Source of the DNA: Treponema sp.
Lineage (GTDB): Bacteria > Spirochaetota > Spirochaetia > Treponematales > Breznakiellaceae
Length of the DNA: 39,281 bases
Assembly (NCBI GenBank): GCA_031288005.1
Contig: JAITSE010000066.1
Span: forward strand, 1 to 39,281
Direction: 5' to 3'
Position 1 is the first letter of the stretch, and each line of letters starts with the position of its first letter. The translations under genes were made by a program, and so were the position numbers. Below are positions 1-39,281 of this stretch, piece after piece. The notes under the pieces are model-generated. The model had not been told where the DNA came from, searched no databases, and saw only the letters and a list, made by a program, of their open reading frames with translations.

Positions 1-81
1 TGCAATTTGCTTTGCAAATTGCTTAGGAGTTTTGGGAGCGGCGTCTAAGTTGCGGATATTGTTGTAAGTCCCAAAACTCCC
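1..81. repeat. 81-bp direct repeat, copy 1
   Basis: Bases 1-81 are identical to 488-568. The unit begins with the hairpin GCAATTTGC-ttt-GCAAATTGC and contains a 12-bp inverted repeat, GGAGTTTTGGGA (28-39) against TCCCAAAACTCC (69-80), enclosing a spacer with no obvious symmetry. The start may be cut by the window edge. Confidence 0.9.
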
Positions 82-157
82 CGGATTGGACCCTAAGGAC
101 CGGCCCTGGGGAGAAGCCCGGAAAACCATTGCGGGGAGTTTTGCGGCCCCTGCAATC

Positions 158-283
158 AGAGAAGTTCTGACTACAGTCAGCGAGGTTCTGACTACAGTCA
201 GAGAAGCTCTGACTATAGTCAGCGAGGTTCTGACTACAGTCAGAGAAGCTCTGACTACAGTCAGCGAGGTTCTGACTACAGTC
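158..283. repeat. 21-bp tandem array, six copies
   Basis: Six contiguous 21-bp units begin at 158, 179, 200, 221, 242 and 263. Odd units start agagaag and even units agcgagg, so the higher-order period is 42 bp. A degenerate seventh unit follows at 284. Each unit holds the small palindrome CTGACT-ac-AGTCAG. Since 21 is divisible by three, all frames stay open across the array, which explains the cysteine/serine-rich open frame on the minus strand; I do not consider that a gene. Confidence 0.9.
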
Positions 284-418
284 GGAAAGGCTCTGATTTA
301 GCCCTAAGAATAAATCCGGGGAGTTTTGCGGCCCCTGCAATCAGGCAAAGCTGAGACCGGAGGTCTCAAGATTGCTTAGGGGTTTTCAAGCAGCCCCCAA
401 GGGCCGCTCTGGTCCAAC

Positions 419-470
419 CCGCAAAACTCCTTAGCAAACCGGCGGAGCCGGTTTGCTTGGAGTTTTGCGG
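419..470. repeat. Compound 52-bp palindrome of the AAAACTCC family
   Basis: The outer arms CCGCAAAACTCC (419-430) and GGAGTTTTGCGG (459-470) are perfect complements. Nested inside are the arms GCAAACCGGC (434-443) and GCCGGTTTGC (447-456) around the loop gga. This is the clearest single example of the general design: a conserved frame, a variable stem and a triplet loop. Confidence 0.85.
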
Positions 471-487
471 ATTGTTGTTGGGTGAAG

Positions 488-568
488 TGCAATTTGCTTT
501 GCAAATTGCTTAGGAGTTTTGGGAGCGGCGTCTAAGTTGCGGATATTGTTGTAAGTCCCAAAACTCCC
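488..568. repeat. 81-bp direct repeat, copy 2
   Basis: Identical to bases 1-81. The flanking sequences differ immediately outside the unit, so the copied segment has sharp ends. Confidence 0.9.
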
Positions 569-888
569 AAGGAACCCGCAGGGTTCGCAAAATTCCATAG
601 TCCTAAGGGCTGATTCCCGTGCAACCGCTTGCGCGGTTGCTTAGGAGTTTTGCGGCTCCCAAGGGGTTTTCAAGCGGCCCCCAGGGGCCGTTCTGGTCCA
701 ACCCGCAAAACTCCAAGCAATCAGGCTCCGCCTGATTGCACGGCTCAGGAATACACGGGAATACGTAGAGACCCGCTACGGGACCGGCGGTCCCACGGTT
801 CTCAAGTGCGGGGAGTTTTGCGGACCGCGGTTCTACGAACCGATGGGTCGCTTTGACCCGCAAAGAAGCTCATACTGGTAAGATGTGT

Positions 889-967
889 CAAAAAACTCCT
901 AAGCAAGCCGCTAAGCAAGCCTACGGCTTGCTTAGGCTTGCTTAGCGGCTTGCTTAGGAGTTTTTTG
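889..967. repeat. 33-bp perfect inverted repeat
   Basis: The left arm 889-921 and the right arm 935-967 are perfectly complementary over 33 bp, with a 13-nt loop. The arms start CAAAAAACTCC and end GGAGTTTTTTG. The loop carries an extra GGCTTGCTTA, as if an inner hairpin arm had been duplicated. A transcript of either strand would end the stem in six U residues, so it could act as a bidirectional terminator. Confidence 0.85.
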
Positions 968-1240
968 CCGCCTAAGAAGTTCACATTCACAAAAGGTTCA
1001 AAAACTCCAGGCGGACCGCAGGTCCGCACGGACTACTGTCCGCAGGGTTCCCAAAACTCCCCGCATTGGTTCTCCGGGCTGGTTTGAGACCCTGCGGGTC
1101 TCACAGGCTTCTTTCCGAGGTCTGACCCCTGCAATTTGCGAAGCAAATTGCAGGGTATCAGAGACCCAAGAAACCGCGATTCTACGAACCGGTGGTTTTC
1201 GGGTCTCTGATACCCTGCGGGTCTCTGAGAACAGCCTCCT

Positions 1241-4200
1241 TTAATAATTAGAAGCGACTTTTAGAGTAATATTTTTGTTTACCGGCATGCCGGTGAAGGT
1301 TGATCCCATTCCCCGGAAGGCGTTGCCCCAGTTATTTGTGTTGTCAACGCCGGTGTAGGCGGCAGGTATACTGCCGTAGCCTCTGCCCGCCCGGGGGACT
1401 ATAACCGTAACTGTTTTGGTTACCGCAACATCCCTGAACAGCCAGCTGCCTAGGGCGGGAGCATCCATGCCCAGGACAATATTAAGGCTTTTGGATCCGG
1501 TAGTCTTAAACGCATCCGCGCCAATACTTTTAACCATGGTTAGATTAACTGTCGCAAGAGCCTGACAGACCTCAAAGGCCCTCTCGCCAATACTTTCAGC
1601 GGCGCTTAGGTTAACTGTCGTGAGCGCCAAACACTCTTTAAAGGCATCGGCGCCGACGCTTACAACATGAGGCGCGGAGATTGAAAGAATTCCCTTGCAC
1701 TGCTGGAAGGCCCCATAGCCGATTTCTGTGGCCCCGGGTATGGACACCGTTGTAAGGCGTTCGCATACGGCGAACGCATTCGTGCCGATCTCCTTGACCT
1801 CAGGCAGATCAACCGATTCAAGGTTATAACACTCAGCGAACGCATACTCGGCCACCTCTGTTAACCCGGCGGCGCGCAGGGTTTTGAGATTCTTAAACCA
1901 TACGAATGTTCCATCCGCCTTTGTGGTCCCTTCCCAGTGGTAATTTCCTTTCGGTACGCTTTTCGCTGCGGCGGGAAGAACAAGGCCGATTATGTAATCG
2001 ACTGAGGGCGTACTTTGTCCGGTATAGTAGTTGTAGCTGGCGCCGGCCCTGGGGTTAAATTCCGTGCCGCTTATTTTGCAGGCCGAGAGATCCAGGTTCA
2101 CATATTTCTTCGTGCCGGCTATTATGTTGAATATATCTGCCAGAGCGAATTCTCCCTGGCCTCCTCCCATGGGGCCCATCAGCGGCATACTAATGGGATT
2201 CGCTGCGGTGTTTCCGCCTCCCCGTTCGTTTAGCCAGTCTTTAATCGTCTCCTTGGATATATTTACAGTGAAGGTTCCGGAGGCGGCGCCAATGTTTATG
2301 TCCGTAACTGTTACGGTTAAAGTATTTTCTCCCAGATAATATGGCTCATACCCTGTTACCGTGTAAGAGGAGGGGGATATAAGCGGTGAGCTTAAGTTAC
2401 CAAAGTGTCCTGTTACCTCGATGCTGCTCAGATCCAGGTCTTCGCCAAAAACGTATTTCGTTTTTTTATTTGTTATTTCTATGCGCTGTAGGGTCGTCTG
2501 TGTCTCATATTTGGTTGTGGGCAGTGTGTATATATCGAAGCTGGCTTTTTTGTCCTCCGCCTCCAATGCGTATACGATCACAGTCTCTCGTCCCACGGTG
2601 CCCCTTGCATCAGGCTGACTGAAACCGTACTCCGTCGGGGCAAGCTCTTTTGTTGCCCCGTTAGAAAGAAACCCGGTAACAACAAACCCGTCCAGGGCGC
2701 CTGGGTCAAATAGGCTTTCATCACTATGGAAGGTGATTTTGTTCGGCGGGTATTTTATTGTTATGCCCACTATGACCGGCGCGACTACAGATATATTGAA
2801 GGTTGTGTAGATGACCGAGTTCGCTTTGGAGGTTACGGTCACTACTTTGTCGCCTGCGCTCGTGAGATTATAGCCGCTTAGTGTGTATTCCGCGTCATTA
2901 AGCTTCCCTGTTGTCCCGTTAGACCATGTCGCTGTTATAACCAGACCTGCCGGGTCCAGTTTCTGTTCGCCTGCATAGTATATGGTTCTGGCCGGAGGGA
3001 AGCTTACCGCTATGCTTCTCACGGTCAAAGCCGTCACTTTTACCGTGAAGGTTTTGGTCTTGCCCTCCACGGTTACGCTCACTTTCTGGTTTCCCTGAGT
3101 ATCAGGCTTATACCCGCTTATTGAGCAATTGGAAAGGTCAAAGGACTTTGTCGTTTGGTTAGAGTAAATTCCAGTAACAATCAGGCCGGCCGGGTCCAGG
3201 TCTTCGCCCAGAGCGTATGTCAGTTTTTTTGGGTAGGATGTTATTTCTATGCTTTCCAAGATCGGGGCGGTCACGAATACCGTGAAGCTGGTAGTGATAG
3301 TCGTACCCTTCACGGTTATAACCACAGTTTGTTCCCCCTGGGTGTTTTTGTCATAGCCGGATATCTCGACAACGGTAGGGTCAAGGGATTTTTGTCTTCC
3401 GTCAGACCAGTGTCCTATAACAACGAGGCCGTCCAGCGCCAAGGTTTCACCCGGAGCGTATTGTTGTTTTTTGGGCAAATCTCTTACCTTTATCCTCTCC
3501 AGGATTAACTCTTGCACTTCTACCGGCGTCTTTAAAGACTTAGTGACGTTTGTATTTTTTACGCTTAGGAGCAGGTTCTTTACTCCCGCAGCGCTGGAGT
3601 CATAGCCGCTTATCGTGTAATTTGAGGAGCTGAGGATCCCCTTTGTCCCGTCAGAATATATCCCGGTAACAACAAGGCCGGTCAGGTCCAGCTCCTCATT
3701 TATGGCGAAGTAGATTTCGTATTCTCCACTCAGCTCTATGTCATTCAGGACCACGCCATTCCGGGGGGCCACGGATACCTTAAAACTGGCGCTTATGCTT
3801 GTGTCTTTTATGATTATGTTCGCTGCTTGTTCGCCCACGGTCTGGGGATCATAGCCGCTTATCTCGTATTCCGGGGAGATAAGGGTCCCTATTGTTCCGT
3901 CAGAATATATCCCGGTAACAACAAGGCCGGTCAGGTCCAGTTCTTCGTTTATGGTGTAGCTGGTTTTGTATTCCCCGCTCAGCTCTATGCTTTCCAGGAA
4001 AGCGCCCTCCGGAGGGGCCACGGTTATCTCAAAATCGGCGCTTATGTCTTCCACGGTTATCGTCACTGTTTGGCTGCCTATGGCATAGGGATCATAGCCA
4101 CTTATCTCGTAATTTGGGGAATCAATGACCCCTCTTGACCCGTCAGAATATGTTCCTGTAATAACGAGGCCGGTCAGGTCCAGTTCGTCTTCTATGGTGT

Positions 4201-4363
4201 AATCGACTATGTATTCCCCGCTCAGCTCTATGCTTTTCAGGACCGTGCCTGTTGTTTCTGAGTTTGGGTTTGGGCACGCCGCCAGCAGCAAGGCGCAGGC
4301 CAGAAAAATTGCCGCGCTTAGGCCCGTCAAGACCGGCGCTTTGAGTAATGCTTTAATTTTCAT
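1241..4363 (-). CDS. BspA-like lipoprotein with eight Ig-like repeats and C-terminal LRRs
   Basis: This 1040-residue protein is probably an outer-surface lipoprotein. It opens with a type II signal peptide (Lys-rich n-region, hydrophobic core, lipobox LLAAC with Cys about residue 29). Eight repeats of about 75-80 residues follow, resembling bacterial Ig-like group 3 (Big_3) domains. Each has an IELSGEY-like strand, a GLVVTG-YSDG motif and an ISGYDP motif. Around residue 690 a linker beginning IKDWLNERGGG leads into BspA-type LRR_5 repeats (AFAEC..LESVDLPEV-like units), then a C-terminal tail with NWGNAFRG. The start is supported by a strong GGAGGAG ribosome binding site. It is a paralogue of the next gene, which shares the signal peptide, linker and tail but has half as many Ig units. 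BspA-family proteins are often adhesins; adhesion here is inference. Confidence 0.9.
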   Translation of the reverse strand: MKIKALLKAPVLTGLSAAIFLACALLLAACPNPNSETTGTVLKSIELSGEYIVDYTIEDELDLTGLVITGTYSDGSRGVIDSPNYEISGYDPYAIGSQTVTITVEDISADFEITVAPPEGAFLESIELSGEYKTSYTINEELDLTGLVVTGIYSDGTIGTLISPEYEISGYDPQTVGEQAANIIIKDTSISASFKVSVAPRNGVVLNDIELSGEYEIYFAINEELDLTGLVVTGIYSDGTKGILSSSNYTISGYDSSAAGVKNLLLSVKNTNVTKSLKTPVEVQELILERIKVRDLPKKQQYAPGETLALDGLVVIGHWSDGRQKSLDPTVVEISGYDKNTQGEQTVVITVKGTTITTSFTVFVTAPILESIEITSYPKKLTYALGEDLDPAGLIVTGIYSNQTTKSFDLSNCSISGYKPDTQGNQKVSVTVEGKTKTFTVKVTALTVRSIAVSFPPARTIYYAGEQKLDPAGLVITATWSNGTTGKLNDAEYTLSGYNLTSAGDKVVTVTSKANSVIYTTFNISVVAPVIVGITIKYPPNKITFHSDESLFDPGALDGFVVTGFLSNGATKELAPTEYGFSQPDARGTVGRETVIVYALEAEDKKASFDIYTLPTTKYETQTTLQRIEITNKKTKYVFGEDLDLSSIEVTGHFGNLSSPLISPSSYTVTGYEPYYLGENTLTVTVTDINIGAASGTFTVNISKETIKDWLNERGGGNTAANPISMPLMGPMGGGQGEFALADIFNIIAGTKKYVNLDLSACKISGTEFNPRAGASYNYYTGQSTPSVDYIIGLVLPAAAKSVPKGNYHWEGTTKADGTFVWFKNLKTLRAAGLTEVAEYAFAECYNLESVDLPEVKEIGTNAFAVCERLTTVSIPGATEIGYGAFQQCKGILSISAPHVVSVGADAFKECLALTTVNLSAAESIGERAFEVCQALATVNLTMVKSIGADAFKTTGSKSLNIVLGMDAPALGSWLFRDVAVTKTVTVIVPRAGRGYGSIPAAYTGVDNTNNWGNAFRGMGSTFTGMPVNKNITLKVASNY

Positions 4364-4407
4364 AATAAATCTCCTCCTTCAATTTTCAATCCAGATATGT
4401 TCATGGT

Positions 4408-4441
4408 TTTCCCTATAGGATGACAACGTCATTATGGGAAA
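4408..4441 (-). promoter_or_regulatory. Leader hairpin of the first BspA-like gene
   Basis: A stem in the 5' leader pairs TTTCCC (4408-4413) with GGGAAA (4436-4441). A second stem ATGAC/GTCAT sits inside, with asymmetric internal bulges. It lies about 45 bases upstream of the start codon, in a leader of about 240 nt if the promoter at 4611-4639 is used. I do not recognise a riboswitch class. Confidence 0.4.
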
Positions 4442-4610
4442 CCTGTTTTGGATGAGTCTTTGAAATATTAAGAGAGCAGGCGAAGCGCGGCGGCTTTGAG
4501 AAGGTGAAATTTCAAGATAAGCTAAACCTGTCATTGTCCTGCCCCTGGGTTCATTGCCGCCTCTTTTTCAAAAAATAATAGAGTTGTTGAACAAGTCCAA
4601 TATCGTATCC

Positions 4611-4639
4611 ATAATAAACTACTTGAAAGTAAAAGGCAA
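4611..4639 (-). promoter_or_regulatory. Sigma70-type promoter of the first BspA-like gene
   Basis: Read on the minus strand it is TTGCCT, a 17-bp spacer, then TATTAT. The spacer and surrounding bases closely match the promoter of the paralogous gene at 7251-7279, which strengthens both calls. Transcription would start near 4604. Confidence 0.65.
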
Positions 4640-4660
4640 TGACTTTTTCTTATGCTGTTT

Positions 4661-4677
4661 GACAAACATAGTTTGTC
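4661..4677. repeat. Small inverted repeat upstream of the promoter
   Basis: GACAAAC (4661-4667) and GTTTGTC (4671-4677) form a perfect 7-bp inverted repeat with loop ata. It lies about 20 bases upstream of the -35 box. It could be an operator-like site or part of the 3' end of the preceding gene. Confidence 0.45.
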
Positions 4678-4741
4678 AGGCAAACGCTGAAAAATGCGCG
4701 TTTTGGCGGACTAAACTTTGCCGGACTTTAGCCCGCGGCAA

Positions 4742-4776
4742 GCCCTCCAGGAGGATAGGCATCCTTTCTGGAGGGC
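4742..4776 (-). terminator. Hairpin downstream of the second BspA-like gene
   Basis: Arms GCCCTCCAG and CTGGAGGGC (9 bp) enclose a nested GGAT-AGGC-ATCC stem. It starts eight bases past the stop codon of the 4784-7204 gene. No U-tract follows, so if it terminates transcription it is not a canonical intrinsic terminator. Confidence 0.45.
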
Positions 4777-4783
4777 GGTTCTG

Positions 4784-7204
4784 TTACTGCTGCGTTGTGA
4801 TGGTCAGCGCAATATTGTTGTTCAGCCAGCCGTTACTACAAGCGCTCCCGTTCCAGCCCTTGCCCCGGAATCCGTTGCCCCAATTTTCGGTGTTGGTATC
4901 TGTGGGCCAAGTGCCGTAGCCCGCCGCGCCGGCTGGGACTTTAACCGTAACATTCTTGGAATCAACACCATTGAACAGATTTACATCTACATTGGGTGCA
5001 GCCGCGCCCAGGCTAAGAGTTAAGCTCTTGGCCCCGGTGCTCTTAAACGCCGACTCGCCGATGCTTGTAACCTTGGGCAGGTTCACCGCCGCAAGGTTTG
5101 TGCAGCCGTCAAACGCAAAGCTGCCGATTGATGTAAGCTCCGGCAGGGAAATCGAGACAAGACTCGTGCAGCTTTTGAACGCCTGATAGCCGATGCTTGT
5201 AACCTTGGACAATACCACCGTCGCAAGGCTCTCACAGTAGGAAAACGCATAATCGCCGATTGATGTAACTTCGGGCAGGGAAATCGAGACAAGCTTTCTA
5301 CAGCTCGCGAACGCGGAGCCGATTTCTGTAACCTTGAGCAGGCTCACCGTAGTAAGGCTCCCACAGTTCTCAAACGCATTGCCGCCGATGCTTGTAACCT
5401 TGGGCAGGTTCACCGTAGTAAGGGCAAAACAATCTTCAAACGCATTGTTGCCGATTTCTACAGCCTCTGGCAGTGAAACCGTCTTAAGTTCTCTACAGTC
5501 GGAGAACGCATAGCCGCCAATCTTTGTAACCTTGGGCAGGGTCACCGTCTCAAGGTCTCTGCATGAGCCGAACGCATAGCCGCCAATTTCTACAGCCGCC
5601 GGCAGTGAAACCGTCTTAAATGTACAGTCGGAGAACGCATAGCCGCCAATCTTTGTAACCTTGGGCAGGTCCAGGGTCTCAATGTTCCCACAGCCTACAA
5701 AAGCGTGTTCGCCGATTTCTGTAACATTGGGCAGGTAAATCGAGACAAGTCTCGATCCATAGGAGAACGCATACCTGTTCACTGTTTCTAACCCTGAGGC
5801 GCTCAGGGTCCGGAGGCCTGTAAAGGAGTTGAACGTTGGGGCTGCTTCGCCGATGCCCGCCGCTATGCTTTTCGCCGCGTTGGGAAGCGTCAGGCCGGTA
5901 ATGTACTGGCTGCCGGCTGCGCCGGGGTTGAATTCCGTGCCGCTCATGCCGCAGCCAGAGAGGTCCAGGTCCACGTACTTCGCCGCTTGGTCTATTGCGG
6001 ATAATATATCCGCCAGGCTGATAGCCGCCAGATCAGCCCGCACCGGCAGCGGGATGAGAGCCTCCTGGCCGTTCCCGCCCGTCTGCTTTGTGAGCCAGTC
6101 TTTAATGCTTGCCCAGGGCGTCGTTGCTGTGAAAGAGGCAGTTTTCTCCGAGTCCTTTTTGGTTACGGTTACGGTCTTCTCTCCCAGGGCGTTGGGATCA
6201 TAGCCGCTTATCACATATTTGGAGGGGGCAAGGGTCGCTCTTGTCTCTGTTGTCCCGTCAGAATAGATTCCTGTAACAGTGAGGGCGAGGCTCTCCCCAA
6301 ATTCGTATTCGGGTTTGTTCCCGCTTATTTCTATGCTCTGCAGGACAGCGCCGGGCGGTTCGGCCACGGCTACCGTGAATGAAGCGCTTTTGTCCTCAAA
6401 GGTTACAGTCAAAATCTGCCCACCCACAGCATTGGAATCATAGCCGCTTATCTCGCAATCTTCGAGGTCAATTTGCGCTGTTGTTCCGTCAGACCACGTT
6501 CCTGTTACAACGAGGCCGCTTGGGTCAAGTTCTTCGCCCAGTTCGTATTGGGTTTTGTATTCTCCGCCCAGCGTTATGCTTTGCAGAACCGGTTCGGCCA
6601 CGGATACCGTGAAGGTGGCGCTTTTGCCCTCAAAGGTTATGCTCAGGGTCTGCTCACCCAGGGTATTGGGATCGTAGCCGCTTATCGTGTAATTTGAGGG
6701 GGCAAGGGCCGCTCTTGTCTCTGTTGTCCCGTCAGAATAGATTCCGGTAACAACGAGGCCGCTCGGGTCAAGTTCTTCGCCCAGGACATATTGATTTTTG
6801 TACTCCCCGCTTATTTCTATGCTCTGTAGGACAGCGCTGGCTGGGGCCGCCACGGCTACCGTGAAGGAAGCGCTTTTGCCCTCAAAGATTACAGTCAGGG
6901 TCTGCTCACCCAGGGTATTGGGATCATAGCCGCTTATCCCGTAAGCCGCGGGGTCAAGTTGCGCTGTTGTCCCGTCAGACCACGTTCCTGTTACAACGAG
7001 GCCGCTCGGGTCAAGTTCTTCGCCCAGGACATATTGATTTTTGTACTCCCCGCTTATTTCTATGCTTTCCAGGATCGCTTCGTCCGGCCCCCCTCCCCCG
7101 GAGCTTGGGTTTTTGCACGCCGCCGGCAGCAAGGCGCAGAACAGAAAAATTGCAACGCTTAGGCCCGTCAAAACCGGCGCTTTGAGTAACGCTTTTGTCG
7201 TCAT
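4784..7204 (-). CDS. BspA-like lipoprotein with four Ig-like repeats and a long LRR domain
   Basis: This 806-residue protein is a paralogue of the 1241-4363 product. It has a signal peptide starting MTTKALLKAPVLTGLS and a lipobox LPAAC. Four Big_3-like repeats follow (LQSIEISGEYKNQY..LGEELDP type), then the shared linker IKDWLTKQTGG and about a dozen BspA-type LRR_5 units of about 23 residues (VTSIGxxAFxxCxxLxxVxLP pattern). The tail with NWGNGFRG ends the protein. I start it at 7204, not 49 codons upstream, because the signal peptide then matches the paralogue and a purine-rich AGGGGGG site precedes the ATG. The longer frame would also run through the promoter. Near-identical Ig units (repeats 1 and 2) suggest recent internal duplication. 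Probably surface-exposed; the ligand is unknown. Confidence 0.9.
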   Translation of the reverse strand: MTTKALLKAPVLTGLSVAIFLFCALLPAACKNPSSGGGGPDEAILESIEISGEYKNQYVLGEELDPSGLVVTGTWSDGTTAQLDPAAYGISGYDPNTLGEQTLTVIFEGKSASFTVAVAAPASAVLQSIEISGEYKNQYVLGEELDPSGLVVTGIYSDGTTETRAALAPSNYTISGYDPNTLGEQTLSITFEGKSATFTVSVAEPVLQSITLGGEYKTQYELGEELDPSGLVVTGTWSDGTTAQIDLEDCEISGYDSNAVGGQILTVTFEDKSASFTVAVAEPPGAVLQSIEISGNKPEYEFGESLALTVTGIYSDGTTETRATLAPSKYVISGYDPNALGEKTVTVTKKDSEKTASFTATTPWASIKDWLTKQTGGNGQEALIPLPVRADLAAISLADILSAIDQAAKYVDLDLSGCGMSGTEFNPGAAGSQYITGLTLPNAAKSIAAGIGEAAPTFNSFTGLRTLSASGLETVNRYAFSYGSRLVSIYLPNVTEIGEHAFVGCGNIETLDLPKVTKIGGYAFSDCTFKTVSLPAAVEIGGYAFGSCRDLETVTLPKVTKIGGYAFSDCRELKTVSLPEAVEIGNNAFEDCFALTTVNLPKVTSIGGNAFENCGSLTTVSLLKVTEIGSAFASCRKLVSISLPEVTSIGDYAFSYCESLATVVLSKVTSIGYQAFKSCTSLVSISLPELTSIGSFAFDGCTNLAAVNLPKVTSIGESAFKSTGAKSLTLSLGAAAPNVDVNLFNGVDSKNVTVKVPAGAAGYGTWPTDTNTENWGNGFRGKGWNGSACSNGWLNNNIALTITTQQ

Positions 7205-7250
7205 AATTATTATTTCCCCCCTTTCCTTTGTTAGGATAATAACCGTAATC

Positions 7251-7279
7251 ATAATAAACCATCGGAAAGTAAATGACAA
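7251..7279 (-). promoter_or_regulatory. Sigma70-type promoter of the second BspA-like gene
   Basis: Minus strand: TTGTCA, 17-bp spacer, TATTAT. It gives a leader of about 40 nt. The block from -35 to -10 is conserved with the paralogue's promoter, so the regulatory region was duplicated with the gene. Confidence 0.7.
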
Positions 7280-7304
7280 TAACTTTTTCCGCAATTTAGA
7301 TTTT

Positions 7305-9518
7305 TTATGCCCCGTCTGTTTTGATCTGCCCGGGCAGGGGGATGTCGGCATAGCGGCCCGAGTTGTTCCAGTATGTCAGCCCTCCGCTGCCGGCGTCCCG
7401 GACGCCCTCGACTTCCCGCAGCACATAATCGGCGTTGTAATAGCGGCGGTCATAAGAAACATTAAGGTAGAAAGCCTGTACGTATGGGCGGACTATGACC
7501 TGCCCCCTGGCGATGCGGGCGGTGCGCTGGGTTCCCATGTAGTATATGCGGTAGGGCCTGAGTTCCGCCGGGCTTTGGGCCAGAAAGGTCTGCTCAAAAT
7601 GGCTGGGATAGTACATGGGGCATATCGCGTCAACATAGGGGGCCAAAAGCTCTACTTCCTGGCCGGTCCTGGACCCGGTGCGGTACCAGGCGTTGGCCCC
7701 GTAAATGTCGATGGAAATGGGCGCGCTGATCCGGGAGCGGATGTGCCGCATGAAAGAGAGCATGGCGCTTTCCATGTCCATCCCTTTTTCCTGCCACCGG
7801 TATCTCGCGGCGGCCAGGTTGTCCCCGTCTGTGGGGAAGCGAATGTAATCGAGTTGAATCTCATCAAAGCCCCGGTCGTGCAGTTCCTGCCCGACTTCAG
7901 CGATGTAGTCCCAGACCTCCTCGGAATAAGGGTCCACCCACTCTTCGTCATAATAGGTGCGGACTATTTCGTAGGCGGGATCCTCCGCGGGGAAAACCTC
8001 CGCCGTTAAAGGTGACTTGGGAACTTCATCACCCTCCGCCGCTTTGGGTCTCCGGCTGTCGTAGTAGCCCCTCCACGCCTTGCCCTCGATGCGGTCCCAG
8101 ACCGCGAATTTGCCGCCCTGCTTCCTGGCAAGCTCCGGGTCTTTAAAGGCCACCACCCGGGCCGCGGTGTATATGCCCCGTTCCTTCATGGTTTTAAGGA
8201 AGCTGTCTATGTCTACCGGGCGGAAGGCCCGGCCTTTTTCCGCGATGCCGGGATTCAGGGGGGTGAATCTGAGCCGCCCGTAGTCGTCTTTCATATCGAT
8301 GACTACCATATCGAGGCTGCGGCTTTCCATGATGTCCAGGTATGGTTTGAGGGACTCGCTGTCCATGGCGTGATTTACCGGCAGATATAGACCCTCCCGG
8401 TTTTCCACCTTGGCTGTAGAGGTTCGGCTGCCGGATGCAGGATTTTCATACGGCGGCCCGCTGGGTTTTTCCCCGCCGGCCTTGAGCAGCCACAGCTCTG
8501 AGAGCTTCACCGTCTCAGAGCCAGGACCCAGGCCGCCTCCAGGAACCGCTATGCAGAGCGCGTCGATCCCCCGCTTTGCAAGACTCCCGGCCAGGCCGGT
8601 AATATCCTGCCGCTGTTGAACCACTGCTTCAGTATTACCGCCGGCCCGCTGCGGAAGGTTCATTTCCATGACCGCCCCTTCCCGGACAAAACGCAGGGAG
8701 TTTCCGCCTGAGTCCAGGGAATCCGCCGTGCCGGAATCCGCCTGGTCAGACCAGATCCGGGAGAAACTTTTTAACTCCCAGTCCAGGCGATAGATGCGGC
8801 GGCGGAAGGTCTGCGCCGCGTAGACATCCCAGGCCGGCACTCCTCCTCCTGTCCGCGAGGGGATCACAAGAATATCCGAGACCTCGTCGGGATTGCCCGT
8901 AGTCTCAAGTTTTTCAAGGCCCCCGGCCAGTTCCGTCCACCTGGCATCAGGCGCATCGGCCCTGATGTAATGAACTCCGTATGTGCTGTGTGAAAGGAAC
9001 ACCGTGAGATCAGGCAGTCTGGCAGCGGCTACCGCTTTGACGCCGTTGGTCCTGTACGCGGGGAAACCCAGACTTGTCCATGAACGCCCCCTGTCCCGGG
9101 TGATAAAGACGGCTTCCTTTGTGGCGCACACCATAAGGTCCGGGTTTGCGGGGTCAGCCTCAAGGTCTTTCAGTTCCTGGACAACGGTGATAAAGGATTT
9201 CTTCCCCCCGCTGTAGATTTTGATGGTTTTTTGCGGAAGCCCGGCGTTCCGGCTTTCCCATTGAAGGAGGTCTGTGGAAACCAAAACCCCGGCGTCGCTC
9301 AATATGACCCATGTGTCCCCGGCGGTGATTATCTTCTTTACGCTGCCGCCGGTCCAGAGGGGAATTTCCGCCCCGTAGCGGCTTACCCCGTAGAGGCCCG
9401 TATTTGTCCCGGCCAGGACTTGCCAGCCGAACCACCCGGGGGGCAGACCGCCGCTCTGCGCGTAAAGTACAACAGGAAGTATAGCAAGCAACGGCAGAAC
9501 GCGCCGTTTTTTGAACAT
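7305..9518 (-). CDS. Secreted DUF4015 glycosidase-like protein with N-terminal propeller-like region
   Basis: The 737-residue product begins with a Sec signal peptide (MFKKRRVLPLLAILPVVLYAQS). Residues about 30-330 have repeated Trp/Gly-rich strands such as GDTWVILSDAGVLVSTD and TRDRGRSWTSLGFP, typical of YCF48/BNR-type propellers. From about residue 385 it matches the putative glycosyl hydrolase family DUF4015 (PF13200). Diagnostic stretches are VVIDMKDDYGRLRF, FDEIQLDYIRFPTDG and a YYPSHF motif; the Asp residues in the first two are candidate catalytic acids. The fold is a predicted TIM barrel and the substrate is unknown. The ribosome binding site is weak. The gene stops just upstream of the promoter of the 4784-7204 gene, so it is a separate unit. 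The family call is firm; enzymatic activity is inference. Confidence 0.85.
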   Translation of the reverse strand: MFKKRRVLPLLAILPVVLYAQSGGLPPGWFGWQVLAGTNTGLYGVSRYGAEIPLWTGGSVKKIITAGDTWVILSDAGVLVSTDLLQWESRNAGLPQKTIKIYSGGKKSFITVVQELKDLEADPANPDLMVCATKEAVFITRDRGRSWTSLGFPAYRTNGVKAVAAARLPDLTVFLSHSTYGVHYIRADAPDARWTELAGGLEKLETTGNPDEVSDILVIPSRTGGGVPAWDVYAAQTFRRRIYRLDWELKSFSRIWSDQADSGTADSLDSGGNSLRFVREGAVMEMNLPQRAGGNTEAVVQQRQDITGLAGSLAKRGIDALCIAVPGGGLGPGSETVKLSELWLLKAGGEKPSGPPYENPASGSRTSTAKVENREGLYLPVNHAMDSESLKPYLDIMESRSLDMVVIDMKDDYGRLRFTPLNPGIAEKGRAFRPVDIDSFLKTMKERGIYTAARVVAFKDPELARKQGGKFAVWDRIEGKAWRGYYDSRRPKAAEGDEVPKSPLTAEVFPAEDPAYEIVRTYYDEEWVDPYSEEVWDYIAEVGQELHDRGFDEIQLDYIRFPTDGDNLAAARYRWQEKGMDMESAMLSFMRHIRSRISAPISIDIYGANAWYRTGSRTGQEVELLAPYVDAICPMYYPSHFEQTFLAQSPAELRPYRIYYMGTQRTARIARGQVIVRPYVQAFYLNVSYDRRYYNADYVLREVEGVRDAGSGGLTYWNNSGRYADIPLPGQIKTDGA

Positions 9519-9539
9519 GATTCCGTATTTTAGTGGATA

Positions 9540-10035
9540 AATAGGGCCGTGAGAAGAAGGCTTGCGGCGGGGTTCTTCATTTACACGCTTGTGCTAAGTT
9601 TTTGAAGTTAAAGGACTTTAGTTTCAAGGAATTTTAATTCCAAGGGACTTGCGGGGTTCCAGACCGCTGGTTTCAGACTGCGTTTAACCTCGATCTTATA
9701 GTAGCGCTGAGCTATAACAACTCTGGTGGCAATTCGCTCAGCGGCTTTATCTGCCCCGCACTGCAATCTGCGAAGCAGATTGCTTAGGAGTTTTGCGGGC
9801 TTTTATGGATATAAAGGACTTTTCTAATTCCGCAAAACTCCCCGCATTGGTTCCCGGGATGGTCCTTCGGGGCTGGTTCTACGGGAATAAATCCGGGGAG
9901 TTTTGGGACCTATAACACAATCCATCGGAAACTTCGTTTCCGCAATTTAGACAGCGCTCCCAAAACTCCTATCGTTGGGAGACGTCTTCAAACGGGCGAA
10001 AACCAGCTTTTCCCCGTTTGCCTGAAAGCCCGCAA
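9540..10035. repeat. Intergenic hairpin-repeat tract
   Basis: No gene is seen. Elements of the AAAACTCC family recur: GCAATCTGC-gaa-GCAGATTGC (9763-9783) followed by TTAGGAGTTTTGCGG, CGGAAAC-ttc-GTTTCCG (9926-9942), GGAATT-tt-AATTCC (9628-9641), and paired GGAGTTTTGGGA / TCCCAAAACTCC around 9896-9967. Confidence 0.75.
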
Positions 10036-10065
10036 TTGATATTCATATCAGCGCTATGCTAGAAT
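10036..10065 (+). promoter_or_regulatory. Promoter of the NYN-CSD gene, predicted leaderless
   Basis: TTGATA (10036-10041), an 18-bp spacer and TAGAAT (10060-10065). The -10 box ends six bases before the ATG at 10072, so the expected start site coincides with the A of the start codon. There is no Shine-Dalgarno sequence. Confidence 0.55.
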
Positions 10066-10071
10066 TAGTTT

Positions 10072-11025
10072 ATGTTGAACAAAAATATATTGGACGTATT
10101 ACGGATAGGAATATTTTACGACGGATATTACTTTTATAAAGTAAGTAATTATTACAAATATGAACACGCGAAGAAATCCAGAATAAGCATTAACGGACTG
10201 CATGAATTTATAAGAAATGAGATTTCCATTCTCACGAAGACGGATATCAGGCAGTGCCAGATCATTGACGCCCATTATTTCAAAGGCAGATCCATGGCAA
10301 AAGAACTTGGAGAGAAAATTCAGAGCGAGCGCATTTTTGAAGATATTCTTATGCGTGAAAATATCGTAAGCCATTATCTGCCCCTCATGTACGGTGAGAA
10401 CAACACTGTCCAGGAAAAGGGGATTGATGTGTGGCTTGCCCTCGAAGCGTATGAACTTGCCATTTACAAACATTTTGACATTTTGGTTCTGGTAGCTGGA
10501 GACGGGGATTATGTTCCACTGGTCCGCAAACTGCATACGCTGGGGACACAGGTTATACTCATTTGCTGGGATTTTACCTATCTTAATGAGAATGGCAAAC
10601 CAGGAGAAACAAAAACTTCCCGGCAGCTTCTTGACGAGGTTTTTCATGTCGTGCCTATGTATATAAAAATCGAGCAAAACAACAACGCATACATCAGGAA
10701 TCTGTTTGTTACTGACAAAACCAATGACAGAAGTCAGGATCTATCAGGCGCCGTAAACGAAAATGATTTCGAAAATGGAAATGCCGTCAGGCAGGCGCAG
10801 GAATATGTTTCTTTGATTTTCAGCATCAACCCCAATGGATTTGGTTTTATAAAGGATGAAGCAAATAACAATTTGTTTTTTCATTACAGTTCTGTTACCA
10901 ACCGGGATTTTACGGAACTACAGCCTGGGACAAAAGTAAAATATCAACAGGAAGACGATGAAGAGCGGAGCAAAAGGGATAACGCCCCTCGTTACCGCGC
11001 ATACAGGGTAACAGTTATTGAATAA
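10072..11025 (+). CDS. NYN (PIN-like) RNase domain fused to a cold-shock domain
   Basis: In this 317-residue protein, residues about 5-200 form a NYN/LabA-like PIN-fold nuclease. The acidic residues expected for metal binding are visible in GIFYDGYYF, KGIDVWLALEA and VAGDGDYVPLV. Residues about 240-317 are a cold-shock-like OB fold; NPNGFGFIKDE matches the RNP1 region and NNLFFHYSSV the RNP2-like strand. The likely role is RNA binding and cleavage or RNA quality control, in the cytoplasm. The gene is visibly AT-richer than its neighbours, lies alone between repeat tracts, and has no ribosome binding site before ATG; together these suggest acquisition by transfer. Domain identities are fairly sure, the biological target is not known. 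Confidence 0.85.
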   Translation: MLNKNILDVLRIGIFYDGYYFYKVSNYYKYEHAKKSRISINGLHEFIRNEISILTKTDIRQCQIIDAHYFKGRSMAKELGEKIQSERIFEDILMRENIVSHYLPLMYGENNTVQEKGIDVWLALEAYELAIYKHFDILVLVAGDGDYVPLVRKLHTLGTQVILICWDFTYLNENGKPGETKTSRQLLDEVFHVVPMYIKIEQNNNAYIRNLFVTDKTNDRSQDLSGAVNENDFENGNAVRQAQEYVSLIFSINPNGFGFIKDEANNNLFFHYSSVTNRDFTELQPGTKVKYQQEDDEERSKRDNAPRYRAYRVTVIE

Positions 11026-11100
11026 TCGTACTGCGTTAATTCAGCAGGCATTATAATAGACTTGCAAGAGAGCTTTCGGTTCTCAGACAATCCAAACCAT

Positions 11101-11144
11101 GCGGAAACATCGGAAACGCGGAAACAGGTTTCCGATGTTTCCGC
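11101..11144. repeat. 17-bp hairpin with loop gcggaaacag
   Basis: Arms 11101-11117 and 11128-11144 are perfectly complementary (GCGGAAACATCGGAAAC and its complement) around a 10-nt loop that repeats the arm's own start. Near-identical loops occur in hairpins at 15071-15110 and a half-copy near 19020-19052. The rest of 11026-11374 has no gene that I can support. Confidence 0.8.
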
Positions 11145-11374
11145 GTTTTCGGAATTTCCGATTGGTGAAGAAGTCCAATATTCCGCTTCCCGGGCGCATC
11201 CGGCGCGGGAAAGCTCATGGAATTTTAAAATTTTTGTTCGTCTGCCTGGAGAGTCATACGATGACGGCGCCGCTCCGGTTTTGAGCAAATTATTTATGCG
11301 CCGCAAACGAAAATGGGTTTTTTTGTAAAAGCGCCGGCAAAAAAAGATAAAATTTCCGGGTAAATACGCCGAAT

Positions 11375-12082
11375 TTACAACGCACTTCCCCGATAATAGA
11401 CCCGCACCTGCTTATAAAGCCCTTCGCCCTCGCTCTTGGTTTCCACATCAGCTATGTCATTCAATGTGGCGTGAATGAGCCGGCGGTCAAACGGATTCAT
11501 AGGCTCCAGGAGGATAGAAGTTCGTTTCTCCCGTACCTTGTCGGCGGCGGTATAGGCCAGTCTTACCAGGGATTCTTCCCGGCGTATGCGGTAATTCTCA
11601 CTGTCCAGAATTATGCGGATATCATTATTGCCAATGCGTCCGGCATAGATATTCGCCAAAAGTTGAATAGCATCCAGGTTCTTCCCCTTCTTCCCTATAA
11701 TTATAGAAGAATTCTCAGATTCGATTTTGAAACCAAACTTACAATTTTCACGGAATATTACAGAAACTGTTGCCGTATAACCCATGCGGACGATAAGTGT
11801 TTCGAGGAATTCTATCATTTTCCGCTCAAAATTGATTTCGGTTTCCTTGTCTTCGAAAGCCGGCTGCCTGAACTGCTCCCGGCCTGTAGCCTTATTCACT
11901 TTTCGTGGGACCGCGGCCTCATTGTCCGTGTGAACTTTAATTTTTACATATCCTTTTTTAAATATTCCAGAAGGCCGGGCCTCCAAGATTTCCACATCAA
12001 AGGCATCTTTTTCAAGGCCAAGTTCCGCAGCCGCCCTGTCGATAGTTTCTTTTTCAGTACGGCCTTCAAATTCATATGTCAT
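11375..12082 (-). CDS. jag: Jag/KhpB RNA-binding protein
   Basis: The 235-residue product shows the three Jag regions in order. The Jag_N domain covers residues about 3-52 (MTYEFEGRTEKETIDRAA.., SGIFKKGYVKIKV). A KH domain follows with the GxxG loop as GKKG inside SSIIIGKKGKNLDAIQ. The R3H domain has its RxxxH signature as RRLIH near residue 205. The protein binds RNA and acts with YidC-linked envelope biogenesis or as a post-transcriptional regulator in Gram-positives; its role in spirochaetes is less known. A GAGGAG site precedes the ATG. It is last in the rpmH-rnpA-yidD-yidC-jag cluster, 42 bases after yidC. Also named khpB or spoIIIJ-associated protein. Confidence 0.93.
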   Translation of the reverse strand: MTYEFEGRTEKETIDRAAAELGLEKDAFDVEILEARPSGIFKKGYVKIKVHTDNEAAVPRKVNKATGREQFRQPAFEDKETEINFERKMIEFLETLIVRMGYTATVSVIFRENCKFGFKIESENSSIIIGKKGKNLDAIQLLANIYAGRIGNNDIRIILDSENYRIRREESLVRLAYTAADKVREKRTSILLEPMNPFDRRLIHATLNDIADVETKSEGEGLYKQVRVYYRGSAL

Positions 12083-12124
12083 AACGCGCTCCTCGCGAAA
12101 GAAATTACATCAAACGTCCCGTTA

Positions 12125-13936
12125 CTATTTTCTGGCGCCTCTTTTTCTCTTTTTAGGGGCAATCACCGGCGCCGGGGACTGCGCCGCCATGCTGGATTTT
12201 TTTTTCGCCAGATATTCGTTGATCAAAAGCTGCTGGATCAGAGACAGCAGGTTGCTCATAATCCAATAAACCGTTAATCCTGAAGGTACGTTATAAAGAA
12301 TAAAGAAAAACATGACCGGCATTACATAGAGCATCATCTTCATCTGGGAATTGCCTTGCTGGTCCGGCGTTTGAGTGATTTTGCCATAAAGAAGCTGGGA
12401 TCCCACATAGATGAAAGGCAGCAGCCGTATATCGCTCCACCCTAAAAATGGAAGCTGATATGGGGCAAAGCTAAAGACCGATTCCGGCACGGAGAGGTCG
12501 GGAATCCAGCCGGGGATAAACATGGCGCCCCGCAGATCAAAATGGTTGTTAAATAAGTTGTACATAGCAATGAAGATGGGGAATTGAATTAACATGGGAA
12601 AACATCCCGAAAGTGGATTATAGCCTTCGGTTTTGTATAATTCCGCCATTTTAGCGTTCACCTGTGTGGGGTTATTCTTATATTTTTCTTGAATTTCTCT
12701 GATTCTAGGGGACAGCGCCTGCATACGCAGAGTGGCCTCCGAGCCTTTTTTAGTTAGGGGGAAAAGCAGGAGTTTTACAAGAATGGTAACCAGGATAATG
12801 GCTATGCCGTAGTTAGGTATAAGCTTGTAAAATATAGACATGAACCATTTAAGAACCGATTCCAGGGGGGCAAGAATTCCGCTGGTGCTGGCCGCTTTAG
12901 AAAGGTCCATTTCCCGCAGGTTAAAACTGTTGTTGCCGTTATCATAGATTCCCAGGGCGTTCTGGCTTTTCGGCCCCAGGTAGAACCTGTAAGTATCCGT
13001 TGTCCTTGACACATTCAACGCGGGCCGGCTCATGTAAAAGCGAGAGGCTGATGTGATCCCCGGCTCTGGCTTGGAGGAAAAGGCTAGTTCGTACCGCGTG
13101 GCGTCGGGTATAGCGATAAATGTGAAGTATTTGCCTACAATGGCCGCCCAGGATACCCTGGAATTAATTATTGCGGGGGCGTTGTCTTTTGTTTTTTCTT
13201 CCCGGCGCTTGCCATTGACGTATGTGTAGTAATGGCGGTAATCATAGCGCTGGTCCAGTTTATCGAAAGCGGGACCAATCTGGGGGCCGAAGCCTAGGGT
13301 ATAAGCTGCGCCGGAAAAATTCAAGGCGGGGATGGAATAACCGCCGTCCAGAGAAACGGAAAGCTCGAACATATATTCGTCGGGCTTGAAGCTATACCGC
13401 TTAGTCAGGCGGAATTTGCCCTTTTGCTCCCCGTCCGCCCCTCCGGCAGAAGCAAGCTCAAAATCCCGGTAAAACTCGACCGTATATTGGTCTATCCGGT
13501 TTATATGGAATAAAGCGGTGACCGACGGAACGTCAAAGCCGCCAAAAGCCACGGTAAAAGCATGGCCTTCAGCGTCTCCGGAAAGCACCATATCAACGAA
13601 ATCATCCCCGTCTCTGTGTTTTTTCAGCTTATAAGAGACGATGTCGCCTCCTGCGTTAGTCAGTTCTACCAGGAGCAGTTCTGTCTCTACGGCCACCCGT
13701 TCTTCCGATACGGGACCAGGGTCTATACCGACTCCGCCGTCAAGTGCCGAAGTTTCCGTCAGTCTATCAACCGTGGCCGGCGTGGTTTGCGTGGATGCTT
13801 CGGCGGCAGTCTGAGGCGGAGCGGCGGTTTCGCCGGCGGACGGCAAGGGAGGAGGGAAAAAAACCGCTTGAATTATATAAAATCCAGTGACTACAATAGT
13901 TGAAAGCACTATGGCCAACAATGTTCTCTTTTCCAT
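12125..13936 (-). CDS. yidC: Membrane protein insertase YidC
   Basis: This 603-residue inner-membrane insertase works with or without SecYEG. It has the Gram-negative architecture: an N-terminal membrane anchor (LLAIVLSTIVVTGFYIIQAVFF), a large periplasmic beta-domain to about residue 360, then five conserved membrane segments with FPLTKKGSEATLRMQALSP, NPLSGCFPMLIQFPIFIAMY and a C-terminal VPSGLTVYWIMSNLLSLIQQ. The hydrophilic-groove arginine of the family (IVRxxxxPLTK in E. coli) is replaced by lysine here (LVKLLLFPLTK), keeping the charge. The tail is Lys/Arg-rich (PKKRKRGARK), as in proteins that contact ribosomes. An AGGA site precedes the start. It lies between yidD and jag. Confidence 0.96.
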   Translation of the reverse strand: MEKRTLLAIVLSTIVVTGFYIIQAVFFPPPLPSAGETAAPPQTAAEASTQTTPATVDRLTETSALDGGVGIDPGPVSEERVAVETELLLVELTNAGGDIVSYKLKKHRDGDDFVDMVLSGDAEGHAFTVAFGGFDVPSVTALFHINRIDQYTVEFYRDFELASAGGADGEQKGKFRLTKRYSFKPDEYMFELSVSLDGGYSIPALNFSGAAYTLGFGPQIGPAFDKLDQRYDYRHYYTYVNGKRREEKTKDNAPAIINSRVSWAAIVGKYFTFIAIPDATRYELAFSSKPEPGITSASRFYMSRPALNVSRTTDTYRFYLGPKSQNALGIYDNGNNSFNLREMDLSKAASTSGILAPLESVLKWFMSIFYKLIPNYGIAIILVTILVKLLLFPLTKKGSEATLRMQALSPRIREIQEKYKNNPTQVNAKMAELYKTEGYNPLSGCFPMLIQFPIFIAMYNLFNNHFDLRGAMFIPGWIPDLSVPESVFSFAPYQLPFLGWSDIRLLPFIYVGSQLLYGKITQTPDQQGNSQMKMMLYVMPVMFFFILYNVPSGLTVYWIMSNLLSLIQQLLINEYLAKKKSSMAAQSPAPVIAPKKRKRGARK

Positions 13937-13954
13937 TAAATTCCTGCTGTTAAA

Positions 13955-14218
13955 TTAAGGTACCGGATCATAACCCCCCGGATAAAAGGGATGGCACCGC
14001 AATATCCGTTTGCCCGCAAGGAAAAGCCCCCGGAGGATGCCGTATTTCTGAATCGCCTCATAGGTATAGGCGGAACAGGTCGGATAGTATCTGCAAGCGG
14101 CTGGAAAATGAGGCGAAACAGCGCGCTGGTAGAATTTTATTATAAAAAGAAAGCCTTTCAGGGGGAAATTAAACTTTTTCCGGAACTCCGGCTTCTGAAA
14201 CTGTTTTATTATCTCCAT
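13955..14218 (-). CDS. yidD: Membrane protein insertion efficiency factor YidD
   Basis: The 87-residue product fits the family length. It contains the hallmark [24 protein letters not shown] and [17 protein letters not shown] segments, in which three Cys and the PGGYDPVP end are typical. YidD is a small amphipathic, membrane-associated protein that assists YidC-dependent insertion. I chose ATG at 14218 because it overlaps the rnpA stop as TAATG, implying translational coupling; the longer open frame starts inside rnpA and has no family match. yidC follows 18 bases downstream. Confidence 0.93.
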
Positions 14219-14640
14219 TACCAGTTTTCCATAAAAAGCCCCGCCCGGTTGAATAAATTTTGAAACTGTCCCATCCGTGCAGCCAGACAATCTTTACCCG
14301 CGGCTTTTTGCTTTGTATTGGCAGTTTTCGGCGGCGGCACTGGATAAACCAGCAGTGCCAGGTCGAACCCGGTTTTCATCCGCTTCTTTAGCATCCGGTA
14401 CGCCTCCCGGCTGACCCGCCGGGTGCGATTCCGTTTTACCGCGTTTCCGAACTTCCTCGCAAAGGTAACGGCCAGCCGGTTGATAGGCAGGCCGTTTTTT
14501 AATATAAGCAGCTTTGCGCCTGAACAGGAAACAGCCTTTCCCTGGTTAAAAATCGCCCGAATCTCATCCCTTTTCTTTAACCTCTCTTCTCGTTTAAAGC
14601 GGAATTGATGCCGTTCTGTATTAATAGGGCTTTTTCTCAT
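14218..14640 (-). CDS. rnpA: Ribonuclease P protein component
   Basis: The 140-residue basic protein is the protein subunit of RNase P, which with the RNA subunit matures tRNA 5' ends. The family signature is clear in [22 protein letters not shown] (the RNR motif), preceded by the [21 protein letters not shown] region. A C-terminal extension of about 35 residues (from [12 protein letters not shown]) is not part of the usual fold. Its first 20 bases overlap the end of rpmH in another frame, and its stop overlaps the yidD start by one base. The RNA subunit gene rnpB is not in this window. Confidence 0.94.
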
Positions 14641-14776
14641 CGGAAACTGTCAGTTTAACCCTGCCTTTTGCCCGCCGGCGCTTTAAAACAAGCTGCCCCC
14701 CCCGGGTTTTCATTCTGGCCCGGAATCCGAATTTTCGGTTCCGTTTGACTTTGCTGGGCTGATACGTCCGCTTCAT
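14621..14776 (-). CDS. rpmH: 50S ribosomal protein L34
   Basis: The 51-residue protein reads [18 protein letters not shown], then [10 protein letters not shown], then [21 protein letters not shown], matching L34 along its usual length of about 44-46 residues with a short C-terminal tail. The tail arises because the gene continues 20 bases into rnpA before its stop. An AAGGAGCTATTTTC site sits upstream of ATG (GGAG with seven bases spacing). It is first in the cluster, behind a strong promoter and a structured leader. Confidence 0.95.
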
Positions 14777-14847
14777 GAAAATAGCTCCTTGTCCGCGCTA
14801 TGCGGCGCCGGTAAACCGGCTCATTATATCCAGAGTGCATTAAGGGG

Positions 14848-14891
14848 ACATCTGAAAACTAAAATTTTCTTAAACTTCAGTTTTCAGATGT
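14848..14891 (-). promoter_or_regulatory. Leader hairpin 2 of the rpmH transcript
   Basis: Perfect 13-bp arms ACATCTGAAAACT (14848-14860) and AGTTTTCAGATGT (14879-14891) with an AT-rich 18-nt loop. It lies about 70 bases upstream of the rpmH start and inside the predicted leader. Confidence 0.6.
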
Positions 14892-14901
14892 TTCTTACCT
14901 C

Positions 14902-14940
14902 GGCATCTCTGAAAACCCAACCGGGGTTTCCAGAGATGCC
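14902..14940 (-). promoter_or_regulatory. Leader hairpin 1 of the rpmH transcript
   Basis: Arms beginning GGCATCTCTG and ending CAGAGATGCC pair over about 18 positions with one mismatch and a loop of a few bases. It is close to the predicted start site near 14962. No U-tract follows, so it looks like a stabilising or processing structure, not a terminator. Confidence 0.6.
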
Positions 14941-14968
14941 CTTAACAGCTAATGATATATGAAGTGGT

Positions 14969-14997
14969 AGTATAGGAAAATGTAATTTGCTTGTCAA
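14969..14997 (-). promoter_or_regulatory. Strong sigma70 promoter of the rpmH cluster
   Basis: Minus strand TTGACA (14992-14997), 17-bp spacer, TATACT (14969-14974). The -35 is consensus and the -10 is one base off consensus. The predicted leader to rpmH is about 185 nt. Confidence 0.8.
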
Positions 14998-15070
14998 TCC
15001 CCGCTGCGTCATAGTAAGGCGCAATAGAACGCCTCCTTATGATTTCGCGGCTGTCGAATGAATAATGGAC

Positions 15071-15110
15071 TTGTTCGTCGGAAACGCGGAAACAAGTTTC
15101 CGACGAACAA
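15071..15110. repeat. 15-bp hairpin of the TTGTTCG family
   Basis: TTGTTCGTCGGAAAC (15071-15085), loop gcggaaacaa, and the exact complement (15096-15110). The loop matches the 11118-11127 loop in nine of ten bases, while the arms differ but remain complementary. The rest of 14998-15192 shows no gene. Confidence 0.8.
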
Positions 15111-15192
15111 CTCTAATTTTGTTCTGGAGCTTCCGGCCAGGGTTCTCCGGTTCCTTATTCTCACCGGCTCTGGTTCTTGGGCATTAAACCCA

Positions 15193-16869
15193 CTATTCCT
15201 TGCTTCCCCGGTCCCAAAGAGCGATGAGCGGATCTATCTCCGCCCGTACCCGTTTGAGGAAGGAAAGGTTTTCCACCGGCGGACGGAGGCCTTCCGCTCC
15301 GGCGCATTCTGGAAAGTGCGCCCAGAGATAATCCGCGGCATCAAGACCTTCTTCCAGGTGTACGCAGGGGATGCCGGAAGCTCCGCTTAGGATGTCACGC
15401 AGTTCCGCGAGCGCCTGCCGTTCCCGGCGCATAAAATGCCGTAGGGCATCCCGCCGGTTTTCGTCTATAAAAGCATCAGATTCCCAGCCACCCGCATCCT
15501 GCTTTGAAACTGGGGCGGAGCCAAGAAGCTTGAGGGCTTCTTTCAGCGGCAGCATCCTCAGCCCCAGGGGAAGCCCCGGCCCTTCTATGTCCCAAAAGCG
15601 GAGTTCTCTGGCGAATTCCCGCTCAAAGAGATCCCTGTAGCCCCTCAGAGCGGGATCGGTGCGGACAGGCGCTCCGTTTTTTGCCCGGGCTGGAACAAGC
15701 CCCGGTCGGTATGCGGCGGCGTTGATTAAGCCAGAAAGCCGGGTCTGACTTCTAAGCCGCTCCCGGCGGCCTGGTGTTCCTTTCGCGTGAAAAGCCCCGT
15801 CAGTAAAGGCGAAGTCCAGGCCGCCAAAGATTACCGGGCCGCCGCAGAGACGCCGGGCCAGGGCCGCGGCGGTGAGGCCCACGGATCCCAAAGGAGGAAA
15901 GACTTCGGGCAGGATGCCCGCTTCTTCCAGGCGGTCAAATATACGCAGGGGCGTCCAAGGAGTCGCAAAGAGGCGGGGGCAGTCTCCAAGGATTTCGCCG
16001 GCAGCGGGCAGGGCCGAAAGGTCCATGGCCGTTGGGATTTTCCAGGAGCCGAGGCCGATAAAGTCTCTTAGATTCCAGTGCTGGCTTTCCAAGACAACGG
16101 CCATGTCCGGTTTTATGTCCCGTTCTTTCAGAGATCCCAGGGCAGTGTCCACGCAGATGATGCGGAAAGGCCGCGGACGCTTCCCTGACAGGTCTCCAAA
16201 GGCGGCGCTAAGACCTTCCAGAATGCAATCCAGGGACGGCCCCGCCCCAAGGACCAGGGCCGGAGCGTCTCCGAAATGCAGGCCGCCCAAAGGCCGGGAG
16301 CGGGGAATAAGCGGCAGGTTTCTGACAGCGTTGCGGATAAAGCGGCGGCCCAGTTTGACCACCGTCATGGCGTTGCTCCAGTCCACGGCGATGTCATCCC
16401 TCAGAGCCGCTGCCAGAGCCTCATAAAGCTCCGGGGCAAGCTGCCATCCCCCGGAAAAGCGGAGGACTATTACCCGGCGGAAGCGGCGGCTGCCCCAGGT
16501 TTTCCGCACAAAAGCGCAGAGAGCTTCGACGCCGGCTGTTCGTACCAGCCTGATTGAAGGGTTCCCATCCCAGGGAGCGCCGGGGACAGCCAGAGACAGA
16601 GCCATGAGGTTTTCATCGGTTTCCACGCAGAGTACGGCGGAATCGGCGCTTATCCGGCTGAGGAGGCTGGAGAGTCCGTAGCCATAGAGAGGGGAAGGGC
16701 AGAAGTAGAGGGTGCGGTCCATTACCGGAGCGGCAAAGGCGGCGCGTTCGGCCTGGCCTTCCGGGTCAACCATTGAAAGGAGGGTCCTGCCCAGGTAGGA
16801 AACGGAAAAACCCCGGCGCGCCTGAAGCCGCCTGGGTTCTCTATCCTGACCTTCTTCAGTCCCGGGCAT
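15193..16869 (-). CDS. DUF115 / MptE-like (motility accessory factor-type) protein
   Basis: In this 558-residue cytoplasmic protein, a central domain starting near residue 205 matches the DUF115 / 6-hydroxymethylpterin pyrophosphokinase MptE-like family (PF01973). The nucleotide-sugar/nucleotide-binding style motif ALVLGAGPSLD is followed by RIICVDTALGSLKERDIKPDMAVVLES. Bacterial members include motility accessory factors linked to flagellin glycosylation, which would suit a motile spirochaete, but the substrate here is unknown. The start lies a few bases after the stop of the upstream chaperone gene, so the two are probably cotranscribed and coupled. No clear ribosome binding site is present and the true start could be further in. 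The family call is moderately sure; a motility role is inference. Confidence 0.75.
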   Translation of the reverse strand: MPGTEEGQDREPRRLQARRGFSVSYLGRTLLSMVDPEGQAERAAFAAPVMDRTLYFCPSPLYGYGLSSLLSRISADSAVLCVETDENLMALSLAVPGAPWDGNPSIRLVRTAGVEALCAFVRKTWGSRRFRRVIVLRFSGGWQLAPELYEALAAALRDDIAVDWSNAMTVVKLGRRFIRNAVRNLPLIPRSRPLGGLHFGDAPALVLGAGPSLDCILEGLSAAFGDLSGKRPRPFRIICVDTALGSLKERDIKPDMAVVLESQHWNLRDFIGLGSWKIPTAMDLSALPAAGEILGDCPRLFATPWTPLRIFDRLEEAGILPEVFPPLGSVGLTAAALARRLCGGPVIFGGLDFAFTDGAFHAKGTPGRRERLRSQTRLSGLINAAAYRPGLVPARAKNGAPVRTDPALRGYRDLFEREFARELRFWDIEGPGLPLGLRMLPLKEALKLLGSAPVSKQDAGGWESDAFIDENRRDALRHFMRRERQALAELRDILSGASGIPCVHLEEGLDAADYLWAHFPECAGAEGLRPPVENLSFLKRVRAEIDPLIALWDRGSKE

Positions 16870-16872
16870 CAG

Positions 16873-18396
16873 CTAAAATTGATCTTGAGGATTATAAATA
16901 AATTTGTAAAAGGCTTCAAAGAAACGGTCTTCAAGTTTATCGCTCTGCAAAAAGTAGTTCCGCAAACCCATTTCCGTGTTGTAACTGAGCCAATAGCCTG
17001 AATAGATGGATTTGACCGATTCTATAGACGATTCCTCCGCCGGGCTTTCTTCCTTGGGGTAAAGCACCGTTACATTGCCGCTCAGCACCAGGGGCGTGGA
17101 AGGGCTTTCCAGGGGGGTAAAAAAAGCGGTCCGCCAAAAATTTTCGTTAGAGCCGGCGGAAGCAATTTCCTGCACTCCGCTTGACTGGAGCGAATCAAAA
17201 AGATCAACGCCGCCATAGTTGAGGGAAATGGGGCCGAAACTCTGTTTGGAAAGGCCCATAGCTTCCGCTGCCGCGTCAAAACCCTCTTCTTTTACCCGGG
17301 CGGTAAAAGTTTCCGCCTGGGCTATCAGCCAGTCTTCCATCCGGCCCCGCTCCATATCTGTCAGGTAGCTTCGTATTTTGGCGATGCTGGCGGCCTCCGT
17401 AAGGTCCGCCGGGTAGGGCGTTACTTTGGCGCGGAAAAAAGCCCAGCCTGACGGAACCTTGACAACCGGGCTGTATTCCTCCGCTTTGAGGGCGCTTACA
17501 AGGTCCCGGGCATCGGCGTCTGGAATTTCCGCGGTTAATTCATAGATCATTTTGAGACCCATGTCCCCGCTCTGCCCGGCGTAATTGTCTTTGGAATGGA
17601 TTCCCGCGGCTTCCTCAAAAGTCGTTGTCCCGTCCTGTATTGAATTGAGAACCGTCCGCGCTTCGGCTTCGCTGGAACCCAGGGTGATCCTGGAAAGATG
17701 GGTAAACTGGAACAATTCCGGCTTTTCGGCGGCGTAAGCGGTGATTTCAGAGTCCGGGTAGGAACTCAGGGGGAAGGCGGCCATATCAAAACTCCGCTTT
17801 GGAGAAGTCATAGCCGCGATAAATTCGGTTTCTTTTGAAGGAATCCTGAGGCCGGTAAGATCCTCCCGGTAGCGCTGGTGGATAAGATAATCCCTGACCC
17901 CCCGCCATAAGGACATCCGCTCGCCGCGGTCCATCTGCCGGTACAGCTCGGCGTCAAAAACGCCGTCTCTCTGGAATTGCCGGGCCGTTTCCATATCAAC
18001 CTGCTCCTTGGAAGGAGCGTACCCGGCCTTTTTTATTTCCTCAAGAATCGCGGTACGAACAACCGCTTCCTCAAAAGCCCCGCGCCAAATTTCCAAAGTT
18101 TCGGCATAGTTGTTTTCGCTTGTTGAGCTTTGCCGGTACCGGGCAAGATTTTCCCGGACATTGGCAAAGTAGTTTCCCGGCACATAATTAATGGGAATTT
18201 TGTTATATGAGCCGAAATTCAATTCCACAAAGCCGCCCGCTTCAGGAACTATGGCCGGAACAAAGATAAACGCGATAATCACGATGATCAGAGTGATAAC
18301 AGTCCCGGTAAAAATGAATGGATGCGCCTTAAACCTGCGGATAAATTCTGACTGTTCCGCCTCATGCCCGCCTGGTTTTTTCCCTTTGATCGCCAT
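16873..18396 (-). CDS. Membrane-anchored SurA/PpiD-like peptidyl-prolyl isomerase
   Basis: The 507-residue protein has a cytoplasmic basic tail, a single membrane anchor at about residues 29-52 (FIFTGTVITLIIVIIAFIFVP), a SurA_N-like helical region, then a parvulin (PpiC)-like segment around residues 225-335. That segment contains HLSRITLGSSEAEART, the AGQSGDMGLK turn and EEYSPVVKVPSGWAFFRAKV. This is the PpiD layout: an envelope chaperone that helps proteins leaving the Sec translocon fold. A GAGAGG site precedes the start. It sits directly upstream of the DUF115 gene with three bases between stop and start. Catalytic activity is uncertain because parvulin domains of such proteins are often inactive. 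Confidence 0.8.
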   Translation of the reverse strand: MAIKGKKPGGHEAEQSEFIRRFKAHPFIFTGTVITLIIVIIAFIFVPAIVPEAGGFVELNFGSYNKIPINYVPGNYFANVRENLARYRQSSTSENNYAETLEIWRGAFEEAVVRTAILEEIKKAGYAPSKEQVDMETARQFQRDGVFDAELYRQMDRGERMSLWRGVRDYLIHQRYREDLTGLRIPSKETEFIAAMTSPKRSFDMAAFPLSSYPDSEITAYAAEKPELFQFTHLSRITLGSSEAEARTVLNSIQDGTTTFEEAAGIHSKDNYAGQSGDMGLKMIYELTAEIPDADARDLVSALKAEEYSPVVKVPSGWAFFRAKVTPYPADLTEAASIAKIRSYLTDMERGRMEDWLIAQAETFTARVKEEGFDAAAEAMGLSKQSFGPISLNYGGVDLFDSLQSSGVQEIASAGSNENFWRTAFFTPLESPSTPLVLSGNVTVLYPKEESPAEESSIESVKSIYSGYWLSYNTEMGLRNYFLQSDKLEDRFFEAFYKFIYNPQDQF

Positions 18397-19144
18397 AATT
18401 TACCGTACCTCTCATATAAAATTTTAAATAACGATAACATTTTGCCGCTCCTTCGTCAATTACGCGCTTCTCCCCGGACTTATTCTCCGTGCAACCGTGG
18501 GACTTGAGGTCACACGGTTGCCTTGGAGTTTTGAAACCGCTCTGAGACCGGAGGTTTCCGGTCTCAGAGCGGTTTCAAAACTCCCCGTACTGGTTCCACG
18601 GGCTTATTCTACGGACTTGTTCTTCCATTGATTTGAAGAAGTCTTGCAATCCGGCGGAGCTGAGACCGGAGGTCTCAGCTTGCATTGGTTCGCCGGACTG
18701 ATTCCCGGAGGAGAAGCCCGAAGAACCAGCCACAGGGGACAGACATCGGGGAACGGCGGGGAGGGACAGACACCTCGGAGACTGGTCCGGGGAAGCAGCC
18801 CGGAGGGACAGACCCGGGGGAAAAAGCCCGGAGACTAGTCCGGGGAATAATGCGGGGAGTTTTGGAACTTTCGACTGCCCCCGCGGCCAAGGGCCGCTTG
18901 CGGATTGCAGGTCTCCTGGCATATACTCTTTTTGATATTGGACTTGGCGAACCTTTGGTTCGACAACAACCTATTATACTGAACCCTGCCAACCTTCGGC
19001 TGGCTGTCGGGTTCGGGTTGCGGAAACGCGGAAACAAGTTTCCGACGAACAAATCTATTTTCAGCGGCGGAATATCCCCGGTTCGGAGGAATAATGCCGC
19101 GGCGGTCGTCCAGTTACCCGCCTAACCAAACACAAGGAGCTTAT
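18397..19144. repeat. Intergenic repeat tract with hairpins
   Basis: No supported gene. It holds the long hairpin at 18525-18584, the hairpin AGCTGAGACC-gga-GGTCTCAGCT (18658-18680), GCGGCC-aag-GGCCGC near 18886-18900, CGAACC-ttt-GGTTCG near 18949-18963, and a half-copy of the gcggaaacaa hairpin near 19020-19052. Between 18690 and 18850 a degenerate purine-rich repeat alternates GGGACAGAC and CCGGGGAA blocks. Confidence 0.7.
18525..18584. repeat. 28-bp perfect inverted repeat
   Basis: The left arm 18525-18552 begins GGAGTTTTGAAACCG and the right arm 18557-18584 ends CAAAACTCC. All 28 positions pair, around the loop ggtt. It is a compound AAAACTCC-family element with the GAGACCGGA stem nested inside. 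Confidence 0.85.
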
Positions 19145-19894
19145 ATGCCCGTTTCCGTCTTATCCGCCGCCCCTGAGCAGGGGCGGAACTACCGTTACCT
19201 GGACCTTGTAACAGCTTTTTTTGTGGCCGTTCTCATCACCAGCAACGTAGCGTCCTCCGCAAAAATCGTGGACCTGGGGTTTTCCATCCTGGGCGTGCGC
19301 CTCGCCTTTGACGGCGGCACCCTGCTTTTCCCGCTTTCCTACGTATTCGGGGACATACTCACGGAAGTCTACGGTTTCCGCGCTTCCCGCCGGGTGATAT
19401 GGACAGGTTTCGCGGCCCTCGCCCTCTCATCCCTCATCTTCCTTCTGCTCCGTTCCCTTCCGGCTGACAGCGAGTGGGAGAGCTACGCCGGCTCCGCGGC
19501 TTACGACGCCATTCTGGGCGGCATGAGTTCCGGCGGCATAGCTCTGGCCAGTCTTCTTGGATACTGGGTGGGCGAATTCTCCAACTCCGCGGTGCTTTCC
19601 CGCTTGAAAGTCCTGATGAAAGGCAGGCTCCTCTGGGTCAGGACTATATCCAGCACCCTTGCCGGCGAATTTCTTGACAGCCTGGTCTTCGTTTTTATCG
19701 CAAGCCTCACAGGAGTCTTCGGCTGGGAACTCTTTTTGAGCCTCGTTCTCACGAATTACATCTTCAAATGCGCTGTGGAGATCATCATGACGCCGGCCAC
19801 CTACTTTGCCGCGGGCAGGCTCAAAAAAGCCGAGGCCGTGGATGCCTATGACGAGGGAATCAGCTTCAACCCTTTTAGCCGGAAAGCAACTTAA
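19145..19894 (+). CDS. yhhQ: Queuosine precursor transporter (YhhQ/VUT family)
   Basis: The 249-residue inner-membrane protein has about six hydrophobic segments and the family motif FGDILTEVYGFRASRR near residue 65. It also has the LASLLGYWVGEFSNSAVLSRLK and EIIMTPATYFAAGRLKK regions of PF02592. YhhQ-type proteins import queuosine precursors such as preQ0/preQ1 for tRNA position-34 modification. The start at 19145 is chosen for the AAGGAG site six bases upstream; the longer frame begins in repeat DNA. It lies upstream of tcdA and ttcA on the same strand, separated by a 168-base repeat block. Also described as DUF165. The precise substrate is inferred from the family. Confidence 0.85.
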   Translation: MPVSVLSAAPEQGRNYRYLDLVTAFFVAVLITSNVASSAKIVDLGFSILGVRLAFDGGTLLFPLSYVFGDILTEVYGFRASRRVIWTGFAALALSSLIFLLLRSLPADSEWESYAGSAAYDAILGGMSSGGIALASLLGYWVGEFSNSAVLSRLKVLMKGRLLWVRTISSTLAGEFLDSLVFVFIASLTGVFGWELFLSLVLTNYIFKCAVEIIMTPATYFAAGRLKKAEAVDAYDEGISFNPFSRKAT

Positions 19895-19904
19895 ACATAA
19901 GTCT

Positions 19905-20038
19905 GCAACCCGCAAAGCGGGTTGCTTAGGAGTTTTGAGACCTCCGGTCTCTTGAATCCTTTGTGACTGTGAACTCTTCGGGGTCAAAACTCCAAGGGAA
20001 CCATCGGTTCTACGAACCGATGGTTCCCAAAACTCCAG
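19905..20038. repeat. Two hairpin elements between yhhQ and tcdA
   Basis: GCAACCCGC-aaa-GCGGGTTGC (19905-19925) is followed by TTAGGAGTTTTG. A 15-bp hairpin GGGAACCATCGGTTC-tac (19996-20028, perfect arms) sits between CAAAACTCC copies. GAGACC-tcc-GGTCTC lies between the two. Either large stem could attenuate read-through from yhhQ to tcdA. Confidence 0.8.
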
Positions 20039-20062
20039 GATAATAAGTACAATACCCCTAAT

Positions 20063-20881
20063 ATGACAATAAACCCTTTTTTCCAGAGGCTGGCCCTTAT
20101 CACCGGGCCGGAGGCTCTGGGCGCCCTGGAGAGGACGCGGGTCTTGGTTTTCGGGCTGGGCGGCGTGGGGAGCTGGTGCGCTGAAGCCTTGGTCAGGTCA
20201 GCCGTGGGCGCGGTGGACATTGTGGACTCAGACTCCGTATGCCCCACCAACGTCAACCGTCAGGTTCAGGCTACTTCCGGTAATATGGGGCGGCTGAAAG
20301 CAGAGGCTCTGAAAGAAAGGCTCCTTGCGATAAATCCTGATTGCCGCGTTGCCGCCTTCGCCGGGGTTTTCTCCAGGGAGAGCGCTCCTTCCTTTGGAAT
20401 CGAGGATGCTGACTACGCGATAGACGCTATAGACAGCCTTTCCAACAAACTGGACCTAATCGAATATGCCGCAGGCGCGGGAACGGCCCTCTATTCCTCT
20501 ATGGGGATGTCCCAAAAGCTTGACCCCGCAAGGATCAAAACCGCTGACATCTGGGAAACCCGGGTCTGTCCCCTTGCGCGGCGGGTACGCGCTGGTCTGC
20601 GGAAGCGGGGCTTTGACGGGCGCTTCACGGTGATTTACAGCGATGAGCGTCTTCCCCTGCATCCCGGAGTCCGGGCTTCCTGCGGGTCTGCTCAGTGCTT
20701 CTGCCCTCCCCGGAACCGGGGCGAAAGCGGCGCTCCTGTCGAATGGTGCGCTTCCAAAAAAGTTATCAACGGCAGCGCTGTTACGGTAACGGCCGCGGCG
20801 GGGATGATCCTGGCGGGTCTCGTTGTCCGGGACGTATGCCGCAGGACCGCCGGGGCTTTGGGAGCCGCTTCCCGTGGCTGA
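20063..20881 (+). CDS. tcdA: tRNA threonylcarbamoyladenosine dehydratase TcdA
   Basis: The 272-residue E1-like ATP-dependent enzyme cyclises t6A at tRNA position 37 to ct6A. It carries the ThiF/MoeB-type nucleotide loop VLVFGLGGVGSWCAEALVRS near residue 30, the DSDSVCPTNVNRQ motif and the IDAIDSLSNKLDLI region. TcdA-type stretches such as GMSQKLDPARIKTADIWETR-CPLARRVR follow. Length and C-terminus fit the E. coli TcdA/CsdL group better than MoeB or ThiF. It overlaps the next gene by eight bases, so the two are probably translationally coupled. Confidence 0.88.
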   Translation: MTINPFFQRLALITGPEALGALERTRVLVFGLGGVGSWCAEALVRSAVGAVDIVDSDSVCPTNVNRQVQATSGNMGRLKAEALKERLLAINPDCRVAAFAGVFSRESAPSFGIEDADYAIDAIDSLSNKLDLIEYAAGAGTALYSSMGMSQKLDPARIKTADIWETRVCPLARRVRAGLRKRGFDGRFTVIYSDERLPLHPGVRASCGSAQCFCPPRNRGESGAPVEWCASKKVINGSAVTVTAAAGMILAGLVVRDVCRRTAGALGAASRG

Positions 20882-21635
20882 CAGGTTTTTCCGCAGAGCC
20901 GGAGCGGACGCTGTAATATGGAAGCTCGCCGCCAAAGCCGTGCTTGAAAGGAAGCTCATCTCCGCCGGGGACAGAGTTCTCGTCGCCGTATCGGGCGGCA
21001 AGGATTCTACGGTCATGGCCTGGGCCCTCTCCGCGCTGCGCCCTCTTATCCGGGGCGCTTATACGCTTGAAGCCCTCCACATATCCAGCGATTTCTGCGC
21101 GTGCTGTAAAAAATCAGACCTTGCCGGACGCCTCTCCGAATGGGGCGTCCCTTTCCGGGACCTTTTTGTACCCATCATGGGCCGGCTCAAGGAAGGGGAA
21201 AAGATGAACTGCTACTGGTGTTCCACGCAGAGGCGGACGGAGCTGCTGCGCTATGCCGTTGAAAAGGGTTTTAACAAGATAGCCTTGGGACACCATCTGG
21301 ACGACATCATAGAAACATTTTTTATGAATATGACCGCCGCGGGCCGGCTCTCCGCCATGCCCATGCTCCTGGAATACCGGAAATACCCGGTGAGCCTTAT
21401 CCGGCCCTTGGGCTACGCTGAAGAACGGCAGATTATAGCTTGCGCCGGGGAGAAAGGCATACTCAAGGCGGCCTGCACCTGTCCTTACGGGTTAAACTCC
21501 AAACGCCGGGACATGAGGGAGCGGATCGCTGTTTTTACCGGCAATTCCGGCGCTGTGAAGCGGCGCATCCTCAAAGCCCTGTCGTCAGGGGAAAAGGACC
21601 TGCTGTTTGAGGGACGAGCGTCTGCGTTCCAATGA
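20874..21635 (+). CDS. ttcA: TtcA-like tRNA 2-thiocytidine synthetase
   Basis: The 253-residue PP-loop ATPase has its signature at VLVAVSGGKDSTVMAW near residue 45. Cysteines expected for an iron-sulfur cluster are seen as CYWCSTQRRTEL and CTCPYGLNSKRRD, and LGHHLDDIIETFFMNM is typical of the TtcA/TtuA group. TtcA thiolates C32 of tRNAs. I use GTG at 20874, which overlaps the tcdA stop and has GGGAG upstream; an alternative TTG at 20823 lies deep in tcdA without a site. A second thiolase of the TtuA type (position 54) cannot be excluded by eye, but the pairing with tcdA supports an anticodon-loop role. Confidence 0.8.
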   Translation: MADRFFRRAGADAVIWKLAAKAVLERKLISAGDRVLVAVSGGKDSTVMAWALSALRPLIRGAYTLEALHISSDFCACCKKSDLAGRLSEWGVPFRDLFVPIMGRLKEGEKMNCYWCSTQRRTELLRYAVEKGFNKIALGHHLDDIIETFFMNMTAAGRLSAMPMLLEYRKYPVSLIRPLGYAEERQIIACAGEKGILKAACTCPYGLNSKRRDMRERIAVFTGNSGAVKRRILKALSSGEKDLLFEGRASAFQ

Positions 21636-21715
21636 CGGCTGTAGGGACCCGTGGGCTGAACTTCTCAGGAAAATTCCACTTTACATACCCTGTTCCCTAT
21701 ACTACTATTTTTTTA

Positions 21716-22843
21716 ATGAGCGAAGCTGCTTTTATACAGGCGCCTAAGCGGAAAAACGGTAATTTTTTGTCCCCTCCCTTTGCCGGGCCAAGGGCGCCCG
21801 GTTTTTTTATATTGAGCATCTTGACGGCGGGTTTTATGTTTTCCACCCCGGTCTTTCTTTTTCCTCAGGGGAAGGCTGAAAATAACGCGGCGGCGAGCGG
21901 CGGTCTGCTGAAATTTCCGGAGGAAGTTTCCGGGCAGGCAGAAACGTCCAGGCAGTGCGCGGAGGAGGACGGGTCTGCCGCGGCTGAAGGTCCGCCGGCG
22001 TCAGAAAGCGGCGGCGCCCTGCCGGAGGATCAGGCCGGGGACGCCCGCGCCCGCCAGGTGATGACGGCTCTGGCTGAGGCTTATCCCGCTAGGATAGGAC
22101 GGGCGGAACTGCGGGACGGGGATTGGGCAGTGCCTGTCATGGGCGAGTGGTTTTACTACGCCCAGGGCCGGCTTCTGCCCGGGGAATTAAAGGGCAAAGC
22201 CCTGGAATATGATCCCCAGCCCTTCTATAGCTACGAAGCGGAACTTTCCCCGTGGAAGGACCCGGATACTTCGGAATCGGAAAGGCTGCAAAATTTCTCG
22301 CAGCGCCGCGAGGAGAATCCGCCCAAACGCTCCCATCACTTCTACGACGCCCTTTGGCAGGCACAGAACCGGGAAGAAGCCTATGAGCGGGTCAAAAGTA
22401 TGAGGCTTTTCAACCGGAGCGTTCTTGTCCACTACGCGGTGATGGAAGAACTCGCCATGGTTGAAGCCCGAATTCTGCGGGACGCTCAGACAGATCCTCA
22501 GATCAAAAATTGGATAAACAGTATAGAAGTCGTATCTGGCTGGAACTGGCGGAGCATAGCGGATACTCAGAGCAGGAGTTTTCACGCCTACGGGACTGCT
22601 GTTGATATAATGCCTGTATCTTCTGGAAAGCTGGAAACTTATTGGCTGTGGACTTCCATGAATAATTCTCAATGGTGGATGGTTCCCTACGCAAAGCGAC
22701 TCCACCCGCCGGATAAAGTCATCAAGGCTTTTGAAGCCTACGGCTTTACTTGGGGAGGAAAATGGCTCCTTTACGATACTATGCATTTTGAATACCGCCC
22801 GGAAATTATGCTGCTTAACGGCCTGCCCATTAATTATTATTAA
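21716..22843 (+). CDS. Secreted M15-family (VanY-like) peptidase
   Basis: The product is about 375 residues from this start. A hydrophobic segment (GFFILSILTAGFMFSTPVFLF) near the N-terminus suggests a signal peptide or anchor. An acidic, Ala-rich linker follows, and the C-terminal third is a LAS/M15 metallopeptidase. Zinc ligands fit SRSFHAYGTAVDIMPV (HxxGxxxD) and the final His of DTMHFEYRPE. Relatives are D-alanyl-D-alanine carboxypeptidases or L,D-type endopeptidases that trim peptidoglycan. An in-frame ATG at 21632 overlaps the ttcA stop as ATGA and would add 28 residues; I prefer 21716 because the intervening DNA is AT-rich with a promoter-like TATACT and would make the n-region very long. 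The start is uncertain, the family is not. Confidence 0.8.
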   Translation: MSEAAFIQAPKRKNGNFLSPPFAGPRAPGFFILSILTAGFMFSTPVFLFPQGKAENNAAASGGLLKFPEEVSGQAETSRQCAEEDGSAAAEGPPASESGGALPEDQAGDARARQVMTALAEAYPARIGRAELRDGDWAVPVMGEWFYYAQGRLLPGELKGKALEYDPQPFYSYEAELSPWKDPDTSESERLQNFSQRREENPPKRSHHFYDALWQAQNREEAYERVKSMRLFNRSVLVHYAVMEELAMVEARILRDAQTDPQIKNWINSIEVVSGWNWRSIADTQSRSFHAYGTAVDIMPVSSGKLETYWLWTSMNNSQWWMVPYAKRLHPPDKVIKAFEAYGFTWGGKWLLYDTMHFEYRPEIMLLNGLPINYY

Positions 22844-22911
22844 TCTATTGGCCATATCATATTTCTAACGGCTATTTGCCATGATGTATTATTTCATAAG
22901 ATGCTTTTCAA

Positions 22912-23256
22912 ATGTCTTGCTTAACCGGGAATGAAATAAATCGACTGCTTGGAAAAAATCTTAAACGTCTCAGAAATCAAAAAAAGATTTCTCAATTAAC
23001 TTTGGCAGATATGGCGAATTTAACGCATAACTTTATCAACGATATTGAAAACGGACGCAAGTGGGTTTCTTCCGGCACTTTGGCAAAACTTTCAAAGGCG
23101 CTTAAAATCGAACCTTATCAGCTTTTTGATCCTCAAACAGTAGCTCCTGGCGCTGATACCGAACTCATGACATCTTACCTGGACGATATGGAAGACTCCT
23201 TTGCTAAGATGGTTAATGAACTGCGCGCCCGTTATTTGACTAACGAAAATACTTGA
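22912..23256 (+). CDS. XRE-family HTH regulator
   Basis: In this 114-residue protein, residues about 13-68 form a Cro/CI helix-turn-helix: LGKNLKRLRNQKKISQLTLADMANL, then THNFINDIENGRKWVSSGTLAKLSKALKI. The C-terminal 45 residues have a charged, helical look (DDMEDSFAKMVNELRARY) that may support dimerisation. No Shine-Dalgarno sequence is obvious. It sits alone between the M15 peptidase gene and ackA, and it is more AT-rich than ackA. The target is unknown; autoregulation or control of ackA is possible but unsupported. Confidence 0.82.
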   Translation: MSCLTGNEINRLLGKNLKRLRNQKKISQLTLADMANLTHNFINDIENGRKWVSSGTLAKLSKALKIEPYQLFDPQTVAPGADTELMTSYLDDMEDSFAKMVNELRARYLTNENT

Positions 23257-23309
23257 GAGCTGCGGTTTTAGGACCAAGGGTCGCAAGCCCGGGCATCCAA
23301 AATGCCGCT

Positions 23310-23338
23310 TTGCAAAAACTCCAAACTCCGGTTATACT
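23310..23338 (+). promoter_or_regulatory. Predicted ackA promoter
   Basis: TTGCAA (23310-23315), 17-bp spacer, TATACT (23333-23338). The -35 box and spacer coincide with a CAAAAACTCC core, so the promoter seems partly built from a dispersed repeat. A small CCCCT/AGGGG hairpin lies in the leader (about 23346-23365). Confidence 0.6.
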
Positions 23339-23409
23339 GGGTAATCCCCCTCTGTATTCAGGGGAAATTAATAATCCAGGCAAAAGCTGCAAACATTCGG
23401 AGGATTTTC

Positions 23410-24747
23410 ATGGTAATTTTGACATTGAATTGCGGTTCGTCATCCGCCAAATATCAGGTATACGATTGGGACGCCAAAGACATCCTGGCCGTAGGTATCG
23501 TAGAAAAGGTTACCCTTGGAGGCTCCTTCATCAGCCACAAGGCAAAGGGCAGGGAAGAAGTTACCTTTAGCCACGACTGCCCCACCCATACGGAGGCGGT
23601 GGACCTGATCATCAAGACCCTGACGGGCAAAGAGTACGGGGTGATCAGCGATATGTCGGTTATCAAGGCCGTAGGCCACCGGGTACTCCACGGGGGGGAC
23701 AAGTTTACCAAGAGCGTCATCGTGGACGACGCGGCCATGGCGGCCTTCAACGAGGTAAAGGACCTGGGGCCCCTGCACAACCCCGCCAACATCATGGGCA
23801 TAGAGGCCGCAAAGAAGGTGCTCCCCGCCGTGCCCCACTGCGCCGTCATGGACACCGCCTGGCATCAGACCATGCCCCCGGAATCCTACCTCTACGCCGT
23901 CCCCTACGAATGGTACGAGAAGTATTCCGTCCGGCGTTATGGCTTCCACGGGACCTCTTTCCTGTACACCGCCAAACGCGCCGCCGTCCTCCTTGGCAAA
24001 GACCCCTTTAAGACCAACCTCATCATCGCCCACCTGGGGAACGGCTCTTCCATCAACGCGGTAAAGGACGGCTGCTCCTTCGACACCTCCATGGGCATCA
24101 CCCCCCTGGAAGGCCTTGTCATGGGCACCCGCGCCGGGGACGCCGACATGGCGATGCCCTTCTACGTGATGCGGAAAACCGGTATGACGCCTGAGGAAAT
24201 GGAAAACGCCCTGAACAAGAAGTCCGGCCTCTTGGGGCTCACCGGTAAATACGCCGACCGCCGGGACATACAGAAAGCCAAACTCGAAGGCGACGGGCGC
24301 GCACTCCTGGCCCAGAACATAGAAGCCCACCGGGTCAAGAAGTACATAGGCGCGTACCAGGCCGTCCTGGGCCGGGTAGACGCCCTGGTATTTACCGCCG
24401 GAGTAGGGGAGTTCGCGTGGTTCATGCGGGAAAAAATCCTCGACGGCCTTGAGGACCTGGGCATCGTCTTCGATCCCGTAAAAAACAAGATGTCCCACAC
24501 CCGGAGCGCGGAAACCGTCATTTCCAAACCGGAATCCCGCATCCCCATCTACATCATCCCCACGGACGAAGAACTGGTCATGACCGAAGACGCCCACGCG
24601 CTCATGGCGGGAACCTACGATGTACACACTAGGTTTACTTATTCCTTCCAGAAAAAAGATTACGCGAACAAGGGCCGCGCCGAAAGCCTTAAAGAAGAAC
24701 TGGCCCGGAATCCAGAACTCGCCTTCATCATTGCGAAGCCGCAATAA
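23410..24747 (+). CDS. ackA: Acetate kinase
   Basis: The 445-residue enzyme converts acetyl phosphate and ADP to acetate and ATP, the last energy-yielding step of acetate fermentation. ASKHA-fold motifs are intact: [11 protein letters not shown] at the N-terminus, [44 protein letters not shown], the catalytic-region [30 protein letters not shown] and [13 protein letters not shown]. The start at 23410 has GGAGG six bases upstream; the longer frame runs through the promoter. Codons strongly favour C in third positions compared with neighbours, which suggests high expression. It is slightly longer than the usual 400 residues, with extra C-terminal residues. No pta gene is seen in the window. Confidence 0.96.
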
Positions 24748-24777
24748 TAAAGAAGCGATGAAAAACTGACGGACGCG

Positions 24778-25773
24778 GTGGAACAAAAAGCCGGACTGTT
24801 CTGCGTAGGAAACGCCATGGTGGACCTTTTTGCCGTGATTGACGGGGAAATCCCGCCTTCCTGGGGCCTCTCTGCGGCGGTTCAGCATATAACGATCGAT
24901 AGACTCACTGAAATACTCGCTGCGCTGAAAGAAGCTCCCATGGCTGTTCCCGGCGGCGGCGCTGCCAACGCCGCCAGGATCGCCTGCTCCCTTGGGGTCC
25001 AGGCGGTCTTTGCGGGTTCCATCGGCCCTGCCGGAGACCCTTACGCCGCTTTGTTTGAAGAGGGAATGATCCGCGCCGGAGTTGTTCCCTGCCTTGTCCG
25101 GGACAGTTCCCCCACAGGCGTCTGCCTGATTCTGAAAAAGCGTGGAGGCGGGCAGGTTATAGCGGCCTGTCCCGGAGCGGCGCTGCGCTTTACCGCGGAG
25201 GATCTGCCTGAGCGGCATATTAAAGAAGCCCAAGCCGTGATCCTGGACGGCTTTCTGCTGGGACGGGATGCCCTGGTACGCCGTATTCTAGATTTGGCGG
25301 TTAGGTCTGGAATCCGGCCTGCTCTGGACGCGGGATCAGTTTCCATTGCATCGAACTGCGCCGGAGAAATCGCCCGGTACTGCCGGGATTACCATCTCAT
25401 TGTTTTTATGAATGAGGAGGAAGCGGGCGCCTTCTGCCAGGCCATTTTGGGCGGCGGTTCAAAAGGGAAATTTCCGGCGGACGCGGGTCTGCTGAAAAAA
25501 ATGACGGATGAGGAGCCTTTCCCTGTTATTGTGGTCAAACGCGGAGAACTGGGGGCGGAGGTGTTTACAAGGGGCCGTATTTATTCCGCTCCGGCAGTCC
25601 CGGTCCTTACCGCGGAAACCACAGGGGCAGGCGATGCTTTTTGCGCCGGTTTTATGGCCGGATGGATATGGGGATGGCCCCCGGAGGAATGCGCCGTCTT
25701 GGGAAATAGAGCCGCCCGGAAAACGCTGGATAGCCCCGGCGTCACGGCGGGGCCGTTTTTAAACAAAGCTTAA
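24778..25773 (+). CDS. PfkB-family carbohydrate/nucleoside kinase
   Basis: The 331-residue enzyme has the ribokinase-fold signatures: an N-terminal GNAMVDLFAVID strand, the substrate-side PGGGAANAARIACSLG motif, and the C-terminal anion hole and catalytic Asp in ETTGAGDAFCAGFMAG. Such kinases phosphorylate sugars or nucleosides; the spacing resembles the adenosine kinase/sugar kinase subgroup, but the substrate cannot be read from sequence. The start is a GTG 30 bases after the ackA stop, with only a weak ribosome binding site. Cotranscription with ackA is likely. The gene lacks the strong C-ending codon bias of ackA. Confidence 0.85.
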   Translation: MEQKAGLFCVGNAMVDLFAVIDGEIPPSWGLSAAVQHITIDRLTEILAALKEAPMAVPGGGAANAARIACSLGVQAVFAGSIGPAGDPYAALFEEGMIRAGVVPCLVRDSSPTGVCLILKKRGGGQVIAACPGAALRFTAEDLPERHIKEAQAVILDGFLLGRDALVRRILDLAVRSGIRPALDAGSVSIASNCAGEIARYCRDYHLIVFMNEEEAGAFCQAILGGGSKGKFPADAGLLKKMTDEEPFPVIVVKRGELGAEVFTRGRIYSAPAVPVLTAETTGAGDAFCAGFMAGWIWGWPPEECAVLGNRAARKTLDSPGVTAGPFLNKA

Positions 25774-25804
25774 TTTTAGCTCGTCCAAATCCGGCGCAGG
25801 GGGG

Positions 25805-26152
25805 TTATTTAACAGGAATTTTTATCCGATCAACGAAAAGGATTATGGGAATAACGCCTTTAACGTCCGCTCCCAGATTTGCCGCAGCGCCCTTGGACAG
25901 AACAATCACCCGCTTTGCCGCAACTGTGGTTTTGTCAACCACGGTAACGATGATTTTTGCGTTGTTTTGCAGGTTCGTGATTGTTACAGGGGTGCCGCTT
26001 GGAAGGCTGGGGTGAGCGGCTATAAGATCGTTGGATTCAATTTCAAAAGTAGCGGGACCCCGCTGTTGAAAATTACGTATATAAGCGCCATCGGCAAAGG
26101 CTATGGCGATAAAAACCAGCGCCAATATCAAAAAAGCCGGCATTCGTTTCAT
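25805..26152 (-). CDS. Small secreted double-psi beta-barrel (RlpA-like) protein
   Basis: The 115-residue protein has a signal peptide (MKRMPAFLILALVFIAIAFADG) followed by one domain. Its IAAHPSLPSGTPVTITNLQNNAKIIVTVVD and RVIVLSKGAAANLG stretches match the DPBB fold of RlpA and expansin-like proteins. RlpA proteins bind or cleave denuded peptidoglycan, but the Asp-rich active-site loop is only partly present (VVDKTT replaces the usual RGPF-type loop). The protein may therefore bind, not cut. It is convergent with the PfkB kinase gene, with about 30 bases between stops. The start has only a weak purine-rich site. Confidence 0.7.
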   Translation of the reverse strand: MKRMPAFLILALVFIAIAFADGAYIRNFQQRGPATFEIESNDLIAAHPSLPSGTPVTITNLQNNAKIIVTVVDKTTVAAKRVIVLSKGAAANLGADVKGVIPIILFVDRIKIPVK

Positions 26153-26229
26153 TAAATTAATTATCCTCTAAATACCAGTATCGGTAAAGTTCAAAATCAA
26201 ATACATATCTGTATACTTAAATCTAAATT

Positions 26230-26787
26230 TTATGACAGCAGCGTTGATTTGGCTATCTTGTCCGCATCCTCATGGGATAAAACTACGTCTATTATAGCCG
26301 AGGCAAAGAGGCCGGCGGTTCCAGGACCTCTGCTTGTGATTATATTCCCGTCGGTTACCACGTTGCCGGCGGACCAGATGGCATCCGCGGCCCCATCTTC
26401 CATACCAGGATAGCAGGTAAACCTGCGTCCGCGGAGGAGACCGAGACCTGCCAATACCACCGCTGGGGACGCGCAAATGGCGGCGATGCAGCGGCCTGCC
26501 CCGGCCTGATCCCTGAGCAGCGCGCAGGCTTCGGCGGAAGCGGCGATGTTGGAGGCGCCGGGCATACCGCCGGGACACACAATGACATCCCATGCCGTCC
26601 CTTCGCGGATTTCCGTTATAAGAGAATCGGCGACAATTTGTAGTCCGTGTGCGCCGCTCACTGCCCGGTTCCCGCTTAAAGAGACCGCGTTTACTTCTAT
26701 TCCAGCCCTTCTAAGGTAGTCTATGGGGGTGACTGCTTCCACCTCTTCAAAACCTTCGGCCAAAAAAACAAGCGCTTTTTGAGACAT
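26230..26787 (-). CDS. DJ-1/PfpI family protein (YajL-like)
   Basis: The 185-residue cytoplasmic protein opens with ALVFLAEGFEEVEAVTPIDYLRRAG and has the nucleophile elbow AAICASPAVVLA with the conserved Cys near residue 105. The glutamate of EGFEE would be its partner. VIVCPGGMPGASN and SRGPGTA are also typical of the DJ-1 subgroup. Members act in oxidative or carbonyl stress and are sometimes annotated as protein deglycases, which is debated. A strong GGAGGAG site precedes the ATG. It appears to be a single-gene unit, followed at distance by the DPBB gene. Confidence 0.9.
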   Translation of the reverse strand: MSQKALVFLAEGFEEVEAVTPIDYLRRAGIEVNAVSLSGNRAVSGAHGLQIVADSLITEIREGTAWDVIVCPGGMPGASNIAASAEACALLRDQAGAGRCIAAICASPAVVLAGLGLLRGRRFTCYPGMEDGAADAIWSAGNVVTDGNIITSRGPGTAGLFASAIIDVVLSHEDADKIAKSTLLS

Positions 26788-26884
26788 CCCGCTCCTCCGT
26801 AAATGTTATCAACCTCATATATCTCTGCCGGAATCATTTGGCTTGGCGAACCGATGGTTCTCACAAGTCTTTTTTAAGTGGAAT

Positions 26885-26912
26885 TTGTTCGATAAGTGAA
26901 GTTATCGAACAA
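26885..26912. repeat. 11-bp inverted repeat upstream of the XRE-cupin gene
   Basis: TTGTTCGATAA (26885-26895), loop gtgaag, TTATCGAACAA (26902-26912). It shares the outer TTGTTCG/CGAACAA ends with the 15071-15110 hairpin. It lies about 70 bases before the start codon of the regulator gene, so it could be an operator or simply another dispersed hairpin. Confidence 0.6.
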
Positions 26913-26980
26913 GTCTACTCTAAACGAAGCACATATACATTCGGTTATCTATAGTATACACTAAAACAGGGGAAGAAACT

Positions 26981-27535
26981 ATGCTTGGCAAAGAAAAAGA
27001 GATCGCCGCCCGTGTGCGGGTGCTGCGGGAAATTGAAGGAATCTCCACAGAAACCCTGGCTCGAGAACTGGGCTTTGATCCACGGGAATATGCCGAATGG
27101 GAATCAGGGGAAAACGAATTCCCCATGGGATCTCTGGTGGAAATAGCTAATCGCTTCAAGGTTGACTTAACTGAATTGATAAGCGGCGGAGCTTCCAGGC
27201 TTAAAACTTTCTGTGTAACCCGATCGGGCCGAGCTCCAGAGGTGAGCCGCCGGCCCGCCTATACTTATTGGAACCTTGCCCTCAACTTTCATCGCAAAAA
27301 AGGGGAGCCTTTCCTGGTGGAAGCTTCTCCTGATACGGAGAAAAAGCCTCTGGCCCTGAGTTCCCATCCAGGACATGAATTCGATTACGTCCTGGAAGGC
27401 CGGCTGCTCATATCCGTTGGGGGAAGGGAGACGGAACTTGGTCCCGGGGACTGCATCTATTACGATTCCGGCGAACCCCACGGCATGAAAGCCCTTGGGG
27501 GCAGGCGGGCCAGGTTTTTGGCTCTTGTTTTATAA
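26981..27535 (+). CDS. XRE-HTH regulator with C-terminal cupin domain
   Basis: In this 184-residue protein, residues about 8-63 form an XRE helix-turn-helix (VRVLREIEGISTETLARELGF, YAEWESGENEFPMGSLVEIA). Residues about 110-184 form a cupin barrel: SSHPGHEFDYVLEGRLLISVGG, then LGPGDCIYYDSGEPHGMKALGG, with His/Glu in metal-site positions. Cupin-fused XRE proteins typically sense a small molecule and control a neighbouring operon. The acyl-CoA ligase gene starts 100 bases downstream on the same strand, a pairing common in anaerobes. A GGGGAAG sequence upstream of ATG may serve as ribosome binding site. Confidence 0.88.
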   Translation: MLGKEKEIAARVRVLREIEGISTETLARELGFDPREYAEWESGENEFPMGSLVEIANRFKVDLTELISGGASRLKTFCVTRSGRAPEVSRRPAYTYWNLALNFHRKKGEPFLVEASPDTEKKPLALSSHPGHEFDYVLEGRLLISVGGRETELGPGDCIYYDSGEPHGMKALGGRRARFLALVL

Positions 27536-27635
27536 TCCGGCGCAGAATTATCCCGGCAATAATACTTCGTTAGAGCGAGGAATACTCTAAAGGCGGCGGC
27601 CAAGGGGGAAATCCCATATCTATTAAGGAAAAACG

Positions 27636-29339
27636 ATGAATAAAAAGAAAACAATAGCGGCCCGGTTTTTAGCGCAGGAAGAATTTGAGTCTTATGAAGA
27701 TTTCTACGCGCATTTTTCCCTTTCCATTCCGGAAGGCTTCAACTTTGCCTATGACGTAATGGATGCGCTCGCGGATGAGAATGAAGGGGAGCGGGCCTTG
27801 GTCTGGCGCGACGATAAGGGCGCGGAAGCCGAATTTACCTACGGCGAACTGAAACGCCTATCCTGCAAGGCGGCCAAGGTGTTCTGCGCCGCGGGTCTGG
27901 GCAGGGGCGATCCGGTGATGCTTATCCTGAAGCGCCGCCACGAGTACTGGCCCGCCCTCCTTGCATTGCACAGAATTGGAGCCGTCGCCATTCCCGCGAC
28001 TCACCTGCTCACCGCAAAAGACATAGCCTACCGCTGCCGTATGGCTGACATAGCGGGAATCGTCTGCGTGGACGACACTGAGCTGATCCGCAGGGTTGAT
28101 GAAGCGGAAGCCGGGCTTACCGCGCCTTTACGGTACAAAGCTTTTGTCCGCTCTGTTCATACCCAGGGAACTCCCGCGCTTTCTTCCGGATGGGCTGATT
28201 TCAACGCTATGAGCGCCGCGGCAAGTGGAGACTTCTCGATGCCGGTGCGCCCCTTTGCCAATTCGGACGCTATGCTTCTCTATTTTACTTCCGGCACTAC
28301 CGGGATGCCAAAGATGGTTCGCCATGATTTTGCCTATCCTTTGGGGCACATTCTCACGGCCAAATACTGGCAGCGCGTAGAGCCGGGCGGGCTTCACCTG
28401 ACCGTGGCGGATACAGGCTGGGCTAAAGCCGCCTGGGGAAAAATTTACGGCCAATGGCTCTGCGGCTCCGCGGTCTTTGTTTACGACTATGACCGTTTTA
28501 ACCCTCAGGCTATGCTGGAAACCATAACCAAATACAAAGTTACCACCTTCTGCGCACCGCCGACGATTTACCGTTTTTTTATAAAGGAAGACCTCTCCAA
28601 ATACGATTTTTCCGGCTTAAAGCAGTGCAGCGTAGCCGGGGAACCCTTAAACCCGGAGATCTACGATCGATTTAGGGCCGCGACGGGCCTTAAACTCCGG
28701 GAAGCCTATGGACAGACGGAACTTACCGTTGCCCTGGGGACCTTCCCCTGGCTTGAACCCAAACCCGGCTCCATGGGCAAGCCCGCGGCAGGCTACGACA
28801 TCGACCTGATCCGGGAAGAAGGTTCATCTTGCGATATGGGCGAGGAAGGGCAGATTGTGATTCGTACGGGCAGGCGGAAACCTGCCGGAATGTTCAGCGG
28901 TTATTACCGGGACAGGACCCTTACCGAAAGCGTTTGGCCCGGGGACGTATACTATACCGGGGATATGGCCTGGCGGGACGAGGACGGCTATTACTGGTTT
29001 GTGGGCCGCTCCGATGATGTGATAAAAAGCTCAGGCTACCGGATCGGCCCTTTTGAAGTGGAAAGCGCCCTGCTTGAACATCCGGCGGTTCTGGAGTGCG
29101 CCGTCACAGGAGTCCCTGATCCTGACCGGGGCATGGCGGTAAAGGCGACGGTGATCCTCGCCAGAGGCTGGGTGGCTTCGGAGGAGCTTAAGCTGGAACT
29201 TCAAAACCACGTCAAGAAGACCACCGCCCCCTATAAATACCCCCGTGTTGTGGAATTTGTCGCGGAACTTCCCAAAACCATCAGCGGCAAGATACGCCGG
29301 GTGCAGCTCCGGGAAGAAGACGAAATATCCGGGGAATAG
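27636..29339 (+). CDS. AMP-forming acyl-CoA synthetase (acetyl-CoA synthetase-like)
   Basis: The 567-residue adenylate-forming enzyme activates a carboxylic acid with ATP and CoA. The phosphate-binding loop is LLYFTSGTTGMPKMVRHD, the adenine region is REAYGQTEL, the hinge is VYYTGDMAWRDEDGYYWFVGRSDDVIKSSGYRIGP, and the catalytic lysine lies in LPKTISGKIRR. A gate segment around ADTGWAKAAWGKIYGQW resembles medium-chain/aryl acyl-CoA synthetases, not Acs itself. AAGGA precedes ATG. The XRE-cupin gene upstream is probably its regulator. Given ackA nearby, acetate activation is conceivable, but other short- or medium-chain acids fit equally well. Confidence 0.9.
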   Translation: MNKKKTIAARFLAQEEFESYEDFYAHFSLSIPEGFNFAYDVMDALADENEGERALVWRDDKGAEAEFTYGELKRLSCKAAKVFCAAGLGRGDPVMLILKRRHEYWPALLALHRIGAVAIPATHLLTAKDIAYRCRMADIAGIVCVDDTELIRRVDEAEAGLTAPLRYKAFVRSVHTQGTPALSSGWADFNAMSAAASGDFSMPVRPFANSDAMLLYFTSGTTGMPKMVRHDFAYPLGHILTAKYWQRVEPGGLHLTVADTGWAKAAWGKIYGQWLCGSAVFVYDYDRFNPQAMLETITKYKVTTFCAPPTIYRFFIKEDLSKYDFSGLKQCSVAGEPLNPEIYDRFRAATGLKLREAYGQTELTVALGTFPWLEPKPGSMGKPAAGYDIDLIREEGSSCDMGEEGQIVIRTGRRKPAGMFSGYYRDRTLTESVWPGDVYYTGDMAWRDEDGYYWFVGRSDDVIKSSGYRIGPFEVESALLEHPAVLECAVTGVPDPDRGMAVKATVILARGWVASEELKLELQNHVKKTTAPYKYPRVVEFVAELPKTISGKIRRVQLREEDEISGE

Positions 29340-29343
29340 GTTC

Positions 29344-29889
29344 TTAGGGATTTGCGCCGAAAAGCTTAATGATCTCGTCAACTTCCCAGCCGCTTTCTCC
29401 ATTTTTTATAAAATCCTTATCGAAAGAAACGGATGCAGCGCCGTCGCTAAAATTCAAAGAGACCTTCCCAGCCTCTGCTGATGTGCCACTCCCGCCGCGA
29501 GTTATGAACATTTTGCCGTTTTCCCCGCTCATGTTAGGTGAAGCGCCGAGTACTAATACATAGTCTCCATTAGGGATTGCCGTTATATCTATATTGATAG
29601 GGCCGGGAGTTTTCCCAATGCCTAGCCAATCAGGGCATACTTGGCCCTCCAGCTTGGTTAATGATGTTTGACTAGCTTTAATATCGCCGGCCTCCTTGAA
29701 AATGCTAAGGGAGAAAAAGAGAGAGCCGGAAGAACCGGGAGATGGCAGCGGCGGCGTAGACATATCTGTGATAGTGATTTGAACCATTTCTCTTGTTTTG
29801 GGTTCGTCTTTAACCGGACATCCGGAAAAAACCAGCGCCGGCAGCACGGCAAAAGCCGTATATAGTCCAAAAATCCATATTTTTTTCAT
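29344..29889 (-). CDS. Small lipoprotein of unknown function
   Basis: The 181-residue product has a lipoprotein signal peptide (MKKIWIFGLYTAFAVLPALVFSGC, Cys about residue 24) and a polar mature part. That part carries a Pro/Ser linker (STPPLPSPGSSGS), predicted beta-strands, a Gly-rich FITRGGSGTSAEAGKVSLNF segment and a C-terminal GESGWEVDEIIKLFG. I recognise no domain. AGGAG seven bases before ATG supports the start, and the TTAGGAGTTTTTT context resembles the dispersed repeat core. The stop is only four bases from the stop of the convergent acyl-CoA synthetase gene, so the two 3' ends must overlap. Confidence 0.75.
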   Translation of the reverse strand: MKKIWIFGLYTAFAVLPALVFSGCPVKDEPKTREMVQITITDMSTPPLPSPGSSGSLFFSLSIFKEAGDIKASQTSLTKLEGQVCPDWLGIGKTPGPINIDITAIPNGDYVLVLGASPNMSGENGKMFITRGGSGTSAEAGKVSLNFSDGAASVSFDKDFIKNGESGWEVDEIIKLFGANP

Positions 29890-30147
29890 AAAAAACTCCT
29901 AAAATGAGCGGCTAATAGCCGTTCCATCAAACTACGAGGCCAAAATATTTGGCCCGGTTCCCACGTCCGGCCTTTAGCGCCGGAAAACAAGGGAATATCT
30001 GAGTAAAGACTAGTTCAATCAATATTTTTTGTCAATATTTTTTGTTATTTTTGCTGAGTATTTGGCTTTCTCACTGATTAAACCAAAATTGCCGCTTTGC
30101 GTTCTTAATCAGGTGATGAAAACAGCCGGCTTAGGTAAAGCGGCCCC

Positions 30148-30177
30148 TTGACATTTATAAGAGTAATAGCCTAACAT
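30148..30177 (+). promoter_or_regulatory. Promoter-like sequence before the small ORF
   Basis: Consensus TTGACA (30148-30153), 18-bp spacer, TAACAT (30172-30177). Transcription would begin near 30184, immediately upstream of the 30191 ATG. It could equally drive an untranslated RNA. Confidence 0.45.
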
Positions 30178-30190
30178 AAGTATAATTATT

Positions 30191-30310
30191 ATGTTTTGGG
30201 AAATGGAGCGCCGCAATGCTGGGCCGGACAATGACAGCTTTGATTTCTCCGGTTTTGCCGCGGCCCGGCGGATGTTCCGCAAAAATCCCTGCGTTGTTAT
30301 GGAAAAATAA
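30191..30310 (+). CDS. Possible 39-residue small protein
   Basis: The frame reads MFWEMERRNAGPDNDSFDF, then SGFAAARRMFRKNPCVVMEK. No family is recognised and no Shine-Dalgarno sequence precedes the ATG; an internal ATG four codons on has a GGGA upstream. A promoter-like sequence lies just upstream and an AT-rich hairpin follows the stop. This is the only internal evidence, so it remains a weak call. Confidence 0.25.
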   Translation: MFWEMERRNAGPDNDSFDFSGFAAARRMFRKNPCVVMEK

Positions 30311-30609
30311 AACAGGTTTTATTCTATAAACCGGCTCTCCGCGGCGCGGAAAGCTGTACCGGCGTAAAGCGAAATTTTAGTCTCTTGTATATTGCTGGCT
30401 GAGTGCAATCTTCGGTTGCTTGCAGTCTTCAGTCCAAAACTGCCGGCTGCGGCTGGAGATTTTTGAAGCATAAGGCTTAAGTCTCATTGGCCGCGCCGGT
30501 TTCATTGCGTGGAGTTTTACAGCCGCTTGCGCGGCTGATATAACCAGGTCTGCCCGTAATGCAGCACATTATGGGCAGCCGCAAATATTTTGCCTAAAGG
30601 CATAAAGTA

Positions 30610-30637
30610 CAATCAGGCAAGCCTGATTGCCAAGGAG
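30610..30637 (+). promoter_or_regulatory. Repeat hairpin fused to a Shine-Dalgarno sequence
   Basis: CAATCAGGC-aa-GCCTGATTG (30610-30629) is followed by ccAAGGAG (30632-30637), five bases before the ATG at 30643. This is the layout of the dispersed element (hairpin, then TTAGGAGTTTT), so the gene's ribosome binding site appears to come from the repeat. Confidence 0.6.
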
Positions 30638-30642
30638 TTGTT

Positions 30643-31236
30643 ATGATGATGGAAAAGAAAAAATTGTTGGCTGCGGGAGCGGTCGCGGTCCTGCTCGCGC
30701 TGGCTCTGGCAGGATGCCCCAATGACACAAGCGAAAGCGAAGAAGAGGACACATGGTCAAAAATAACAGGACTGAGCCAGGTGAATGGAAAATGGAAAGG
30801 CTCTTACAGCCAAACGCAGAGCGCATTAGAAACGTTTAAAGAAATGTATATAGATCTGAATGGAAGAAATAATATGCCTGCATTTACGGCTACAGCGCTT
30901 GAGAATGTAAAGATAAACTACAACACGGACATAACAATGTCTATCGATGCGGAGGCCCAAAAAACGGCACAGACCGGGACTATGAAGATAACTATTTCCG
31001 CTGATAACGACGCCTCCATGAGTACTGCATGGATAAATTTGACATCTCTGTATTATAGTGTCGGGACTGCGGATAGCAAAGAGCATTCCATAACTATCCC
31101 TATAGATGAGCCCGAGACATCGATAAATGAGGCTGATTTTGCGGAGATGCTGAGCGCGGAAATAAATCAGCATGGAACAAAGATAAAAATTCCAGCGACA
31201 GCCAACAACCCGGAATTCCTGCTTATCAAACAATAG
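30643..31236 (+). CDS. Lipoprotein of unknown function
   Basis: The 197-residue product has a short Lys-rich n-region, a strongly hydrophobic core (AAGAVAVLLALALAGC) and a lipobox LAGC with Cys about residue 25. An acidic linker (NDTSESEEEDTWSK) precedes the mature domain. The mature part alternates polar beta-like strands (KGSYSQTQ, MKITISADND, EHSITIPIDEP) and ends with an isoleucine-rich strand; no family is recognised. The start is supported by AAGGAG; two further ATGs follow immediately (30646, 30649), so the exact start may vary. A strong intrinsic terminator follows, so it is monocistronic. Confidence 0.8.
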   Translation: MMMEKKKLLAAGAVAVLLALALAGCPNDTSESEEEDTWSKITGLSQVNGKWKGSYSQTQSALETFKEMYIDLNGRNNMPAFTATALENVKINYNTDITMSIDAEAQKTAQTGTMKITISADNDASMSTAWINLTSLYYSVGTADSKEHSITIPIDEPETSINEADFAEMLSAEINQHGTKIKIPATANNPEFLLIKQ

Positions 31237-31290
31237 GGAATTTTTGCAGAGCAAAAACTCCCAAGCAGCCTCGCTTTGCGGAGTTACTAA

Positions 31291-31338
31291 GCCCCCGCCC
31301 AGCCGAAGCTTTCCTCCGGCCGGCGGGGGCGTTTTTTT
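31291..31338 (+). terminator. Intrinsic terminator after the 30643-31236 lipoprotein gene
   Basis: GCCCCCGCC (31291-31299) pairs with GGCGGGGGC (31322-31330), followed by G and seven T residues. It is the clearest intrinsic terminator in the window and separates the lipoprotein gene from the transport island. Confidence 0.88.
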
Positions 31339-31467
31339 GCCCGCAGCCGGACCACGCCAGGCTTTAGCCGGCCTTCACCTGTGTAAAGATCAATGCCCTC
31401 CAGTCTTTCTGGGCAGAATTTTGATAACCCGTATTAATCCATAATAATCGCCGGTTTTTAAAAACGC

Positions 31468-31496
31468 TTGACAAAAAATGAGCCGTTTGCTAATAT
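31468..31496 (+). promoter_or_regulatory. Promoter of the amino-acid ABC importer
   Basis: TTGACA (31468-31473), 17-bp spacer, TAATAT (31491-31496). An AGATATA...TATATCT inverted repeat (31505-31511 and 31524-31530) lies in the short leader and may be an operator. Confidence 0.72.
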
Positions 31497-31547
31497 CCTA
31501 GTAAAGATATAGTGCTAATAGTATATATCTATTGGAGAGAACTAACG

Positions 31548-32225
31548 ATGATACGGTTTGAATGGAGATATGTGGTTGAATACTTCCCCAAAATAGTCGC
31601 CTTCTTGCCGACGACGCTGCTGATAGTGGCGTTCGCGGCGGTTTTCGGCTTGTTGATAGGCGCGCTGTTCGCCGTAGCCCGCATTGAGCGGGTGCCTGTT
31701 CTGCGTGAAATTTCCGCCGTGGCGGTGTCCTTTATCCGCGGCACGCCTATCTTCATTCAGCTTTTTGTCGTGTACTACGGGCTGCCGCTGCTGCTGCTGC
31801 CGCTGGGAATCAACATCATGCGGGCGAGCAAGATGGTTTTTGTGCTCATCGCCTACGCATTCAACGTGGCGGGCTTCGCCTCTGAGATGATACGGAGCGC
31901 GGTGCTGGCGGTGCCGAAAAGCCAGTGGGACGCGGCGCTGTCCGTGGGACTCAGCAAGCCGCTGACATACCTTAGGGTGATTGTCCCGCAGAGCGTGGTA
32001 ATAGCTATCCCGTCAACGGGGCGGCTTCTTACCGCGGCGCTATCCGATACGGCCCTCGCCTCGGCTATGGGCATAGTTGACGCGCTTGAACGGGCCAGGC
32101 TCCTGGGCGATCACTCGATGCACAAACTGGAAGCGTACGTGGATGTGGCCGTGATATTTGTCAGCCTTTCCTTCCTGTTCGAGCGTTTTTTCAAGTATCT
32201 GGAGAAAAAGTATGCAAGAAATTAG
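31548..32225 (+). CDS. Polar amino-acid ABC importer permease
   Basis: The 225-residue inner-membrane permease belongs to the HisM/GlnP type, with about five hydrophobic segments. The EAA-type coupling loop is visible in SEMIRSAVLAVPKSQWDAALSVGLSKPLTYLRVIVPQS, and the family's FIRGTPIFIQLFVVYYGLP precedes it. The start at 31548 follows GGAGAG by ten bases. It begins the importer operon; the binding protein, second permease and ATPase follow at 32424, 33237 and 33916. The presence of two different permeases implies a heterodimeric channel. Cystine or a related sulfur amino acid is the likely substrate, inferred from cysK downstream. Confidence 0.87.
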   Translation: MIRFEWRYVVEYFPKIVAFLPTTLLIVAFAAVFGLLIGALFAVARIERVPVLREISAVAVSFIRGTPIFIQLFVVYYGLPLLLLPLGINIMRASKMVFVLIAYAFNVAGFASEMIRSAVLAVPKSQWDAALSVGLSKPLTYLRVIVPQSVVIAIPSTGRLLTAALSDTALASAMGIVDALERARLLGDHSMHKLEAYVDVAVIFVSLSFLFERFFKYLEKKYARN

Positions 32226-32423
32226 CGTTCCGCGCCGTTTTTTCCGGCGTCCAAGAGCGGCTACGGACTACTGCAAAACGCGCAAATCGCATTTCGCTGC
32301 CGGGTATGGCGGCGGGGGCGTTGCGGGGGTGGGAAACTCCCGCTGAGGGGGGTGGGGCGCAACCGTGTGCGCCCCAGGGGGAGACTTCCCCCTTTAAATG
32401 AAAAATTTTTTAAGGAGTATTAC

Positions 32424-33224
32424 ATGAAAAATAAATTGAAAACCGCAGTTTTTGCGGCATTGATTCTCGCGGCGGCCTTGTCTTGCAAGAACAAGGAACA
32501 GACGGTGGTAATCGGCACAGGCCAGTCTTATGAGCCTTTTTGCTACCGGGATGCGGATGGAAACCTTACAGGTTATGACGTTGAAGTTGTCCGCGAGATT
32601 GGCAGGCGGCTCCCTGAGTACAAGTTTGAGTTCGAAATATTTGAGTTCAAGAATGTGCTGGTCTCCCTCGCTTCGGGCAAGATTGACGTGGGCGCTCACG
32701 AGTTTGAGGAGAATCCTGACCGGCGCAAGACCTACCTGTACGGAGAGGAATACTACAACGACTACGACAGTTATGTTGCTGTCAAGGCGGACGGCCTCTG
32801 GGCGCATATCCGGGGAATTGACGACCTGGCGGGCAGCCCGGACGCGATATTACAGGTGTCCACAGGCTCGAATTACGAGGCTTTCGTCAAAACATGGAAC
32901 GCAACTCACGGCCCGGATAAGCAGATAACTTACGCCACATACGAAGACAGCTATGTCCTGGATGCGAATATCCTAAACGGCAAGAACGCTGCGCGGCTGA
33001 ATACGCTGTTTGACATCGAGCTTACGAACAGCAGGACGCCTGGGTTCAATCTGAAGGAGGTGGGTACTAAACCTGTTATCGAGTCAAAGGCATACTTCCT
33101 GTTCAAGAAGGGCAACGCCAAGCTGCAGCAGGCTTTTGACAAGGCATTGCGCGAGATGAAGGCTGACGGCGCCCTGGACAGCATCAAGGACAGGGTGTTT
33201 AGAGCGTATTTTGACAGCCTGTGA
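32424..33224 (+). CDS. Amino-acid ABC importer substrate-binding lipoprotein
   Basis: The 266-residue solute-binding protein has a lipobox LAAALSC and is of the SBP_bac_3 type. Characteristic pieces are VVIGTGQSYEPFCYRDADG, LTGYDVEVVREIGRRLP, VSLASGKIDVGAHEFEENPDRRKTYLYGEEYY and the late DKALREMKADGALDSIKDRVF. Cystine-binding relatives share this pattern, but the ligand cannot be assigned by eye. AAGGAG lies seven bases before ATG. The preceding 198 bases contain repeat-like G-rich sequence resembling the 39150-39180 region. It belongs with the permeases at 31548 and 33237. Confidence 0.88.
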   Translation: MKNKLKTAVFAALILAAALSCKNKEQTVVIGTGQSYEPFCYRDADGNLTGYDVEVVREIGRRLPEYKFEFEIFEFKNVLVSLASGKIDVGAHEFEENPDRRKTYLYGEEYYNDYDSYVAVKADGLWAHIRGIDDLAGSPDAILQVSTGSNYEAFVKTWNATHGPDKQITYATYEDSYVLDANILNGKNAARLNTLFDIELTNSRTPGFNLKEVGTKPVIESKAYFLFKKGNAKLQQAFDKALREMKADGALDSIKDRVFRAYFDSL

Positions 33225-33236
33225 TTCAGTTGCCTT

Positions 33237-33893
33237 ATGGATTTTAGCATTTCTTTCATGTTTCAAGCGATGCTGGAGGCGGGCGCGGCGATTCCCCGCT
33301 CTCTCGCCATCGCATTTTGCGCCGTTCTGCTGGGGCTGATTGTTGGCCCCGCTATCGCGCTTCTCCGGTTTTACCGCGTTCCAGTTTTTGGACGGGCCGG
33401 ACAGATAGTAATTACGATAGCGAAAGGGTTTCCTGTTGTGCTGGTGTATTTTATGCTGTTTATCATTCTGGCGCCGCGGGCTGCGATTCCTGTGGAGATT
33501 ATCATACTGCTCGGCATAGCGATAGGGACAAGCATAGAAATATCGGAAGCCGTCCGGGGAGCGATGGAGTCGGTTGAAAAGAGCCAGTTTGACGCGGCGC
33601 TTTCGATTGGGCATACGGGGCCGGCCATTCTTTTTAGGGTTGTGCTGCCCCAGATTGTCCCCGTGTGCGTGCCGGTGATGGGCAATGTTGTGATTCACGC
33701 GATAAAGGCGCTGCCTGTCGGGAGTATGATCGGCCTGCACGACATCCTGAGCGTGGCGCTGTCTGCGGCGGTGATAAACTACCGGTATCTGGAAAGCTAC
33801 ATCGCGGCGGCGCTGATATTCTGGGCTATATTCATCATTGTCGAAAAGTCTTTTTCGCTTGTGGAAAAGAAATTCAGCCATGTTAAGGTTTAG
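33237..33893 (+). CDS. Polar amino-acid ABC importer permease, second subunit
   Basis: In this 218-residue membrane protein of the same family as 31548-32225, the coupling loop is SEAVRGAMESVEKSQFDAALSIGHTGPAILFRVVLPQ. LPVGSMIGLHDILSVALSAA follows in the last third. It starts 13 bases after the binding-protein stop without a good ribosome binding site, suggesting translational coupling. Confidence 0.86.
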   Translation: MDFSISFMFQAMLEAGAAIPRSLAIAFCAVLLGLIVGPAIALLRFYRVPVFGRAGQIVITIAKGFPVVLVYFMLFIILAPRAAIPVEIIILLGIAIGTSIEISEAVRGAMESVEKSQFDAALSIGHTGPAILFRVVLPQIVPVCVPVMGNVVIHAIKALPVGSMIGLHDILSVALSAAVINYRYLESYIAAALIFWAIFIIVEKSFSLVEKKFSHVKV

Positions 33894-33915
33894 CCGGCTT
33901 TGTTAAGGAGGAAGA

Positions 33916-34674
33916 ATGCTTGAGATAAAACAGATACGAAAATCTTTCGGCAGAAACGCTGTTCTTGACGGGATAGATTTTCATGTGAGCGAGGGCGATG
34001 TCGTTTCGATAATCGGCCCCTCCGGTTCGGGGAAGACGACGCTGCTGCGCTGCGCCAACTTTCTTGAAAACGCCGATTCGGGGACGATACGGATAGACGA
34101 CTTGAGCGCGGACTTCGCGCATATACACAACAGGCAAAAAATCGCCATACGGAGGAAAACGGCGATGGTTTTTCAAAACTACGCGCTGTTTTTCAATATG
34201 AGCGCCGCGCAAAATGTGATGGAGGGCCTGCTTGTTTCCCGGAAGATGGGGAAGGACGAGGCGAGGGCCGCGGCGGAAGCCGTTTTGACCAAGGTGGGGC
34301 TGGGAGAGAAGCTTAACTCTAAGCCGCATGAGCTTTCAGGCGGACAGCAGCAGCGGGTGGGGATAGCGCGGGCTATAGCGCTTAACCCAAAGGTGATTCT
34401 TTTTGATGAGCCGACTTCCGCCCTTGACCCGGAAATGGTCGACGATATTTTTGGTTTGATTAAGCAGGTGGCAAAAGACGGCGCGACCATGGTGATTGTT
34501 ACCCATGAGATGCGCTTTGCCTATGAAATCTCAAACCGCATCGTATTCATGGACAAGGGCCGTATTCTCGCGGAAGGCTCGCCCGCCGAAATTTTTGACA
34601 ACCCAAGTGAGGAGCGCGTAAAACAGTTTGTGTCGCGGTTCAACTTTAACCGCGCCCCTGAATACTATTTGTAG
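33916..34674 (+). CDS. Polar amino-acid ABC importer ATP-binding protein
   Basis: The 252-residue cytoplasmic ATPase is complete. The Walker A is IGPSGSGKTTLLRC, the Q-loop is MVFQNYALF, the signature is ELSGGQQQRVGIARA, Walker B is VILFDEPTSALDPEMV and the switch is VTHEMRF. This is the GlnQ/HisP/cystine-importer group. AAGGAGGAAG precedes ATG. It completes the first importer. Confidence 0.92.
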   Translation: MLEIKQIRKSFGRNAVLDGIDFHVSEGDVVSIIGPSGSGKTTLLRCANFLENADSGTIRIDDLSADFAHIHNRQKIAIRRKTAMVFQNYALFFNMSAAQNVMEGLLVSRKMGKDEARAAAEAVLTKVGLGEKLNSKPHELSGGQQQRVGIARAIALNPKVILFDEPTSALDPEMVDDIFGLIKQVAKDGATMVIVTHEMRFAYEISNRIVFMDKGRILAEGSPAEIFDNPSEERVKQFVSRFNFNRAPEYYL

Positions 34675-34716
34675 CGCTTCCGGCGCGGCAAATGGCGCGG
34701 CAAATGGCGCGGACGC

Positions 34717-34745
34717 TTGACAGGAAATAAGCGCCCGATTATTAT
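34717..34745 (+). promoter_or_regulatory. Promoter of the sulfonate-type importer and cysK
   Basis: TTGACA (34717-34722), 17-bp spacer, TATTAT (34740-34745). It starts a second unit within the island, 43 bases after the first importer's last gene. Confidence 0.75.
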
Positions 34746-34748
34746 TAG

Positions 34749-34764
34749 AATTCCTATAGGAATT
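34749..34764 (+). promoter_or_regulatory. Perfect 16-bp palindrome at the transcription start
   Basis: AATTCCTATAGGAATT is fully self-complementary and begins three bases after the -10 box, so it covers the expected start site. The position fits a repressor operator. The GGAATT half-site recalls Rrf2-type (CymR-like) sulfur regulators, but that link is inference. Confidence 0.6.
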
Positions 34765-34789
34765 GTAGATTAGACTTAAGGAGATAAAA

Positions 34790-35905
34790 TTGAGGAAAAA
34801 TATTGCAGGACGGGGAAAAGCCCGCATCTTTGGAATTAGTATTGCCGTTCCGCTTCTGCTTGCGGCGGCCTTTGGTTTGGCCTCTTGCCAGAAAAAAAGC
34901 GCGGCGGCGGGGCAGCAAAAACTTGAAAAATTCAACATCATCGCAGACCCGAATCTTACTTCAAACCCGCTGGCGATAATCGCGCGGGAACGGGGCTACT
35001 TTCAGGAAGAAGGGCTTGACCCAAACTTTATTTTTTTGCGGGATGGCCGGACGGAAGCGCTAAGCACAGGGAAAGGGGATATTTACCTCCAGGAACTGAT
35101 TCCGCCTCTGGTTTACGCCTCTCAGGGAGCGCCGGTAAAGATCATTGGCGGCACTCTTTCAGGCGGCAACTATGTGATAACACGCCCGGAAAACGCGCAA
35201 AAGTACGCGCGGCTTGAGGACTGGAAGGGGGCGCGGCTTGGCACGGTGCGGCTCTCCACCTCGGAGATGGTTTCCCGCTACGCGCTGGGCAATACGAGCC
35301 TTGACCTGAGTAAGGACGTCAGCTTTCACGAGATAGACAACTACGTGAACATTATCGAGGCGGTCCGCAAGGGGCAGGTAGACATCGGCTTTATTGGGGG
35401 CGGGCCTTTCCGTAAATCGGCGCTGGACCTGGGGCTTGTGATTCTGTTCCCGATGAATCGCATGAGTCCCAATTATCTTTGCTGCCGCCTGAACGCCTAC
35501 ACGCCGTCCTTGCAGGCAAAGCGCGGCCTGTTTGTAAACTTCCTGCAAGCCTACCTGCGGGCGTACAGGGACTTTACCGATCCCGTCCAGCGGGACGGCA
35601 TCGTGGAAATGTTCGCGGAACTCACCTCGCAGAGCCCTGAGTTTGTGATTGAAACGATATTCGACAGTGAACTGAACGGCGAGCGCTCGTACAACCCCGA
35701 CCCCGACTTGAGCCGCGTAATCAACGTGTGGGACACGCTGATCGCGACGAACTACATCCAGCCCGGCGGCATCGACATAAAAGATGTTGTCGATACAACG
35801 GTGTACAGGGAGGCCCTTGAAAACATCAAGCAGCGTTATCCAGGGGAAATTCTGTTCGAGGAACTTACCGCTTATTACGAGGAAAACGACCTCGGCGTAC
35901 AGTAA
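34790..35905 (+). CDS. SsuA/TauA/NMT1-type ABC substrate-binding lipoprotein
   Basis: The 371-residue protein starts at TTG, supported by AAGGAGAT five to six bases upstream. The signal peptide ends at a lipobox GLASC. The mature part has the type-2 solute-binding layout with FNIIADPNLTSNPLAIIARERGYFQEEGLDP, TEALSTGKGDIYLQ, LSGGNYVITRPE and RKGQVDIGFIGGGP. Family members bind alkanesulfonates, taurine, nitrate or thiamine precursors. Proximity to cysK favours a sulfur compound; no SsuD or TauD monooxygenase is present, so how sulfur would be released is open. It is the first gene of a unit with ATPase, permease and cysK. Confidence 0.83.
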   Translation: MRKNIAGRGKARIFGISIAVPLLLAAAFGLASCQKKSAAAGQQKLEKFNIIADPNLTSNPLAIIARERGYFQEEGLDPNFIFLRDGRTEALSTGKGDIYLQELIPPLVYASQGAPVKIIGGTLSGGNYVITRPENAQKYARLEDWKGARLGTVRLSTSEMVSRYALGNTSLDLSKDVSFHEIDNYVNIIEAVRKGQVDIGFIGGGPFRKSALDLGLVILFPMNRMSPNYLCCRLNAYTPSLQAKRGLFVNFLQAYLRAYRDFTDPVQRDGIVEMFAELTSQSPEFVIETIFDSELNGERSYNPDPDLSRVINVWDTLIATNYIQPGGIDIKDVVDTTVYREALENIKQRYPGEILFEELTAYYEENDLGVQ

Positions 35906-35929
35906 GCGGGCGTATTTTAAGGCGGCGCT

Positions 35930-36733
35930 ATGAGCAAGATAGAAATAAAAGATTTAACCCTTGTGTTTGGGCAGAGCGGCAAGGAATTTACCGCCCTGTC
36001 CGGCGTAAACATCACGATAAATGACGGAGAGTTTGTCTGCGTGATAGGGCCTTCCGGCTGCGGCAAAAGCACGCTGCTTGGCGTGCTGGAAGGACTTACG
36101 ACGCCGACTTCGGGGAGCGTCCTTATAGACGGCGAGCCGGTGCGCGGCACGGGTACGGAGCGGGCGGTTGTATTCCAGCAATACACGCTGTTTCCCTGGA
36201 TGACGGCTAAGCAAAATGTTGTTTTTGGCATGAAGCAGGTGATCAAGCATTTAAACTCCGCCCGTTACGATTCGATTGCCGAAGAGTTTCTGGCCAAAGT
36301 GGGGCTTAACGGCATAGGGGAGAAGCTGCCGGGACAGCTTTCGGGCGGGATGCAGCAGCGCGTAGCCATAGCCCGCGCTCTGGCCGTGAACCCCAAGATT
36401 CTGTTGATGGACGAGCCTTTCGGCGCGATTGACGCCAAGACGCGGATAAGCCTTCAGGAACTGCTGCTTGATCTGTGGGACTCGGACGAAAACAGGAAGA
36501 CTGTTGTTTTTGTTACCCATGACATAGACGAGGCTCTGCTGCTTTCGGACAGGATTATCTTTATGAAGCCAAAAAAAATAGCGGAAGCTATCCATGTGAA
36601 TCTGCCGCGCCCGCGGAACAAGGACGGGCATCTGGTTGACAGCGATGAATACCGCCGGCTCCGCGCCATGCTTGTCTCCAAATTTTATCAGGATGTTACC
36701 GAGAATATAGGCGGAGAGGAGGTGGTTCTATGA
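35930..36733 (+). CDS. SsuB/TauB-type ABC ATP-binding protein
   Basis: The 267-residue ATPase has Walker [16 protein letters not shown]-loop [13 protein letters not shown], signature [16 protein letters not shown], Walker [13 protein letters not shown] and switch [14 protein letters not shown]. The FGAID and DIDEAL motifs are those of the nitrate/sulfonate/taurine group. It starts 24 bases after the binding-protein stop; the permease start overlaps its stop as ATGA. Confidence 0.92.
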
Positions 36734-37686
36734 GCGCGGATGCGCGCCCTGAAAATTCAGGGCTAAGCGTGATTAAACGTTTTGCCAACCTGCCGACCCT
36801 GCTTTTTGCGCTGATTGCTTTTTTGGCGTTTTTTGCGCCGGGCAAGATGGCGGCGCGTTTTCCCATACAGGCGCCGTACGCTTTTTCAGGCGCGATACTG
36901 CTTTCGTGGCTTTATTTTCAGTACAAGCTGACGGCGGCGGAAGGCAGGCAGGCGGCGCTTGATGTAGCGTCTATGGTTTTCGGCTTTATGCTCGTTTGGG
37001 AGTTTTGCGTAACAAAACTTGACCTTCTGCCTTTCGTCTTTGTCCCCGCGCCTGAAAATGTGTTCAACGTGTATATCAAAGATTACAGGATGATTCTTTC
37101 AGGCTTCGCGCGTTCGGTATTTTTGCTGCTATCGGGTTTCGTCGCCTCTGTTTTTGCGGGCGTAGGGCTGGGAATAGCGGTGGGCTGGATACCGCGCCTG
37201 CGGAAAGCCGTGTTCCCAATCGCGAAGGCCATCAGCACGGTGCCAGCGCTTATCTACAGCCCCTATCTTGTCGTCATGATGCCGACATTTACAAGCGCGT
37301 CCATCTTTGTGATTTTCTGCGGAACTTTCTGGACGCTGTTTATGAACATGATACAACGGGTCGGGACAATCGATATGCGGATTATCAACACAGCGAAAAT
37401 ATTGAATGTAAAAACAAACACGATGCTTTTTAGAATCATTCTGCCGTATTCCCTGCCGCATATTATGAACGACATGACTACGGTGCTGTCGATTTCAGTT
37501 ATGACCCTGACGGTGGCGGAGATGATAGGCGCGGAGCGGGGAATGGGTTTTTATGTCAGACGCTCCCTTGACTACGCGAATTATACGCAGGCTATAGCGG
37601 GAATTTTTTTCATAGCGATTGTCATAACGCTGCTTAACGCCGTTATCGCGGTAGTCCGCAGAAAAACCATCAAATGGAGTTATTAA
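36730..37686 (+). CDS. SsuC/TauC-type ABC permease
   Basis: The 318-residue inner-membrane permease has hydrophobic segments at both ends and the coupling loop TAKILNVKTNTMLFRIILPYSLPHIMNDMTTVL. GVGLGIAVGWIPRLRKAVFPIAKAISTVPALIYSP fits the family's pre-loop region. A GGAGAGGAGGTGG site precedes ATG, which overlaps the upstream stop by four bases (ATGA). The N-terminus is longer than usual, about 70 residues with two extra hydrophobic stretches. Confidence 0.88.
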   Translation: MSADARPENSGLSVIKRFANLPTLLFALIAFLAFFAPGKMAARFPIQAPYAFSGAILLSWLYFQYKLTAAEGRQAALDVASMVFGFMLVWEFCVTKLDLLPFVFVPAPENVFNVYIKDYRMILSGFARSVFLLLSGFVASVFAGVGLGIAVGWIPRLRKAVFPIAKAISTVPALIYSPYLVVMMPTFTSASIFVIFCGTFWTLFMNMIQRVGTIDMRIINTAKILNVKTNTMLFRIILPYSLPHIMNDMTTVLSISVMTLTVAEMIGAERGMGFYVRRSLDYANYTQAIAGIFFIAIVITLLNAVIAVVRRKTIKWSY

Positions 37687-37689
37687 ACT

Positions 37690-38616
37690 ATGGCGGATAT
37701 TAAAAAGGATTTATCGGAACTTATCGGCAATACGCCGGTGCTTGAACTTTCGCGGATTGAAAAAAAGTTTTCCTCCGGCGCGCGTATTCTTGCGAAACTC
37801 GAATACCTAAATCCGGCGGGAAGCGTCAAGGACAGGATAGCCCGTTCCATGATTGAGGACGCGGAAGCCAAGGGGCTTATAGGCCCCGCCTCCGTCATCA
37901 TCGAGCCTACAAGCGGGAATACCGGCATAGGGCTTGCCGCTGTCGCCGCGTTCAAAGGGTACAGGCTAATTTTGATACTGCCTGAGACGGCCTCCGCCGC
38001 GCATCAAAACCTGCTGCGCCTGTACGGCGCGGAAATTTTTCTGACCGACGCGGCAAAGGGGGTAAAAGGGGCTATCAGCAAGGCGGAGGAGCTTGCCGCG
38101 GATATACCCGGCAGTTTTATTCCCGGCCAGTTTGTAAATCCGCAGAATCCGGCGGCGCACTATTCCTCCACGGGGCCTGAAATCTGGAACCAGACGGACG
38201 GCAAAATCGATTTTTTTGTCGCGGGCGTTGGCACAGGCGGCACGATTACCGGCGCGGGCAACTTCCTGAAAGCGGTAAAGCCTGAGATAAAGGTGATAGC
38301 GGTGGAACCCGACGCTTCTCCCTTCCTTTCGGAAGGGAGAAGCGGCCCGCACAAGATTCAGGGCATCGGGGCGGGTTTCGCTCCGGCAGTATTGAACACC
38401 CATGTCTATGACGAGATTATCCGCGTTAGCGATGAGGACGCCGTATCGATGATGCGCGAGATTGCCCGGACTGAAGGAATCCTTGTTGGAACATCTTCCG
38501 GCGCGGCGCTCTGGGCCGCTCTGAAACTAGCCAAATGTTCCGAGGCTTATGGAAAAAATATCGTTGTTCTTTTCCCCGATTCGGGGGAGCGTTATGTGCT
38601 TTCCGGTCAGGCTTAG
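37690..38616 (+). CDS. cysK: Cysteine synthase (O-acetylserine sulfhydrylase)
   Basis: The 308-residue PLP enzyme makes cysteine from O-acetylserine and sulfide. The PLP lysine lies in LNPAGSVKDRIARSMIEDA near residue 45. The substrate loop is IIEPTSGNTGIGLAAVAA, the phosphate-binding loop is GVGTGGTITGAG, and GISSGAALWAA-like GTSSGAALWAALK occurs near the end. It follows the permease by three bases, so it is the last gene of the importer unit. CysK and CysM cannot be separated with confidence by eye. No serine acetyltransferase (cysE) is in the window. Confidence 0.94.
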   Translation: MADIKKDLSELIGNTPVLELSRIEKKFSSGARILAKLEYLNPAGSVKDRIARSMIEDAEAKGLIGPASVIIEPTSGNTGIGLAAVAAFKGYRLILILPETASAAHQNLLRLYGAEIFLTDAAKGVKGAISKAEELAADIPGSFIPGQFVNPQNPAAHYSSTGPEIWNQTDGKIDFFVAGVGTGGTITGAGNFLKAVKPEIKVIAVEPDASPFLSEGRSGPHKIQGIGAGFAPAVLNTHVYDEIIRVSDEDAVSMMREIARTEGILVGTSSGAALWAALKLAKCSEAYGKNIVVLFPDSGERYVLSGQA

Positions 38617-38646
38617 CCGGCTGGAAACGTTTTACTGTAATCGAAT

Positions 38647-38674
38647 TTCTTTCAAAACTTCAGTTTTGAAAGAA
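38647..38674. repeat. 13-bp AT-rich hairpin after cysK
   Basis: TTCTTTCAAAACT (38647-38659), loop tc, AGTTTTGAAAGAA (38662-38674). It follows the cysK stop by 30 bases and may stabilise the 3' end. There is no U-tract, so termination is uncertain. Confidence 0.6.
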
Positions 38675-38701
38675 GAACCGTAACTATTCAGCCGGGCGCA
38701 T

Positions 38702-38984
38702 GGCTTGCCGCTGTGCGGTTGCGCCGGCGGCGCAACACACACGCGGTAGGACGCCGCGGGGGGCGTTACGGGGGGCGTTGCCCCCCGTAGAGGGGACAAG
38801 CCGCAAAGCGGCTTGCCGCTGTCAGGAGCGCCGGTGGCGCTCCTAGACACGCGGTAGGAGGTTGCGGGGTTTTAGGACAAGCCGCGAAGCGGCTTGCCGC
38901 TGTGCGGTTGCGCCGGTGGCGCAACACACACGCGGTAGGACGCCGCGGGGGGCGTTACGGGGGGCGTTGCCCCCCGTAGAGGGG
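38702..38984. repeat. Second modular hairpin repeat family
   Basis: Bases 38702-38795 and 38891-38984 match over 94 bp with a single difference (38728 C, 38917 T). A shorter, altered unit (38810-38880) lies between. Each unit has the frame GGCTTGCCGCTGT...ACGCGGTAGG around a hairpin: GTTGCGCC-ggc/ggt-GGCGCAAC in the outer units but AGGAGCGCC-ggt-GGCGCTCCT in the middle one. Linkers are CAAGCCGC-aaa/gaa-GCGGCTTG, and GGGGGGC-gtt-GCCCCCC is also present. All loops are triplets, as in the first family. Confidence 0.85.
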
Positions 38985-39012
38985 GTCGCCCGCAACAACG
39001 TGCGGGCGTAGG

Positions 39013-39130
39013 AGATCGGAAGGGCGTCGTGTAGGGAACGAGGGTTGAGGTGGGGGGGGGTGGGGGGGGGGGCCAAACACCCCGGGGGGGGGCGGGGGGG
39101 GGGGGGGTTGGGGGGGGGGTCCCCCCCCCT
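39013..39130. other. Illumina adapter read-through and poly-G artefact
   Basis: From 39013 the sequence AGATCGGAAGGGCGTCGTGT, then AGGGAACGAG, matches the TruSeq universal adapter apart from a few substitutions. It then decays into long G runs typical of two-colour chemistry, up to about 39120-39130. The translated strings LHDALPIS and PYTTPFRS are well-known adapter-derived peptides. This stretch is not biological. Confidence 0.95.
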
Positions 39131-39281
39131 AGCGGGGGCCGCCCGCAACATCGTGCGGGGGTAGGGGGAGACTTCCCCCCTCCCCTCTGAATAGTTACGA
39201 AGAATCTTTGAAAAACACGGTTTACAGCCCGTAGGTCGAAAAACTGTAAGAGCTTCCGCAAAACTAACCGGGTTTTGCGGG

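Follow-up and report, generated by a model that had tools for sequence, protein, structure and literature searches.

Gene spacers in a 39,281-nt stretch of treponeme DNA (hereafter the window, meaning the whole stretch analysed) are dense in short perfect hairpins. The spacers separate ordinary genes and carry dispersed compound palindromes, non-coding and REP-like, that form a family in treponeme intergenic DNA. Sequence comparison among copies and genomes establishes dispersal, covariation of the stems, inversion of the loops and residence at the same place in related species. Co-change of the two arms is attributed, with a probability of roughly 60%, mainly to polymerase template switching between them, the agent itself being inferred.

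A preliminary description of the window had guessed a Treponema, and the window YidC fits: proteins under the names Treponema sp. or Spirochaetaceae share 80–83% identity with it. The carrier treponemes probably live in termite guts, to judge by the names of relatives. For stems of at least 7 bp and loops of 3–8 nt, the window gave 63 rows, 6 of which are overlapping readings of a single poly-G tract, against 10–17 rows in 5 Markov resamples. Intergenic DNA was defined by a hand-picked list of 27 ORFs and amounts to 8,382 nt. With loops of 3–5 nt, it holds 25 hairpins with stems of at least 8 bp (mean 0.525 and maximum 3 in 200 resamples), including 8 at 38,647–38,978 near the contig end that are unrelated to the family. 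Perfect hairpins with stems of at least 9 bp number 15 there, 4 of them in the same unrelated stretch, against 0.08 expected (maximum 1, 200 resamples), which is beyond chance complementarity. Across the window, 15 of 16 stems of at least 9 bp are intergenic.

Many of the hairpins belong to a two-part element (Table 1). In its full form, a short hairpin is joined, usually across 2–4 bases, to a core unit whose inverted ends are GGAGTTTT...AAAACTCC. The hairpin mostly has a stem of 8–20 bp and usually a 3-nt loop, and the bases that follow it are TTA in the window and TGG in some relatives. Core units of the window span 52–111 nt, whereas those of relatives measure about 63 nt. Their outer stem reaches inward with letters that are lineage-specific but paired (GCGGC/GCCGC, GGGGC/GCCCC, GCGCC/GGCGC and GTCCC/GGGAC). 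When a covariance model built from 15 core units of relatives is run on the window, nine places score E <0.01 and a tenth scores 0.019. The preliminary description had treated the hairpin as the element, which is only half of it, and had overlooked the adjoining GGAGTTTT...AAAACTCC stretch as a unit.

All seven hairpins listed earlier are perfect inverted repeats in the window, although two extents needed correction: 434–456 grows by one base on each side (433–457, 11-bp stem), and 1131–1151 is part of a 13-bp stem at 1127–1155. Two copies in the same frame, 489–509 and 621–640, had been missed. The flanking block TTAGGAGTTTTG, described as shared, is exact at 2, 489, 621, 9763 and 19905 but inexact or missing at the other copies. 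Hairpin 433–457 is preceded by AAAACTCCTT and followed by TGGAGTTTTG, 717–739 is preceded by AAAACTCCAA, 30610–30629 has CCAAGGAGTT downstream, and 1127–1155 has no such flanking block. A second set of stems with GAGACC/GGTCTC is present as described, at 352–368, 1085–1103 and 18658–18680 and within 18525–18584. The compound elements at 1–81 and 488–568 agree over 81 nt without a single difference, and the core unit at 18525–18584 forms a single uninterrupted palindrome, its 28-bp stem fully paired around a 4-nt loop.

Table 1. Hairpins, core units and compound elements along the window
Positions	Strand	Feature	E value of core unit
1–81	+	First of two compound elements identical over 81 nt: hairpin GCAATTTGC-ttt-GCAAATTGC (2–22), TTA, core unit GGAGTTTT...AAAACTCC (26–80)	3.8e-6
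320–430	.	Long core unit GGAGTTTTGCGG...CCGCAAAACTCC with internal hairpin TGAGACC-gga-GGTCTCA (352–368)	1.6e-5
433–457	.	Hairpin AGCAAACCGGC-gga-GCCGGTTTGCT; left flank AAAACTCC, right flank GGAGTTTT	
488–568	+	Compound element, second identical 81-nt copy: hairpin 489–509, core unit 513–567	
621–714	+	Compound element: hairpin GCAACCGC-ttgc-GCGGTTGC (621–640), TTA, core unit 644–714	1.5e-6
717–739	-	Hairpin GCAATCAGGC-tcc-GCCTGATTGC adjoining AAAACTCC	
812–899	.	Marginal core-unit-like stretch	0.019
911–935	.	11-bp hairpin CTAAGCAAGCC-tac-GGCTTGCTTAG nested in a longer palindrome out to AAAACTCC (892) and GGAGTTTT (957)	
957–1008	.	Core unit	0.0018
1085–1103	.	Hairpin TGAGACCC-tgc-GGGTCTCA	
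1127–1155	.	Hairpin CCCTGCAATTTGC-gaa-GCAAATTGCAGGG without adjoining core unit	
9763–9841	+	Compound element: hairpin GCAATCTGC-gaa-GCAGATTGC (9763–9783), TTA, core unit 9787–9841	7.5e-7
9897–9969	.	Core unit GGAGTTTTGGGA...TCCCAAAACTCC	2.3e-5
18491–18584	+	Compound element: hairpin of 13 bp, one pair mismatched, GCAACCGTGGGAC-ttgag-GTCACACGGTTGC (18491–18521), then core unit 18525–18584	2.3e-5
18658–18680	.	Hairpin AGCTGAGACC-gga-GGTCTCAGCT	
19905–19993	+	Compound element: hairpin GCAACCCGC-aaa-GCGGGTTGC (19905–19925), TTA, core unit 19929–19993	5.9e-4
19996–20028	-	15-bp hairpin GGGAACCATCGGTTC-tac-GAACCGATGGTTCCC with a AAAACTCC block on either side	
30610–30629	.	Hairpin CAATCAGG-caag-CCTGATTG, then AAGGAG (likely ribosome-binding site) and an ORF at 30643	

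The window also holds repeats of other kinds. A tandem array with a 21/42-nt period (units TCAGAGAAGCTCTGACTACAG and TCAGCGAGGTTCTGACTACAG) occupies 156–296, flanked by GGAGTTTT blocks at 135 and 320. A second type of hairpin, in which the tip AAC-TGAA/TTCA-GTT is constant while the outer stem varies, lies at 38647–38674 and, less exactly, at 26885–26912, and also occurs at loci of G123, G031 and T. primitia; a third type, with the tip AACC-CGGTT-GGTT, occurs in G075 and G089. Hairpins CAAGCCGC-aaa/gaa-GCGGCTTG, GTTGCGCC-ggc/ggt-GGCGCAAC and TACGGGGGGC-gtt-GCCCCCCGTA recur at 81- and 189-nt offsets within 38718–38978, and a TACGGGGGC hairpin in G123 is similar to them. The contig end, 39013–39281, looks like an assembly artefact: 39013–39045 match an Illumina adapter at 30 of 33 positions, and poly-G runs follow. 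Three GGGACAGA repeats start at 18736, 18763 and 18805, and similar GGGGACAGA tracts adjoin Y1 transposase genes in G123 and G178 and resemble the GGGGWSAS motif given for TIRYT ends in excerpts of PMC3733652.

The core-unit model was searched against related genomes with 28 candidates scored per genome, and at E ≤0.001 it matched at least 37 of 185 genomes of the same family, some of the matches in other genomes being palindromes shorter than 30 nt without an interior. With each place counted once, there are at least 28 places in G075, 25 in G178, 12 in G073 and 11 in G074. An exact-end pattern occurs in 49 of 190 genomes, against about 27 for a reversed-pattern control, so single exact-end matches mean little. 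Ten genomes have at least three matches (G075 53, G123 21, G178 21); the control never rose above two. The genomes that we assume to be Treponema primitia and T. azotonutricia have one exact-end match and none, respectively. Of 394 genomes across the class, 30 contain a narrower pattern, most of them a single time, and its reversed control matched in about 13; the matches in G446 (5), G549 (2) and G401 (7) look real, with differing interiors. In these three other Spirochaetia, the GGAGTTTT...AAAACTCC units are 57–70 nt long, their interiors look unrelated to those of the window, and the outer stems of G446 and G549 also differ by compensated changes. The exact frame TTGCTTAGGAGTTTTG was found in 39 stretches of viral contigs and GCAA-gap-TTGCTTAGGAGTTTT in 65 stretches of genome contigs, most of the latter from unrelated groups and looking like chance; three of the 65 (L043, L091 and L104) led to whole genomes, two of Treponema sp. 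and one of Spirochaetia. Phage and plasmid records gave no match. Some stretches of G075, G123, G178, G031 and G074 in a density census had been picked for carrying the motif, and those densities were left unused.

Among loci assigned to a genome set, 392 GGAGTTT[TC] sites were surveyed (many in genes), and 86 have an adjacent hairpin, against 24 of 2,985 random positions. Arms and loops were counted in 83 rows, three of the 86 (an overlap set) being dropped; they have 65 distinct left arms, 66 are perfect and 63 have a 3-nt loop. The 11 window rows in this survey represent 9 hairpins, two of them read from both sides. TTGAC (−35-like) just outside the hairpin was considered as a general feature and rejected, because, although present at 5 of 15 hairpins in G073/G074, it recurs at 1 of the 21 from G075 and at none of 47 others.

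Stems of the family covary. The earlier claim that inner stems vary yet stay paired is borne out by two-sided changes both in alignments and between orthologues. One alignment (A3) comprises 17 oriented 14-bp hairpins from G073, G074 and G075 (17 of 18 rows), and a second (A2) comprises 15 core units. Rows of both are partly orthologues or close copies, so that counts are not independent events: A3 has two-sided changes at 10 of 14 pairs, and its two-sided cells number 23, compared with 4.3 after shuffling (none of 500 shuffles reaches 23) and at most 5 in slid versions, and A2 has 12 such cells, against 2.9 in shuffles and at most 4 when slid. One-sided standard changes number 0 in each alignment, and unpaired cells 9 of 238 in A3 and 5 of 195 in A2. 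Pairing holds in 96.2% of A3 cells, against 86.4% in shuffles, and falls to at most 48% when the partner is slid by one base. Further pair types are not above shuffles, 343 of 500 reaching the A3 count and 84 of 500 the A2 count.

Comparison of genomes places elements at the same position in related species. An orthologous interval was found for 11 of 33 G073 hairpins, two of the 11 with core-unit context. Six orthologous hairpins chosen by hand give 84 pairs (pair D counted over the common 13 positions), of which 66 are the same, 11 have changed in both arms and still pair, and 7 differ otherwise; thus 11 of 18 changed pairs are two-sided. Independent change would be expected to give about 0.2 plus 0.2 double changes by our own arithmetic. 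Around the five hairpins compared between G073 and G074, flanking DNA is 93–97% identical, apart from an additional piece at 88%; for the G073/G075 pair the figure is about 87%. A seventh pair, G075 L221/G074 L272, was identified by collinearity and stands outside the six-hairpin count; its stems are identical and its loops differ.

Loops occur in both orientations. The first loop of 21 G123 units is AAA in 11, TTT in 9 and TAT in 1. In 13 G123 units with a 9-nt linker (12 share the linker), whose sequences otherwise nearly agree, it is TTT in 7, AAA in 5 and TAT in 1, or 4, 5 and 1 without three TTT units at contig starts that could be assembly duplicates; the second loop of the same 13 does not track the first (GTT 9, GCT 3, AAC 1). 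At orthologous hairpin B, with both genomes read in one orientation, the loop is TTC in G073 but GAA in G074, and the G192 stem GCTCAAAATC is found with each of these two loops twice. In G073, one arm seems to have been copied anew with the loop displaced (GCGAATGCGAAGCGGAG-taaag-...); the G074 counterpart reads GCGAGAGCGAAAC-tcc.

The preliminary description had left the choice between selection for the fold and a copying process by which one arm is rebuilt from its partner. This was the right question, and loop inversion, compensated changes and the lack of G-U-type intermediates favour copying. In the proposed mechanism, DNA polymerase would occasionally switch template between the two arms during replication, and a change in one arm would then be erased or copied into the other. 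The switch would sometimes invert the 3-nt loop, and the resulting stems would differ among copies yet stay nearly perfectly paired. Excerpts of PMC8604942 attribute arm homogenisation and spacer inversion to template switching between arms, and report spacer inversion only on arms longer than 9 bp.

Copying is preferred over selection for an RNA fold because arm homogenisation together with loop inversion is the published fingerprint of template switching. Inverting a loop by point mutation needs three changes with intermediates, and fold selection does not predict inversion. The apparently fresh re-copying of one arm with a shifted loop argues the same way, as does a rate of double changes that is very high for the divergence (~5%). 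Selection for RNA structure, as a terminator, mRNA end protection or a processing hairpin, would suit strong covariation and intergenic hairpins, one of which starts 11 bases past an ORF end (19905). However, a wobble path is lacking: no varied pair in A2 or A3 has a G-U-type one-sided change, and among 80 distinct hairpins (1,008 pairs, oriented strand) G-T mismatches are no commoner than A-C (5 and 6, with 9 of other classes). Downstream of the window hairpins of this frame comes TTAGGAG, and TTTT does not appear until seven bases further on, and the window has 0 Rfam matches at gathering score. An RNA function is therefore judged quite improbable as the source of the covariation.

Template switching would not be the whole account. 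Loops are far more variable than arms (per-site variability 0.65 and 0.11, about sixfold, in ten 14-bp G075 copies), whereas pure switching predicts similar rates, so either the stems are constrained or the loops are extra mutable. The fixed end letters, GC at the stem base and GCAA in the window, also suggest constraint. Some constraint on the stems likely remains, and spread to new places lies outside what arm copying explains.

The low variability of arms relative to loops also fits selection for a folded DNA hairpin recognised by a protein, for example a HUH/Y1 transposase as in REP/RAYT, with only paired copies mobilised or functional. Elements at the same place in related species count for it as well, 15 of the 20 genomes searched contain Y1 transposase domains, and excerpts of PMC3733652 describe REPs as small, intergenic, multi-copy palindromes with alternative complementary stems. 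One G178 palindrome is headed by the REP tag GTAG (GTAGTTTTGC-gcc-GCAAAACTAC), and at one G089 Y1 locus a variant palindrome, GGAGTTTGCC-tgt-GGCAAACTCC, lies about 0.6 kb from the domain. Yet an inverted GGAGTTTT pair was present at 0 of 12 Y1 loci tested from about 50 Y1 matches (flanks up to 1.5 kb), and ten Y1 stretches inspected by eye had none, bar a GGAGTTTG variant in G089. On neither strand does any of the 25 window hairpins have GTAG, GTGG or CGTC within 2 nt of its base. Model-positive G088 (at least 5 places) and G100 (at least 4), for which genome completeness is not given, have no Y1 match. Protein recognition does not by itself yield loop inversion, and we consider it a possible but unlikely basis for the covariation. 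TIRYT-type GGGGWSAS ends (motif from excerpts of PMC3733652), a candidate partner of the Y1 proteins, have scattered matches at 7 of the 12 Y1 loci. Y1 transposase-like genes are multi-copy in G178 and G089 (L204, L253–L257; 11 and 12 matches), and the sequences upstream and downstream look alike among the copies.

Loop flipping and stem renewal could instead be the element's own replication cycle and not a replication error. A dedicated agent would open hairpins and re-copy one arm, as in rolling-hairpin replication, keeping the elements perfect and spreading them; to this we give little credence. Loss of the hairpin nuclease SbcD was considered as a general cause of abundance and rejected. 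A search of 14 genomes matched SbcD in 11 (10 above the cut-off), among them G075, G074 and G123, whose many elements such a loss therefore does not explain. The three misses (G073, G178 and G048) are all carriers, drafts of unstated completeness, and for these a loss of SbcD may contribute.

A variable stem might also be copied from host DNA at the insertion site on landing. At one site, G074 has no element and keeps GCCAAATACGAAGC, and the left arm of the G073 hairpin there is GCCAACTACGAGGC. G075 also has the element at that site, which makes loss from G074 with one arm left the simplest history, and this third genome refutes target templating at the only informative site. At a second candidate site, neither G074 nor G075 contains the complete sequence of the arm. 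From the three genomes compared, the first site points to old residence followed by deletion, not target templating, which is scarcely credible as a general source of the stems. Integron attC recombination sites pair end to end around variable inner stems, and the ~63-nt units of relatives likewise pair in an outer stem around a middle that lacks consensus pairing. However, attC ends are RYYYAAC/GTTRRRY whereas the core-unit ends are fixed as GGAGTTTT/AAAACTCC, and no integron genes were found among 19 window proteins scanned; an attC identity is very improbable.

Covarying stems are normally taken as evidence of selection for a fold. Here, with loop inversion alongside and no G·U intermediates, covariation looks like an instance from nature of structural selection being mimicked by a mutational process, which calls for caution when intergenic DNA of bacteria is tested for covariation. 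The family, which is common to many treponeme genomes, also provides naturally occurring copies on which template switching between arms can be measured. The preliminary description knew no named element of this design, and the open-access literature searched gave none; subscription papers were mostly outside that search. The family is nevertheless REP-like, and copying between arms is already in print as a mechanism.

REPs of the GTAG and CGTC families, associated with RAYT or TIRYT, are likewise small intergenic multi-copy palindromes with short loops, and within a family they have alternative complementary stem letters, inverted dimers and clustering with other repeats (excerpts of PMC3733652, PMC3686654 and PMC8266576). 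In contrast, the window hairpins lack the tag at their bases, the constant block is GGAGTTTT, itself half of an inverted pair that is missing from the 12 Y1 loci of relatives, and the element joins one hairpin to one longer core unit and not two like units. Because window members are without the tag and no transposase link was found at the 12 Y1 loci tested, the family is not filed as REP. Mitochondrial palindromes, namely the Allomyces double-hairpin elements and Fusarium palindromes (excerpts of PMC7218506) and those of Volvox (PMC2670323), belong to organelle genomes and are likened here by description, not by sequence. They are also dispersed intergenic hairpins, optional between related genomes and thought to be mobile or selfish. 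With template-switching inverted repeats the family shares both signatures, arms that change together and 3-nt loops that invert. The cases of PMC8604942 and PMC7202029 come from yeast coding sequence and E. coli, respectively, whereas here the signatures occur in a dispersed family of uncultured bacteria.
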